64,000 nucleotides of DNA from the NCBI RefSeq assembly GCF_902833085.1, contig NZ_CADFEB010000005.1:434001-498000 (forward strand), given 5' to 3'. Numbering within the stretch: position 1 is the first letter of the stretch; the number at the start of each line of letters is the position of its first letter. Both the position numbers and the translations under genes were made by a program. Source of the stretch: Burkholderia ubonensis (GTDB taxonomy: Bacteria; Pseudomonadota; Gammaproteobacteria; Burkholderiales; Burkholderiaceae). This document shows, in pieces, positions 1-64,000 of the stretch. Under the pieces are notes generated by a model, which worked only from the letters and a program-made list of their open reading frames with translations, ran no database searches and was not told the origin of the DNA.

Positions 1-330
1 CTGCAGGACACCGCGCGGCCGCTCGCCGAGCCGTTGTCGGAGGCCGCGCTCGCGCTGCTCGGCCAGGCCGTCCACGACTGGGTGCCCGGCGCCGCGAAGA
101 TCTCCGCGGCGCTGTCGTGGCAAGGCACGCAGCTGCTGTCGCCGGACGGCCTGCCGGTCGTCGGTCCGACCTCGCATCCGCGCGTGTTCGCCAATTTCGG
201 GCACGGCCCGGCCGGTTGGGGCCTCGCATGCGGGTCTGCTAAAGTGGTGGCGGATTACATCGGCGGCGCTGCGCAGCACTGGCCCGCCGACACGCTCGCC
301 GCGCTGCGCGCCGAGCGCTTCTCGCCCTGA
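1..330 (+). CDS. D-amino acid dehydrogenase-like FAD oxidoreductase, C-terminal part
   Basis: Only the last 109 codons are in the window; the reading frame is open from base 1. The visible part has the C-terminal FAD-binding signature of DadA-type enzymes: 'SPDGLPVVGPT', then 'ANFGHGPAGWGLACGSAK', the segment that closes over the flavin. Members oxidise D-amino acids to 2-oxo acids and pass electrons to the membrane quinone pool. The gene ends 44 bases before nnr on the same strand, so the two may be co-transcribed. The exact substrate cannot be judged without the N-terminal two thirds; other glycine/D-amino-acid oxidases share this tail. Confidence 0.75.
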   Translation: MQDTARPLAEPLSEAALALLGQAVHDWVPGAAKISAALSWQGTQLLSPDGLPVVGPTSHPRVFANFGHGPAGWGLACGSAKVVADYIGGAAQHWPADTLAALRAERFSP

Positions 331-374
331 CCGGCCGCGCGGGCTCGCCCGGCGGCGCCGACCTTCCTGCCGCC

Positions 375-1955
375 ATGACGCTCGCCCGCCCCGCCCGCCC
401 CGCCCGCCCCGCCCATCCCGCCCACCCGCTTCCCGCCCCTGAACCGATCGCGCTGCTGCGCGTCGCCGACCTGCGCGCCGCCGAAACCGCCGCGGCCGCG
501 GCGCTGCCGCCGCACACGCTGATGGCGCGCGCCGGCGCCGCCGCCGCGCGCTGGCTGTCCGAACGCGTGGGCGACGACGACCGCCCCGTCTGGTTCGCGG
601 TCGGCCCCGGCAACAACGGCGGCGACGCGCTCGTCGCAGCGGCGGAACTGCAGCGGCTCGGCGTCGCGACGCACGCGTGGATGCCCGTCGCGGTGAAGCC
701 CGACGACGCGCAATGGGCGCTCGGCGTCGCCCGCGCCGCCGGCGTGCCGGTTTCGGCGGAGCCCCCCGCCTCGCTCGACGGCTACGCATGGGTCGTCGAC
801 GGCCTGTTCGGCATCGGTCTCGGCCGCGCGCTCGACGGCGCGTTCGCGGAGCTCGCCGGGCGCATCGCCGCGCGCGCCCGCAGCGTCGGCCGCGTGCTCG
901 CGCTCGACGTGCCGAGCGGGCTCGACAGCGACACCGGCCGAATCGTCGGCGCGGGCGCCGCGGTCGCCGCGACGCATACGCTGACCTTCATCGGCGCGAA
1001 GCCGGGCCTCTACATGAGCGAGGGACGCGATCTCGCCGGCGAGATCGCCGTCGCGTCGCTCGACGTCCCGCCCCCGGCCGCGCCCGCGGTAACGCTGAAT
1101 GCCCCGGCACGGTTCGCCGCCGCGCTGCCCGTGCGCGCGTTCGCGTCGCACAAGGGCACGTTCGGCAGCCTGGCCGTGATCGGCGGCGACACCGGCATGT
1201 GCGGCGCGCCGATCCTTGCCGCGCGCGCCGCGCTGTTCGCCGGCGCGGGCAAGGTGCACGTCGGCTTCCTGGGCGCCGGCGCGCCGCCTTACGACCCGCC
1301 GTTTCCCGAGCTGATGCTGCATCCGGCCGACGCGCTGGATCTCGACATGATGACCGCGGTCGCGGCCGGTTGCGGCCTCGGTATGCGCGAAGCCGCGGCG
1401 ACGCTCGTGCGCGACGTGCTGGCGCACGCTGCGCCCACGCTGCTCGACGCCGATGCGCTGAACCTGGTCGCCGCGCACGCCGATCTCGCGGCAGCGCTCG
1501 CGGCGCGCGGCGCGCACGGCCGCGCGTGCGTCCTGACCCCGCATCCGCTCGAGGCGGCCCGGCTGCTCGGCTGCGACACCGCGGCCGTGCAGCGCGACCG
1601 CCTCGACGCCGCGCACGCGCTCGCCGCGCGCTTCGCGAGCGTCGTCGTGCTGAAGGGCGCCGGCACCGTGATCGCCGCGCCCGACGGCCGCCTGACGGTC
1701 AATCCGACCGGCAACGCGGCGCTCGCGTCAGGCGGCACCGGCGACGTGCTCGGCGGCCTGATCGGCGCGCTGCTCGCGCAGCGCGTCGACCCGTACGCGG
1801 CCGCGCTCGCGGGCGTCTACCTGCACGGCCTCGCGGCCGACACGCTGGTCGCGAACGGCACGGGCCCGGCCGGCCTGACGGCCGGCGAACTCGCGCCGAC
1901 GGTGCGCACGCTGATCAATCGCCTTTTTTACCCGTCGACGCGCGCGGACACATAA
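375..1955 (+). CDS. nnr: Bifunctional NAD(P)H-hydrate epimerase / ADP-dependent NAD(P)H-hydrate dehydratase
   Basis: 526 aa metabolite-repair enzyme that epimerises and dehydrates damaged NAD(P)H hydrates. The N-terminal YjeF_N epimerase domain (about residues 25-225) has '[13 protein letters not shown]' and '[10 protein letters not shown]'. The C-terminal ribokinase-like dehydratase domain (about 240-515) has '[17 protein letters not shown]', '[13 protein letters not shown]' and the nucleotide-binding '[19 protein letters not shown]'. Length and domain order match the fused bacterial form. The N-terminus holds a short Pro-Ala-Arg/His tandem repeat (see findings). The ATG is the only good start upstream of the conserved domain. 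Cytoplasmic. Confidence 0.93.
384..428 (+). repeat. In-frame 9-bp tandem repeat at the nnr N-terminus
   Basis: Five consecutive 9-base units. Three are identical (GCC CGC CCC) and two vary only in the second codon (CAT, CAC). They encode an Ala-Arg/His-Pro run just after the start codon. A perfect short tandem repeat of this kind can change copy number by slippage without shifting the frame. Confidence 0.8.
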
Positions 1956-1961
1956 CGCCGC

Positions 1962-1967
1962 TATACT
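1962..1967 (+). promoter_or_regulatory. Candidate -10 element upstream of pgi
   Basis: TATACT lies about 100 bases before the pgi ATG, right after the nnr stop codon. It matches the sigma70 -10 consensus well, but no convincing -35 box is seen at the usual spacing, so this is only a candidate. Confidence 0.3.
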
Positions 1968-2068
1968 GGGTCCCCCGCCGCGCGGCGGGCCACTCGTCCG
2001 CCGGCGGTCCGTTGCCGACTCGCCGGCGCGGCATTCCTCCCTCCGATTCACGCCTCACACGAACCGCC

Positions 2069-3691
<1,623 letters not shown>

Positions 3692-3739
3692 TGCGCAACC
3701 GGCCGCGCGTGCACGCGCAGCCGGGCCGTCGACGATCCA

Positions 3740-4453
3740 TCAGGCGCCGTGCTGCGCCGCACGCGGCGCCACGATCCGCCCCGCGTCGAGCGTCACCGTC
3801 GTCGCGCAGCGGCGCGCGAGCTCCGGATCGTGCGTGACGAGCACGAGCGTCGAGCCGTGCGTGCGATTGAGTTCGAACATCAGGTCGATGACCGCATGAC
3901 CGGTCGCCGCATCGAGGCTGCCCGTCGGCTCGTCGGCGAACAGGATCGACGGCCGGGTGACGAACGCGCGCGCGAGCGCGACGCGCTGCTGCTCGCCGCC
4001 GGACAGCAGCTTCGGATAGTGGGTGATGCGTTCGCCGAGCCCGACCTGCACGAGCAGCGCCCGCGCGCGGTCGGCCGCGTCGCGCGCGCTAACGCCGCCT
4101 TGCAGCTCGAGCGGCAGCATCACGTTTTCGAGCGCGGTCAGATGCGGCATCAGCTGGAACGACTGGAACACGAACCCGACCGCGCCGTTGCGCAGTGCCG
4201 CACGCGCGTCCTCGTCGAGCTGGTCGAGCGGCTGGCCGAGCAGCCGAACCGTGCCGCTCGTCGCGCTGTCCAACCCCGCAAGCAGGCCGAGCAGCGTCGA
4301 TTTGCCGGACCCCGACGCGCCGACGATCGCGAGGCTGCTGCCGGAGCGCACCGTCAGATCGATGCCGTCGAGGATCGTCAGCTCGCCCGTCGCATCGGCG
4401 ACACGCTTGCATACGTGATGGACTTCGATGATCGGATCGCTAATCTTGAGCAT
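3740..4453 (-). CDS. ybbA: YbbA-type ABC transporter ATP-binding protein
   Basis: 237 aa ATPase of the MacB/LolD subfamily. Walker A '[12 protein letters not shown]' is near residue 45, the ABC signature '[15 protein letters not shown]' near 150 and Walker B '[12 protein letters not shown]' just after. The start '[14 protein letters not shown]' aligns with the E. coli YbbA N-terminus; the open frame continues upstream but only with low-complexity sequence. It lies head to head with tesA, the same arrangement as ybbA-tesA in enterobacteria. The membrane partner (YbbP-like) is not next to it here, so the transported substrate is unknown. Confidence 0.88.
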
Positions 4454-5132
4454 GGATACGACAACTCGCAGGAATAGACGCGCGGCACTGGCCGCACTGC
4501 TGAGCGGCGTGCTCGCCGCAACCGCGGCCGGCGTCGCTTGCGCCGCGACGCCGCCGGCCGCCTCGTCGGGCCAGCCGGTGATCGTCGTGCTGGGCGACAG
4601 CCTGTCGGCCGAATACGGGCTGCCGCGTGATACCGGATGGGTCGCGCTGCTGCGGCAACGGCTCGCCACCGAGCGGATCGATTATAGCGTCGCTAACGCG
4701 AGCGTCAGCGGCGACACCACGAGCGGCGGACGCGCCCGCCTGCCCGCCGTCCTCACGCGGCTCAAGCCCGCGATCGTCGTCGTCGAGCTCGGCGCGAACG
4801 ACGCACTGCGCGGCGTGCCGCTCGCGACGACCGAACGCAATCTGCGCGAGATCGTCGCCGACGCGCAGCGCGCGCGCGCGAAGGTCGTGCTGGTCGGCAT
4901 GTTCGTCCCACCCAATTACGGCCCCGACTACACGCAGAAGTTCCATGGCATCTATACGCGGCTGTCGAAGGATCTCGGCGTCCCGCTCGTGCCGTTCCTG
5001 CTGGCAGGCATCGAGAACCGGCCCGACATGTTCCAGGCCGACCAGATCCATCCGACCCGGCAGGCGCAGGGTGTGCTGCTCGACAACGTGTGGCCGTCGC
5101 TGAAGCCGCTGCTCGGCAAACCGCGCGGCTGA
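4452..5132 (+). CDS. tesA: TesA-type arylesterase / acyl-CoA thioesterase I / lysophospholipase
   Basis: 226 aa from this start. It has a signal peptide (twin-arginine-like 'RRNRRAALAALL' then a hydrophobic stretch ending 'GVACA'), so it acts in the periplasm. SGNH-hydrolase blocks are visible: block I 'VLGDSLSAEYGL' with the catalytic Ser, block III 'ELGANDALRG', and block V 'DQIHPTRQ' with Asp and His. An in-frame ATG 24 bases upstream (4428) is possible, but the later ATG gives the cleaner signal peptide. The start codon faces that of ybbA and overlaps it by two bases. Confidence 0.9.
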   Translation: MDTTTRRNRRAALAALLSGVLAATAAGVACAATPPAASSGQPVIVVLGDSLSAEYGLPRDTGWVALLRQRLATERIDYSVANASVSGDTTSGGRARLPAVLTRLKPAIVVVELGANDALRGVPLATTERNLREIVADAQRARAKVVLVGMFVPPNYGPDYTQKFHGIYTRLSKDLGVPLVPFLLAGIENRPDMFQADQIHPTRQAQGVLLDNVWPSLKPLLGKPRG

Positions 5133-5168
5133 ACATGCGCCGCGCCGGCAGCCTGCAGGCGCCCGGCC

Positions 5169-5205
5169 AGCAAAAAGCCCCGCTCGATTGGCGGGGCTTT
5201 TTGCT
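5169..5205. terminator. Bidirectional terminator between tesA and ppiD
   Basis: A perfect 15-bp stem with a 7-base loop; the arms begin AGCAAAAAG and end CTTTTTGCT. A T-run follows the GC stem on either strand, so it can serve both convergent genes. Confidence 0.92.
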
Positions 5206-5221
5206 GTCGACGCGGCGGAGA

Positions 5222-7156
5222 TCAGTTTCCGCCGTCCTGCGCGGCATTCGCGGTCGAACCGTACAGCTTCACCTTCGAACGATCGCGCAGCGCGGCAAGA
5301 TAGGCTTCGCCTTCGCTCTGCGCGTCGACCTGCGCCATCTGCTGCTGCGCGGCCGCGAGCTGCTGCGGATCGACCGCGGAGCCCGGGATCACCGCATTCA
5401 CACGGTAGACCGCATAGCCGTCCGCGCCGAGATCGACGCCGACGTAGGCCGGCAGCGCCTTCGCGTCGACCTTGTAGACCGCGCTCAGCGCCGCGGGCGT
5501 CAGGCCGTGCGACTGCGTGCGCGACAGGGTTGCCGCCGGCGCGAAGCCCGTGGTCGCCTTGGACTTCTGCAGCTCGGCGAGCTTTGCCGCGCCGTCCTTC
5601 TTCGCGAGTTCCGCTGCCTGCTCGGCGATCACCTTCTGGCGCACCGCATCCTTGATCGCGTCGAGCGCGGGCACGGCGGCCGGCTTGTAGTCGGTCACGC
5701 GCGCCGAGATCAGCGTGTTGCTGCCGATGTCGATCGCCTGCGTGTTGTTCCGGTTCTTCACGGAGTCGGTCGCGAACACCGCAGCCAGGAACTTCGCATT
5801 GTTCAGCGGGCTCGTGGGCGGCAGCGCGGGGTTCGGCGTCGACGTGACGGTGGCCGTCTGGATCGTCAGCTTGTACTTGTCCGCGGCCGGCTGCAGGCTC
5901 TTCGCCTTCTCGTAGACGGTCGACGTGAAGCCTTCCGCGTTGTCCGAGAACGCCTTCGACGCATACTGCTGCTTCAGCTCCACGGCGATCGCATCCTTCA
6001 CTTCCGCGAACGGCTTCACGGCCGCCGGCTTCACTTCGGTCGCCTTCAGGATGTGCAAGCCCAGATCCGATTGCACGACGCCGCTCACGTCGCCCTGCTT
6101 CAGCGCGAACGCGGCATCGTCGAACGCCTTGCCGCCCGCCGTCGAGCCGCGCGTGATGAAGCCGAGGTCGCCGCCCTTCGCCGCCGACGGCGCGTCCTGC
6201 GAGCTCTTCTGTGCGATCTGCGCGAACTGGTCCGGATGCGCCTTCACGTCGGCGAGCAGCTGCTCGGCCTTCGCCTTCGCGGCCGCCTTGTCCGCGGCGC
6301 TTGCGTCGCCGGCCACCGCGATGAAGATGTGGCTCACGCGCACCTGCGCTTCGGTGCGGAAATGCGTCGGGTTGTCGTCGTAGAACTTCTTGATGTCCGC
6401 GTCGGTCGGCTGCGCGTTCGCCGCGGCGGCCGCCGGCGAATAGACGAGATACTGGATCGTCGCGGTCTCCGGCGTCGCGAAGCTCTGCTTGTGCGCGTCG
6501 TAATAGGCCGCGAGCTGCGCGTCGGTCGGCTGCACCTTCGACGCGTAGTCGCTCGTCTTCAGCACGAGCGCCTGCACTTCACGCTGCTGCGCAGCGAGTT
6601 CGGACAGCCGCTGCGCGAGGCTCTTCGGCGTGAACGCGCTCGACACGATGCTGGCCGGAATCTGCTGCAGCGCCAGGCTGTAGCGCACGCGCTCCTGGTA
6701 CTGCGTGGGCGTCATGCCCTGGAACGACAGCAGCTGCGCATAGCGCTCGACGTCGATCGAGCCGTCGGGCTTCTTCAGCGACGCGATCATCGGGTCGCTC
6801 AGCAGCGACTCGCGCACCGCGTTGTCGGACGCGGTCAGGTGCAGACGCTGCGTCTCGTCGGCCAGCACGCGCTGCTGGATCAGGCCGTCGAGCACTTCCT
6901 TGCGGTGCTCGGGCGTGTCGAACGACTTCAGGTCGAACTGCGCGCCGAGCGCCTGACGCGCGCGATCGATCTGCTGACGGTACGTTCCGTCGAATTCGAC
7001 TCGCGTGATCTTGTGCCCGTTGACCGCCGCGACGTTCGCGCTTTCATCGAAGAAGCCGCGGAAGCCTTGGATCCCGACGAAACCCAGCCCCGGCAACACG
7101 ATCAGGAGCAGGAGCGCCATCATCAGGCGCTGGTGATTACGGAAGAAATCGAGCAT
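5222..7156 (-). CDS. ppiD: Peptidyl-prolyl cis-trans isomerase PpiD (SurA-like periplasmic chaperone)
   Basis: 644 aa inner-membrane-anchored chaperone for proteins leaving the Sec translocon. It has a short cytoplasmic N-terminus, one membrane segment (about residues 13-33, 'MMALLLLIVLPGLGFVGI'), a SurA_N-like region to about 230, a parvulin PPIase domain at roughly 265-365 ('VRVSHIFIAV', 'DLGFITRGS', 'LHILKATEVKPA') and a second SurA-like C-terminal part. Length matches other PpiD proteins. Two tRNA genes lie between it and lon; in enterobacteria lon-hupB-ppiD is the order, so hupB is missing from this spot. Confidence 0.92.
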   Translation of the reverse strand: MLDFFRNHQRLMMALLLLIVLPGLGFVGIQGFRGFFDESANVAAVNGHKITRVEFDGTYRQQIDRARQALGAQFDLKSFDTPEHRKEVLDGLIQQRVLADETQRLHLTASDNAVRESLLSDPMIASLKKPDGSIDVERYAQLLSFQGMTPTQYQERVRYSLALQQIPASIVSSAFTPKSLAQRLSELAAQQREVQALVLKTSDYASKVQPTDAQLAAYYDAHKQSFATPETATIQYLVYSPAAAAANAQPTDADIKKFYDDNPTHFRTEAQVRVSHIFIAVAGDASAADKAAAKAKAEQLLADVKAHPDQFAQIAQKSSQDAPSAAKGGDLGFITRGSTAGGKAFDDAAFALKQGDVSGVVQSDLGLHILKATEVKPAAVKPFAEVKDAIAVELKQQYASKAFSDNAEGFTSTVYEKAKSLQPAADKYKLTIQTATVTSTPNPALPPTSPLNNAKFLAAVFATDSVKNRNNTQAIDIGSNTLISARVTDYKPAAVPALDAIKDAVRQKVIAEQAAELAKKDGAAKLAELQKSKATTGFAPAATLSRTQSHGLTPAALSAVYKVDAKALPAYVGVDLGADGYAVYRVNAVIPGSAVDPQQLAAAQQQMAQVDAQSEGEAYLAALRDRSKVKLYGSTANAAQDGGN

Positions 7157-7307
7157 GCGTGACGGGGTGTGTATTGGACAAAACGCCCGATATTACAACA
7201 GCGGGCAGGAAAAAAGGCGAAACGGGGGATTCGCGATCGGGCGGACAGGCTCGCCGCCGCGCTGCGAGCCGCGCAATGCGTGCACAAAAAATGGATATAA
7301 AAACAAA

Positions 7308-7332
7308 AATGCCCGCACGAGGCGGGCATTTA
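7308..7332 (-). terminator. Terminator of the tRNA-Val/tRNA-Asp transcript
   Basis: On the minus strand a 9-bp perfect stem (AATGCCCGC with GCGGGCATT, 5-base loop) is followed by TTTTTG, starting a few bases past the 3' CCA of tRNA-Asp. Confidence 0.88.
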
Positions 7333-7338
7333 TTGTCT

Positions 7339-7415
7339 TGGCGGAGCGGACGGGACTCGAACCCGCGACCCCCGGCGTGACAGGCCGGTATTCTAACCGA
7401 CTGAACTACCGCTCC
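7339..7415 (-). tRNA. tRNA-Asp (GTC)
   Basis: 77 nt including an encoded CCA. The acceptor stem is GGAGCGG/CCGCTCC, the anticodon loop carries GTC between CCGGC-type stems, and the T-loop is GGTTCGAGTCC. Confidence 0.97.
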
Positions 7416-7438
7416 TTGGTCTGGCTGAATCGCGAAAC

Positions 7439-7514
7439 TGGTGGGTGCTGAGAGGCTCGAACTCCCGACCTACGCCTTGTAAGGGCGCCGCTCTACCAAC
7501 TGAGCTAAGCACCC
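7439..7514 (-). tRNA. tRNA-Val (TAC)
   Basis: 76 nt including an encoded CCA. The acceptor stem is GGGTGCT/AGCACCC, the anticodon is TAC in the loop CTTACAA, and the T-loop is GTTCGAG. It lies 23 bases upstream of tRNA-Asp and is probably co-transcribed with it. Confidence 0.97.
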
Positions 7515-7654
7515 GTTCCGGATTCAATCTGGCTGCGATCTGCGTTTCGGCATCAACAACCAGCGAGCCCGCTAGTTTAATTCATCCCTCAGAACTTTAC
7601 CAGCCCTGAATCGCGAAATTTTTGCAGCACCGATTTCAATCGGCGCGCCGCGCA

Positions 7655-7684
7655 TAAAAAACCCGCGGACACGCCGCGGGTTTC
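7655..7684 (-). terminator. lon terminator
   Basis: The stem AAACCCGCGG / CCGCGGGTTT with a 5-base loop is followed by TTT on the minus strand, 23 bases beyond the lon stop codon. It separates lon from the tRNA genes. Confidence 0.88.
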
Positions 7685-7706
7685 GTGAACGACCGTCACA
7701 TCAGGC

Positions 7707-10130
<2,424 letters not shown>

Positions 10131-10163
10131 TTCATTTCCCCATGAGTGGAATCAATTGTTCGG

Positions 10164-10192
10164 TAATTGAGGCCGGCGCATCCGATTGCAAG
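10164..10192 (-). promoter_or_regulatory. Candidate sigma32 (heat-shock) promoter of lon
   Basis: On the minus strand CTTGCAA (10192-10186) and CCTCAATTA (10172-10164) are separated by 13 bases. This is close to the RpoH pattern CTTGAA-N13/14-CCCCATnTA. It lies about 35 bases upstream of the lon start. Confidence 0.5.
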
Positions 10193-10265
10193 GCCTCCCA
10201 GCGTGGGAAATATTCGGTAAGAAAGTAACCGCCGCGTGTTGAGTCAGATTACCCACAAGATAAAC

Positions 10266-10305
10266 GAAAAAAAGCCGTTCACGCTTCGATGAACGGCCCT
10301 TTTTT
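10266..10305 (-). terminator. clpX terminator
   Basis: An 8-bp stem (GCCGTTCA/TGAACGGC) with an 8-base loop is flanked by an A-run on one side and a T-run on the other. It lies 25 bases past the clpX stop, before the lon promoter. Confidence 0.88.
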
Positions 10306-10329
10306 GTCTGAACATCGCCGTCAAGCCGG

Positions 10330-11601
<1,272 letters not shown>

Positions 11602-11761
11602 GAATGTATGAGCCTCCGGACAGGTAAATGACATGATACGCCGAATGCTCCGCGCGCCACGACCTAGGGCGCGACCTGAGCCGGCTGGATGCGCTTGCCG
11701 AAGTTGCTCGGGGCGTATCGGGCGTGCCGCCGCCAATGGGGCGGCACCCCACTAAGAAAGA

Positions 11762-12415
11762 TCACGGACGCTTCAACAGCACCTGATCGATCAGCCCGTA
11801 CGCCTTCGCGTCCTCGCTCGACATGAAGTTGTCGCGGTCAGTGTCGCGCGCGATGCGCTCGACATCCTGGCCCGTGTGCTGCGCGAGCAGCTGGTTGAGC
11901 CGCTCCTTCAGGTAGAGGATCTCGCGCGCCTGGATCTCGATGTCCGACGCCTGGCCACGCGCGCCGCCGAGCGGCTGGTGGATCATCACGCGCGAGTTCG
12001 GCAGCGCGAAACGCTTGCCCTTCGCGCCCGATGCGAGCAGGAACGCGCCCATGCTCGCGGCGAGGCCCATGCACAGCGTCGACACGTCCGGCTTGATGAA
12101 CTGCATCGTGTCGTAGATCGCCATGCCGGCCGACACCGAGCCGCCCGGGCTGTTGATGTACAGGCTGATGTCCTTGTCCGGATTCTCGCTCTCGAGGAAC
12201 AGCAGCTGCGCGACCACGAGGTTGGCGGTCTGGTCGTTCACTTCGCCGACCATGAACACCAGGCGCTCCTTCAGGAGACGCGAATAGATGTCGTACGAAC
12301 GCTCGCCGCGGCCGCTCGTTTCGACGACGATCGGAACCAGCCCCAGCGCCTGGGCCTCGAAACCCTGCGGCGCGTTCGAAGCAAGCATGTCCAGCAATTC
12401 AGCGCGAGTGATCAT
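11762..12415 (-). CDS. clpP: ATP-dependent Clp protease proteolytic subunit ClpP
   Basis: 217 aa serine peptidase forming the tetradecameric chamber that works with ClpX or ClpA. The catalytic triad is visible as Ser121 ('[11 protein letters not shown]'), His146 ('MIHQPLGG') and Asp195 ('DTDRDNFMS'). The short N-terminal extension is typical of the processed propeptide. It lies downstream of tig and upstream of clpX in the conserved order. Confidence 0.98.
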
Positions 12416-12500
12416 TCAATGAGCCTTGTTCGAATGGGAAATTGAACGGAAGGAAGCCGCCCGCTCAATCGCCATATTAATGGCAACCGTGCGCCTGACG

Positions 12501-12545
12501 TAAAAACGGCGTGCGGGCCGTCGCTCCGACAGCCGGCACGCCGCT
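12501..12545 (-). terminator. tig terminator / tig-clpP attenuation hairpin
   Basis: On the minus strand the stem CGGCGTGC/GCACGCCG, with a further GC-rich inner region, is followed by TTTTTACG. It starts about 13 bases past the tig stop. Whether it stops all or only part of the transcript before clpP cannot be told from sequence. Confidence 0.75.
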
Positions 12546-12555
12546 AGAGCGACAC

Positions 12556-13902
12556 TTACGCTTGCGCCGATGCGCTCGCGAGTGCCTCGAAGCTCACTTC
12601 CTTGTCCGTCACCTTCGCCTTGCCCAGCACGAAATCGACGACGTTGCTTTCAACGACGAACGCTTCCATCTCGGCGAGGCGCTGCTGGTTCGAATAATAC
12701 CAGCGGACCACTTCCTTCGGGTCTTCGTAGCTCTTCGCGAACTCGTCGACTTCCGCACGGATCTGCTCCGGCTTCGCTTCCAGGCTGTTCGCCTTCACCA
12801 GCTCGGCGAGCACGAGGCCCAGCTTCACGCGGCGCTCGGCCTGCTCGGCGAACATCTCGGCCGGGATCGGCGCGTCCTTCGCGTTCGGCACGCCGCGCTG
12901 CGCGAGGTCCTGGCGCGCCATTTCGACGAGGCGCTGCTGGTCCTGCTCGATCAGCGCCTTCGGCACGTCGAGCTCGGAAATCTTCAGCAGTGCGTCCATC
13001 ACCTGGTTCTTGACGATCGCCTGCGTGCGGCGCTTTGCCTCACGCTCGAGGTTTTCCTTGATCTCGCCGCGCATCTTGGCCAGATCGCCGTCCTCGATGC
13101 CGAGCGACTTCGCGAAGTCGGCGTCGATCTCCGGCAGGTGCGGCCATTCGATCTTCTTCATCGTGACCGTGAACTGGGCCGTCTTGCCGGCCACGTCCTT
13201 GCCGTGATAGTCGTCCGGGAACTTCAGGTCGAATTCGCGCGCTTCGCCGGCCTTCAGGCCCAGCGCGGCCGTTTCGAATTCCGGCAGCATGCGGCCTTCG
13301 CCGAGCACGAACGGGAAGTCTTCCGCGGTGCCGCCCTGGAACGCGACGCCGTCGATCTTGCCGACGAAGTCGACCGTCACGCGGTCGCCGTTCTTGGCTG
13401 CCGTGTCCGCGCCGCCGTCGCCGTGCTCGCCGGCTTCGCCGCGTGCGTGGAAGTGCACGCGCTGCTTGCGCAGGATGTCGAGGGTGCGGTCGATTTCCGC
13501 GTCGCCGATCGACGTCGTCGAGCGCTCGACTTCAGCCGTCGCCAGGTCGCCGATCTTCACTTCCGGATAGACCTCGAACGTCGCGTCGAACGCGTATGCG
13601 TCTTCCGCCTGCTCCTGCTTCGGCGCGAAGCTCGGCTGGCCCGCGACGCGCAGGTTCTCGGCACGGCTGATCGTGAAGAACTCCTGGCCGATCTTGTCGC
13701 TCAGGACTTCCGCCTCGACCTGACCCGCGTATTGCTGCGCGACCATCTTCAGCGGCACCTTGCCCGGGCGGAAACCCGGCATGCGCACGTTCTTCGCGAG
13801 TTTCTGGATACGGGCGTCGATTTCCTTCTGCACCGAGTCTTTCGGCAGGGAAATCGTCACGCGGCGTTCAAGCTTGCCGAGGTTTTCAACAACGTTAGCC
13901 AT
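12556..13902 (-). CDS. tig: Trigger factor, ribosome-associated chaperone and prolyl isomerase
   Basis: 448 aa. The N-terminal ribosome-binding domain carries the signature 'GFRPGKVP' (about residue 45). A central FKBP-type PPIase domain follows (about 165-250; '[14 protein letters not shown]', '[15 protein letters not shown]'), then a helical C-terminal chaperone domain. The start '[15 protein letters not shown]' fits the family; upstream in-frame sequence is low-complexity and rejected. The gene heads the tig-clpP-clpX-lon quality-control block. Confidence 0.97.
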
Positions 13903-14267
13903 GGCTTCAATCGTCCTAAAATTATTCGAGCGAATCGGGTTTTCCTTGCCGTGCCTGCCTGGCGGCGTCATACGCCGCGCCGGGACGCCACGCCATCCTT
14001 GCATGCGCCGGGAGGGCTGGCGCAAGCGGCTCGGAGCACGGCTTTGGCCGGAAGAATCGACTATTCTAGCAAACAATTTTCCCTGCACCGCCAGAACCGG
14101 TCACGCGCATGCGCGGCCGTTGCGCGGCGGCCGCCGATACGCATGGATCGCCGATATGCCGCCGCGCATATCCACGCCCGCCCCCGCATCCTGTAAGCTC
14201 CCTTGAAAGCGCATGCGCCGCCGCACGGCGGCCAATCGTCCGACCAATCACGCCAACCGGAGACACC
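13903..14267. other. Divergent intergenic region, tig / glycerate kinase
   Basis: 365 bases between divergent starts with no gene. It holds an extended -10 candidate for tig (annotated separately). No convincing promoter or ribosome site was made out for the rightward gene beyond the purine-rich 'GGAGACACC' just before its ATG. Confidence 0.6.
14063..14071 (-). promoter_or_regulatory. Extended -10 promoter candidate for tig
   Basis: Minus-strand TGCTAGAAT fits the extended -10 pattern TGnTATAAT. It would start transcription about 150 bases ahead of the tig start codon. No clear -35 box is seen. Confidence 0.4.
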
Positions 14268-15425
14268 ATGCCGCATCACCCGTCCGCGCCCGTCGTCGCG
14301 CCCGTCGTGGTCATCGCGCCCGATTCGTTCAAAGGCTCGCTTTCCGCCGCGCAGGTCGCGGACGCGATCGCCGCCGGCATCCGCCGCGCGCGCCCCGACG
14401 CGGTCGTGCGCTGCTGCCCGATGGCCGACGGCGGCGAAGGCACGCTCGACGCGATGCTTGCCGGCGGCGGCGCGCGGCGCAGCGTGACGGTCGCCGGCGC
14501 GTCGCTCGCGGCGCGCGACGCCGCCGTTGGCGTCATCGATGCGCGCACCGCGATCGTCGAGACGGCCGAGATCGTCGGCATCACCGATCCGGTCGGGATG
14601 AGCGTCCCGGTCGACGCGCGCAGCACGCGCGGGATGGGCGAAGCGATCCGCCGGCTGCTCGACGACGGCGTGCGCCGGTTCTTCGTCGCGCTCGGCGGCA
14701 GCAGTACCAACGATGCCGGCGCGGGGCTCCTCGCCGGGCTCGGGCTGCGCTGCCTCGACGCCGCCGGCCAGCCGGTCGAGCCGGTGCCGGCGCGGCTCGC
14801 CGAGATCGCGCGGATCGACGCGTCGGGGCTCGACCCGCGCATCGCGGACACCGAGTTCATCGGCATGTCGGACGTCGACAACCCGCTGACGGGCGCGCAT
14901 GGCGCGACCGCGGTGTTCGGCCCGCAAAAGGGCGTGACGCCCGAGCAGGTTGCGACCCTCGACGCCGCACTCGGCCATTTCGCCGACCTGCTCGAAGCGG
15001 CGCTCGACCGGCGCGCCCGCGACCTGCCGGGCGCCGGCGCGGCGGGCGGCCTCGGCTTCGCGCTGCACATGCTCGGCGCGCGCTTCGAGGCGGGCGCGGA
15101 AGTCGTTGCGCGGCAGGTCGGCCTCGACGCGGCGCTCGCGGGCGCGGACTGGCTGATCACCGGCGAAGGCCGCTCGGACGTGCAGACGCTGCACGGCAAG
15201 GCGCCGTTCATCGCGTGCCGTCATGCACAGGCGGCGGGCGTGCCGGCGTCACTGCTGTCGGGTGCCGTCGATCCGGCCGCGCTGCCGCGCCTTGCCGAAC
15301 ATTTTTCCGGGTGCTTCTCGCCCGCGCCGGGCCCGATCACGCTCGACGTCGCGATCCGCGACGCCGCCAGCCTGCTCGCGAACGAAGCGGAGCAGCTGAC
15401 GCGCCTGAAATACGGCGCGCACTGA
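14268..15425 (+). CDS. glxK: Glycerate kinase, type GlxK/GarK
   Basis: 385 aa. Phosphorylates glycerate from glyoxylate or glucarate metabolism. Family motifs: 'IAPDSFKGSLSAAQVADAI' at the N-terminus, 'MADGGEGTLDAM', 'LGGSSTNDAGAG' near residue 145 and the C-terminal 'ITGEGRSDVQTLHGKAP'. The ATG after the GGAG-like site starts the conserved 'APDSFKG' region; the longer open frame upstream has no homology signature. The following MarR gene is 62 bases downstream on the same strand. The product 2-phosphoglycerate links to the glyoxylate made by purine breakdown further along the window. Confidence 0.93.
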   Translation: MPHHPSAPVVAPVVVIAPDSFKGSLSAAQVADAIAAGIRRARPDAVVRCCPMADGGEGTLDAMLAGGGARRSVTVAGASLAARDAAVGVIDARTAIVETAEIVGITDPVGMSVPVDARSTRGMGEAIRRLLDDGVRRFFVALGGSSTNDAGAGLLAGLGLRCLDAAGQPVEPVPARLAEIARIDASGLDPRIADTEFIGMSDVDNPLTGAHGATAVFGPQKGVTPEQVATLDAALGHFADLLEAALDRRARDLPGAGAAGGLGFALHMLGARFEAGAEVVARQVGLDAALAGADWLITGEGRSDVQTLHGKAPFIACRHAQAAGVPASLLSGAVDPAALPRLAEHFSGCFSPAPGPITLDVAIRDAASLLANEAEQLTRLKYGAH

Positions 15426-15487
15426 CCGTTGACCCGAGCGCGCGATACAGGAACAATCGGGCCCGCCCTTTATCATCAGGATTCGAC

Positions 15488-15937
15488 ATGAAAGGCCGTC
15501 CAGCCGGGCTCGATCAGTTTCTGACCTACCGCCTCCACGTGCTCACGAAGCGTTCCGACCGCGGCATCGGCGAGGTTTACCGCGACAAGCTCGGCATCTC
15601 GCTGCCCGAGGCGCGCGTGATCGCGGCCGTCGGCGCATTCGGTCCGTTCTCGATCATGGATCTCGCGCGCCACACCAACCTCGACAAGAGCCAGGCGAGC
15701 CGCGCGGCCGAGGCGCTGCTGCAGCAGGGCCTGCTCGAACGCAGCGCCAGCGAGGCGGACGGCCGGATCGTGCTGATCGCGCTGACGCCGGACGGCCGCG
15801 CGCTGCATCGCAAGATCATGCCGATCGTGCGCAAGTGGAACGACGGGCTGCTCGCCTGCCTGTCCGACAGCGAGCGCAACACGTTCGAACGGCTGCTCGA
15901 GAAAGTGCTCAGCCACTCGCTCGAGCGCGACGACTGA
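15488..15937 (+). CDS. MarR-family transcriptional regulator
   Basis: 149 aa with a winged helix-turn-helix: 'SLPEARVIAAVGAFGPFSIMD', recognition region 'LDKSQASRAAEALLQQG' (about 58-75) and the wing 'ASEADGRIVLIALTPDG'. Members bind DNA as dimers and usually respond to small aromatic ligands. It lies 62 bases behind glycerate kinase. The ligand and targets are unknown. Confidence 0.9.
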   Translation: MKGRPAGLDQFLTYRLHVLTKRSDRGIGEVYRDKLGISLPEARVIAAVGAFGPFSIMDLARHTNLDKSQASRAAEALLQQGLLERSASEADGRIVLIALTPDGRALHRKIMPIVRKWNDGLLACLSDSERNTFERLLEKVLSHSLERDD

Positions 15938-15958
15938 GCCGCAGGGCAGCCGCCCCGC

Positions 15959-16966
<1,008 letters not shown>

Positions 16967-17180
16967 GATGGAATTCCGTCTCCCGGAAGCTGACGAGCAT
17001 AGCGCGACATGGTTGCACGCACAACCAATTCAATGGTGTACCGTCGCCGACGGGATCGGCATCTGTTGCGCGACAGCCCGACGGACTTCTGCCTGCCCCG
17101 CGAACATCGCGATCGAGGCCGTGCGCATGATGCACCGGCCCTTGCGCGATCCGTGCAGATGGGGTTTGCTGTGATTTTGC

Positions 17181-17426
17181 ATGAACAAGGCCACGAGCCG
17201 CATCCTTCCGATGAAACCCACCCCGCGCGAGCATGCGCGCCGCAGGCCGTCGAACCTGACGCTGAATATCGCCGCCATCCTGGTCGGCCTCGTGACGTTC
17301 GCGATCGGCGCGAGCTGGCTGGTCTACAGCTGGATCGTCGACCGCGAAGCGCAGTATTTCGCCATTCCGCTGGTGTTCTCGGTGCCGGTGATCGTCGCGG
17401 TCGCGGTGCGCAGTTTCTGGGACTAG
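17181..17426 (+). CDS. Small membrane protein of unknown function
   Basis: 81 aa. Basic N-terminal third ('KPTPREHARRRPSN') followed by two hydrophobic segments, about residues 28-50 and 61-77. No recognised domain. An internal ATG (17211) would give a 71-aa protein starting 'MKPTPREH'. Codon use matches its neighbours, which supports a real gene. It marks the last normal-looking gene before the degraded segment. Confidence 0.6.
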   Translation: MNKATSRILPMKPTPREHARRRPSNLTLNIAAILVGLVTFAIGASWLVYSWIVDREAQYFAIPLVFSVPVIVAVAVRSFWD

Positions 17427-17457
17427 CGACCCGGCAAGACACGCAAACGCCTGCGCT

Positions 17458-18073
17458 TCACTCGACGACGGAGCGACCGGCGACGCCGAACGCCAGCCGC
17501 GCAGGCTGCTCGCGCAGCACGCGGCGGCGCCGGCAGTCGATCTCGGCCAGCGTCGGCCGCTGCCGCGGCGGCACGGCGCGGCGGATGCCGAAGATCTCGG
17601 CGAGATTCGCCTGCGGCTCATGCACCGGAATCAGCACGTCGGCGGGACCGCTCAGCAGCGGCGTCACGCCGGGGCCATGGCCGCTGACCGTGCTGTCGCC
17701 ATGCACGATGACGCCGATGGTCACGCGGCCCGCTCTATCGCGCGGGCCGCGTCGCGTGTCGGTAATCGCGACCATGTCGCCGAAACGCAGGCTGCCCAGC
17801 CGATAGCGCTCGCGGGTGAGCCGATCGGCAAGCTGGATGTCGTAGTCGCCGCGCCACGCGGTGTTCTTCCCGAGGCCCGAGCCCATCAGGCGCGCAGTTC
17901 AGCACCTCGACGCGCGCGCAATCCGGCAGGCGCAGCCCCAGGCCGTGCGCGACGATCTGCACGCGGTCGCCGATCCGTAGCTGCATCAGCACCTCGCTCG
18001 GGAAGTCCACCAGCACGTGATTGACGCCGCCCCCCGCCAGACCGGGCAGCAGCAGTTCACTCGCGTCGATCAC
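17458..18073 (-). pseudogene. Broken DUF4438-family gene
   Basis: Two consecutive frames on the minus strand encode neighbouring parts of one DUF4438 protein. The upstream part (from 18073) has 'GGVNHVLVDF' and 'QLRIGDRVQIVAHGLGLRL'. After 'VEVLNCAPDGL' the family sequence continues in another frame with 'MGSGLGKNTAWRGDYDIQ', 'LRFGDMVAITDT' and 'GHGPGVTPLLSG'. Compared with my memory of the family, about 25-30 residues are missing at the join and roughly 100 N-terminal residues are gone. This is therefore a decayed gene, not a simple sequencing frameshift. The family function is unknown; its relatives sit with amino-acid-like catabolic genes. Confidence 0.75.
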
Positions 18074-18094
18074 CGGCCAGGGGCTGCACGTGAG

Positions 18095-18226
18095 CTACGG
18101 CTCCAGCACCCGCGACAGCCGCAACGCGAACGCCAGCCCGACGCACGAGCCAAGCACCAGCGCAGGATCAAGCACGCACGCGAGCTTGCGGCTCCGCACC
18201 AAGACCAGCATGTCGTCCGCGCGCAT
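18095..18226 (-). other. Short open fragment upstream of the DUF4438 remnant
   Basis: A 43-codon frame starting 'MRADDMLVLVRSRKLACV' with one hydrophobic stretch. It lies in the decayed segment and belongs to no family I recognise. Probably a leftover piece rather than a working gene. Confidence 0.25.
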
Positions 18227-18248
18227 GGCCGCTTACCCGCGCACCGCG

Positions 18249-18754
18249 TCAGGCGCCGATCGCCTGCGGAATGCCCGGCGCGCTCTTCAGCGCCGGGGTC
18301 ACACCGGGGAAGCCACGCCCTTCCCGCGTCATCCGGTAGGCCGCGAGCCAGGCCTCGGCGTGCGCGCCCATCGGACCACGACGTTCTGGAACAGTATCTG
18401 GCCAATCGCGGTCTTGAAGTCGTTGTCCGCGACGAACTTCAGCATCCGTCGCCCGCTCTCGGCCATCATGGCGCGCTGCCACGGTTCGGCGCCCCCCGCC
18501 GAGATAGCGGGGTTCGACACGATCTCGACGACGTCTCACTTGGTGTTCGCGTCGAACGCCTGCTTGATGTCCGGCGAATCCAGCAGCTCGAGCATCTGGA
18601 TCAGCTAATGCTCGGCCTCCATCGCCAGCGCGAAGATGTTGCCGTAGGTCGAGCGGTCCAGAGCGCAGCGCAAGTCCAGGCCGATGCGCTGGGTGGTGCC
18701 GACGCTGCCGAACGGCCGCTGGTCGATCAGCTGGCCGCCGCACGTCTCCAAAGC
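18249..18754 (-). pseudogene. Decayed unrecognised coding sequence
   Basis: Minus-strand sequence with coding character but two in-frame stops (TAG after 'ALAMEAEH', TGA after 'AFDANTK') and a one-base frameshift near 18375. When the three pieces are joined they read as one C-terminal region: '..IDQRPFGSVGTTQRIGLD', 'LIQMLELLDSPDIKQAFD', 'VADNDFKTAIGQILFQNVVV', 'GAHAEAWLAAYRMTREG' and an ending '..KSAPGIPQAIGA'. I do not recognise the family. The coding signal begins beside a hairpin at 18757-18785, which looks like a recombination junction. Confidence 0.55.
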
Positions 18755-18785
18755 AAAAACCCGCAAGGCTTCACCTGACGGGTTT
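18755..18785 (-). terminator. Hairpin with T-run at the edge of the decayed gene
   Basis: AAACCCG (18757-18763) pairs with CGGGTTT (18779-18785), with AGG/CCT pairing inside. On the minus strand it is followed by TTTTTG. It points into the decayed coding sequence, an odd place for a terminator. Confidence 0.5.
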
Positions 18786-19289
18786 AGTTTTCTTCCGATG
18801 CGCATTCCCCAGTGAGGTGAACGCCGCACCTACACGGCATTAGCCATCACGCACAAGATCGCCGACAATTTGAATCACTTTCATCGAATCCACCGCCACA
18901 TAGCCGACACCTTAAAAATTCAGATCCACATCAGCCCCTAAAATATGTCGCGAAGTCACAAATCCCCTCACAACCAATTCACGCCCTTGCCAATCGCCCC
19001 CACCCAATCTATGCTGAATTTCAAATCACCACCCCATCACGACAAAAATTTAATTGAATAATTAAATAACCAAAACCATTTCAGATCAATCAATTTTTAT
19101 CACCACCATTAATGGAAACGATCACATAAATTCATCACCCACTCGATCAAGCCTCATAAAGGGATGATTGCCGCCACCGAACGTCATCAGTCGAGCTCGC
19201 GCAAATACGTGTCGGATTGGGGTAAGGCTCGCCACTGCGTGTTTGGGCCGATATGCGGGATCCGAACAATCGCACGGAAGGAACTGAAA
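18786..19289. other. AT-rich gene-free stretch upstream of the avidin-like gene
   Basis: About 500 bases. The part from roughly 18,840 to 19,160 is strikingly AT-rich compared with the rest of the window and has no plausible reading frame. It contains TTGCCA (18987) and TATGCT (19010) with a 17-base spacer, a weak promoter candidate. No repeats or RNA genes were seen. Confidence 0.6.
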
Positions 19290-19745
19290 ATGAAGAAGAT
19301 GCTCGCATCACTCGCTATTTTTGGGGCTTTCGCTTCACCCTCATGGGCCGATACGGCAACGTGTCAAAATCCAGTCGGCTCGTGGCGCAACGAACTGGGC
19401 TCGACAATGAAGATCTCCTCCGTCGCGAGCAGTGGCGCCATTACCGGAACGTATATCTCACCTTCCGGAACTACCGGACAGATTTTTGCGCTTTCCGGCT
19501 GGTATTATGCGGCACAGTCTTCAAATCCCGGGCTTGATCAAGTCACACTGGTCACGTTTTCCGTAAATTGGAACAATAGCTCTGCCAGCTACAATAGTAT
19601 TACAACGTGGTCGGGACTTTGCCGAGTGACAAACGGCGCACCGACAATCACGGCGCTTTACTATTACGCAAACGCTTTCGCTCAGTTTTCGTGGAAGCAC
19701 GTCAACGTTGGGCAAGATGTTTTCACACCAGTTAGTTCGCAGTAA
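19290..19745 (+). CDS. Secreted avidin/streptavidin-family biotin-binding protein
   Basis: 151 aa. Sec signal peptide 1-20 ('MKKMLASLAIFGAF..SWA'), then one avidin beta-barrel. Biotin-contact positions of streptavidin are matched by Asn34 and Ser38 ('WRNELGST'), Tyr55 and Ser57 ('TGTYISP'), Trp94, Ser103, Thr105/Trp107 ('NSITTWSG'), Trp135 and Asp143 ('VGQDVF'). The streptavidin Trp108 position appears to be Tyr ('TALYYYA'). Cys25 and Cys111 fall where chicken avidin has its Cys4-Cys83 disulphide. Avidin-like proteins are known in Burkholderia (burkavidin). An AAGGAA site precedes the ATG. Codon use is less GC-biased than its neighbours. Confidence 0.9.
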   Translation: MKKMLASLAIFGAFASPSWADTATCQNPVGSWRNELGSTMKISSVASSGAITGTYISPSGTTGQIFALSGWYYAAQSSNPGLDQVTLVTFSVNWNNSSASYNSITTWSGLCRVTNGAPTITALYYYANAFAQFSWKHVNVGQDVFTPVSSQ

Positions 19746-19807
19746 GTAAGCCGCACCTCACATTGTCACACCCAGATCGCGCGTCAGCATCAGGACTTGA
19801 GACGAAA

Positions 19808-19840
19808 GCGCCCCGCTGCCGACGGATCGGCGCGGGGCGC
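19808..19840 (+). terminator. GC-rich hairpin downstream of the avidin-like gene
   Basis: GCGCCCCGC pairs with GCGGGGCGC around a 15-base loop. No T-run follows directly, but a second small hairpin (AAAGCCC/GGGCTTT, about 19,859-19,875) with TTT lies just after. Together they may end the avidin-like transcript. Confidence 0.45.
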
Positions 19841-19999
19841 AGGTTGAATCGCACAAGCAAAAGCCCCGAGGGCTTTCGCACTCAGGGCTTCAGCGTTGTC
19901 ACATTCGACAATCAACGCTTGGATGTATTTCTATCCCCTCACACAACACATCATCGGATCCGATTTTCGCTCGTTGTGTCCAACGCACTCTCCGCAGAA

Positions 20000-20614
20000 C
20001 TAATCCCATACCAAGTTCTCGAACGGAGTGAACCATCCGTAGGTTTTTGAGTTGAACACTACCTTCCCTCCATACACGCCGTAGCAGACGTCCTTGCCGC
20101 TTTTTTTACCCACCACGGGTGCGCCACTATCACCAGGCTGCGTCTGAACACCTCCGTCCAGGCTAAGCAGGACGACGTGCTCTACTCTATCGCCGGTTTC
20201 CGGTACCGTGATATCAACATCTGGCTCAAAAACCGAGCAATTCACGAGACCGGTTAACGCACCCTGCAACCACAAACGCTCGCTCTTTATGGGACGGATC
20301 TCTGCGCCAAACTCCACGTGCTTGCTACCGCTATCTGTCCATATCTGATTGAGAGTTGCCTCGACTCCAGGCGACACCCTCACGATAGCGATATCTTGAT
20401 TATGCGGCAGAAAATTCTCCAACAGAACACCAACCAAATTTTCGTCGTCAGGTTGACCAACCCTCTCATCCCCTGGCCCGAACACATGGCCCGCCGTCGC
20501 AAAGCACCTGTTCCCCTCATAGTCCACAACCAGACCTAAAGTGCCGATCTTGCTGCCAGTCACAATTTTGATACCGCCAACCAAAGGACGAACTTTGAGA
20601 TTGTTTGCAGGCAT
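20000..20614 (-). CDS. Trypsin-like serine protease without signal peptide
   Basis: 204 aa with a chymotrypsin-fold triad: His43 in 'CFATAGHVFG', Asp74 in 'HNQDIAIVRV', Ser163 in 'TQPGDSGAPVVG'. Spacing is compact, like small S1-type proteases. The N-terminus 'MPANNLKVRP' has no signal peptide or membrane segment, so an intracellular location is predicted unless it leaves by another route. The ATG is preceded by GAGGAG at good spacing; a GTG one codon earlier is also possible. It is convergent with the avidin-like gene and has lower-GC codon use than the core genes, suggesting transfer. Substrate unknown. Confidence 0.8.
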   Translation of the reverse strand: MPANNLKVRPLVGGIKIVTGSKIGTLGLVVDYEGNRCFATAGHVFGPGDERVGQPDDENLVGVLLENFLPHNQDIAIVRVSPGVEATLNQIWTDSGSKHVEFGAEIRPIKSERLWLQGALTGLVNCSVFEPDVDITVPETGDRVEHVVLLSLDGGVQTQPGDSGAPVVGKKSGKDVCYGVYGGKVVFNSKTYGWFTPFENLVWD

Positions 20615-20739
20615 CACAGGCTCCTCTAACGAGTAAACAAACCAACCGAGAATTACCGAACGGTCATCAATAACGTCAGAACACGACTTTCGTGAACCTT
20701 GGTACGTCTATGCCTAAGCTTAGGAGGCGAGATGCGAAA

Positions 20740-20766
20740 GCTACAAGAAACTCCGTTTCTCGTAGC
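20740..20766. repeat. Inverted repeat (hairpin)
   Basis: GCTACAAGAAAC pairs with GTTTCTCGTAGC, one mismatch, 3-base loop. It follows the perfect palindrome CCTAAGCTTAGG at 20713-20724 by 15 bases. Confidence 0.6.
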
Positions 20767-21416
20767 CTGTTACCACACGTTTCTTAAGGGCGAACGCCCC
20801 CACACGACCTAACGGGCTCCGCCATTTATTCTTATGTCCCAAGAGGTTCGCGTTACCCTTGTCGCCAACACAATTTTTCTTGGCGTCAAACGATCGCATG
20901 GCAATTTGTCACGCGGCTGCGGAAAAGCAGCGGGATCTCGTCCGCACAGTCAATCGGGAGTCGACTGCAGCTGCGGATAAGTGTGTATGCGCAACTGACG
21001 GCCAGCAGATCGCACTCGCCAAAAGCAATTTGCGAAAGCCCGGAGACTCCTACTATCGACATATAATTTCGGGATTGATAGCCGCGCTTCGCGCTGACCA
21101 ATCAGCACAATAGCTAAGGGGTTGGAATGACAAGCAGAAGCCTCGCCCCGCAAGCCTCTCGTCCCTTGCTGCAGCAATTCTGTAGCATGCAAGCAAGCCC
21201 GCGCGTAACGGGCTTTGGCACTTCGGGTATGCAGAATTGAAAGCTACATTGCGCGATCAAGACGACTTGCGGGACGCAATCGCAGAGAGCTTCCTTGTCA
21301 TGTTCTTTGTCGACGCGGTAGTGCATATTGCCTGCGCCGCCGGCCGCATTGCCCCGTCACCCCACTCGTTGCGCGCCGACTTCTCGCATGAGGCATCGCG
21401 CGCCTTTTGTCGGTAT

Positions 21417-21453
21417 AACTGACCAGTTCAGTCGAACTGGACCTGAGTCAGTT
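21417..21453. repeat. Nested inverted repeat
   Basis: The inner stem CCAGTTC/GAACTGG (4-base loop) is perfect. An outer stem AACTGA/TCAGTT closes over it with an asymmetric 7-base bulge. Confidence 0.6.
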
Positions 21454-21937
21454 CAAGGGTAGTGGCGTTTCGGCGCACCGCGGCTTCCGCCCGGCTGACG
21501 CGCGCGCGAGTTGCGCATTTACCTGGACCTCACTTGCCGGGCGAGCAAGCTCCTGCGGCGTACACGGCCCGTGGTGCAGAAGCGTTCCGACGCCGAAAGT
21601 GCAGTTGTCTCGATATCGTCGCAGTAAACCAGATCGCATTCTCGCAGGTGCGCGGCGCGGGCCAGCCGGCTTGGCTCATGCGCATGTTCTCATTTGCCAT
21701 CTGTCGCACTCTCAAAAGCGTTTTGTGCCACGACGGCCGCGTGGACGAAAACGAAACGGCGCGACGGTCGCCAGCGATCACATGTCGCGAACCCTTGCGT
21801 AATTTCCGCTTAGCGACACGTGGTTTAGCGTGTTTTCGTATCGTGATTTGGAGGGGTGCGACAACCTGAAAAATCAACGCAAGTCATTGAAAACAAATGC
21901 GTTATGGTGCCTTTTGGTGTCGTGCGATGATGCTTGA

Positions 21938-22024
21938 TGGTGCGTGAGGCCGGACTCGAACCGGCACACCCTTGCGGGCGTCAGGACCTAAACCTGGTGC
22001 GTCTACCAATTTCGCCACTCACGC
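21938..22024 (-). tRNA. tRNA-Leu (TAG)
   Basis: 87 nt with encoded CCA and a long variable arm (class II). The acceptor stem is GCGTGAG/CTCACGC, the anticodon loop reads TTTAGGT and the T-loop is GGTTCGAGTCC. Its 3' end faces the atypical 17.4-21.9 kb segment, the orientation expected for an integration site. Confidence 0.96.
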
Positions 22025-22171
22025 GTGTCTCTATCACCTGTCAGCGCATTGCGCACCGGCCCCGGGCCGTCACGCCGACATGCAAAACCGGCGCGCCCGA
22101 TCAGGCGAGCGCGAGATTCTACCCGATCCGCGCGGCATTGTCTGCATCGGCCGGCGAGGTTCACGCGCCGG

Positions 22172-22180
22172 TGCTAGAAT
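22172..22180 (+). promoter_or_regulatory. Extended -10 promoter of the phytoene-synthase-like gene
   Basis: TGCTAGAAT matches the extended -10 pattern. It would start transcription near 22187, downstream of two in-frame ATGs or at their edge. This favours the GTG at 22251 as the real start. Confidence 0.45.
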
Positions 22181-22250
22181 GCCGCGCTTGATGCTTCCGG
22201 CGGTGCGCAACCGCACGTCACCCGATACCGCCCCCGACCCGATTCCGCAC

Positions 22251-23084
22251 GTGAATTTCGACGACTACTGTCAGCAGAAAGCCGCGCCCGCCGGCTCCAG
22301 TGTCTACTACGCGTTGCGGCAGGCGCCGTTCGCCGTCCAGCCGCGCCTCACGGCCCTCTTCGCGCTGCGCCGCGAACTCGAGGAGACCGTCAAGGAAACC
22401 AGCGACCCGACCGTCGGCCACACCAAGCTCGCATGGTGGCACAAGGAACTCGCGGCGCTGGCCACCGGGGAGCCGTCGCATCCGGTGACGAAGGCGCTCG
22501 CGCAGCACCATCCGTCGATCGCGGCCGAAACCGACGCGCTGCGCGCACTGGTCAGCGGCTACGGGATGGATCTCGAACAGGCGCGCTACCTCGATTTCGC
22601 GAACCTGCGGCGCTACATCGCGCAGGTGGGCGGCGGCTTCGCGTCGCTCGTCGCGCGGGCCAGCGCCGCGCGTCCGGCCGAGCCGCAGCCGTGGGCCGAT
22701 GAAGTCGGCCACGCGCTGATGCTCGCGCAATTCGTGCAGGAGCTCGGCAACGACGCGCGGCACGGCCGCATCTACCTGCCGATCGACGAGCTGCAACGCT
22801 ACAACGTGACGGCCGCGGACCTGCTGAACCGGCGCTACAGCCCCGCTTTCACCGAACTGCTGACGTTCCAGACCGCCCGGGCACGCGACGCGCTCGCGGC
22901 TGCCGACGCGGCGATTCCCGCCGCCGAGCGCCGCGCTCAGCGCACGCTGCGCGCGCAACTCGCGCTTGCCCGCGCACTGCTCGTCGAGATCGAGCGCGAC
23001 GGCTACCAGGTCCTGCACCAGCGCATCGCGCTGACGCCGATCCGCAAGCTGTGGATCGCGTGGCGCGCTGCGCGCCGCCGTTGA
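22251..23084 (+). CDS. Squalene/phytoene synthase family protein (HpnD-like)
   Basis: 277 aa from the GTG. Its N-terminus 'NFDDYCQQKAAPAGSSVYYA' aligns with HpnD-type presqualene diphosphate synthases, and 'TKLAWWHKELA' and 'FVQELGNDARHGRIYLPIDEL' match conserved helices. The first aspartate-rich motif of the family (usually VDDxxDE) reads 'LEETVKE' here, so the metal-binding Asp residues are replaced by Glu and Lys. The second motif keeps the NDARxGRIYLP part. The catalytic role is therefore uncertain. In-frame ATGs at 22179 and 22191 would add 20-24 residues without family similarity. Confidence 0.75.
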   Translation: MNFDDYCQQKAAPAGSSVYYALRQAPFAVQPRLTALFALRRELEETVKETSDPTVGHTKLAWWHKELAALATGEPSHPVTKALAQHHPSIAAETDALRALVSGYGMDLEQARYLDFANLRRYIAQVGGGFASLVARASAARPAEPQPWADEVGHALMLAQFVQELGNDARHGRIYLPIDELQRYNVTAADLLNRRYSPAFTELLTFQTARARDALAAADAAIPAAERRAQRTLRAQLALARALLVEIERDGYQVLHQRIALTPIRKLWIAWRAARRR

Positions 23085-23091
23085 CGTTCCA

Positions 23092-24306
23092 CTACACCCT
23101 CAACAGCGGCAGCGGCTCGAATCGCTGCTGCTGCACGCGCGTCGCATCAAGCCCCCACCACGGCCCAAGCACCGTCGCGTAGAGCTGGCGGAAATCGACC
23201 GCGACCGGCAGGTTGCCGTTGCCGTCGAGCCGCCCGAGCGCGGGCGGCGCACCGTACAGCCCGCCGGCCACGCGCCCGCCCATCACGAAATGCGGCGCGG
23301 CCGTGCCGTGGTCGGTGCCGTTGCTCTGGTTCTCGCGCACGCGCCGCCCGAACTCCGCATAGGTCATCACGAGCGTCTCGTTCCAGCGCCCGAGCTCGAC
23401 CAGCGCGCCGCGCATCGCGCTCATCCCTTCGGCAAACTGCTTGAGCAGCGCCGCCTGCTGGCCCGGCTGGTTCTGGTGCGTGTCGAAGCCGTTGAGCGTG
23501 AGCCGCAGCACCGCGACCCCGTCCTGCGAACCCGGCCCCGACGCGTCGCACGCGGCGAGCACCTGCATCGCTGTCTTCACCGCGGTGCCGAACGCGCCGC
23601 CCGGAAACGCCGTCTTGAAGTCCCGCATCCCGCCGCGCGGCCGCAGCCGGTCCGCGGCCTTCACGATGTCGTTCTCGACGTCGATGATGTGCGCGAGCGC
23701 CGGGTTCTGCTCACGCAGCGACACGGGCTCGGCGAGCCGCGCGGCGCGGATGAACTGCGCCGGATTGACGAGCGCGATCGCGCGCGCGCCGTTCGCGAGC
23801 GGCCCCATCTCGGCGCTGCCGAGCACCACGCCGTCCGCCGCGAAGCCGGCAGGCACCGGCGCCTGCGCAAACGTGCGCGTGAGCCAGCCTTCGCGCAGAT
23901 ACTGGTCGGAACGCGACGCGGTATCCCAGATCTCGATCGAGCGGAAATGCGACAGGTTCGGCTGCGGATAGCCGACGCCCTGCACGATCGCGACCTGCCG
24001 GTCGCGCCACAGCGGCATCAGCGCCGCGAGCGACGGATGCAGCCCGGTGCGCTCGTCGAGCTGCAGCACCTGCTCGCGCTTGATGCCGATGCTGCGCCGG
24101 AACGTGTAGTACAGCGGGTCCGCATAGGGCACGACGGTATTGAGGCCGTCGTTGCCGCCCTTCAGCTCGACGAGGATCAGCACGTTCGCATAGCCCGCGC
24201 GCGCCTTCGTCGCGGCAAGCGGAGCCGCCAGCGCGCCGGGCTGCCAGAGCGACACGCCCGCCGTCGCGGCAGCGCCGGTGAGCGCGAGGAAATCGCGTCG
24301 GTTCAT
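23092..24306 (-). CDS. DUF1501 family secreted protein
   Basis: 404 aa with a twin-arginine signal ('MNRRDFLALTGAAATAGV'), so probably exported folded. Features typical of the sulfatase-like DUF1501 family: 'LILVELKGGNDGLNTVVPY', 'HFRSIEIWDTAS', 'NGFDTHQNQPGQQAALLKQ' and 'TDHGTAAPHFVMGGRV' with conserved His and Asp residues that resemble metal ligands. It lies 50 bases downstream of the DUF1800 gene, with which it is almost always paired. The biochemical function is not established. Confidence 0.9.
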   Translation of the reverse strand: MNRRDFLALTGAAATAGVSLWQPGALAAPLAATKARAGYANVLILVELKGGNDGLNTVVPYADPLYYTFRRSIGIKREQVLQLDERTGLHPSLAALMPLWRDRQVAIVQGVGYPQPNLSHFRSIEIWDTASRSDQYLREGWLTRTFAQAPVPAGFAADGVVLGSAEMGPLANGARAIALVNPAQFIRAARLAEPVSLREQNPALAHIIDVENDIVKAADRLRPRGGMRDFKTAFPGGAFGTAVKTAMQVLAACDASGPGSQDGVAVLRLTLNGFDTHQNQPGQQAALLKQFAEGMSAMRGALVELGRWNETLVMTYAEFGRRVRENQSNGTDHGTAAPHFVMGGRVAGGLYGAPPALGRLDGNGNLPVAVDFRQLYATVLGPWWGLDATRVQQQRFEPLPLLRV

Positions 24307-24356
24307 CGTGAATCCTTTGCCGGGCGCAGCGCATGCGTGCCGCCGGCGACTCGTCG

Positions 24357-25859
24357 TCATTTCAATTGATAGGCCGGGTCCATCAGCAGCGCCTCGAGAT
24401 ACGCGCTGCCGGTCGATCCGGTGTCGATCGCCGCGACGGGCGGCACCGGCAGCACCGCATGCTGCAGCTGAAGTTCGGTCGACAGCCCGGCAGGCGCCTG
24501 CGGCCGCGCGCGGTATTGCGCGAGCCAGCGTTCGAGATCGAAACGCAGGCCGCCGCGCGCGGGCATCGCACCCGGGTTGCCGCCGGCCATCGCGGCCATC
24601 CCGCCGGGACTTGCCCCGGTCTTCGCCACCATCGCGCCGGCGCTTGCACCGAGCGTCGCGGGACGCATGCCGGCGGTCTCGGTCGCGCGGAACAACTGCT
24701 CGACGAACTGCTTGCGCGCGAGCAGCGTCGAACTGTTGATCCAGATCGCGCCGCCCGGCCAGCCCTTGACGTTCGGCGGATAGAACAGGTTCTGCCCGAG
24801 CGTGCGCACGGTGTTCGCGAGCATCTGCGGATCGCCGTAGCCGACGTCGAACAGCCGCACCGACCCGACGACGAATTCCGCCGGCGACTTGACCAGCACG
24901 CCCCGATTGCGCGGATCCCAGAACGCGTCGGTGGACCACAGCGCGGCGAGCGCCGCGCGGATCTCGTAGCCGCTCGCGCGAAAGCGCTCGGCAACCGCCT
25001 CCAGTTCGCTTGCGTCCGGCGTATCGGACACGAATTCGCGCCACAGCTTGCCCACGATGAAACGCGCGGTCTCCGGACGCTTCAGCAGGATGTCGAGGAA
25101 GCCGTCGCCATCGAACGGCCCCGTCTCACCGAGGATAGTCTTGTCCCCGGCGTCGTGCCACTCGGTCCGCACGGCAAAGCGCAGCGTGTCGGGATCGATC
25201 GTCCAGCCGGTCATCGCGCGCGCGGCTTCGGTCACGTCGCGCTGCGTGTAATGCCCTTCGCCGAGCGTGAACAGCTCCATCACCTCGCGCGCGAAATTCT
25301 CGTTCGGCCGCCCCTTGCGGTTGCTCGCGCCGTCGAGATACTGCAGCATCGCCGGGTCCTTCGCGACCGCATGCAGCAGCGTGCCGAAATTGCCGAGCGC
25401 CTCGCGGCGCAGCAGCGCATTCTGCGCGGCCATCGTTTGCGGAAACGGCACCTTGTCCTGTCCCGACGTGAAATGCCCGTGCCAGAACAGTGTCATGCGC
25501 TCGGTCAGCGGCGACGGCGTCGCGATCATCTCGTTGACCCAGGCCGCGCGCAATGCGTCGTAGCGCTGGTTGCGCGTGCGCTGCTCGTCGCGCCGCTGGT
25601 CCGGCGTCTGCGCCTGCCGCTCCGCGCGCGTCGGCGGCAGCTCGGCGAGCCAGTCGGGCCACGTCGCGGCCGGCTCGCGCCGGACGTTGCCGAGCACGTC
25701 GGCCACCGCCTGCGCGCGCGTCAGGCCGACGAGGCGCGCCACGTCGGCGGGCGCCGGTGTAAAGCCGGTGCGACTCAGGAAGAACTGCGCATCGTCCGCC
25801 TCGAGGGGCGTCTGCATCGCAGGCGTCAGTGCCTGCGCGGCGGCGTTCGCTCGACTCAT
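24357..25859 (-). CDS. DUF1800 family protein
   Basis: 500 aa. Family signatures: 'DDAQFFLSRTGFTPAP' at the N-terminus, 'MTLFWHGHFTSGQDKV' near 150, 'NRKGRPNENFAREVMELFTLGEG' region near 200 and 'GWPGGAIWINSSTLLARKQF' near 370. No clear signal peptide is seen at the N-terminus. A Met/Gly/Ala-rich segment (about 400-430) interrupts the last third. It is the upstream gene of a two-gene unit with DUF1501. The function of the family is unknown. Confidence 0.9.
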   Translation of the reverse strand: MSRANAAAQALTPAMQTPLEADDAQFFLSRTGFTPAPADVARLVGLTRAQAVADVLGNVRREPAATWPDWLAELPPTRAERQAQTPDQRRDEQRTRNQRYDALRAAWVNEMIATPSPLTERMTLFWHGHFTSGQDKVPFPQTMAAQNALLRREALGNFGTLLHAVAKDPAMLQYLDGASNRKGRPNENFAREVMELFTLGEGHYTQRDVTEAARAMTGWTIDPDTLRFAVRTEWHDAGDKTILGETGPFDGDGFLDILLKRPETARFIVGKLWREFVSDTPDASELEAVAERFRASGYEIRAALAALWSTDAFWDPRNRGVLVKSPAEFVVGSVRLFDVGYGDPQMLANTVRTLGQNLFYPPNVKGWPGGAIWINSSTLLARKQFVEQLFRATETAGMRPATLGASAGAMVAKTGASPGGMAAMAGGNPGAMPARGGLRFDLERWLAQYRARPQAPAGLSTELQLQHAVLPVPPVAAIDTGSTGSAYLEALLMDPAYQLK

Positions 25860-25987
25860 CGTGAAGGACTCCCGAAACGCGCGATGTGCGCATGTGCCGG
25901 TTAAACGGCATTCGGTGAGCGAAAGTTGACTGCAAATTTGCTACGAAATTTTTCCGTGCGGCGGGCTGCCGGCGGAAGCAGCGCGAA

Positions 25988-26266
25988 TCAGCGCTTGTAC
26001 AGTTCGCGGACGGCGTCCTCGATGTGCTGGCGCAGCAAGTGACGCTCCTCGGGCGTCATGTGCCCGTCGCGGCGGCGCTGTTCGAGATCGGGAGGCACGG
26101 CGGAGCGGGCAACGGCATCGGCACGGTCGGCCTGCTGCGCCGCCTTGCCGCGGGGCAGCTTGCGCGACGAAGCGCCCGGCTCGGGGCGTTGCGCATATGC
26201 GAAGTTCGACGCACACGGACCGGCGAGCGCGATCGTCAGCATCAGTGCAATCCGGGCAGATCGCAT
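25988..26266 (-). CDS. Small secreted protein, function unknown
   Basis: 92 aa with a Sec signal peptide ('MRSARIALMLTIALAGPCAS..AYA'). The mature part is basic then acidic, with 'LPRGKAAQQADR' and the C-terminal helix 'MTPEERHLLRQHIEDAVRELYKR' cut short here to its ends 'MTPEERHLLRQ' and 'AVRELYKR'. The 'DGHMTPEERHLLRQ' motif recurs in small Burkholderia periplasmic proteins. A longer frame starts upstream but the signal peptide sets this ATG. It lies 128 bases upstream of DUF1800 on the same strand. Confidence 0.7.
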   Translation of the reverse strand: MRSARIALMLTIALAGPCASNFAYAQRPEPGASSRKLPRGKAAQQADRADAVARSAVPPDLEQRRRDGHMTPEERHLLRQHIEDAVRELYKR

Positions 26267-26407
26267 GACCGTCCTCGCTTCTTTGGTCGATTTGTTCCCT
26301 ACGTCACGCGGCAACCGGCTACCTCTGGTACTTGAAAAACCCTGCGGAAATCGGGCGTGCAAACCATGAAAGATTAAGTGCAGCGAGTATCCACCGAATT
26401 TCGTCTT

Positions 26408-26440
26408 CGAGTAAAGGAATCTCTATAGCGTGCCTTTACT
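26408..26440. repeat. Inverted repeat in the ompR upstream region
   Basis: GAGTAAAGG (26408-26416) and CCTTTACTC (26432-26440) form a perfect 9-bp inverted repeat with a 15-base centre. It may be an operator or an mRNA hairpin. Confidence 0.6.
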
Positions 26441-26464
26441 CCGCGCCACACCACGGGTAAATTT

Positions 26465-26480
26465 TGTAACTGACTGTAAC
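26465..26480 (+). promoter_or_regulatory. Candidate OmpR box (autoregulation)
   Basis: TGTAAC occurs twice, at 26465 and 26475, exactly one helical turn apart. It lies about 55-70 bases before the ompR start. OmpR-type regulators bind direct repeats with this core and spacing. Confidence 0.45.
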
Positions 26481-26533
26481 GTGCCAAAATCCCCGGCCGC
26501 GCGCCATTTCCCATTCGCGATAAGATGCCGTTC

Positions 26534-27259
26534 ATGGAAACGAAAAACCCCTCCAAGATTCTCGTCGTCGACGACGACCCGCGCCTGCGCGATCTGCTGC
26601 GCCGCTACCTGGGCGAGCAGGGCTTCAATGTGTACGTCGCGGAAAACGCGACCGCGATGAACAAGCTGTGGGTGCGTGAGCGTTTCGACCTGCTCGTGCT
26701 CGACCTGATGCTGCCCGGCGAGGACGGCCTGTCGATCTGCCGCCGCCTGCGCGGCAGCAACGACCGCACGCCGATCATCATGCTGACCGCCAAGGGCGAG
26801 GACGTCGACCGCATCGTCGGCCTCGAGATGGGCGCCGACGACTACCTGCCGAAGCCGTTCAACCCGCGCGAGCTCGTCGCGCGCATCCACGCGGTGCTGC
26901 GCCGCCAGGCGCCGGCCGAGCTGCCGGGCGCGCCGTCGGAAACGACCGAGGTGTTCGAGTTCGGCGAGTTCTCGCTGAATCTCGCGACCCGCACGCTGAC
27001 GAAGTCCGGCCAGGAAATTCCGCTGACGACCGGCGAATTCTCGGTGCTGAAGGTGTTCGCGCGCCATCCGCGCCAGCCGCTGTCGCGCGAGAAGCTGATG
27101 GAGCTCGCGCGCGGCCGCGAATACGAAGTGTTCGATCGCAGCCTCGACGTGCAGATCTCGCGCCTGCGCAAGCTGATCGAACCGGACCCGGGCAGCCCGC
27201 GCTTCATCCAGACCGTCTGGGGCCTCGGCTACGTGTTCATCCCGGACGGCGCGGCCTGA
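26534..27259 (+). CDS. ompR: Two-component response regulator OmpR
   Basis: 241 aa. The receiver domain (about 9-122) has the acidic pocket 'VVDDDPRL', phosphoacceptor Asp57 in 'LLVLDLMLPGEDG' and conserved Lys in 'DYLPKPFNPREL'. The C-terminal winged helix (about 145-240) ends 'IQTVWGLGYVFIP'. The ATG before 'ETKNPSKILVV' is chosen; one nine bases earlier (26525) is also possible. The sensor envZ follows 40 bases downstream. The pair is expected to answer osmotic or envelope signals. Confidence 0.94.
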   Translation: METKNPSKILVVDDDPRLRDLLRRYLGEQGFNVYVAENATAMNKLWVRERFDLLVLDLMLPGEDGLSICRRLRGSNDRTPIIMLTAKGEDVDRIVGLEMGADDYLPKPFNPRELVARIHAVLRRQAPAELPGAPSETTEVFEFGEFSLNLATRTLTKSGQEIPLTTGEFSVLKVFARHPRQPLSREKLMELARGREYEVFDRSLDVQISRLRKLIEPDPGSPRFIQTVWGLGYVFIPDGAA

Positions 27260-27299
27260 CCTTCCCTTCTTCCGGCTTCGCCTGTCCACGGCCCGTCCC

Positions 27300-28658
27300 A
27301 TGCGTATCGACCGGCGCCTTCTGCAGCTCGCCTTCGGCGGGCTGTTCTGGCGCACCTTCCTGCTGATCGCGCTGCTGATCTCGGTCAGTCTCACGGCGTG
27401 GTTCCAGAGCTTTCGCGTGATCGAGCGCGAGCCGCGCGCGCAGCGCGTCGCGCTCCAGCTCGTCGCGGTCGTCAAGCTCACGCGCACCGCGCTGCTCTAT
27501 TCCGATCCCGACCTGCGCCGCGCGCTGCTGCAGGATCTCGAGAGCAACGAAGGCGTGCGCGTGTATCCGCGCGAGAAGACCGACAAGTTCAGGCTGCAGC
27601 CCGACGAGTCGCTGAACCGCCTGATCGAGCACGACATCCGCAGCCGGCTCGGCGACGATACCGTGATCGCGCAGACGGTCAACGACATCCCCGGCGTGTG
27701 GATCAGCTTCAAGATCGACGACGACGACTACTGGGTCGCGCTCGACCGCGACCAGCTCGACACCGTCACGGGGCTGCAGTGGGCCGGCTGGGGGCTGTTC
27801 GCGCTCGCGCTGTCGCTGTTCGGCTCCGCGTTCATCACGAGCCTCGTGAACCGGCCGTTCTCGCGCCTCGCGCTCGCCGCGCGCCAGGTCGGCTCCGGCC
27901 AGGCGCCCGAGCGGCTGCCGGAGCGCGGAATGGGCGTCGCCGCCGACACCAATCGCAGCTTCAACCAGATGGTGCGCGACCTCGAACAGCTCGAGGCCGA
28001 CCGCGCGCTGATGCTCGCGGGCATCTCGCACGACCTGCGCACGCCGCTCGCGCGGCTGCGCCTCGAAACCGAAATGAGCCCGTCCGACCAGGCGACCAAG
28101 GACGCGATGGTCGACGACATCGAGCAGATGGACCGCATCATCGCCGCGTTCATCGACTACGCGCGCCCGACGCAGCGCCGGCCCGAGCCCGTCGACCTGT
28201 CGACGATCGTGCAGGAAGTCGCCGCGCGCATCTCGGGCGAGGACGGCGTGCAGATCCAGACGCGGCTCGCACCCACCGCCGTCATCGAAGCCGACGAGAC
28301 CGACATGCGCCGCGTGGTCGGCAACCTCGTCGAGAACGCGCGCAAGTACGGCCAGAGCCGGCAGGACGGCGTCGCGCGGATCACGCTCGAGACCCGCGTG
28401 TCGCACGCGCGGGTCGAGCTGTCGGTCAGCGACGAAGGCCCCGGCATCCCGGAGGACCAGTTGCCGCTCGTGATGCGGCCGTTCTATCGCGTCGATACCG
28501 CCCGCACCAAGGCGGACGGCACGGGCCTCGGGATGGCCATCGTGCAGCGCCTCGTCGGCCGCTATCGCGGCGCGTTGCGCCTGCGCAACCGCAGCCCGGA
28601 ACCCGGGCTCGAAGTCACGCTCGAATTCCCCGGCGGCAAGGCGCGTGCGACTGCGTGA
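27300..28658 (+). CDS. envZ: Sensor histidine kinase EnvZ
   Basis: 452 aa inner-membrane kinase. Membrane segments are at about residues 17-36 and 161-181, framing a periplasmic domain. A HAMP region follows, then the dimerisation helix with phospho-His244 in 'GISHDLRTPLARLRLE'. The ATPase domain has the N box 'NLVENARKYG', G1 'SDEGPGIP' and G2 'GTGLGMAIVQRLV'. It is translated with ompR as a two-gene operon. Confidence 0.94.
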   Translation: MRIDRRLLQLAFGGLFWRTFLLIALLISVSLTAWFQSFRVIEREPRAQRVALQLVAVVKLTRTALLYSDPDLRRALLQDLESNEGVRVYPREKTDKFRLQPDESLNRLIEHDIRSRLGDDTVIAQTVNDIPGVWISFKIDDDDYWVALDRDQLDTVTGLQWAGWGLFALALSLFGSAFITSLVNRPFSRLALAARQVGSGQAPERLPERGMGVAADTNRSFNQMVRDLEQLEADRALMLAGISHDLRTPLARLRLETEMSPSDQATKDAMVDDIEQMDRIIAAFIDYARPTQRRPEPVDLSTIVQEVAARISGEDGVQIQTRLAPTAVIEADETDMRRVVGNLVENARKYGQSRQDGVARITLETRVSHARVELSVSDEGPGIPEDQLPLVMRPFYRVDTARTKADGTGLGMAIVQRLVGRYRGALRLRNRSPEPGLEVTLEFPGGKARATA

Positions 28659-28733
28659 CGCGCCAGGGCACACGTATTGCGCTGCACACTATCGACCCGG
28701 TTGAAAAAAACTATGAGGGTCGTTAGTCAAAAT

Positions 28734-28765
28734 CTATTGAAGCACTTAATCAATAGTGTTATAGT
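28734..28765 (+). promoter_or_regulatory. ahpC promoter with overlapping inverted repeat
   Basis: TTGAAG (28737-28742) and TATAGT (28760-28765) are 17 bases apart, a good sigma70 promoter. A perfect inverted repeat CTATTGA / TCAATAG (28734-28756, 9-base centre) covers the -35 box and spacer. Its ATAG/CTAT cores and position suggest an OxyR or other LysR-type site; this is inference. Confidence 0.5.
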
Positions 28766-28852
28766 CTTGCCCATGCTGTCACATCACCGTTGCAGCACCG
28801 AGGTAGCTTGACTCAAGTCTTCTTCCCAATTCACTCATACAGGAGTAGCCGC

Positions 28853-29401
<549 letters not shown>

Positions 29402-29415
29402 GCGCCGATGCATCG

Positions 29416-29451
29416 AAGCCCGCGGCGCACTTGCTGCCTGCGGGCTTTTTT
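29416..29451 (+). terminator. ahpC terminator
   Basis: AAGCCCGC pairs with GCGGGCTT around a 16-base loop and is followed by TTT, between ahpC and ahpD. It may let ahpC be made in excess over ahpD. Confidence 0.82.
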
Positions 29452-29476
29452 AACGGCCAACCCATAGGAGATATCA

Positions 29477-30004
29477 ATGGAATTCATCGACTCGATTAAG
29501 GCACGTATCCCCGACTACGCGAAGGACATTCGCCTGAACCTCGACGGCACGATCTCGCGCTCGTCGCTCGAAGGCACCGACGCGGTCGGCGTCGCGCTGG
29601 CGGCGGCGTTCGCGGCCAAGAGCACGGCGATCGTGAAGACGATCCGCGAAGCCGGCGTGCTGTCGCCCGAGGAAACCAACGCGGCGCTGACCGCGGCCGC
29701 GCTGATGGGGATGAACAACGCCTGGTATCCGTATGTCGAGATGGCCGACGACGCCGACCTGAAGACCCAGCGCGCCGAGCTGCGGATGGGCGCGTATGCG
29801 TCGCACGGCGGCGTCGACAAGCGCAAGTTCGAGATGTATGCGCTCGCCGCGTCGATCGTCGGCAAGTGTCACTTCTGCGTGCAGTCGCACTATGCGCTGC
29901 TGAAGAACGAACAAGGCATGACCGTCACGCAGCTGCGCGACGTCGGCCGCATCGCGTCGGTGATCAACGCCGCCGCGCAGGTGATCGCCGCCGAAGGCGA
30001 ATAA
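29477..30004 (+). CDS. ahpD: Alkyl hydroperoxidase / AhpC-reducing protein AhpD
   Basis: 175 aa carboxymuconolactone-decarboxylase-fold protein. The redox pair is Cys131-x-x-Cys134 in 'VGKCHFCVQSHYALL'; upstream 'ALMGMNNAWYPY' fits the AhpD helices. It reduces oxidised AhpC and has weak peroxidase activity of its own. A TAGGAGA ribosome site precedes the ATG. It is the second gene of the ahpC unit. Confidence 0.95.
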   Translation: MEFIDSIKARIPDYAKDIRLNLDGTISRSSLEGTDAVGVALAAAFAAKSTAIVKTIREAGVLSPEETNAALTAAALMGMNNAWYPYVEMADDADLKTQRAELRMGAYASHGGVDKRKFEMYALAASIVGKCHFCVQSHYALLKNEQGMTVTQLRDVGRIASVINAAAQVIAAEGE

Positions 30005-30041
30005 AGCGAGCTGCGCGAGCCGCACGGCGCGCGCACCCGGC

Positions 30042-30077
30042 AAAAACGCCACGCGGGCCTGCCTCGCGTGGCGTTTT
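30042..30077. terminator. Bidirectional terminator between ahpD and ispF
   Basis: A stem of 13 bp (AAAACGCCACGCG with CGCGTGGCGTTTT) around a 9-base loop. A/T runs on both flanks suit both convergent genes. Confidence 0.9.
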
Positions 30078-30148
30078 CATTTCTGCAGGCGTTTGCAGCG
30101 CGGGTGCCTCGCCCGCACTGTCGCGCGAGCCGGCCCCGCTGCGGCCCG

Positions 30149-30634
30149 TCAGCCGCCCTGCTTCACCAGCAGCGCGGCGGCCTGCGCCTCGATGCCCTCG
30201 CCGCGGCCGAGATAGCCGAGCTTCTCGTTGGTCTTCGCCTTCACGTTCACGCGGTCGAGCGGCAGACCGAGATCCTCGGCGATGTTCTCGCGCATCCCGT
30301 CGATATGCGGCGCGAGCTTCGGCGCCTGCGCGATCACGGTGCTGTCGACGTTCCGGATCGTGAAGCCCGCGGCCTTCACGCGCGCCGCGCATTCGCGCAG
30401 CAGCACGCGGCTGTCCGCGCCCTTGAAGGCCGCGTCGGTGTCGGAGAAGTGGCGGCCGATGTCGCCGAGCGCCGCCGCGCCGAACAGCGCGTCGGTGATC
30501 GCGTGCAGCAGCACGTCCGCGTCCGAGTGGCCGAGCAGGCCGCGCTCGTACGGAATCGTCACGCCGCCGATGATGAGGGGGCGCCCCGGGACGAGCTGGT
30601 GCACGTCGTAGCCTTGTCCGATTCTGAAATCCAT
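30149..30634 (-). CDS. ispF: 2-C-methyl-D-erythritol 2,4-cyclodiphosphate synthase
   Basis: 161 aa enzyme of the MEP isoprenoid route; it cyclises CDP-ME 2-phosphate with release of CMP. Metal ligands are Asp and His of 'GYDVHQL' near residue 9 and His of '[19 protein letters not shown]'. The C-terminal '[18 protein letters not shown]' is the family signature. It starts 28 bases after ispD, the preceding step but one, and the two are likely one operon. Confidence 0.97.
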
Positions 30635-30662
30635 GCGTGTTCCGATTGAGATTGAGTGGGGG

Positions 30663-31373
30663 TCAGGTGGATTGCGGGCCGCGCGCGAGGATCGCTTCCG
30701 CCAGCGCGAAGTCTTCCGGATACGTGACCTTGAAGTTGCGCAGGCTGCCCTGCACGACGCGCGGCGTATGGCCGGCCCATTCGATCGCGCTCGCTTCGTC
30801 GGTCAGGTCGTGCCCTTCCCGCTGCGCCTGCAGGATCGCTTCGCGCAGCATGCCGATGCGGAACATCTGCGGGGTCTGCGCCTGCCACAGCGCGTCGCGC
30901 GACTCGGTGCGCGCGATCGCGTCGCCGCCGGCCGGCACGCGCTTCAACGTATCCGCGACCGGCAGCGCGACGATCCCGCCGACCGGGTCGTCCTTCAGTG
31001 TCGCGACCAGCGTGCGGATCAGCTGCGGCGTGATGCCCGGGCGCGCGGCGTCGTGCACGAGCACCCAGTCGTGGTCGGTCGCGCCGAATTCGGTCAGCTC
31101 CAGCAGGCCGTTCAGCACCGACGCCTGCCGCGACGCGCCGCCGCAGCGGCGCACCGCGAAGCGCAGGCCGGCAAAGCGGCGCGCGTCGAAATGCGTGTCG
31201 TCGGGCGCGAGGACGACGAGCGTCTGCGCGAATTCGCTGCACCCGTCGAACGCGGCGAGCGTGTAATGCAGGAGCGCGCGCCCGGCGAGCGTGCGGTATT
31301 GCTTCGGCACGGCCGAGCCGGAACGGCTGCCCGTGCCGGCGCAGGGAATCAGGGCAAAGAGTCGGGGAGTCAC
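30663..31373 (-). CDS. ispD: 2-C-methyl-D-erythritol 4-phosphate cytidylyltransferase
   Basis: 236 aa nucleotidyltransferase making CDP-ME. The N-terminal CTP-binding loop '[18 protein letters not shown]' is characteristic; '[10 protein letters not shown]' gives the metal-binding Asp region. It shares an upstream region of about 107 bases with mfd, which is transcribed the other way. Confidence 0.96.
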
Positions 31374-31413
31374 GAAATGAAACGCCGGAAAGGTGAAATC
31401 AAGAAGCGGATTT

Positions 31414-31419
31414 TATAAT
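31414..31419 (+). promoter_or_regulatory. -10 element of the mfd promoter
   Basis: A perfect TATAAT lies 62 bases before the mfd start codon in the ispD/mfd divergent gap. No strong -35 box is seen at 17 bases. Confidence 0.5.
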
Positions 31420-31480
31420 AGGTCTTTCGTCTCGACCGGCGCACCGCGATGCGCCTCGCGCCCGCTACCCTGCCGCCCCT

Positions 31481-34400
31481 ATGCCAGACAACGCTTCCAA
31501 CCCGTTCGCGTCGCCCGTCGCACGCGTCAAGCCCGGCCAGCGCTTCGCCTTCGACGGCGCGCACGGCTCCGCCGATGCGCTCGCCATCGCCCGCTATCTT
31601 GCCGACAACCGCCACGACCTGCCGCTGCTCGCGGTGATCTGCGCGAACGCGGTCGACGCGCAGCGCCTCGCGCAGGAGATCCGCTACTTCTCCCCCGACG
31701 CGCGCGTACGCCTGCTGCCGGACTGGGAAACGCTGCCGTACGACACGTTCTCGCCGCACCAGGACCTCGTGTCCGAGCGGCTCGCGACGCTGCACGACCT
31801 CGGCGAAGGCCGCTGCGACGTGCTGCTCGTGCCGGCGACGACCGCGCTGTACCGGATGCCGCCCGCGTCGTTCATGGCCGCCTATACGTTCGCGTTCGCG
31901 CAGGGCGAGCGGCTCGACGAGGCGAAGCTGAAGGCGCAGCTCACGCTCGCCGGCTACGAGCACGTGAGCCAGGTCGTGCGGCCCGGCGAATACTGCGTGC
32001 GCGGCTCGCTGATCGACCTGTTCCCGATGGGCTCGCCGCTGCCGTACCGGATCGACCTGTTCGACGACCAGGTCGACTCGATCCGCGCGTTCGATCCGGA
32101 CACCCAGCGCAGCCTCTATCCGGTGCGCGACGTGCGCCTGCTGCCGGGCCGCGAATTCCCGTTCGACGAGGCGGCGCGCACCGCGTTCCGCAGCCGCTGG
32201 CGCGAGACCTTCGAAGGCGACCCGAGCCGCGCGCCGATCTACAAGGACATCGGCAACGGCGTGCCGTCGGCCGGCATCGAGTACTACCTGCCGCTGTTCT
32301 TCGACGAAACGGCGACGCTGTTCCACTACCTGCCGCAGGACGCGCATCTCGTGTTCACGGGCGACCTCGACGCGGCGATCCGCCGCTTCACCGCCGACAC
32401 GAAGCAGCGCCACGCGTTCCTGTCGCACGACCGCGAGCGGCCGATCCTCGAGCCGCAGCGCCTGTTCCTGTCGGACGAGGATTTCTTCGCGTTCGCGAAG
32501 CCGTTCGCACGCGTCGTGCTGCCCGCGCAGCCGGCGGGCGGCTGGGCGACCGGCCTGCCCGAGCTCACGGTCGACCGCCATGCCGACGATCCGCTCGCCG
32601 CGCTGCGCACATTCATCGACACGTCGGACAAGCGCGTGCTGCTGACCGTCGAATCGGCCGGCCGCCGCGAGACGATCCTGCAGCTGCTCGCCGAGCACCA
32701 TCTGCGGCCGGCGTCGAACGACCACTTCGCCGGCTGGCTCGCGAGCGACGACCGCTTCGCGCTCGGCGTCGCGCCGCTGTCGAGCGGCTTCGCGCTGCCG
32801 GGCGAAGGCTACGCGATCGTCACCGAGACCGAGCTGTACGGCGCGCTCGGCCGCCGCGCGGGGCGCCGCCGCCAGGAGCAGGCGAGCAACGTCGACGCGA
32901 TGGTGCGCGACCTGTCCGAGCTGAAAGTGGGCGACCCGGTCGTGCACGCGCAGCACGGCATCGGCCGCTACATGGGCCTCGTGTCGATGGATCTCGGCGA
33001 AGGCGAGACGGAATTCCTGCACCTCGAATACGCGGGCGACAGCAAGCTCTACGTGCCGGTCTCGCAATTGCACGTGATCTCGCGCTACAGCGGCGCCGAT
33101 CCGGACAGCGCGCCGCTGCACGCGCTCGGCTCGGGCCAATGGGAGCGCGCGAAGCGCAAGGCCGCGCAGCAGATCCGCGACACCGCGGCCGAGCTGCTGA
33201 ACCTGTACGCGCGCCGCGCGGCGCGCGAGGGCCACGCGTTCGCGCTCGACCCGCGCGACTACGTGAAATTCGCGGAAAGCTTCGGCTTCGAGGAAACGCC
33301 GGATCAGGCCGCGGCGATCGCGGCCGTGATCGGCGACATGACGAGCGGCAAGCCGATGGACCGCCTCGTGTGCGGCGACGTCGGCTTCGGCAAGACCGAG
33401 GTCGCGCTGCGCGCCGCGTTCATCGCGGTGCTGGGCGGCAAGCAGGTCGCACTGCTGTCGCCGACCACGCTGCTCGCCGAGCAGCACACGCAGACCTTCG
33501 CGGACCGCTTCGCCGACTGGCCGGTGCGGATCGTCGAGCTGTCGCGCTTCAAGACCGCGAAGGAAGTCAACGCGGCGATCGCGCAGATCAACGAAGGCAG
33601 CGTCGACATCGTGATCGGCACGCACAAGCTGCTGTCGTCGGACGTGCAGTTCAAGCGCCTCGGCCTCGTGATCATCGACGAGGAGCACCGCTTCGGCGTG
33701 CGCCAGAAGGAAGCGCTGAAGGCGCTGCGCGCGGAAGTCGACGTGCTGACGCTGACCGCGACGCCGATTCCCCGCACGCTCGGGATGGCGCTCGAGGGCC
33801 TGCGCGACTTCTCGGTGATCGCCACGGCGCCGCAGAAGCGGCTCGCGATCAAGACCTTCGTGCGCCGCGAGGAGGAAAGCGTGATCCGCGAGGCGATGCT
33901 GCGCGAGCTGAAGCGCGGCGGCCAGGTGTACTTCCTGCACAACGAGGTCGAGACGATCGAGAACCGCAAGGCGATGCTCGAGGAGCTGGTGCCCGAGGCG
34001 CGCATCGCGATCGCGCACGGCCAGATGCACGAGCGCGAGCTCGAGCGCGTGATGCGCGATTTCGTCGCGCAGCGCGCGAACGTGCTGCTGTGCACGACGA
34101 TCATCGAGACGGGCATCGACGTGCCGAGCGCGAACACGATCATCATGCACCGTTCGGACAAGTTCGGCCTCGCGCAGCTGCACCAGCTGCGCGGCCGCGT
34201 CGGCCGCTCGCACCACCAGGCGTATGCGTACCTGCTCGTCCACGATCCGCAGGCGCTGACCAAGCAGGCGCAGCGCCGGCTGGAAGCGATCCAGCAGATG
34301 GAGGAGCTCGGCTCGGGCTTCTACCTCGCGATGCACGACCTCGAGATCCGCGGCACCGGCGAGGTGCTCGGCGACAAGCAGTCGGGCGAGATCCACGAGA

Positions 34401-34957
34401 TCGGCTTCCAGCTGTACACGGAGATGCTGAACGACGCGGTGAAGGCGCTGAAGAACGGCAAGGAGCCCGACCTCACCGCCCCGCTCGCCGCGACGACCGA
34501 GATCAACCTGCATGCGCCCGCGATCCTGCCGGCCGACTACTGCGCGGACGTGCAGGAGCGGCTGTCGCTGTACAAGCGTCTCGCGAACTGCGAGCACGGC
34601 GACGCGATCGACGGCATCCAGGAAGAGCTGATCGACCGCTTCGGCAAGATGCCGCCGCAGGCGCACGCGCTCGTCGAGACGCACCGGCTGCGGCTCGCCG
34701 CGAAGCCGCTCGGGATCACGAAGATCGATGCGAGCGAGGTGGCGATCGGGCTGCAGTTCGTGCCGAATCCGCCGATCGATCCGATGCGGATCATCGAGAT
34801 GGTGCAGAAGCATCGCCACATCAAGCTCGCGGGGCAGGACAAGCTGCGGATCGAGACGCGCTCGCCGGATCTCGCGGTGCGCGTGTCGACGATCAAGGAG
34901 ACGCTGCGCGCGCTCGGTCATTCGAACCGTCAGGACGCGGCCGCCGCGTCGCGCTGA
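31481..34957 (+). CDS. mfd: Transcription-repair coupling factor Mfd
   Basis: 1158 aa. Removes stalled RNA polymerase and recruits UvrA. Domain order is as in E. coli: UvrB-like module (about 1-350), the RNA-polymerase-interacting CarD-like domain ('VGDPVVHAQHGIGRYMGL', about 485-560), then the RecG-like translocase with Walker A 'GDVGFGKTEVALRAAF' near 625, the DEEH box 'IIDEEHRFGVRQ', 'TATPIPRTLGMAL' and 'QLRGRVGRSHHQAYAYLL', and the C-terminal TRCF domain. The length is standard. Confidence 0.98.
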   Translation: MPDNASNPFASPVARVKPGQRFAFDGAHGSADALAIARYLADNRHDLPLLAVICANAVDAQRLAQEIRYFSPDARVRLLPDWETLPYDTFSPHQDLVSERLATLHDLGEGRCDVLLVPATTALYRMPPASFMAAYTFAFAQGERLDEAKLKAQLTLAGYEHVSQVVRPGEYCVRGSLIDLFPMGSPLPYRIDLFDDQVDSIRAFDPDTQRSLYPVRDVRLLPGREFPFDEAARTAFRSRWRETFEGDPSRAPIYKDIGNGVPSAGIEYYLPLFFDETATLFHYLPQDAHLVFTGDLDAAIRRFTADTKQRHAFLSHDRERPILEPQRLFLSDEDFFAFAKPFARVVLPAQPAGGWATGLPELTVDRHADDPLAALRTFIDTSDKRVLLTVESAGRRETILQLLAEHHLRPASNDHFAGWLASDDRFALGVAPLSSGFALPGEGYAIVTETELYGALGRRAGRRRQEQASNVDAMVRDLSELKVGDPVVHAQHGIGRYMGLVSMDLGEGETEFLHLEYAGDSKLYVPVSQLHVISRYSGADPDSAPLHALGSGQWERAKRKAAQQIRDTAAELLNLYARRAAREGHAFALDPRDYVKFAESFGFEETPDQAAAIAAVIGDMTSGKPMDRLVCGDVGFGKTEVALRAAFIAVLGGKQVALLSPTTLLAEQHTQTFADRFADWPVRIVELSRFKTAKEVNAAIAQINEGSVDIVIGTHKLLSSDVQFKRLGLVIIDEEHRFGVRQKEALKALRAEVDVLTLTATPIPRTLGMALEGLRDFSVIATAPQKRLAIKTFVRREEESVIREAMLRELKRGGQVYFLHNEVETIENRKAMLEELVPEARIAIAHGQMHERELERVMRDFVAQRANVLLCTTIIETGIDVPSANTIIMHRSDKFGLAQLHQLRGRVGRSHHQAYAYLLVHDPQALTKQAQRRLEAIQQMEELGSGFYLAMHDLEIRGTGEVLGDKQSGEIHEIGFQLYTEMLNDAVKALKNGKEPDLTAPLAATTEINLHAPAILPADYCADVQERLSLYKRLANCEHGDAIDGIQEELIDRFGKMPPQAHALVETHRLRLAAKPLGITKIDASEVAIGLQFVPNPPIDPMRIIEMVQKHRHIKLAGQDKLRIETRSPDLAVRVSTIKETLRALGHSNRQDAAAASR

Positions 34958-35012
34958 GCGGCCGCCTCGACGGCCCGCCGACTCGAAAAGCGCCGCGTTG
35001 CTGCAGCGCATC

Positions 35013-35043
35013 GCGGCCCGCGAGAGCGGGCCGCAGCGTTTTT
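35013..35043 (+). terminator. mfd terminator
   Basis: The perfect 9-bp stem GCGGCCCGC/GCGGGCCGC with a GAGA tetraloop is followed by TTTTT. A candidate argE -10 (TATGAT, 35047) begins just after it. Confidence 0.9.
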
Positions 35044-35080
35044 GAGTATGATTTTCGCATTCATCCGACGGAGTTGAGCC

Positions 35081-36310
35081 ATGCCCACCCTCGACGCGAC
35101 GGCGCCCGCCGCTGCCGACCATGTCGACCACGACGACGCATCGCTCGTCAGCCTGCCGTGGATCAGGCAGCTCGTTTCGATGGACACGACGAGCCGCGTG
35201 CCGAACCTCGGCCTGATCGAAACGGTGCGCGACGCGCTCGCCGCCCGGGGCATCGCGTCCGTGATCACGCACGATCCGCGCGAAGGCTGGGCCAATCTGT
35301 TCGCGACCGTCCCCGCGCATGACGGCGCGACCGACGGCGGCGTCGTGCTGTCCGGGCATACCGACGTCGTGCCCGTCGACGGCCAGCAGTGGGACAGCGA
35401 CCCGTTCCGGCCGGAACTCCGCGACGGCCGCCTGTACGGCCGCGGCACCTGCGACATGAAGGGCTTCATCGGCGCGGCGCTCGCGCTGCTGCCCGAGATG
35501 CAGGCGACGAAGCTCGCGAAGCCGATCCATTTCGCGCTGTCCTACGACGAGGAGATCGGCTGCGCGGGCGCACCGCTGATGATCGCGGATCTGGTCAAGC
35601 GCGGCGTGAAGCCGTCAGGCTGCATCGTCGGCGAGCCGACCGGCATGCGCCCGATCATCGCGCACAAGGGCATCAACGCGTACCGCTGCTGCGTGCGCGG
35701 CCACGCGGCGCACTCGTCGCTGACGCCGAAGGGGCTGAACGCGATCGAATACGCGGCGCGCCTCATCTGCCACATCCGCGACATCGCCGACCGATTCCGC
35801 GCCGAAGGCCCGTTCGATGCCCTTTACGACGTGCCGTTCTCGACCGCGCAGACGAGCATGATCCAGGGCGGCAACGCGATCAACACGGTGCCGGCCGAAT
35901 GCCGTTTCGATTTCGAGTTCCGCAACCTGCCGACGCTCGATCCGGAGCCGATCTTCGCGCGCATCGAAGCCTATGCGCAGGAAACGCTGCTGCCGCAGAT
36001 GCGGCGCGAGCATCCGAACGCCGCGATCGAATTCTCGAAGATCGCCGCGGCGCCCGGTTTCGACGCGACCGAGCAGGCGGCGATCACGCAGCTCGTGCGC
36101 GCGCTGACCGCCGACCAGGACAAGCGCAAGGTCGCGTACGGCACCGAGGCCGGCCTGTTCGAGCGCGTGGGCATCCCGAGCGTCGTATGCGGGCCCGGCT
36201 ACATCGAGCAGGCGCACAAGCCGAACGAATACGTGGAGCTCGCGCAACTGGCCGAATGCGAGCAGTTCCTGCGCAAGTTCATCCGCAGCATGTCGGTCGA
36301 CGCGCACTGA
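35081..36310 (+). CDS. argE: Acetylornithine deacetylase
   Basis: 409 aa M20-family zinc amidohydrolase that makes ornithine in arginine biosynthesis. Metal-site motifs: 'SGHTDVVPVDGQQW' (His, Asp), 'GRGTCDMKGFIGAAL' and 'LSYDEEIGCAGAP' (catalytic and metal Glu). The lid domain includes 'VRGHAAHSS'. Length and motifs fit ArgE better than the related succinyl-DAP desuccinylase. The next gene starts 60 bases later on the same strand. Confidence 0.93.
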   Translation: MPTLDATAPAAADHVDHDDASLVSLPWIRQLVSMDTTSRVPNLGLIETVRDALAARGIASVITHDPREGWANLFATVPAHDGATDGGVVLSGHTDVVPVDGQQWDSDPFRPELRDGRLYGRGTCDMKGFIGAALALLPEMQATKLAKPIHFALSYDEEIGCAGAPLMIADLVKRGVKPSGCIVGEPTGMRPIIAHKGINAYRCCVRGHAAHSSLTPKGLNAIEYAARLICHIRDIADRFRAEGPFDALYDVPFSTAQTSMIQGGNAINTVPAECRFDFEFRNLPTLDPEPIFARIEAYAQETLLPQMRREHPNAAIEFSKIAAAPGFDATEQAAITQLVRALTADQDKRKVAYGTEAGLFERVGIPSVVCGPGYIEQAHKPNEYVELAQLAECEQFLRKFIRSMSVDAH

Positions 36311-36370
36311 CCGTTTCCCGCCACGCCGGCTCGCGTGGGCGGGCCGGTTCACTCCCCCATCCGCCAGGCC

Positions 36371-37387
36371 ATGTCGACATCACAACAGGGCACCGCCCAC
36401 ACGATCGACGGCGAGCCGATCCCGACGCTCGACGAAATCGCCGCGCAGCACTTCGCGCTGTCGCCATGGGTTTCGCGCACGCCGGTGTTCGAGCGCGCCG
36501 ACCTGCCTTCGCTCGAAGGCACGCACGTCAACTTCAAGTTCGAGCTGCTGCAGGCCAGCGGCAGCTTCAAGGCGCGCGGCGCGTTCACGCACCTGCTCGC
36601 GCTCGACGAGGCGCGCCGCAATGCCGGGGTCACCTGCGTGTCGGCCGGCAACCACGCGGCGGCGGTCGCGTATGCGGCGATGCGGCTCGGCAGCAGCGCG
36701 AAGGTCGTGATGTTCCATACCGCGAGCCCGACGCGCATCGCGCAATGCAAGCAGTACCGCGCGGAGGTCGTGCTGGCGGCGAGCGCGTCGCAGGCGTTCG
36801 ATCTCGTGCGCCGGATCGAGGCCGAGGAAGGCCGCTTCTTCATCCATCCGTTCAATGGCTATCACACGATCCTCGGCACCGCGACGCTCGGCTACGAATG
36901 GGCGACCCAGACGCCCGACCTCGACGCGGTGATCGTGCCGATCGGCGGCGGCGGGCTCGCGGCCGGCGTGTCGACCGCGCTGCGGCTCGCGAATCCGCGC
37001 GTGCACGTGTATGGCGTCGAGCCTGACGGCGCCGACGCGATGAGCCGCAGCTTCGCGGCCAACCACACGGTCAAGATGGCCGCGATGCACACGATCGCCG
37101 ATTCGCTGATGGCGCCGCACACCGAGGAATACAGCTACCAGCTGTGCCGCCGTCACATCGACAGCATCGTCACCGTCTCCGACGACGCGCTGCGCACGGC
37201 GATGCTGTACCTGTTCTCGCACCTGAAGGTCGCCGTCGAGCCGGCCTGCGCGGCGGCGATGGCCGCCCTGCTCGGCCCGCTGCGCGAAACGCTGCAGGGC
37301 AAGCGGGTCGGCGTGCTGCTGTCGGGCACCAACACCGATCCGGTCACGCTCGGCATGCACCTCGCGCACGCAAAGCTGCTGCGCTGA
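36371..37387 (+). CDS. PLP-dependent threonine/serine (hydroxyaspartate) ammonia-lyase
   Basis: 338 aa fold-type II PLP enzyme. The Lys that binds PLP is in 'ASGSFKARGAF' near residue 63. Also present are the substrate loop 'VSAGNHAAAVAYAA' and the phosphate-binding glycine loop 'VPIGGGGLAAG'. There is no C-terminal regulatory (ACT) domain, so it resembles the catabolic threonine dehydratase / threo-3-hydroxyaspartate lyase group rather than biosynthetic IlvA. The ATG at 'STSQQGTAHTIDG' is chosen over one 36 bases upstream. Confidence 0.88.
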   Translation: MSTSQQGTAHTIDGEPIPTLDEIAAQHFALSPWVSRTPVFERADLPSLEGTHVNFKFELLQASGSFKARGAFTHLLALDEARRNAGVTCVSAGNHAAAVAYAAMRLGSSAKVVMFHTASPTRIAQCKQYRAEVVLAASASQAFDLVRRIEAEEGRFFIHPFNGYHTILGTATLGYEWATQTPDLDAVIVPIGGGGLAAGVSTALRLANPRVHVYGVEPDGADAMSRSFAANHTVKMAAMHTIADSLMAPHTEEYSYQLCRRHIDSIVTVSDDALRTAMLYLFSHLKVAVEPACAAAMAALLGPLRETLQGKRVGVLLSGTNTDPVTLGMHLAHAKLLR

Positions 37388-37399
37388 CGCCGCGCGGGG

Positions 37400-37434
37400 T
37401 TATCCACGGTTCGTGTTGAAGAGCCTGTTGAAAA
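37400..37434 (+). repeat. 35-bp DnaA-box-like unit, copy 1
   Basis: Starts TTATCCACG, has TGTTGA at offset 14 and ends TGTTGAAAA (37426-37434). The end is an imperfect inverted copy of the start. Confidence 0.75.
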
Positions 37435-37533
37435 GTTTCTGGAAACTGCGCCAACGCGTTGATCGGACAGGGCTTTCCCCGCGCGATGCGGTTTGCGGCA
37501 GCGGCCGTGCGCGGCCCGTCGCGCAGACTAGGG

Positions 37534-37568
37534 TTATCCCCAGTTTTTGTTGACAGGACTGTGGAGAA
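37534..37568 (+). repeat. 35-bp DnaA-box-like unit, copy 2
   Basis: Starts TTATCCCCA, has TGTTGACA at offset 14 and ends TGTGGAGAA (37560-37568). It begins 134 bases after copy 1. Confidence 0.75.
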
Positions 37569-37665
37569 CTCACCGACAAGCGCCCCAAGCCATTGTTTTC
37601 ATTAAACAAACAGATATCGCCCCCGGGCATGCCGCCGATTGGGCAACGTTCGCCGTCACCGCCGG

Positions 37666-37700
37666 TTATCCACAATTTCTGTTGACAGGCATGTTGATAA
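37666..37700 (+). repeat. 35-bp DnaA-box-like unit, copy 3
   Basis: Starts with the perfect DnaA box TTATCCACA, has TGTTGACA at offset 14 and ends TGTTGATAA (37692-37700). It begins 132 bases after copy 2. Confidence 0.78.
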
Positions 37701-37796
37701 GGGCGGGATCGGCGCGCCAAGTTGTTGATGCGCAAGGGTTCGTGCGGCGCGCCCGCGACGCGGGCCGGCGGCGGCGGCACGCCCCTCCTTCATCGC

Positions 37797-37832
37797 AATA
37801 AAAAACGGCGGCCGCATCGCGCGCCCGCCGTT
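37797..37832 (-). terminator. mrcA terminator
   Basis: The stem AACGGCGG/CCGCCGTT around a 13-base loop is followed on the minus strand by TTTTATTG, beginning about 43 bases past the mrcA stop. Confidence 0.85.
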
Positions 37833-37874
37833 CGTCGTGTCGTCGCCGGGCGCTGCCGCGCCCGCCGTCGTCGA

Positions 37875-40397
37875 TCAGGGCTTGTTGCTCTCGAACATGT
37901 CCATGATCTGCTGCTTCTCCTGCGCGGTCACGGGCGGCGGCGCCAGGCCCGCCGCGCCGGCCGAGCCGAGCGCGTCGTTCGCGCTCATCGCATTGGCCGC
38001 CGGGTTGATGTCGACGCTCGCGACGAAGCCGGCGCCCGGCGTGCGATCCGCGTAGTACAGCTCGCCGTCGATCGTCGTCAGCCCGTCGGGCATCGGCATC
38101 GGCTGCTCGGGCACGCCCTGCAGCGCGGTGCGCATGTAGCCCACCCAGATCGGCAGCGCGAGCTGCGCGCCGAATTCGCGGCTGCCGAGGCTCTTCGGCT
38201 GGTCGAAACCCATCCACGCGACCGCGACGAGCGACTGCTGATAGCCGGCGAACCAGCCGTCCTTCGCGTCGTTGGTCGTACCCGTCTTGCCCTGCAGGTC
38301 GCCGCGACCCAGCACGTTGGAGCCGGCGCCCGTACCGGCCGTCGCGACCGTGTGCAGCAGGCTGTTCATCACGTACGCGTTGCGGCCTTCGATCGTGCGC
38401 GGCGCGGTGCCGCCGGCGATCACCGGCTGCGCCTTCTGCAGCGGCTGGCCGCGCGCGTCGTCGACTTCGGCGATCAGGTACGGATCGACCTTGTAGCCGC
38501 CGTTCGCGAACACCGCGTAGCCGGTCGCGAGCTGCAGCGGCGTGACGAGCCCCGCGCCGAGCGCCATCGGCAGGTACGGCGGCGTCTTCGCCGGATCGAA
38601 GCCGAAGCGCTGCGTCACGTACTCTTGCGCATACTGCGTGCCGATCGACGCGAGAATGCGGATCGACACGAGGTTCTTCGAACGCTGCAGGCCGGTGCGC
38701 ATCGACATCGGGCCGTCCGGCTGGTCGTCGTCCTTCGGCTCCCACGCGGTGCCGCCCGGCACGCTCGGCGGGAAATACAGCGGTGCGTCGTTGATGATCG
38801 TCGCCGGCCCGAGCCCCTTGTCGAGCGACGCCGAATAGACGAACGGCTTGAACGACGAGCCCGGCTGCCGCCACGCCTGCGTCACGTGGTTGAACTTGCT
38901 CTTGTTGTAGTCGAAGCCGCCGACGAGCGAGCGGATCGCGCCGTCCTGCGGTGCGATCGCGACGAGCGCGCCCTCGACCTGCGGCAGCTGCACGATCTGC
39001 CAGCCCGTCTTCGCCTCCTTCAGCACGCGCACGATCGAGCCGGGCTTGATCTTCAGCGCGGCGTTCGCGCGCGGCCCGAGCGCCGCCGCGACGAAGCGCA
39101 GCCCGCTCGCGCCGATCGTCGTGGTCGCGCCGCCGACGAACTGCACCTCGACTGCGTTCGGCGCGGCGGCCAGCACCACCGCCGACTGCAGGTCGCCGTT
39201 GTCCGGGTGGTCGGCGAGCGCGTCGTCGATCGCCTCGTCGCGGTCGTCGCCGGCCGCCGGCAGCGTGATGAAGCCTTCCGGCCCGCGGTAGCCGTGGCGG
39301 CGCTCGTAATCGAGAATGCCGCGCCGCACCGCCTGGTACGCCGCTTCCTGGTCCGCCGCATTGATCGTCGTCGTGACCGTCAGGCCTCGCGTATACGTCT
39401 CGTCCTTGTACTGCGCGTACATCATCTGCCGCACCATCTCGGCGACGTACTCGGCATGCACCGCGTACTGGTTGCCCGGGGTGCGCACGTGGATCTCTTC
39501 CTTGATCGCCTGGTCGTACTGCTGCTGCGTGATGTAGCCGACCTCGCGCATCCGCTTCAGGATGTATTCCTGGCGCACCTTCGCGCGCTTCGGGTTGACG
39601 ACCGGGTTGTACGCGGACGGCGCCTTCGGCAGGCCCGCCAGCATCGCGGCTTCCGCCAGCGTGATGTCCTTCAGGTCCTTGCCGAAGTAGACCCGCGCGG
39701 CCGCGGCGAAACCGTACGCGCGCTGGCCGAGGTAGATCTGGTTCATGTACAGCTCGAGGATCTGGTCCTTCGTCAGGGCCTTCTCGATCTTGTACGCGAG
39801 CAGCATTTCGTAGATCTTGCGCGTGTAGGTCTTCTCGCTCGACAGGAAGAAGTTGCGCGCGACCTGCATCGTGATCGTGCTCGCGCCCTGGCGCGCGCCG
39901 CCGTGCATCAGGTCGGCGACGCCGGCGCGCAGGATGCCGAGGAAGTCGACGCCGCCGTGTTCGTAGAAGCGGTAGTCCTCGATCGCGAGCACCGCCTTCT
40001 TCATCACGTCGGGAATCTCCTGGAAGCGCACGAGGCTGCGGCGCTCCTCGCCGAATTCGCCGATCAGCACGTGATCGGCCGAGTAGACGCGCAGCGGCAC
40101 CTTCGGCTGGTAGTTCGTCAGCGCATCGAGCGACGGCAGCTGCGGCGCCATCACGACGAGCGCATAGCCCACGATCAGCGCGCCGACGACGGCCAGCGTG
40201 GCGAACAGGCCGACGAACCACAGCGCGACGCGCGAGCGGAACGAGCGGCGGCCCCCGCCACCGTCGTCATGCGACCCGCCGCGGTGCGCATCGCGGTCGT
40301 CGTCATCGGTGTAATAGGCCCCCGCGGGCGAACGGCGCAGCGTGTAGTGAGGTTCGTTCCTGGCGGGAGAAGAAGGCGGTCGTTTGATAATTGGCAT
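37875..40397 (-). CDS. mrcA: Penicillin-binding protein 1A (bifunctional transglycosylase/transpeptidase)
   Basis: 840 aa class A PBP of the inner membrane that polymerises and cross-links peptidoglycan. A basic and Asp-rich cytoplasmic tail leads to a membrane segment at about residues 55-80. The GT51 domain shows 'EDYRFYEHGGVDFLG' (catalytic Glu), 'GASTITMQVARNFFL' and 'KILELYMNQIYLG'-like sequence. The transpeptidase has the SxxK Ser in 'PGSSFKPFVY' near residue 515 and the KTG motif in 'LQGKTGTTND'. The ATG before 'PIIKRPPSSP' is used; a GC-rich upstream extension is open but unlikely. Confidence 0.96.
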   Translation of the reverse strand: MPIIKRPPSSPARNEPHYTLRRSPAGAYYTDDDDRDAHRGGSHDDGGGGRRSFRSRVALWFVGLFATLAVVGALIVGYALVVMAPQLPSLDALTNYQPKVPLRVYSADHVLIGEFGEERRSLVRFQEIPDVMKKAVLAIEDYRFYEHGGVDFLGILRAGVADLMHGGARQGASTITMQVARNFFLSSEKTYTRKIYEMLLAYKIEKALTKDQILELYMNQIYLGQRAYGFAAAARVYFGKDLKDITLAEAAMLAGLPKAPSAYNPVVNPKRAKVRQEYILKRMREVGYITQQQYDQAIKEEIHVRTPGNQYAVHAEYVAEMVRQMMYAQYKDETYTRGLTVTTTINAADQEAAYQAVRRGILDYERRHGYRGPEGFITLPAAGDDRDEAIDDALADHPDNGDLQSAVVLAAAPNAVEVQFVGGATTTIGASGLRFVAAALGPRANAALKIKPGSIVRVLKEAKTGWQIVQLPQVEGALVAIAPQDGAIRSLVGGFDYNKSKFNHVTQAWRQPGSSFKPFVYSASLDKGLGPATIINDAPLYFPPSVPGGTAWEPKDDDQPDGPMSMRTGLQRSKNLVSIRILASIGTQYAQEYVTQRFGFDPAKTPPYLPMALGAGLVTPLQLATGYAVFANGGYKVDPYLIAEVDDARGQPLQKAQPVIAGGTAPRTIEGRNAYVMNSLLHTVATAGTGAGSNVLGRGDLQGKTGTTNDAKDGWFAGYQQSLVAVAWMGFDQPKSLGSREFGAQLALPIWVGYMRTALQGVPEQPMPMPDGLTTIDGELYYADRTPGAGFVASVDINPAANAMSANDALGSAGAAGLAPPPVTAQEKQQIMDMFESNKP

Positions 40398-40846
40398 GTC
40401 GGAATGGCGGGCGCGCATTGCGCCCTCGGACGCATGCGGAATGCAAGCGGATGAATCGAGAGAGAGTGCATCGTGACACATTCGTCACGTCGACAGACCG
40501 CGTCGCGCGGCGATCCGTTCCCGCGACGTGACAGCGCATTTTAATGAAATCAATCGATTGGCTTCGCGATTTTTTGTAAAAATTCCCGCGCCGCGGCGCC
40601 GCGCGCGTCTTTTTGCCCGCCTGCCCGGCCTATCATGAACACGAAACCCCGCGCGCACGAGCTTTCAATCATGAAAGACTCGGCGCGCGGTTTTCCGGCC
40701 CGGAATTCGCATCGCTTGAACTTGCGCGTTTAAGCCGTATTTAAGTGATCCGGTGGTGTAATATCCGCCGGCAATCGCGGGCCGGAACCGGCACCGCCGA
40801 GGGCCACGCCGCCACTGCGCGGCGCCTTTTACACACGGAGGATTTC
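40398..40846. other. Divergent intergenic region, mrcA / pspA-like
   Basis: 449 bases without a gene between divergent starts. It holds a long hairpin with a T-run (40649-40694, annotated). The stretch 40,540-40,610 is AT-rich, with a palindromic AATCGATT. A TAATAT at 40758 could be the -10 of the pspA-like gene. No sigma54-type site was seen. Confidence 0.55.
40649..40694 (+). terminator. Long hairpin followed by TTTT in a divergent gap
   Basis: Three stacked stems (CCGCGCGC/GCGCGCGG, CGAG/CTCG, CTTTCA/TGAAAG) with one bulged A on each arm and an ATCA loop total 18 bp. TTTT follows on the plus strand. No protein gene lies upstream on that strand for it to terminate. Confidence 0.6.
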
Positions 40847-41527
40847 ATGTCGCTTTTCGACTCTATTTCGCGCACGCTCAAGGGCTTGCTGAACGACGCG
40901 GCCGACTCGGTGCAGGACCCGTCGCGCGACGCACGGCAGATCGTGCGAGAGCTCGACGACAGCATCGGCCGCGCCGAGAACTCGCTGATCGAGATCGAGG
41001 CGCAGGTCGCGACCCAGCGCAGCAAGCGCGATGCGGCCGACGACAAGGTGAAGAAGTACGAGGACGGCGCCAAGCGCGCGCTGCAGTCGGGCGACGAGTC
41101 GCTCGCGCGCGAAGCGCTCGGCGCGCAGGCGAATGCCGAGGCGGAGCGCGACGCGCTCGCCGCCGAACTCGCGACGCTCGAGCCGTCGGTCGACAAGCTG
41201 AAGGGGCAGATCGCCGAGATGCGCCAGCGCCGCAACGACCTGAACGCCCGCTCGAACATCCTGCAGGCGAAGCAGGAAATCGCGCAGGCGAAGGATGTCG
41301 CGGCCACCGCGCTCGGCGGCATCGGCGGCAAGAACCTGTCCGAAGATTTCCAGAAGCTCGAGGACAAGGTCGCGCTGCAGAACGCACGTTCGGACGCCCG
41401 CATCAATTCGGCCGACACGTCGAGCGGCAAGGCGCTCGACGACAAGCTCGCCGCGCTGAACAAGGGCCCGTCGGTCGAGGATCGACTCGCCGCACTGAAG
41501 AAGCAACTCGATACGCCCGCGCAGTAA
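40847..41527 (+). CDS. PspA/IM30 family membrane-stress protein
   Basis: 226 aa, almost entirely coiled coil as in PspA/Vipp1/IM30. The N-terminal amphipathic helix 'MSLFDSISRTLKGLLNDAAD' has family character, followed by 'DPSRDARQIVRELDDSI' and long Ala/Glu/Lys-rich helices. Such proteins bind and stabilise the inner membrane from the cytoplasm. The GGAGGA ribosome site is strong. A secreted/membrane TPR protein follows 76 bases downstream, which suggests a two-gene unit. Confidence 0.87.
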   Translation: MSLFDSISRTLKGLLNDAADSVQDPSRDARQIVRELDDSIGRAENSLIEIEAQVATQRSKRDAADDKVKKYEDGAKRALQSGDESLAREALGAQANAEAERDALAAELATLEPSVDKLKGQIAEMRQRRNDLNARSNILQAKQEIAQAKDVAATALGGIGGKNLSEDFQKLEDKVALQNARSDARINSADTSSGKALDDKLAALNKGPSVEDRLAALKKQLDTPAQ

Positions 41528-41603
41528 CCGGCGCGCGCCGCCCGGAGTGCCGGCGCGGCGCGCATCGATCGCAAGGAGACGGGCGCGTGCGCCCGGTTCG
41601 ATC

Positions 41604-42806
41604 ATGAAGAAATCCCTCGCCGCTCTCGGCTTCGCGCTGCTGACGCTGTCGTCCGCCGCGTTTGCGGTACCGTCGCTGCAGCAGGTCGAGCAGTCGATCG
41701 CGCAGCGCGACTGGCAGCGCGCCGACACGCAGCTGTCGCAAGTCATCGACGCGCATCCGAACAACGCGCACGCGCACTACCTGTATGCACAGGTGCTCGA
41801 TCGCGAAGGCCGCGCGTCCGACGCGCTCGCGCAGCTGCAACGCGCAAAGACGCTCGATCCGCAATTGCGGTTCACCGATCCTTCGCGCTTCGCGCAGACG
41901 GAAGCGCGCATCCGCGCGGACGCCGGCCGCGTGAGCAACGCACCGCCCATGAGCAACGCGCCGTCGGCAAGCGCCCGGAGCGGCACGCTGCAGTCGTCGC
42001 CCGCGCCCGCCGAAAAGCACGGGCCGTCGGTCGGCATGTGGATCGGCCTTGGCCTGATCGTCGCGGTGATCGCGCTGGTGCTGCGCTGGACGCTGCGGCG
42101 CGCGCGCTCGGCCGGCGACACGCGCGCCGACGACGAACGCCGCGCGCAGTTGAAGCGCGCGACCGACGTGCTCAACGACATTCGCCCGCTCAAGCTCGAT
42201 GCACGCCTGTCGACAGCACCCGGCGCCGCCGCGCTGACGAGCGAGCTCGAGGGAATCGAGACCGACGCGCGCGAACTCGTCGAGGCGCTGTCGAACGGCA
42301 AGAACCCGGTGCCGTCGTACCGCGTCGACGAGCTCGAGAAGCGCCACGCGAGCGTGAAGGCGCGCGTCGAAGGCCGGCCCGATCCGGCTGCGCCGGCGAG
42401 CGCGCCGGCCGGCGGCAGCGGCTCGGTGTTCGCGCAGGAAGCGGACCGCCTGAGCGGCGCGCAGGGCCAGCCGTACCCGCCGCAGCAGGTTCCGCCCCCT
42501 TACCCGCCGCAATATCCGCCGCAGCAGCAACCGCCCGTCGTGATCCAGCAAGGCGGCGGCGGCTTCGGCGGCGGCATGGGCGGACTCTTGACCGGCGTGC
42601 TGCTCGGCCAGGCGATGTCCGGCGGCCGCGACCGCGTGATCGAACGCGAGGTGATCGTCGACGACGAGCACCGCCGGCGCGAAGCCGATCCGGGCTTCGA
42701 CCTCGGCCGCGGCGACGATACGAACTGGGATAACGGCAGCGGCGGCAGCGGCGGCAGCGGCGGCGTCGATCTCGGCAGCAACGACGACGGCTGGACGGAC
42801 ACCTGA
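41604..42806 (+). CDS. TPR-containing membrane protein paired with PspA
   Basis: 400 aa. Signal peptide 1-21, a TPR-like region about 25-95 ('[21 protein letters not shown]'), a Ser/Ala/Pro linker, a membrane segment at about 145-163 ('[17 protein letters not shown]'), then a charged helical region to about 280. A Pro/Gln-rich stretch follows, then a Gly-rich hydrophobic patch ('[19 protein letters not shown]') and an acidic, Gly/Ser-rich tail. I know of no named function. The order after a PspA-type gene suggests a role at the membrane. Confidence 0.8.
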
Positions 42807-43032
42807 TCGTCGCGACTCGGGGCGCCGCCGCATCGCGCGCCGGCACCCCGCGCGAGCCGGCTCCGCAACGCCGGAACCCGCTCGCGGCGCCGATTTGTCA
42901 ATCATTTCAAGATGGGCTATCGGCAATGGGGCACGTTCGCTATCATGCGGCCATCGGCGTGCCACCGACCCTGAATTCGACGCAACGCGTCGCGGCACGC
43001 CTTCCTTTGCCCCAACCAGGAGAAAGCCGCTC

Positions 43033-43470
43033 ATGAGCATCATCAAGGAATTCAAGGAGTTCGCCGTCAAGGGCAACGTGATGGATCTCGCCGTCGGCGT
43101 GATCATCGGCGGCGCGTTCTCGAAGATCGTCGACTCGATCGTGAAGGACCTGATCATGCCGGTCATCGGCGTCCTGACGGGCGGCCTGGATTTCTCGAAC
43201 AAGTTCGTACTGCTCGGTACGATCCCGCCGTCGTTCAAGGGTAATCCCGATTCGTTCAAGGACCTGCAGGCCGCGGGCGTCGCGGCGTTCGGCTACGGTT
43301 CGTTCATCACCGTGCTGATCAACTTCATCATCCTCGCGTTCATCATTTTTCTGATGGTGAAATTCATCAACAAGCTTCGCAAGCCCGTGGAAGCGGAAGC
43401 CGCGCCGGCCGCGACGCCGGAAGACATCGTGCTGCTGCGCGAGATCCGCGATTCGCTCAAGCAGCGCTGA
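43033..43470 (+). CDS. mscL: Large-conductance mechanosensitive channel
   Basis: 145 aa inner-membrane channel that opens under high membrane tension. The N-terminal amphipathic helix '[17 protein letters not shown]', TM1 '[15 protein letters not shown]' and TM2 '[20 protein letters not shown]' are in the usual places. The C-terminal bundle ends '[12 protein letters not shown]'. Length is typical. It is monocistronic, with a terminator directly after. Confidence 0.97.
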
Positions 43471-43493
43471 GCAACCGCCCGCCGTCGTCAGCC

Positions 43494-43519
43494 AGGCCCG
43501 CCGCGTGCGGGCCTTTTTG
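43494..43519 (+). terminator. mscL terminator
   Basis: The stem AGGCCCGC/GCGGGCCT with a CGCGT loop is followed by TTTTG. Confidence 0.88.
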
Positions 43520-43714
43520 TTGCCGCGCGCCATGCGGGACGCCGCGCCGCCGCCTCGCATTTTTTTGTGACGAGCGGATGCACGCGCCGGGAAACCGGGT
43601 CTATCATGGAGACTAAACGACAGTACAGGCGCCAAGCGCTGACTGTGTCGATCGTGGCGAGCAGGTCGACGGGAGACATCGATCGTCGCACTGCACGAGC
43701 GCAGCATTTTCGTG

Positions 43715-43723
43715 TGCTATAAA
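43715..43723 (+). promoter_or_regulatory. Extended -10 promoter of the downstream hypothetical gene
   Basis: TGCTATAAA fits an extended -10 element, about 40 bases before the first plausible ATG of the next gene. Confidence 0.45.
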
Positions 43724-43761
43724 GGATCGACATGCGGCGTACATAGCCGGGAGTGGGTCGC

Positions 43762-44253
43762 ATGAAAATGCCGCATTTCTTGCAATTGTTTTTGAGGCGA
43801 GTGTTTATGTCCTTCCCGAAGAAACGTCGACGCGCGCAGCAGGATGGCCAGGAATCGTTCCTCGCGGTATTGCGCCACTCGAAACCGTTCGCCCAGCTCG
43901 ACACCAAGATCGCGCGCGCCCGCGCGCAGGACGAACCGGTGCTGTACGCGCATGTGCTTCCCGGCCTGGACGTGCTCCTGTGCAGCGTGCGCGGCGCGCA
44001 GCCGCCGTACCCGGCAATCGCCGAACTGCGCAAGCGCTGCATCGAGTCGATCGCCAACGCGCTCGAACAGCCGCTCGACGGCCTCGAAAACGGCGGCTAC
44101 TGGTACGAGTCCAACGGCTTCGGGTTCCTCGTGTTCGCGAGCCGCGCCCGCGTGCGCATCCTGCCCGAATTTGGTGCGGGCACGAAAGCGAGCCTGCGCA
44201 GCGGGCTCGGACGACAGAACGCCGGGGACACGACGCCCCGCTCGCTCGGCTGA
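43762..44253 (+). CDS. Conserved hypothetical protein
   Basis: 163 aa. It starts with a short hydrophobic, basic segment ('MKMPHFLQLFLRRVF'), then 'PKKRRRAQQDGQESFLA'. It has a compact alpha/beta-looking body with 'LPGLDVLLCSVRG' and 'YWYESNGFGFLVFASRARVRI', and a polar tail. No domain is recognised. An alternative ATG at 43807 would remove the first 15 residues. The promoter just upstream supports expression. Codon use matches the chromosome. Confidence 0.6.
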   Translation: MKMPHFLQLFLRRVFMSFPKKRRRAQQDGQESFLAVLRHSKPFAQLDTKIARARAQDEPVLYAHVLPGLDVLLCSVRGAQPPYPAIAELRKRCIESIANALEQPLDGLENGGYWYESNGFGFLVFASRARVRILPEFGAGTKASLRSGLGRQNAGDTTPRSLG

Positions 44254-44314
44254 TTCAACGCCGGTTTTCGATGGGCCGCCTCCGCGCGGCCCATCTGTCA
44301 TTCGCGCGTCGCAG

Positions 44315-45205
44315 TCATGCCTCCCGGCGCCCGTTCCCCGGCCTGACGATATCGATGAATGCGGCGAAGTCCGCGTCGGCGAGCCCCATCGCCGCGCCGA
44401 GCCGCAGCACCTGCTGCACGGTGGCCGATACCGGCATCACCGCGCCCGTGTCGCGCGCCGCATCGGCAATCGTGTCGACGTCCTTCTGAAAGGTGCTGAG
44501 CGCGCCGATCGGAGTGTGTCCGCCCGAGGTCATGCGCGGCACGAACGTCTGCAGCAGCACCGAATCCGCCCAGCCGCCGGCAAGCGCTTGCGCAAGGCGC
44601 GCGGCGTCGATGCCGCTCGCCTGCGCGAGACCCACCGCCTCGGCGATCGCGGTGACGGTCGCGGTGACGATCGCCTGGTTGCACAGCTTCGTGGTCTGGC
44701 CCGCGCCCGCGTCGCCCATGTGCGTGATGCGCGCGGCGTACGCATCGATCAGCGGCCGCACCGCCTCGAGATCCTCCGCGCGGCCGCCCGCCATCACCGC
44801 GAGCGTGCCGGCCTGCGCGCCGGGCACGCCGCCCGACACCGGCGCGTCGACCCAGCCGACGCCGAGGTCCGCCGCGCGCTTCGCATAGTCGCGCGTCACG
44901 CCGGGCGGAATGCTCGAGTGGTCGACGATGCGCCGCACGCGGCGCGCCGCCGCGTCGCCGGACAGCAGGCCGTCCGGGCCGAACACGACGTCGCCGACCG
45001 CGCGCGCGTCCAGCACGCACAGCAGCACCGTTTCGACCTGCTCCGCCAGCGCGCGCGGCGTGTCGGCGACCCGCGCGCCGTCGGCCGCGAGCGCCTCCGA
45101 TTTCGCGCGCGTGCGATTCCACACGCCGACGCGGTGGCCCGCCGCCAGCAGATGCCGAATCATCGGCGCGCCCATCAGTCCCGGTCCGCAAAATCCGACT
45201 TCCAC
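44315..45205 (-). CDS. NAD(P)-dependent oxidoreductase, 3-hydroxyisobutyrate dehydrogenase family
   Basis: 296 aa beta-hydroxyacid dehydrogenase. The N-terminal Rossmann motif is 'VGFCGPGLMGAPMIRHLLAAG'-like (residues 3-22, shown as 'GFCGPGLMGAPMI'). The substrate-binding motif is 'DAPVSGGVPGAQAGTLAVM' and the catalytic Lys lies in 'GQTTKLCNQAIV'. The fold group includes 3-hydroxyisobutyrate, tartronate-semialdehyde and 6-phosphogluconate dehydrogenases. Tartronate semialdehyde reduction would connect with glyoxylate from purine catabolism, but sequence alone does not decide the substrate. Confidence 0.85.
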   Translation of the reverse strand: MEVGFCGPGLMGAPMIRHLLAAGHRVGVWNRTRAKSEALAADGARVADTPRALAEQVETVLLCVLDARAVGDVVFGPDGLLSGDAAARRVRRIVDHSSIPPGVTRDYAKRAADLGVGWVDAPVSGGVPGAQAGTLAVMAGGRAEDLEAVRPLIDAYAARITHMGDAGAGQTTKLCNQAIVTATVTAIAEAVGLAQASGIDAARLAQALAGGWADSVLLQTFVPRMTSGGHTPIGALSTFQKDVDTIADAARDTGAVMPVSATVQQVLRLGAAMGLADADFAAFIDIVRPGNGRREA

Positions 45206-45339
45206 GATGCTCCTCGCTCCGATATGGGTTGAACTTGCCGCCCATCATACCTATCACTCAAGAAGCCGGGCGCATTCCGCACGTGGCTGCGCTTGTGCGC
45301 TGCGCCCGCGGCGGAACCCGACACGACAGGGAGCGCATC

Positions 45340-45549
45340 ATGAGCGACCACATTTATAAGCTGATCGAACTGACCGGCTCGTCGCGCGAATCGAGCGACG
45401 ACGCGATCCGCAATGCCATTGCGAAAGCCGCGTCGACGCTGCACAGCCTGCACTGGTTTCAGGTGACCGAGACGCGCGGCCACATCGAAGGCAATCAGGT
45501 GGTTCACTGGCAGGTGACGCTGAAAGTCGGCCTGCGCATCGACGACTGA
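45340..45549 (+). CDS. Dodecin family flavin-binding protein
   Basis: 69 aa, the usual size. 'DHIYKLIELTGSS' forms the first strand, the helix 'DAIRNAIAKAASTLH' follows, then 'LHWFQVTETRGHIEGN' with the conserved Trp that stacks on flavin, and 'HWQVTLKVGLRIDD'. Dodecins form dodecamers that store or buffer riboflavin or FMN. A GGGAG-type site precedes the ATG. It is divergent from the dehydrogenase gene. Confidence 0.92.
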   Translation: MSDHIYKLIELTGSSRESSDDAIRNAIAKAASTLHSLHWFQVTETRGHIEGNQVVHWQVTLKVGLRIDD

Positions 45550-45755
45550 CGCGCGAGCGCCGCGTCACGCCTCATGCCCCCGGATGCGCGCCCGCGCATC
45601 CGCGCACCCTTCATGCGCCCCCGCGCCTGCCGCGGTCGCTGCCGTGCCGGCAGCCCCGTGCGGGTATCCATCGCTTGACGCTCTTTTTCGTTCATATTAA
45701 AAACCATATACCCCATCCACCTCTCGATCAGCCCGGGCATATAAACGGAGAAACC

Positions 45756-46685
45756 ATGAGTCAGCAACGCGAGGCGATCGACACGTACCTCTTGCGCGTC
45801 TTGCACACCCTGTTGATGGAGCGCAGCGTCACGCGCGCGGCCGTCAAACTGAACCAGTCGCAACCGGCGATCAGCGCGGCGCTGCGGCGCCTGCGCGACA
45901 TCACCGGCGACCCGCTGCTCGTGCGCGGCAAGTCCGGCATGGTGCCGACCGAATACGGGCTGCGCCTGCTGGAGCCCGTGCAGAACGCGCTGCGCGAGAT
46001 CGAGCGGATCAGGTTCCAGCAGCACAGCTTCGATCCGGCGACGTCGATACGCTGCTACCGGATCGGCTGTCCCGACTACCTGAACGTGCTGTTCGTGCCG
46101 ACCGTCGTCGAGCGCTTCCGCCAGGCCGCGCCGAACGCGACGCTCGAGTTCCACTCGCTCGGCCCCGCATTCGACTACGAGCTCGCGCTCGAGGACGGCA
46201 AGCTCGACATCGTGGTCGGCAACTGGCCGGAGCCGCCGGAGCAGCTGCACCTGTCGAACCTGTTCGTCGACGAGATCGTCTGCCTGATGAGCAATACGCA
46301 TCCGTTCGCGAAGCGCGGCGGCCTCACGCTCGACCAGTACCTGAACGCGCCGCACCTCGCGCCGACGCCCTACTCGGTCGGCCAGCGCGGCGCGATCGAC
46401 GTGCACCTCGCGCGCGAGCGGCTGAAGCGCCACGTGGTCGTCACGCTGCCGTACTTCAACCTCGCGCCGTACGTGCTCGTGAAGTCCGACCTGATCTTCA
46501 CGACGACACGGCTGTTCGCCGATCACTACGCGAAGTTCCTGCCGCTGTCGGTCGTGCCGGCGCCGCTCGACTTCCCGCCGATGCAGTACTACCAGCTCTG
46601 GCACGAACGCTGCCATTACTCCGACGAAGTGCGCTGGCTGCGCGGCCTCGTCGCCGAGGCCACCCGCACGCTGATCGAGGCGTAA
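45756..46685 (+). CDS. LysR-family transcriptional regulator (NodD-like subgroup)
   Basis: 309 aa. The N-terminal winged helix ('LLRVLHTLLMERSVTRAAVKL', 'QSQPAISAALRRLRDITGDPLLVR') is followed by a periplasmic-binding-like effector domain ('CPDYLNVLFVPTVVERFRQ', 'LEDGKLDIVVGNWPEPPEQ'). GGAGAAACC precedes the ATG. It is convergent with the 8-oxoguanine deaminase gene and lies at the edge of the purine region. It may regulate part of that region; this is inference from position only. Confidence 0.9.
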   Translation: MSQQREAIDTYLLRVLHTLLMERSVTRAAVKLNQSQPAISAALRRLRDITGDPLLVRGKSGMVPTEYGLRLLEPVQNALREIERIRFQQHSFDPATSIRCYRIGCPDYLNVLFVPTVVERFRQAAPNATLEFHSLGPAFDYELALEDGKLDIVVGNWPEPPEQLHLSNLFVDEIVCLMSNTHPFAKRGGLTLDQYLNAPHLAPTPYSVGQRGAIDVHLARERLKRHVVVTLPYFNLAPYVLVKSDLIFTTTRLFADHYAKFLPLSVVPAPLDFPPMQYYQLWHERCHYSDEVRWLRGLVAEATRTLIEA

Positions 46686-46756
46686 CGGCACGCACGCTGC
46701 TGCCGCCGGCCGCCGCCGCGAATCATGACGGCGCGTGGCGGCGGCAAGCCGCGGCG

Positions 46757-48175
46757 TCAGCGCGACGCGTCGACGAGCGCCTGCGCGAGCGCGTTGTGGC
46801 GCGCGATGACGGGCGGCAGGTCGAGCGTCGCCAGGCGTCCTTCGCGCACGACGACCTTGCCGTTCACGACCGTATACGCCGCCTGCGACGGCGCGCAGAA
46901 CACCAGCGCCGCGACCGGATCGTGCAGCGCGCCCGCGAACAGCGGCTGGCGCAGGTCGAACGCGGCGAAGTCGGCCGCCATCCCCGGCGCGAGCGCGCCG
47001 ATGTCGTCGCGGTTCAGCACCTTCGCGCCGCCCAGCGTCGCGATTTCGAGCGCCTCGCGCGCGGTCATCGCATCCGGCCCGAAGCCGACGCGCTGCAGCA
47101 GCAGCGCCTGGCGCACTTCCGCGACCATCTGCGCGCCGTCGTTGGACGCCGATCCATCGACCCCGAGCCCGACCGGCACGCCCGCGAGCCGCATCTTCTT
47201 CACCGGCGCGATGCCCGACGCGAGCCGCATGTTCGAGCACGGACAGTGCGCGACGCCCGTGCCCGTGCGCGCGAACAGGCCGATGCCGGCATCGTCGAGC
47301 TGCACGCAGTGCGCATGCCACACGTCGCGCCCGACCCAGCCGAGATCCTCCGCGTATTCGGCCGGCGTCATCCCGAACTTTTCGCGGCTGTACGCGATGT
47401 CGTTGACGTTTTCCGCGAGGTGCGTATGCAGCGACACCCCATGCTCGCGCGCGAGCACGGCGGCGTCGCGCATCAGCTCGCGGCTCACCGAGAACGGCGA
47501 GCACGGCGCGACGACGACGCGCAGCATCGCGTAGCGCCCTTCGTCGTGGTAGGTCTCGATCAGCCGCTGCGCGTCGCGCAGGATGTCCGGCTCGCGCTCG
47601 ACGACCGAATCGGGCGGCAGGCCGCCGTCGCGCTGGCCGACGCTCATCGCGCCGCGGCTTGCGTGAAAGCGCATGCCGATCCGCTGCGCGGCCGCGATGC
47701 TGTCGTCGAGCCGGCTGCCGTTCGGATAGATGTACAGATGATCGCTCGACGTCGTGCAGCCTGACTGCAGCAGCTCGGCCATCGCGGTCAGCGTCGACAC
47801 CTCGATCATCTCCGGCGTCAGGTGCGCCCAGATCCGGTACAGGTTCGTGAGCCAGCCGAACAGCTCGGCGTTCTGCGCGGCCGGAATCGCGCGCGTCAGG
47901 CTCTGGTACATGTGGTGGTGCGTGTTCACGAGCCCCGGGATCACGAGATGCCCGCGCAGGTCGAGCACCTCGTCGGCCGTGTCGGGCAGCTCGGTGCTCG
48001 GGGCGACCGCGACGATCCGGTTGTCTTCGATGTAGAGCCCCGCGTCGCGCAGTTCGCGGCGCGCGCCGTCCATGGTCACCAGCACCTCGGCGTGCTTGAC
48101 CAGCAGGGTCTTCGGGCGGGATGGGGAATCGTGCGGCGCGCGGGCGGGCGCGCCGGAGTGCTGCTCGAGGTTCAT
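46757..48175 (-). CDS. 8-oxoguanine deaminase (ATZ/TRZ-type amidohydrolase)
   Basis: 472 aa zinc amidohydrolase. Metal ligands: 'VNTHHHMYQSLTRA' near residue 80, 'SLHTHLAENVND' near 245 and 'GVDGSASNDG' near 330. It has 'SGCTTSSDHLYIYPNG' and 'HCPCSNMRLASG', both familiar from 8-oxoguanine deaminases and related hydroxyatrazine enzymes. Expected reaction: 8-oxoguanine to urate plus ammonia, which feeds the adjacent urate pathway. The ATG before 'NLEQHSGAP' is used; the open frame goes a little further upstream. Confidence 0.87.
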   Translation of the reverse strand: MNLEQHSGAPARAPHDSPSRPKTLLVKHAEVLVTMDGARRELRDAGLYIEDNRIVAVAPSTELPDTADEVLDLRGHLVIPGLVNTHHHMYQSLTRAIPAAQNAELFGWLTNLYRIWAHLTPEMIEVSTLTAMAELLQSGCTTSSDHLYIYPNGSRLDDSIAAAQRIGMRFHASRGAMSVGQRDGGLPPDSVVEREPDILRDAQRLIETYHDEGRYAMLRVVVAPCSPFSVSRELMRDAAVLAREHGVSLHTHLAENVNDIAYSREKFGMTPAEYAEDLGWVGRDVWHAHCVQLDDAGIGLFARTGTGVAHCPCSNMRLASGIAPVKKMRLAGVPVGLGVDGSASNDGAQMVAEVRQALLLQRVGFGPDAMTAREALEIATLGGAKVLNRDDIGALAPGMAADFAAFDLRQPLFAGALHDPVAALVFCAPSQAAYTVVNGKVVVREGRLATLDLPPVIARHNALAQALVDASR

Positions 48176-48703
48176 GCGTTCTCCGCGTCGGTCTGCCCCA
48201 GGGCGGTTCCTGTGGGCGGTCACAAAGCCGTTCGAACGCTGATTCGCGGCACGCCCGGTGCCTGCGTCCGTTCGAACGCCATGGCCCGGTTACCCGGCGT
48301 GCTCGCCGTCTTCGGGGTGCGTGCCGGCCGGAGCCGACACGCACGGCGGGAGGATCGCGCATGCGCGTGCGGCACACAATGCGCGATCCCGAATACCCAG
48401 GTTTACGATTCCGATATGGTACGTGCGCAGCCGGGTGCGCGGAGGCGTCCGGCTGCGCGCGGGAACGGCGTTGAAGCGGCGCTGGAATGGCGTTTTTCGC
48501 GCCGTCGACAGCCGCTCATGCGCGGCGCATTATCTTTGCTATCGCTCGCGGTTTTGCATGGCGAACGTTCTTACAATGCCTGCACGGCGCTCGCTTCAAT
48601 CTCGCCGACGGGTATGTAGCCACGTGACGTGGAGCCTCGATCCGCCGCACAGTCAATGGATCGAGTCGCCGCCGAACCTCGCATTCACACAAGGACACAA
48701 CGA
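48176..48703. other. Divergent intergenic region, 8-oxoguanine deaminase / uraH
   Basis: 528 bases with no credible gene. TACAAT at 48572 is a possible -10 for uraH, with no matching -35 box. Control sites for both directions are expected here, but none could be made out with confidence. Confidence 0.5.
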
Positions 48704-49057
48704 ATGGGAAAGCTCACTACCCACGTACTCGATACGGCCCACGGTCGTCCCGGCGCCGCGCTCAAGGTGGACCTCTACGCGCTGGACGGCGAATCGCGCC
48801 GCGCGATCAAGACCGTGCTGACCAATAGCGACGGCCGCTGCGACGCGCCGCTGCTCGAAGGCGACGCGCTCGCCGCCGGCGAATACGAACTTGTGTTCCA
48901 TGCCGGCGACTACTTCGCATCGCTCGGCGTGAAGGTGCCCGAACCCCGTTTCGTCGATCGCGTCGTGCTGCGCTTCGGCATCGCCGACCCGGGCGCGCAC
49001 TACCACGTGCCGCTGCTCGTGTCGCCGTGGTCGTACAGCACCTATCGCGGCAGCTGA
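48704..49057 (+). CDS. uraH: 5-hydroxyisourate hydrolase (transthyretin-like)
   Basis: 117 aa. Converts 5-hydroxyisourate, the product of urate oxidation, to OHCU. It has the N-terminal 'LTTHVLDTAHGRPG' with catalytic His, a central 'RFGIADPGAHYHVPLLVSPWSYSTYRGS'-type end (conserved His, and the C-terminal Tyr-Arg-Gly-Ser signature). No periplasmic signal is visible. It lies 52 bases upstream of puuD, which makes its substrate, on the same strand. Confidence 0.96.
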   Translation: MGKLTTHVLDTAHGRPGAALKVDLYALDGESRRAIKTVLTNSDGRCDAPLLEGDALAAGEYELVFHAGDYFASLGVKVPEPRFVDRVVLRFGIADPGAHYHVPLLVSPWSYSTYRGS

Positions 49058-49109
49058 CACCGTATCGGCCGCCCGCAACAAGACAACGATCTGAGTCTGG
49101 AGGAGTTTC

Positions 49110-50303
49110 ATGGAAGGCTTCATCACCGACTGGCTGAACCTCGCGCTGCGATGGCTGCACGTCATCGTCGCCATTGCGTGGATCGGCGAGTCGTTCTACT
49201 TCGTCGCGCTCGACAACAGCCTGAAACCGCCGACCGACCCGAACCAGCGCAAGCGCGGCGTGTTCGGCGAGCTGTGGCACGTCCACGGCGGCGGTTTCTA
49301 CAACATGCAGAAATACACGGTCGCCCCGCCGGAAATGCCGGATGACCTGCACTGGTCGAAGTGGCCGTCGTACACGACCTGGCTGTCGGGCTTCTCGCTG
49401 TTCTTCGTGCTGTACCTGCTCGCGCCGAACACGTACCTGATCGACAAGAGCGTGCTCGACATGGGCCCGGTGGTCGCCGTCGCGTCCGCGCTCGGCTTCC
49501 TGATGGCCGGCTGGATCGTCTACGACTCGCTGTGCCGCATCCTCGGCACCAACGATCGCGTGCTCGGCATCTGCGTCGGCATCTACGTGGTCGCCGCCGC
49601 ATACCTCGCGTGCCACATCTTCGCGGGCCGTGCCGCCTACCTGATCGTCGGCGCGATGCTCGCGACGATCATGTCGGCGAACGTGTTCTTCGTGATCATC
49701 CCCGGCCAGCGCAAGATGGTCGACAAGATGCTCAAGGGCGAGGAGCCGAACCCGATCTACGGCAAGCGCGGCAAGCAGCGCTCGGTGCACAACACGTACT
49801 TCACGCTGCCCGTCGTGTTCGCGATGCTGTCGAACCACTATGCGATGACGTACACGAACAAGTTCAACTGGGTCGTGCTCGTGCTGATCATGCTGGCCGG
49901 CGCGCTGATCCGCCAGTTCTTCGTGATGCGTCACCGCGGCAAGCAGCTGTGGTACCTGCCGATCGGCGGCGTCGCGCTGCTGGCAGGCGCGCTGGTATGG
50001 ACGACGCCGAAGCCGGTCGCACCGGAAGCCCAGGCCGCGAACGCGCCGAAGGTCGTGATCAACGACATCATGCCGATCCTGCAGCAGCGCTGCGTCGAGT
50101 GCCACTCGTCGAAGCCGACGCTGATGGGCAGCGCGCCCGCCGGCGTGATGTTCGACACGCCGGACGAAGTGTCGAAGAACGCGCAGCGCATCTACGAGCA
50201 GGCCGTGCGCCTGAAGGCGATGCCGATCGGCAACGTCACGCACATGACCGACGACGAGCGCACGAAGCTCGCCGCCTGGTTCGAGGGCGGCGCGGTCAAG
50301 TAA
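49110..50303 (+). CDS. puuD: Membrane urate hydroxylase / urate oxidase PuuD
   Basis: 397 aa. Several membrane segments form the N-terminal urate oxidase domain ('WLHVIVAIAWIGESFYFVALD' region, shown as 'VIVAIAWIGESFYFV', to about residue 295). A C-terminal cytochrome c domain has a haem site 'RCVECHSSKP' near residue 330. The protein oxidises urate to 5-hydroxyisourate and passes electrons to the respiratory chain, unlike the soluble cofactor-free uricase. It is in an operon with uraH. Confidence 0.94.
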   Translation: MEGFITDWLNLALRWLHVIVAIAWIGESFYFVALDNSLKPPTDPNQRKRGVFGELWHVHGGGFYNMQKYTVAPPEMPDDLHWSKWPSYTTWLSGFSLFFVLYLLAPNTYLIDKSVLDMGPVVAVASALGFLMAGWIVYDSLCRILGTNDRVLGICVGIYVVAAAYLACHIFAGRAAYLIVGAMLATIMSANVFFVIIPGQRKMVDKMLKGEEPNPIYGKRGKQRSVHNTYFTLPVVFAMLSNHYAMTYTNKFNWVVLVLIMLAGALIRQFFVMRHRGKQLWYLPIGGVALLAGALVWTTPKPVAPEAQAANAPKVVINDIMPILQQRCVECHSSKPTLMGSAPAGVMFDTPDEVSKNAQRIYEQAVRLKAMPIGNVTHMTDDERTKLAAWFEGGAVK

Positions 50304-50343
50304 GCCGCCATGCGCCGGTTGCCGGCGCAGTCCTCTCCGTTCG

Positions 50344-50370
50344 CGGGCCCGGTGACGGGCCCGTTTTTTT
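50344..50370 (+). terminator. puuD terminator
   Basis: The stem CGGGCCC/GGGCCCG with a 6-base loop is followed by TTTTTTT. Confidence 0.9.
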
Positions 50371-50392
50371 CCTGCTTCGAATGCACCGCGCG

Positions 50393-50803
50393 TCAGCCGC
50401 GCATCGCGCCGCGCTGCAGTGCGACGAGCGCGTCGAGCGCGCGCGGGCCGTCGTCGAACGGCACGAAGATGTGATCGTGATACGCGGCGGCCATCACGTT
50501 GCAACTGATGCCGGCCGCACCGAGCGCCCGCGCGAATGCCGCGGTGAGGCCGACGGCCGCGAGATCGGAATGTACGGTCAGCGTGATCCATGCGGCGCGA
50601 AACAGCACGGGCCAGCCGCGGCGCGCGGCTGTCGCCTCGTCGACCACGACCGTCAGCCCTTCCGCTTCGCGGAACGTCGCGATCGTTTCGGATAACGATA
50701 CGTCTGCTTCGGCCGGCAGTGCCACGAAGGCGAATGCGCCCGGATGCAGCTCGGGCTGCATCGTGCGCAGCAGGACCGCGAGGTCGTTTTCAGGTTGGCT
50801 CAT
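50393..50803 (-). CDS. ACT-domain protein (DUF2241-like)
   Basis: 136 aa. Two ACT-like halves are visible: 'QPELHPGAFAFVALPAEAD' and 'TLTVHSDLAAVGLTAAFARALGAAGISCNVMAAA', the latter quoted in parts as 'AAFARALGAAGISCN' and 'YHDHIFVPFDDG'. Proteins of this size bind small ligands such as amino acids and are not enzymes. The role here is unknown. The ATG before 'SQPENDLAVL' is chosen from family-like length. It is convergent with puuD and divergent from a LysR gene. Confidence 0.8.
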   Translation of the reverse strand: MSQPENDLAVLLRTMQPELHPGAFAFVALPAEADVSLSETIATFREAEGLTVVVDEATAARRGWPVLFRAAWITLTVHSDLAAVGLTAAFARALGAAGISCNVMAAAYHDHIFVPFDDGPRALDALVALQRGAMRG

Positions 50804-50988
50804 CGAAGGAACACGTCCGGCACCGGACGTCGGGTTGTGGCAATGCGGGCACGATAACACGCACGACGACGGCGCTACGGCTGCAGCAGCGCTGCTTCGC
50901 CCACGAGCGCGGCGGATAAACCGGCAACCCTGTCCAGCACTGTTTGCGCGCCGCAAACAATCTCCGACCGACGTGGAGCCCTGACCCG

Positions 50989-51954
50989 ATGGATCGATTC
51001 GATGCAATGCAGGCGTTCGCCCGCGTCGTGGAAGCCGGCAGCTTCACGAAGGCGGCCGAGACGCTGCACATGAGCCGCACCACCGTCACGCAGCTCGTGC
51101 AGCAGCTCGAAGCGCGGCTGCGCGTGAAGCTGTTCAACCGCACGACGCGCAAGGTCGTCGTCACGGCCGACGGCGCCGCGTACTACGAGCGCGTGGTGCG
51201 GCTGCTGGCCGACATGGACGATGCCGAAACGAGCTTGTCCGCGGCGTCCGCGGCACCGCGGGGACGGCTGCGCGTGGACGTGCCGAGCCCGTTCGCGCGC
51301 CTGATCCTGATCCCCGCGCTGCCGGCATTCCACGCGCGTTATCCGGACATCCAGCTCGATATGGGCGTGAGCGACCGCGTGGTGGACGTGGTCGCCGAGA
51401 ACGTCGACTGCGTCGTGCGCGGCGGCGAGCCGACCGACCGTTCGCTGGTCGCGCGCCGCGTCGGCGACCTGCGGCTCGGCGTATATGCGTCGCCCGCCTA
51501 TCTCGCGCGCGCCGGCACGCCGTCCCATCCCGGCGAACTGGACGACACGCACCACCGGATCGTCGGCTTCCTGTGGGCGCGTACCGGCAAGGCGTTGCCG
51601 TTCGCGATGGAATGCGACGGCGAGCGCGTCGACGTGCGCGGGCGCTACGTGCTCGCGGTCGACGACGGCAATGCATACCTCGAAGCCGGCCTCGCCGGGC
51701 TCGGCATTCTGTGGCTGCCCGACTACATGGCTGCCGCGCATCGCGCGCGCGGCGATCTGGTGCCGCTGTTCGAACGACGGCGGCTCGACCCGATGCCGAT
51801 GTATGTCGTGTTCCCGCCGAACCGTCACGTCAGCGCGAAGCTGCGCGCCTTCATCGACTGGATCGCCGAGCTGATGGCGCAGCATGCGCCGGTCGCGAAC
51901 CGCCGTCGCGACGGCAACGGTGCGCGCGATGCGCGCAAGGCCGCGGCGGCCTGA
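50989..51954 (+). CDS. LysR-family transcriptional regulator
   Basis: 321 aa. N-terminal helix-turn-helix ('FARVVEAGSFTKAAETLHMS', 'TTVTQLVQQLEARLRVKLF') and effector domain ('LRVDVPSPFARLILIPALPA', 'VDCVVRGGEPTDRSLVARR'). Subgroup resembles CrgA/AaeR-like regulators. A GGAG site lies just upstream. The Arg/Ala-rich tail is unusual but common in Burkholderia regulators. It sits between the two halves of the purine cluster; a link to purines is not shown by the sequence. Confidence 0.9.
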   Translation: MDRFDAMQAFARVVEAGSFTKAAETLHMSRTTVTQLVQQLEARLRVKLFNRTTRKVVVTADGAAYYERVVRLLADMDDAETSLSAASAAPRGRLRVDVPSPFARLILIPALPAFHARYPDIQLDMGVSDRVVDVVAENVDCVVRGGEPTDRSLVARRVGDLRLGVYASPAYLARAGTPSHPGELDDTHHRIVGFLWARTGKALPFAMECDGERVDVRGRYVLAVDDGNAYLEAGLAGLGILWLPDYMAAAHRARGDLVPLFERRRLDPMPMYVVFPPNRHVSAKLRAFIDWIAELMAQHAPVANRRRDGNGARDARKAAAA

Positions 51955-51982
51955 ATCGCGCCGATACGGCCGCACAAGAAAA

Positions 51983-52007
51983 AAACCCGCGCAACGTGCG
52001 CGGGTTT
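51983..52007. terminator. Bidirectional terminator between the lysR gene and allA
   Basis: A perfect 11-bp stem (AAACCCGCGCA with TGCGCGGGTTT) around an ACG loop, with A- and T-runs on the two sides. Confidence 0.92.
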
Positions 52008-52036
52008 CGACAGTCGCCGGCGGAAATGCCGGTGAC

Positions 52037-52549
52037 TCAGGCCGTCAGCGCGTGCAGCGCCTCGTCGGTGAGCCACAGCGATTCCTGGAGGTCCTGCTCG
52101 TTGAGGTTCAGGCCGTCGCCGCCGCGATCGACGACGATGAAGTCGCTGATGCCGCCGAGCGCGATCAGCGGGTGATGCCACACGCCCTTCGCATAGTTGA
52201 CGCCCTGCCAGCCGCTCGTCACGAACGCGCGGATCTTCGCCGGGTCGAGGTCGCCGGCCGGCGCGACGACGACGAGGTACGGCTGGTCGTTCAGCGGCAC
52301 GAACGCCTGGCTGCCGAGCGGATGCCGCTCGAGCATCTTCACCTCGAACGGCAGCGTGCGCGGCTGGCCGCGGAACAGGTTGACGAGCGTGCGGCCGTCT
52401 TCGTCGGTCACGTCGACCTTCGCGAGATCGTGAAAGCGGATCGTCGTGCCGAGGTTGATCGGGATCTGCTTCGCCCCCTCCGTCTCGATCACGTCGCCGA
52501 ACGGCGCGAACGCTTCCCTGGTCAGCGGTTCGATGACGAGCGTCTTCAT
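52037..52549 (-). CDS. allA: Ureidoglycolate lyase
   Basis: 170 aa cupin-fold enzyme that splits ureidoglycolate into glyoxylate and urea, the last step of this pathway. '[21 protein letters not shown]', quoted short as 'FAPFGDVIE', opens the domain; '[20 protein letters not shown]' and '[12 protein letters not shown]' (conserved His) follow. Its start overlaps the alc stop by four bases (ATGA), so the two are translationally coupled. Confidence 0.95.
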
Positions 52550-53559
52550 TTGTCGAGCGTCCCGAAGAGGCGCAGGCGCGACACGCCGCCGTCCGGAATG
52601 ATGTTCAGGCGCACGTGCGTGACCGGGCCGAGCGACGCGATCTCCTGCTCGAAATAGTGCTGCTTGTCCATCTGCAGCTTCTGCTCGCCGAGCAGCACCG
52701 GCCAGAACATCGACTGCGTGATCAGCGAGCTGTCGGTGCCGCCCGTCACGTACGCGGCCTGGATCGAGCAGCGGTCCGGATAGTTGCCCTTGAAGAACGC
52801 GGTGTCGACTTCGATCTTGCGGATCACGCCCGGCTGTGCGAGCGCGACGATCGCCCAGTCGTTGCCCGGCTCGCGGCGGCGGCGGGTTTCCCAGCCGTCG
52901 CCCATGTTCACGCCGCGGCCCGGCAGAAGCAGGTTCGACGCGAGGCCGAAGTGCTGGTTGTTCGCGGCGACCACGTAGCCGCCGTTTTCCGTCGCCGCGA
53001 GATCGAACAGCTCGGTCGCGCTCGCGCCGGCCCAGTCGAGCTGCGGCTGGCCGTACACGCGCAGGCGCGCGATGCCGCCGTCCGGGTAGATGTTCACGCG
53101 CAGGTGCGTAAACGCACGTGCGTCGCTCGCCTCGACGTAGTGGTGGCTGTTGCCCTGCAGCGTCGTCGCGGGCACGATCTCGACCCACTCGGTCGCCTGC
53201 GTCGGCGCGCCGTCGGCCACGTGCGCGGCCTCGATCGACGCGGCCGGCGGGAAGTTGCCGGTGAAGTGGCTCGTGTCGATGTCGAAGCCCTTGATCACGC
53301 CCGGGCGCGCGAGCTTGACGATGCACCAGTCGTAGCCGGTGGTGCGCTTGCGGCGCGTTTCCCAGCCGTCCATCCACTTGCCGTGGTCGTCGTACTTGCC
53401 GGGGATGAACACCGCCGGCTCGGGGTTCAGCATGCGCTCCTTCGGCGCGAAGAAGTCGTCGCTGGCCTCGAGCGCCTGCGCACCGAGACGCGGGTCGGCG
53501 AGATTCACGTAGCGCCGCGTGAAGTCGGGTGCGTCAGGGTCGAGAAGCGGGATTGCCAT
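52546..53559 (-). CDS. alc: Allantoicase
   Basis: 337 aa. Hydrolyses allantoate to ureidoglycolate and urea. It consists of two homologous beta-sandwich repeats, clearly seen as '[20 protein letters not shown]' and '[20 protein letters not shown]', each followed by a 'NFPP'/'NYPD' loop. Two-repeat structure and length are typical. It sits between uraD (60 bases upstream) and allA (4-base overlap). Confidence 0.96.
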
Positions 53560-53619
53560 GGTATGTCCTTGTCAGTATTGCGAAGCGGCCGCTGCGATGC
53601 AGCAGGCCGTATTGTGGTG

Positions 53620-54141
53620 TCACGCGTCGATCAGGTCGTCGAGCCGGAAGCGCGCGATCCGGTAGATCTGGTCGAGGCTCGCGCGCAGCTCTTCGGTGCG
53701 CGAATGATTCACGCGCGATTCGAAGTTCGCGATGATGCCGTGCCGATCGTAGCCGCGCACCGCGAGGATGAACGGGAAGCCGAACTTCTCGCGATAGGTG
53801 CGGTTCAGCGTCAGCAGCTTGTCGAATTCTTCCTGCGTGCACTGGTCGAGGCCCGCGCCGCTCTGCTCGCGCGTCGATTCGGCGGTCAGCTCGCCGCGCA
53901 CCGCGGCCTTGCCCGCGAGCTCCGGGTGCGCGTTGATCAGCGCGAGCTGGCGTACTTCGCCCGCCGCCTCCACCGCGCCCGACATCGTCTCGTGCAGCGC
54001 GTCGATGCTCGCATACGGCCGCGCACCCGCGGCTGCCTCGGCGACCCACGGCGAATGCTCGAAGATCCCGGACAGCGCCGCGACGAATGCGCCCGGCGCC
54101 ATCGTGTTCAGTTGCTCCAACGTGTAACGCATCGCCTTCAT
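53620..54141 (-). CDS. uraD: OHCU decarboxylase
   Basis: 173 aa all-helical enzyme that converts OHCU to S-allantoin. It has 'LNTMAPGAFVAALSGIFEHSPW' (quoted as 'APGAFVAALSGIFEHSPW'), the catalytic His in 'LINAHPELAGKAA' and the C-terminal 'FPFILAVRGYDR'. The start at 54141 overlaps the puuE stop by four bases; an in-frame ATG nine bases later is also possible. Confidence 0.95.
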   Translation of the reverse strand: MKAMRYTLEQLNTMAPGAFVAALSGIFEHSPWVAEAAAGARPYASIDALHETMSGAVEAAGEVRQLALINAHPELAGKAAVRGELTAESTREQSGAGLDQCTQEEFDKLLTLNRTYREKFGFPFILAVRGYDRHGIIANFESRVNHSRTEELRASLDQIYRIARFRLDDLIDA

Positions 54142-55091
54142 GCCTTTCCTTCGTTCCGTTGATTGGGCTGATACGGATGATGTTCACGCCAGTGACGCGC
54201 GATGTCGACACGCCGCGTCACCCATACGCGATCATGCTGCTCGATGTGGTCGAGGAACCGCTGCAGCGCGCGGAACCGGCCCGGCCGGCCGAGCAGCCGG
54301 CAGTGCATGCCGATCGACAGCATCTTCGGCGCCTCGTCGCCCTCCTCGTACAGCACGTCGAACGCGTCGCGCAGGTAATGGAAGAAGTGATCGGCGGTGT
54401 TGAAGCCCTGCGGCGTCGCGAAGCGCATGTCGTTGGTGTCGAGCGTGTACGGCACGATCAGCTGCGGCGTCGTGCCGCCGCCCGACACGGCGACGTCCAT
54501 CCAGAACGGCAGGTCGTCGCCGTAGTAGTCCGAGTCGTACAGGAAGCCGCCGTATTCGGCGACGAGCCGATGCGTGTTCGGGCTGTCGCGGCCGGTGTAC
54601 CAGCCGAGCGGCCGCTCGCCGGTCACGCGCTCGATCGCCTCCATGCCGAGCCGCATGTGCTCGGCCTCGAGCTCGGGCGTCATGCTCTGGTAGTGGATCC
54701 AGCGCCAGCCGTGGCACGCGATTTCGTGGCCGAGCTCGACGAACGCGCGCGCAAGCTCCGGATGCCGCTCGATCGCCATGCCGACGCCGAACACGGTCAG
54801 CGGCAGGCCGCGCTTCTCGAATTCGCGCAGGATGCGCCACACGCCGGCCCGCGACCCGTATTCGTAGATCGACTCCATGCTCATGTGGCGGTCCGGATAC
54901 GCGGCCGCGCCGACGATTTCCGACAGGAACTGCTCGGAGCCGGGGTCGCCGTGCAGCACGCAGTTCTCGCCGCCCTCTTCGTAGTTCAGCACGAACTGCA
55001 CCGCGATGCGCGCCCGCCCGGGCCAGTTCGCCTGCACCGGATGGCGGCCGTAGCCGATCAGATCGCGTGGATAGTTGGGATCGAGTGACAT
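54138..55091 (-). CDS. puuE: Allantoinase PuuE (polysaccharide-deacetylase-like)
   Basis: 317 aa cofactor-light allantoinase of the NodB-like fold, not the classic amidohydrolase AllB. Motifs: 'DLIGYGRHPVQANWPG' at the N-terminus, 'AVQFVLNYEEGGENCVLHGD', 'ACHGWRWIHYQSM' and 'GWYTGRDSPNTHRL'. Opens the allantoin ring to give allantoate. It is coupled to uraD by a 4-base overlap and lies 168 bases after the racemase gene. Confidence 0.95.
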   Translation of the reverse strand: MSLDPNYPRDLIGYGRHPVQANWPGRARIAVQFVLNYEEGGENCVLHGDPGSEQFLSEIVGAAAYPDRHMSMESIYEYGSRAGVWRILREFEKRGLPLTVFGVGMAIERHPELARAFVELGHEIACHGWRWIHYQSMTPELEAEHMRLGMEAIERVTGERPLGWYTGRDSPNTHRLVAEYGGFLYDSDYYGDDLPFWMDVAVSGGGTTPQLIVPYTLDTNDMRFATPQGFNTADHFFHYLRDAFDVLYEEGDEAPKMLSIGMHCRLLGRPGRFRALQRFLDHIEQHDRVWVTRRVDIARHWREHHPYQPNQRNEGKA

Positions 55092-55259
55092 GGTTCGATG
55101 TGCGACGATAGCTTGCTGAATGATGGGTATCGATCGGCCCGGCCGACGGGCCGCCGCGCCCGCACCGGCTGCGCGGCGCCCCCGCGAGCCGATGCGAACG
55201 ATGGCCCAGTGTAGCGAAAACGCCCATATGCGCCCATACAGCGGCGCAGATAGTGCGTG

Positions 55260-56087
55260 TCAGACGGTGTGTATGTGCGGGTGCGGCAAAGCGGCGGCGT
55301 CCGCCTGCGGCGCGGCGGCGTCCGGCCGGCCCGGCGCCGGGTCCGCCGCGTCCCCGGGCGGGCTGAAGCGCGCGAACTCGCCGTCGTAGCGCTTCGGCAG
55401 CGGGCGGGCGTAGTCGCCGCGCTTCGCGGTCGCGAGCCGCAGCGCGACGAGCGCCTCGGCCCACTTCACCGCCGCCGTGACGCCTTCGACCACCGGCGCG
55501 CCGATCTGCTGCTCGATCTCGTGCGCGAATTCGGCCATCCCCGCGCAGCCGAGCACGATCGCGTCGGCGCCGTCCTCGTCGAGCGCGCGCCGGCATTCGT
55601 CGACGATGATCCGGCGCGCTGCCGAGCCGGGGCGGTCGAGTTCGAGCACCGCGACGTCGGTCGCGCGCACGTTGCGGCAGAACCGCTTCATCCCGTAGCG
55701 CTCGGCGAGATGCCACGCCATCCCGCAGGTGCGCGCGAGCGTCGTGACGACCGAGAAGCCGGGCGCGAGCACGCTCGCCGCATGCATCGCCGCCTCGGCG
55801 ATGCCGATCACGGGCCCGCGCGCGAGCTCGCGCGCCGCGTACAGCCCCGGATCGCCGAAGCACGCGATCACGTATGCGTCGAAGCCGTCGCGCTCGCCCT
55901 GCGCGATCTCGGCCAAGAGCCCTGGCGTCGCGAGCGCCTCGTCGTAATAGCCTTCGATCGACGGCGGGCCCAGCGGCGGGCTGACCGCCACCACCGCGGT
56001 GCCGGCGCCCGCGACCTCGCGCGCGCAGCGGCCCATCGCGTCGGTCATCCACCGCGTCGTGTTCGGATTGATCAGCTTGATCTTCAT
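55260..56087 (-). CDS. Aspartate/glutamate racemase family protein, probable allantoin or hydantoin racemase
   Basis: 275 aa. N-terminal 'MKIKLINPNTTRWMTDAM' and the two catalytic cysteines in 'VIACFGDPGLYAA' (about residue 82) and 'VLGCAGMAEFA' (about residue 185) match the hydantoin-racemase group. The last ~35 residues are Pro/Ala/Asp-rich and have no counterpart I know. Within this operon a role in interconverting allantoin enantiomers is the best guess. It begins 10 bases after the transporter gene. Confidence 0.85.
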   Translation of the reverse strand: MKIKLINPNTTRWMTDAMGRCAREVAGAGTAVVAVSPPLGPPSIEGYYDEALATPGLLAEIAQGERDGFDAYVIACFGDPGLYAARELARGPVIGIAEAAMHAASVLAPGFSVVTTLARTCGMAWHLAERYGMKRFCRNVRATDVAVLELDRPGSAARRIIVDECRRALDEDGADAIVLGCAGMAEFAHEIEQQIGAPVVEGVTAAVKWAEALVALRLATAKRGDYARPLPKRYDGEFARFSPPGDAADPAPGRPDAAAPQADAAALPHPHIHTV

Positions 56088-56097
56088 CGCGCGCTCC

Positions 56098-57582
56098 TCA
56101 GGCCTTGCCGTTCGCCAGCAGGCGGTAGAACGCGAACCCGAGCGCCGCGCCGATGAACCACGAGAAGTTCGCGACACCCTGCCAGCCCGGCATCATCACG
56201 CAGGCGATCGCGATCAGCGCGGCCGGCAGCAGCGCGGCGAGCGCGCGGCGGTTGACGCCGCCCGTGTACCAGTACGCGCCGCGCTCGGACATCGTGTACA
56301 GGTCGTCGCGCACGAGCCGGCCGCGCTTGACGAGGTAGAAGTCGGCGATCAGCACGCCGTACAGCGGGCCGATGAACGCGCCGAGCACGTCGAGCGTGTA
56401 ATGGATCACGGCCGGGTTGTTGAACAGGTTCCACGGCGTGATGAAGATCGACGCGACCGCCGCGAGCATCCCGCCCGCACGCCAGCTGATGAGCCGCGGC
56501 GCGACGTTCGAGAAGTCGAACGCGGGCGACACGAAGTTCGCGACGATGTTGATGCCGATCGTCGCGATCGTGAACGTCAGCGCGCCGAGGATCACCGCGG
56601 TCGGATGATCGATGCGCCCGACCGTCTCGACCGGATCGGTGATCAGCTCGCCGAACACCGGCAGCGTCGCGGCGGTCGTGATCACCGTGACGAGCGAGAA
56701 CGCGAGGAAGTTGACCGGCAGCCCCCAGAAGTTGCCGCGCTTCACGTCGCCGAAGCTCCGGCAATAGCGCGAGAAGTCGCCGAAATTCAGCATCGGCCCG
56801 GAGAAGTACGACACGACGAGCGAGATCGCGGTGATCATCACCGGAATCACCTCGGCGCCGTGATACCTGACGCCGCCGAGATTGATGCCGATGTTGCGCC
56901 AGCCCGCGCGCCACACCATGTAGCCGGCGAGGATGAACATCACGACGTAGACGGCCGGGCCCGCGAAGTCGATGAACTTCTTGATCGTCTCCATCCCGTT
57001 CCAGAACACGAACGCCTGCAGCACCCACAGCAGCATGAAGCCCGCCCAGCCGACCGCCGACAGCCCGAGAAAGCCGTAGTGGTGCACGTCCGCATACGGC
57101 AGCCACTGCGGGAAGAACTTCAGCACGACGATCACGAGCGCGCTCGACGCGAGATAGGTCTGGATCCCGTACCACGCGATCGCGATCAGCCCGCGGATCA
57201 CGGCCGGCACGTTCGCGCCGAGCACGCCGAAGGTCGCGCGGCACGCGACCGGATACGGCACGCCGATCTGCTGGCTCGGCCGCGCGATCAGGTTGCACAG
57301 CACGTTGACGAGGCCGATGCCGACGATCAGCGCGATCAGCACCTGCCAGCTCGTCAGCCCGAGCGCGAACAGGCTGCCCGCGAACACGTAGCCGCCGACG
57401 CTGTGCACGTCCGACATCCAGAATGCGAAGATGTTGTACGAGCCCCATGTCTGATTTTTAAGGGGTGCCAAATCTTCGTTATACAGACGTTCGCTGAAAC
57501 CGCCCGGCAATGGCGGACCGCTCTCCTCGCCGCCGCCCTCCGCCGGATATGCGCTGTCGTGCGCCACACTGAACTGAGCCAT
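56098..57582 (-). CDS. NCS1 family nucleobase/allantoin transporter
   Basis: 494 aa, about 12 membrane segments. The NCS1 N-terminal signature is 'NEDLAPLKNQTWGSYNIFA', then 'FWMSDVHSVGGYVFAGSLF' and 'SRATFGVLGANVPAVIRG'-like ('CRATFGVLGANVPAVI'). It is a sodium- or proton-coupled symporter for purines, pyrimidines, hydantoin or allantoin; the operon suggests allantoin or urate. AAGGAGAGG gives a strong ribosome site. First gene of the minus-strand purine operon. Confidence 0.92.
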   Translation of the reverse strand: MAQFSVAHDSAYPAEGGGEESGPPLPGGFSERLYNEDLAPLKNQTWGSYNIFAFWMSDVHSVGGYVFAGSLFALGLTSWQVLIALIVGIGLVNVLCNLIARPSQQIGVPYPVACRATFGVLGANVPAVIRGLIAIAWYGIQTYLASSALVIVVLKFFPQWLPYADVHHYGFLGLSAVGWAGFMLLWVLQAFVFWNGMETIKKFIDFAGPAVYVVMFILAGYMVWRAGWRNIGINLGGVRYHGAEVIPVMITAISLVVSYFSGPMLNFGDFSRYCRSFGDVKRGNFWGLPVNFLAFSLVTVITTAATLPVFGELITDPVETVGRIDHPTAVILGALTFTIATIGINIVANFVSPAFDFSNVAPRLISWRAGGMLAAVASIFITPWNLFNNPAVIHYTLDVLGAFIGPLYGVLIADFYLVKRGRLVRDDLYTMSERGAYWYTGGVNRRALAALLPAALIAIACVMMPGWQGVANFSWFIGAALGFAFYRLLANGKA

Positions 57583-57733
57583 GACCTCTCCTTGACCGCG
57601 GCCGCATGGCCGCTTCATCGTCGTCGAAATCGCCCCGGGCCGTCGCCCCGGGGTCGGACCTGCGGCCGCGGCGCTCGCCGCGGGCCGGCATTGCTTCAGT
57701 TCAGTGGGTGCGCAAGCAGGGTTCCGTCGCCGC

Positions 57734-58441
57734 TTACGCGGCGCCGCCGAACACTTCGCGCAAATCGACCGCCCCAGGCGCGGGCCGGTCCAGCATTTTC
57801 AACTCGACGTGCTGCAGGTGGTGCGCCATCAGTTCCGCCGCGCGCTTCGCATCCCCCGCTTCCAGCGCGACGAGGATCGCGCCGTGATCGTCGAACGAAC
57901 ACGGGCTGCGCCCGTGCGATTCGTACAGCGCCGACATCAGCGTCGAGCGCGCGACGAGGCCGTCGAGGCACGCGCTGAGCGTCGCATTGCCCATCAGCGC
58001 GGCGAGCGCCGTATGGAACTCGCCCGACAGGCGGATCCACGCCGGGACGTCGCGCCGCTCGAACGCCTTGCGCTCCTTGTCGATCAGCGCCGCGACGCCC
58101 TTCAGGCGTTTCGCGCCCGGCCCGGTCGCGAGCCGTTCGACCACCGCCAGCTCGATGATCCGGCGCATCTCGAACACCTCGTGCACATCCTGCAGCGTCG
58201 GGCTCGCGACGAACGCGCCGCGATTCGGCTCCAGGTCGACCAGCCGGTCGGTCGCGAGCAGCGCGAGCGCCTGGCGGATCGTCCCGCGCTTGACGCCGAA
58301 CACGTCGCACAGCTGCGCCTCGGTCAGCTTCGCGCCGGGCGCGAGCCGATGCTCGAGGATCGCCGTCCGGATACGCTCGGCGATCGCTTCGGGTCCGGGC
58401 GCGCCGGACGGGACGGATTCGGGCTCGTTCATGATCTGCAT
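57734..58441 (-). CDS. GntR-family regulator with FCD domain
   Basis: 235 aa. N-terminal winged helix ('IAERIRTAILEHRLAPGAKL', 'LCDVFGVKRGTIRQALALLA') and a C-terminal all-helical FCD ligand domain ('VHEVFEMRRIIELAVVERLA', 'LSGEFHTALAALMGN', 'DHGAILVALEAGDAKRAAEL') with the usual metal-binding His and Asp. It is encoded just upstream of the transporter gene (gap 151 bases) and is the likely regulator of the purine operon. Candidate operators are annotated in its upstream region. Confidence 0.92.
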   Translation of the reverse strand: MQIMNEPESVPSGAPGPEAIAERIRTAILEHRLAPGAKLTEAQLCDVFGVKRGTIRQALALLATDRLVDLEPNRGAFVASPTLQDVHEVFEMRRIIELAVVERLATGPGAKRLKGVAALIDKERKAFERRDVPAWIRLSGEFHTALAALMGNATLSACLDGLVARSTLMSALYESHGRSPCSFDDHGAILVALEAGDAKRAAELMAHHLQHVELKMLDRPAPGAVDLREVFGGAA

Positions 58442-58476
58442 CGTCTGATGGTCCTCATCGTAGAACGGACATAAAG

Positions 58477-58488
58477 ATTGTCAACAAT
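58477..58488. promoter_or_regulatory. Candidate GntR operator, copy 1
   Basis: ATTGTCAACAAT, a near-perfect palindrome, about 36 bases upstream of the GntR start codon. FCD-type GntR proteins bind short TTGTnnACAA-like palindromes. Confidence 0.45.
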
Positions 58489-58620
58489 TCTTTTCATCGA
58501 TTTTGCACAATCGGCGCGCATCGCGGTGAACCGGCATGGTGCAACGCGCGTCAAATCCATGCACGACAAGCCTGGATCGCCTATAGGCAGCGATCCTTGC
58601 CCGTATTGGCGCCAGATATT

Positions 58621-58630
58621 TTGTTGACAA
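58621..58630. promoter_or_regulatory. Candidate GntR operator, copy 2
   Basis: TTGTTGACAA, the exact reverse complement of the core of copy 1, 143 bases away. Flanking ATT and AAT extend the symmetry. Confidence 0.4.
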
Positions 58631-58705
58631 AATTGGTGCACGACAGAAGCGGCACCATGTTGCGCGGGGCTCGAATGCTTGACCGTTAGTTGCGCGATCA
58701 CATAA

Positions 58706-58731
58706 AGAAAAAGGCGGAAAACCCGCCCTTT
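58706..58731 (-). terminator. LD-carboxypeptidase terminator
   Basis: On the minus strand GGCGG pairs with CCGCC around a GTTTT loop, followed by TTTTTC, about 20 bases past the stop. Confidence 0.75.
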
Positions 58732-58749
58732 CGATCGTGCGTCCCGGCA

Positions 58750-59688
58750 TCAGCCGAGATGCGGATAGTCCGACAGCGTGAGCCGGAAGCCGTGCGCGTT
58801 CGCGACGAGCTGCGCCCGTGCGCCGAACGGCAGCGTCACCAGGTCCGGCACGTGACCGAACTGCAGACCCGTGATGACCGGAATGCCGATCACCGCGCGC
58901 ACCTGCTCGATCATCGCCTGCATGTCGTAGCCGTTGTCGTATTCGAACGGCCGTGCACCGGTGAACTGGCCGAGCACGAGCGCCTGCTGGCGCGCGAGCA
59001 GCCCCGACAGGTGCAGCTGGTAGATCATCCGCTCGATGCGGAACGGCTGCTCGTTGACGTCCTCGATGAACAGGATGCCGCCCTCGATGTCGGGCATGTA
59101 CGGCGTGCCGACGAGCGACGTGAGGATCGCGAGGTTGCCGCCCCACAGCGTGCCGGACACGTTGACGCTCTGCGCCTGCGGCGCGTCGGCCACGATCGTC
59201 GTGGACGGCTGCGTGATCGTCCGCCAGAAGTGGCTCATCGTGAAGTCGCTGGACGTCTGCGCGCCGAAGTCGGCCGACAGCATCGGGCCGCCGAACGTCT
59301 TGATCCGTGCCTTTGCATACAGCGCGAGCTGGATCGCGGTGAAATCGCTGTGGCCGACCAGCGCGATCGGCCGGTCGCGCAGCCGGTGCTCGAGCCCGCG
59401 ATAGTCGAGCCCGTGCAGGATGCGCGCGGCGCCGTAGCCGCCGCGCACCGCGAGCCCGATGTCGGGCAGCGGCCGCGCGGGATCGGCGAGCCGGTTCAGG
59501 TCCCCCGCCCGTTCGCCGTCGGTGCCGCCGAAACGCTGGTAGCGCCGCTGCGTCACCTCGATGTTCTCGATGCGGTGCTTCGCATTGCTCAGGCGCTCGA
59601 GCGCGCGATTGATCGCGTCGGGATCGTGCGGATAGCCGGACGGCGCCAGCAGGCGGATCGAATAGGATGCAGTGGACGAAGCGGACAT
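58750..59688 (-). CDS. ldcA: Muramoyltetrapeptide L,D-carboxypeptidase
   Basis: 312 aa S66-family peptidase for peptidoglycan recycling in the cytoplasm; it trims tetrapeptides to tripeptides. The N-terminal 'RLLAPSGYPHDPDAINRAL', 'AVRGGYGAARIL' and the catalytic Ser in 'ALVGHSDFTAIQLAL' are clear. The Glu/His half of the triad falls in the C-terminal domain ('GILFIEDVNEQPFRIERM'). Length is typical. Confidence 0.92.
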   Translation of the reverse strand: MSASSTASYSIRLLAPSGYPHDPDAINRALERLSNAKHRIENIEVTQRRYQRFGGTDGERAGDLNRLADPARPLPDIGLAVRGGYGAARILHGLDYRGLEHRLRDRPIALVGHSDFTAIQLALYAKARIKTFGGPMLSADFGAQTSSDFTMSHFWRTITQPSTTIVADAPQAQSVNVSGTLWGGNLAILTSLVGTPYMPDIEGGILFIEDVNEQPFRIERMIYQLHLSGLLARQQALVLGQFTGARPFEYDNGYDMQAMIEQVRAVIGIPVITGLQFGHVPDLVTLPFGARAQLVANAHGFRLTLSDYPHLG

Positions 59689-59742
59689 GGTCAGGACGTG
59701 TCGGTGATCAAACCAGCTTAGAGGGCCCGAACCGCGCCGGGT

Positions 59743-60719
<977 letters not shown>

Positions 60720-60962
60720 TGGTCAATCGAAACAATGCGGCAGCCGAATTCTAGCAGGGTGACGCGCGTATGACAGGCCCTTCGAGAGAATGCTCGATAT
60801 TGCATAGGCGACGGGATTGTGCTGCGCCGGCGCGTGCGCCGTTCTTCCCCCTTTTATGACGATGCGCGGCGTGCGGCATCGCATAATCGCACCGCATCGC
60901 CGCGCGTTGCCCCGTCGGCGCAGCCTGGAGACGCAACCGCCTGCGTCGCCTGGCTGCGGTGA

Positions 60963-61226
60963 CTATTGACCGCCCTGGTAGAGCTGGTTCAGGCGTTCCA
61001 GTTCACCCGATTTCTGCGCGCGCAGCAGGTCCTGCTTGACCTGCGCCCGAGTCAGGCCGGCCGGGCTGCCCGCCTGCGTACCGGCGGCGGGCATGCTGCC
61101 CACTGCCGTCGCGCTGATCGCGGCGTCGGACGGCGACGCCGGTGCGCTTCCCTCCTGCGCCCGGGCGAGCCCCACCGCGCCCAGCACGCAGACTGCGGCC
61201 AACGCCGCCTTGAATACGGTCTTCAT
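60963..61226 (-). CDS. DUF4148 small secreted protein
   Basis: 87 aa. Signal peptide 'MKTVFKAALAAVCVLGAVGL' to 'ARA'. The mature part has the DUF4148 end 'GLTRAQVKQDLLRAQKSGE'. Burkholderia carry many paralogues of this small periplasmic family; the function is unknown. It is transcribed alone. Confidence 0.88.
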   Translation of the reverse strand: MKTVFKAALAAVCVLGAVGLARAQEGSAPASPSDAAISATAVGSMPAAGTQAGSPAGLTRAQVKQDLLRAQKSGELERLNQLYQGGQ

Positions 61227-61730
61227 CGTGGCACCTCACATGAAGCAGCAATGCGATCTGTTCGACGCGGGCAGCGCTGGTGTTCGCTGTCCGCGCGCTT
61301 CGACGTCCGCCTCATTGCTTTGCGACCGGCTCGCGCGTCCGAGGCTTCGTCGTATTTTTCCGGCATTCCCCCTATGAATTCCCCGGGCCAGCGCATCGGC
61401 ATGCGCAACACCGCGTCGCGGCCGCATCGCGCGTTTCGTGTCGTCCTGTTCGCGCCTCTCGCCACATCGCGAATCGAATCTTCCCGTCGTTCCCGCATTG
61501 CTTCGGACTCCTCTTTCGCGTCGTGCGCGACGGCGTGCAAGCATCGGTCGTACGGCAGGAATGGGGCAATGATAGGAATCGCGCGTGCGCTTGACGCCCC
61601 CTTGAAAGGGGGCAATTGCGCGATTTGTCATCTTGTCGGCCTAAGCTCGACACATCGCGCAACAGGCTCGCGCCGCCCGCGTCGCGATACCGCCGCGAGC
61701 AGGTCCGTCATGCACTCGGGGAACGTCTTC
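61227..61730. other. Divergent gap between the DUF4148 and LuxR-type genes
   Basis: 504 bases with no gene I can support. It holds a perfect palindrome GCCCCCTT-GA-AAGGGGGC at 61596-61613. A possible -35 TTGACG overlaps its left edge, but no good -10 follows. Confidence 0.5.
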
Positions 61731-62813
61731 ATGTCTGACAAGCACGCCGCGCTTGCAGGTCACATTCGACGACTGTGTTCGCTGGGCGTCGAGCCGCGCC
61801 TCGTCATTCCTCATGTGATTGAAGCGGCACGGCAGATCGTCGGCGCCGACTGGGGGATGTTCTTCTACGCCGACGAATGCCATGTGCTGACCGACGTGTA
61901 CAGCGAAAACGATGCGGTCTACACGGTGCTGCCCGCCTACTTCGCGAACGTGCACAACACCCCGCAACAGGATGTGCTCGGCGTCACGTTCTCGGACGCG
62001 ATGCGTCGCGGACGCGGCTTCGACAACAGCGCGCGCTACGACGGCGCGCTGCTGTCGAGCGCCATGTATGCGGACCTGTGGCAGCCGGTGTCGATGCGGC
62101 ACTGTCTCGAGCTGACCGCGACCGACGGCACGCGCGGCTGGGGCAGCCTGCAGCTGTCCCGCTCGCCGGGCAGCCCGCCGTTCTCCGACCGGAATCACCG
62201 CGACCTCGAACCGTTCGCACGGCATCTCGCGCATGCGTTGTCGCGCCCCGTGCAGGCGCCGCTGCATGAAGCGGAAGGCAGCCTGTCCGCGATCGTGGTG
62301 GTCGACGAGACCGGCCGGATCCTGCTGCACAACGCGGACAGCTTCCGGATGCTGGCGCTTGCGACCGGCGAGCCGCTCGCGTTCTACCGCGACGACCGCG
62401 TGCCGGACTGGCTCGCGCCGCTGCTGACGAACGTCAGCCGGATCTGGCGAGGCCACCCCGCGCCGCCCGCCACGCTGGAGCGCCGCACCACTGCGGGCCG
62501 CTTCCGCTTCAAGGCGTATCGCTTCGCCGACGCCGGCGCGATGCAACGCGAATTCGCGATCGTGATCTACATCGAGCACTTCCCGCCGCTCGAACTGGAG
62601 ATCGAGCGGCTCGGCTTCCGGTTCGGCCTCACCGAACGCCAGCGCGAACTCTGCACGCAGCTCGTGCTCGGCCGCTCGCACAGCGAGATCGCGCGCTGCC
62701 TCGCGTTGCGCGACAGCACCGTCGTCGATCACGTCCGCAAGATCTATCGCAAGCTCGACGTCCACAACCACGACGAGCTGCGCAGCGTGTTTCGTCTCGG
62801 CGCGCAGGGGTAG
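61731..62813 (+). CDS. LuxR-type (NarL/FixJ HTH) transcriptional regulator
   Basis: 360 aa. The C-terminal LuxR helix-turn-helix is 'GLTERQRELCTQLVLGRSHS' then 'RDSTVVDHVRKIYRKLDVHN' (about 295-355). The N-terminal ~280 residues contain a GAF/PAS-like sensory region ('VVVDETGRILLHNADSFRML' near 185) and no receiver domain. Signal and targets are unknown. An ATG 21 bases upstream (61710) is possible. Confidence 0.82.
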   Translation: MSDKHAALAGHIRRLCSLGVEPRLVIPHVIEAARQIVGADWGMFFYADECHVLTDVYSENDAVYTVLPAYFANVHNTPQQDVLGVTFSDAMRRGRGFDNSARYDGALLSSAMYADLWQPVSMRHCLELTATDGTRGWGSLQLSRSPGSPPFSDRNHRDLEPFARHLAHALSRPVQAPLHEAEGSLSAIVVVDETGRILLHNADSFRMLALATGEPLAFYRDDRVPDWLAPLLTNVSRIWRGHPAPPATLERRTTAGRFRFKAYRFADAGAMQREFAIVIYIEHFPPLELEIERLGFRFGLTERQRELCTQLVLGRSHSEIARCLALRDSTVVDHVRKIYRKLDVHNHDELRSVFRLGAQG

Positions 62814-62839
62814 CCGCCGGCATCGGGCGACCTTCGGAT

Positions 62840-63787
62840 TCAGTCGTTCACGCGCGAATCGCGGCGGACGGCCTGCGGCGGCAGGCCGAATCCGCGCACG
62901 AAGGCTTCGCGCATGTGGCGGCGATCGCGAAAGCCGGTCTCCCGCGCGATGACGTCGAGCGGATGCCGGCTCTGTTCGATCATCAGCCGCGCGGCCTCCA
63001 GCCGCAGCCTTTCGATGGCCTTGGCCGGAGACTGTCCGGTTTCGAGCGTGAACACACGGCTGAACTGGCGCGGACTCAGGTGAACCGTCTCGGCGAGTTC
63101 CTCCACCGTCAGCGAGCGGCCCAGATTCCGGCGCGCATAGTTCAGCGCATTCTGGATGCGGTCCGATTTCGGCGCGAGCTCCAGCATTTCGGAATGCTGA
63201 GACTGGCCGCCTGCCCGCCGCTGATGCATGACCAGCTTGTGCGCGACCGAACGGGCCGCCTCCGGCCCCAGATCCTTTTCCACCATCGCGAGCGCGAGGT
63301 CGAGGCCGGCCGTCATGCCGGCGGACGTCCAGACCGGCCCGTCGACGATATAGATCCGGTCGTCCTCGACGCGGATGTCGGGAAAGCGCTTCTGCATGTC
63401 GCGCCCGAACGCCCAATGCGTGGTCGCGCGCCGCTGCGCCAGCAGGCCCGCTTCCGCGAGCACGAATGCGCCGGTGCAGATCCCGGCGATGCGCCTCGCG
63501 CGACGGCCCGCGCGGCGCAGATACGCGAGCAGCTTTTCCGGGGCCGGCGATTCGAGCGGATCGTTGACCCCGGCGACGATCCACGTGTCCACGTCGATCT
63601 TCCCGCGCAACGACCGCGTGCCCACCGCCACGCCGAGCGACGAGCGCACCTCGCCGCCGTCTGCCGAGAAGTTCTCGAGCGCGTAGAACGCCTCGCCCGC
63701 CACTATGTTCGCGTACTCGAACACCGATTGCGGCGCGAGCGCCATGATCTGAAAACCGTCGCTGATCAGAAAGCCGATCCGGTGCAT
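62840..63787 (-). CDS. GlxA family AraC-type transcriptional regulator
   Basis: 315 aa. N-terminal DJ-1/PfpI-like domain (about 1-190; 'AGICTGAFVLAEAGLLAQRRATTHW' quoted as 'GICTGAFVLAEAGLL', with the typical Cys). C-terminal AraC double helix-turn-helix (about 215-310; 'LNYARRNLGRSLTVEELAET', 'IARETGFRDRRHMREAFVRG'). Regulators of this kind respond to small metabolites. It is divergent from the short-chain dehydrogenase gene at the window end, its likely target. Confidence 0.9.
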   Translation of the reverse strand: MHRIGFLISDGFQIMALAPQSVFEYANIVAGEAFYALENFSADGGEVRSSLGVAVGTRSLRGKIDVDTWIVAGVNDPLESPAPEKLLAYLRRAGRRARRIAGICTGAFVLAEAGLLAQRRATTHWAFGRDMQKRFPDIRVEDDRIYIVDGPVWTSAGMTAGLDLALAMVEKDLGPEAARSVAHKLVMHQRRAGGQSQHSEMLELAPKSDRIQNALNYARRNLGRSLTVEELAETVHLSPRQFSRVFTLETGQSPAKAIERLRLEAARLMIEQSRHPLDVIARETGFRDRRHMREAFVRGFGLPPQAVRRDSRVND

Positions 63788-63921
63788 CTCCGTTCTCCAG
63801 TGTCGGTCAACGCTGCCACGCCATGTCCTGAATCATACCCATATACGTCATTTCCGTCGCACCGGATCGAAGCCAGAATGCACTCACGCATTTCCCCTCC
63901 CCTTCGAAACGGAGTGACATC

Positions 63922-64000
63922 ATGGCTCAAGCACATCAAGGTACGGCTGTCGTGACCGGCGCGTCGACGGGCATCGGCGCAATCTACGCCGACCGGCTGG
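63922..64000 (+). CDS. Short-chain dehydrogenase/reductase, N-terminal fragment
   Basis: The first 26 codons only, running off the window. 'GTAVVTGASTGIGAIYADRL' is the SDR nucleotide-binding motif TGxxxGIG. GGAG precedes the ATG. The gene is divergent from the GlxA-type regulator. Confidence 0.8.
   Translation, partial: MAQAHQGTAVVTGASTGIGAIYADRL

Follow-up and report, generated by a model that had tools for sequence, protein, structure and literature searches.

Introduction

In Escherichia coli, two ADP-DnaA molecules bound head to head on boxes I and II of a DARS site release their ADP with the help of box III, and DARS2 is activated by IHF and Fis, as described in the available text of three papers (PMC8682772, PMC10380432, PMC4245941). 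What is known of DARS function comes from E. coli, for which the papers, in the portions available, describe two single sites: DARS1, in the bioD-uvrB gap, and DARS2, in the rppH-ygdT gap near mutH. Conserved DARS-like sequences occur in many proteobacteria according to an available passage of PMC10380432 that cites earlier work, and the accessible part of PMC6090056 names only the E. coli and Vibrio cholerae DARS. Two other systems invite comparison with the locus reported here. One is datA, which likewise places DnaA boxes and an IHF site in a gene gap, and the other is crtS of V. cholerae, a short site that links the replication of two chromosomes (PMC4948915, available text).

PMC4948915 also justifies applying the E. 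coli DnaA box to Burkholderia cenocepacia, on the ground that the box-reading DnaA residues are identical. The paper maps clusters of DnaA boxes onto the B. cenocepacia chromosomes; the term DARS is absent from its main text, and the available passages do not describe the arrays reported here. No report of Burkholderia DARS sites was found among titles and abstract openings of the open literature, a scope with subscription papers largely outside it. Here we describe an array of DnaA-box units in Burkholderia ubonensis, within a stretch of 64,000 nucleotides that was analysed as a whole and is called the window. Judged from sequence, the element would be of a known kind, and its arrayed, IHF-registered form on two chromosomes appears to be new.

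Results

The three 35-bp units of the array (Table 1) start 134 and 132 bases apart and share one layout, with boxes at offsets 0, 14 and 26, box I forward and boxes II and III reverse. Units of this length and spacing had been proposed in a first-pass annotation of the window, and the proposal is borne out by a pattern search (up to 3 mismatches) that returned exactly three matches in the window and none in any of 100 dinucleotide shuffles. Of the eight DnaA boxes in the window that have one mismatch or none, five lie inside the array; the shuffles average 2.25 such boxes. Boxes I and III of the window units depart from the DnaA box consensus by 0-1 mismatch. Box II departs from TTWTNCACA by 2-3 mismatches in the window units, by 3-4 in nine further units on contig C11, and by 0-1 in the E. 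coli DARS cores.

Table 1. Features of the array and its flanks in the window
Feature	Position	Strand	Sequence	Remarks
PLP-dependent enzyme (PALP family), left neighbour	36335..37387	+		ends before array
Candidate DARS-type core, unit 1	37400..37434	+		pattern search, DARS-core scan
Unit 1 box I	37400-37408		TTATCCACG	
Unit 1 box II	37414-37422		TGTTGAAGA	
Unit 1 box III	37426-37434		TGTTGAAAA	
IHF-like site, unit 1	37452..37464	+	CAACGCGTTGATC	2 mismatches to TAAnnnnTTGATW
Candidate DARS-type core, unit 2	37534..37568	+		pattern search, DARS-core scan
Unit 2 box I	37534-37542		TTATCCCCA	
Unit 2 box II	37548-37556		TGTTGACAG	
Unit 2 box III	37560-37568		TGTGGAGAA	
IHF-like site, unit 2	37586..37598	+	CAAGCCATTGTTT	2 mismatches to TAAnnnnTTGATW
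Candidate DARS-type core, unit 3	37666..37700	+		pattern search, DARS-core scan
Unit 3 box I	37666-37674		TTATCCACA	perfect
Unit 3 box II	37680-37688		TGTTGACAG	
Unit 3 box III	37692-37700		TGTTGATAA	
IHF-like site, unit 3	37718..37730	+	CAAGTTGTTGATG	2 mismatches to TAAnnnnTTGATW
mrcA-like penicillin-binding protein, right neighbour	37875..40481	-		ends past array, convergent

The array occupies a gap of 487 bases between two convergent gene ends, and control of mrcA, which the annotation had also suggested, is therefore unlikely and was rejected: mrcA is read leftward and ends at 37875, the PLP enzyme is read rightward and ends at 37387, and searches of the window array found neither a sigma-70-like promoter nor a terminator-like site. 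Elsewhere in the window, positions 26160-26380 match the Burkholderia small RNA family BTH_s19.

For comparison we used the E. coli K-12 stretches that hold DARS1 and DARS2, the DARS2 core being located by a primer printed in the available part of PMC4585315. Both cores consist of a forward box and reverse boxes at +14 and +26, the geometry of the window units, in which boxes I and II stand head to head and box III lies beside box II. In ungapped scans of all window positions on both strands, the three units were the window's top three matches to either core. With DARS1 they gave 26, 23 and 21 identities of 35 (26 with unit 3) and with DARS2 24, 24 and 20, the next best window position reaching 19 in both scans; the two E. 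coli cores share 24 of 35 with each other. Thirteen columns are invariant across 17 aligned cores that include both from E. coli. DARS1 is also intergenic, but unlike the arrays it has one core and a perfect box II, and lacks an IHF-like site at +52. DARS2 depends on IHF (PMC10380432, PMC8682772, available text), and the arrays carry IHF-like sites; it differs in having one full core, in needing Fis and in the place of its IHF-like matches, which have one mismatch and lie at +93 and +109, with none at +52. No 0/14/26 triple is present in the E. coli datA region, whose best candidate has 4 mismatches in box I.

Each window core is followed at +52 to +64 by the IHF-like sequence CAAnnnnTTG(A/T)T (3/3), scored against the IHF consensus quoted in the available text of PMC8682772; the background on the corresponding strand of the window is 25 matches in 63,988 positions. 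Among 127 chromosome-2 units from 15 genomes, 125 have an IHF-like site (up to 2 mismatches) at +52. Forward matches at other offsets number only 4, and reverse matches fall at +1 (13), at +49 (12) and elsewhere (2). With 2 mismatches or fewer allowed, the chromosome-1 count is 9 of 26 units, the three of the window among them; the other 17 fail, and the four of these that were inspected have 3. A composite pattern of core plus IHF site, with the intervening gap free to vary from 14 to 23 bases, was searched in 399 genomes of the order: all 20 exact matches had a gap of 18, and the reversed pattern gave none. These matches come from 4 genomes in 3 genera and an exact match is absent from the other 395, so the strict composite appears to be confined to Burkholderia and near relatives.

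The spacers had been called unrelated in the first-pass annotation, which does not hold for the IHF-like site at a common offset after each core, but it is true that they are less conserved than the units. In the comparison of the window with locus L128, unit identities are 89, 89 and 83% and spacer identities 71, 61 and 68%, with shuffled sequence at 55-61%; against the close relative L032, the window's units match at 100% and its spacers at 82-95%. Spacers as conserved as units would have spoken against an array, and the comparison thus leaves the array reading standing. In an alignment of 14 one-unit genomes (a 15th, L026, was left out because its gap is short), the unit stands out as an almost continuous block of conservation, with the IHF-like tract after it.

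At the thresholds used, the genome holds 15 sites with the 0/14/26 geometry. The first-pass annotation saw no further unit in the window, which is correct for the window but does not extend to the genome: contig C11 has nine units in one cluster over about 7.6 kb, C9 has one, and C4 and C7 each have a single core. C11 and C9 would belong to chromosome 2, judging from complete relatives. The C9 unit (C9:111338; L012:3339-3373) has near-perfect DnaA boxes. About 2.4 kb away is a parA gene that stands next to parB and a Rep3 initiator, a gene set of the chromosome-2 origin type; iteron cores occur in the region of the unit, and among the matches listed a unit of this type recurs in most genomes of the genus. 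The C4 and C7 cores (C4:305056, C7:162996) share the geometry of the arrays and differ from them in being single and having a perfect box II; an IHF-like site at +52 was found in none of the C4, C7 and C9 cores. The C7 core (L160:2497-2531) lies 30 bp upstream of a gyrB/parE-family gene.

Units of the array type thus stand in two clusters, alongside single cores at three other places (C9, C4 and C7), and are not scattered at random through the genome; a randomly dispersed repeat is unsupported for them. Random scatter, too, would have told against the first-pass proposal. A piece of oriC was likewise rejected: no unit lies within 5 kb around dnaA in this genome, and neither dnaA nor rpmH lies within about 1.5 kb in any of 29 order-level loci (tblastn, E <=1e-4), a check that covers near distances only and in which one match (G046) is near a contig end. 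On C11, seven of the nine units (L013:5036-7925) bracket a class A beta-lactamase/LysR-regulator gene pair, four 3' of the former gene and three 3' of the latter. Most chromosome-2 cores have CCTGCGCAT immediately after them (L013:5198-5206 and equivalents), a sequence that the window units lack.

Across the genus, the array pattern gave 7-12 matches in all 41 genomes, our own included (control 0). In G011, G016, G017, G022 and G024, near-complete genomes with more than two contigs, it fell on two contigs among the matches listed. A pattern with a consensus box II found a C4-type core in 40/41 and a C7-type core in 38/41, types that were assigned by manual sorting of the rows (control 0/41), and a further such core in 6/41, on a third replicon in G016 and G022. 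Consensus-box-II single cores are thus also present, and the arrays are an additional class beside them, multi-copy, IHF-linked and degenerate in box II, and not the sole DARS-like sites.

Within the order, the core pattern was found in 77 of 150 genomes, from 56 of 94 genera (reversed control 1/150). Widening the gap between boxes I and II by 2 bp reduced the count to 1/150, equal to that of its own reversed control. This fall from 77 to 1 is the strongest evidence that the geometry itself, and not mere clustering of DnaA boxes, has probably been selected.

The same two genes enclose the chromosome-1 array site in 18 of the 31 loci searched for both; 15 of the 18 have one unit, L049 has two, and L032 and L128 have three as in the window. 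Outside the genus, one locus (G204, L143) has its unit close to a weak match to mrcA (50% over 60 residues). In one of the one-unit genomes a DUF3574 gene stands between the unit and mrcA (L033:1514-2044), 13 others being alike in the alignment; the window gap has no room for this gene.

Discussion

The units are, in our favoured reading, a DARS-type element at which ADP on DnaA is replaced by ATP; this reading seems to us probable, though by no means secure. Reactivation is favoured in view of the mechanism described for E. coli DARS, the identity in B. cenocepacia of the DnaA residues that read the box, and the presence of DnaA and Hda in the genome. DnaA would occupy boxes I and II head to head, box II being inverted, with box III alongside, and IHF would bend the DNA at a fixed distance, 17 bp downstream of the core. 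Under this strain the ADP-DnaA pair would then lose ADP, and the released apo-DnaA could rebind ATP and start replication, so that the capacity for reactivation would follow the copy number of the array loci as forks pass. The arrays would in this way probably help to time chromosome copying. Geometry, conservation, IHF-like register and distribution are what the analysis itself supplies; we infer binding of DnaA and IHF, release of ADP and an effect on initiation. The earlier proposal of a DnaA-box array for replication control agrees in kind with the geometry and conservation, and needs to be made more specific, the core being of the DARS form that is absent from the datA region. The core is conserved above its surroundings across species, as expected of a DARS, and the IHF-like consensus near it recalls DARS2, at a different place from that in E. 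coli.

The degenerate box II and the presence of better single cores leave room for a different job of the arrays. The genuine DARS may be those single cores whose box II is perfect (C4, C7 and the one by the chromosome-2 origin), with the arrays acting, for example, as datA does, where IHF and DnaA promote ATP hydrolysis on DnaA and so inactivate it, while the single consensus cores reactivate. That datA function needs DnaA boxes 2 and 3 and the IHF site at a set spacing (PMC4585315, available text) fits array units that pair boxes with an IHF-like site, which the C4, C7 and C9 cores do not have at +52. We nonetheless regard it as unlikely, with the triple in both DARS cores and not in datA, and with the IHF site flanked by boxes in datA but outside the triple in the arrays. 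Plain titration, in which the arrays only soak up DnaA, would account for DnaA-box clusters at fixed loci on two chromosomes, but would require neither the 0/14/26 geometry, nor a box II that is degenerate yet conserved, nor an IHF-like site in register, and is in our judgement distinctly improbable.

A role in transcription or as RNA, whether a DnaA-controlled promoter, a terminator or a 3'-end hairpin, draws on the inverted repeat formed by boxes I and III and on the location of the array at gene ends, and transcriptional control is conceivable for the C7 core, upstream of its gyrB/parE-family gene. The promoter and terminator scan of the window array was negative, however, and pairing between boxes I and III is 83.7% against 83.2% in shuffles, of which 191/500 reach 83.7%. 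Two pairs show changes on both sides, a number reached by 18/500 shuffles. An RNA hairpin or terminator is thus unsupported by scan and pairing test, and we hold such a role to be very unlikely. For a licence site of the crtS kind, bound by the chromosome-2 initiator (Rep), the chance seems slighter than for any of these, even though the sites are on chromosome 1 of a two-chromosome genome and an analogous link has been raised for B. cenocepacia (PMC4948915, available text). crtS acts via that initiator, whereas the array units resemble DnaA boxes and the arrays hold no iteron-like sequence: the iteron core taken from the accessible part of PMC4948915 occurs with 0 mismatches in the chromosome-2 origin region L086 and with at least 4 in either array locus. 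Similar units also lie on chromosome 2 itself.

If the DARS-type reading is true, this compact, repeated DARS-plus-IHF module, carried on two chromosomes of one cell beside single consensus cores, would reveal how the level of DnaA is set in a bacterium whose genome is divided, and the degenerate box II and fixed IHF register would offer natural variants for testing DARS function. A bolder and rather doubtful extension is that IHF-linked DARS arrays, a small one late on chromosome 1 and a large one half-way along a chromosome-2 arm, couple both chromosomes through DnaA recharging: forks would double them, and ATP-DnaA for the next oriC1 start would report copying progress. Such coupling would be the DnaA-based equivalent of crtS, directed from chromosome 2 to chromosome 1. 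In 11/12 genomes, the distance from dnaA to the chromosome-1 array site is 75-83% of that to the opposite point, and the chromosome-2 array lies 48-63% along the arm in all 7 genomes computed, with the origin-near single unit taken as the mark of the origin. Skew sampling of one chromosome (G017) agrees in placing the chromosome-2 array mid-arm, and a terminus element was rejected on this result. C4-type cores lie at 18-20% and C7-type cores at 48-60% of the chromosome-1 arm (8/8 genomes computed). Array position by itself is weak evidence, because gene order is common to the genus. In G019 (C1, L045), the one genome of the twelve outside 75-83%, the chromosome-1 site is at 35% of the arm, perhaps as a result of rearrangement.
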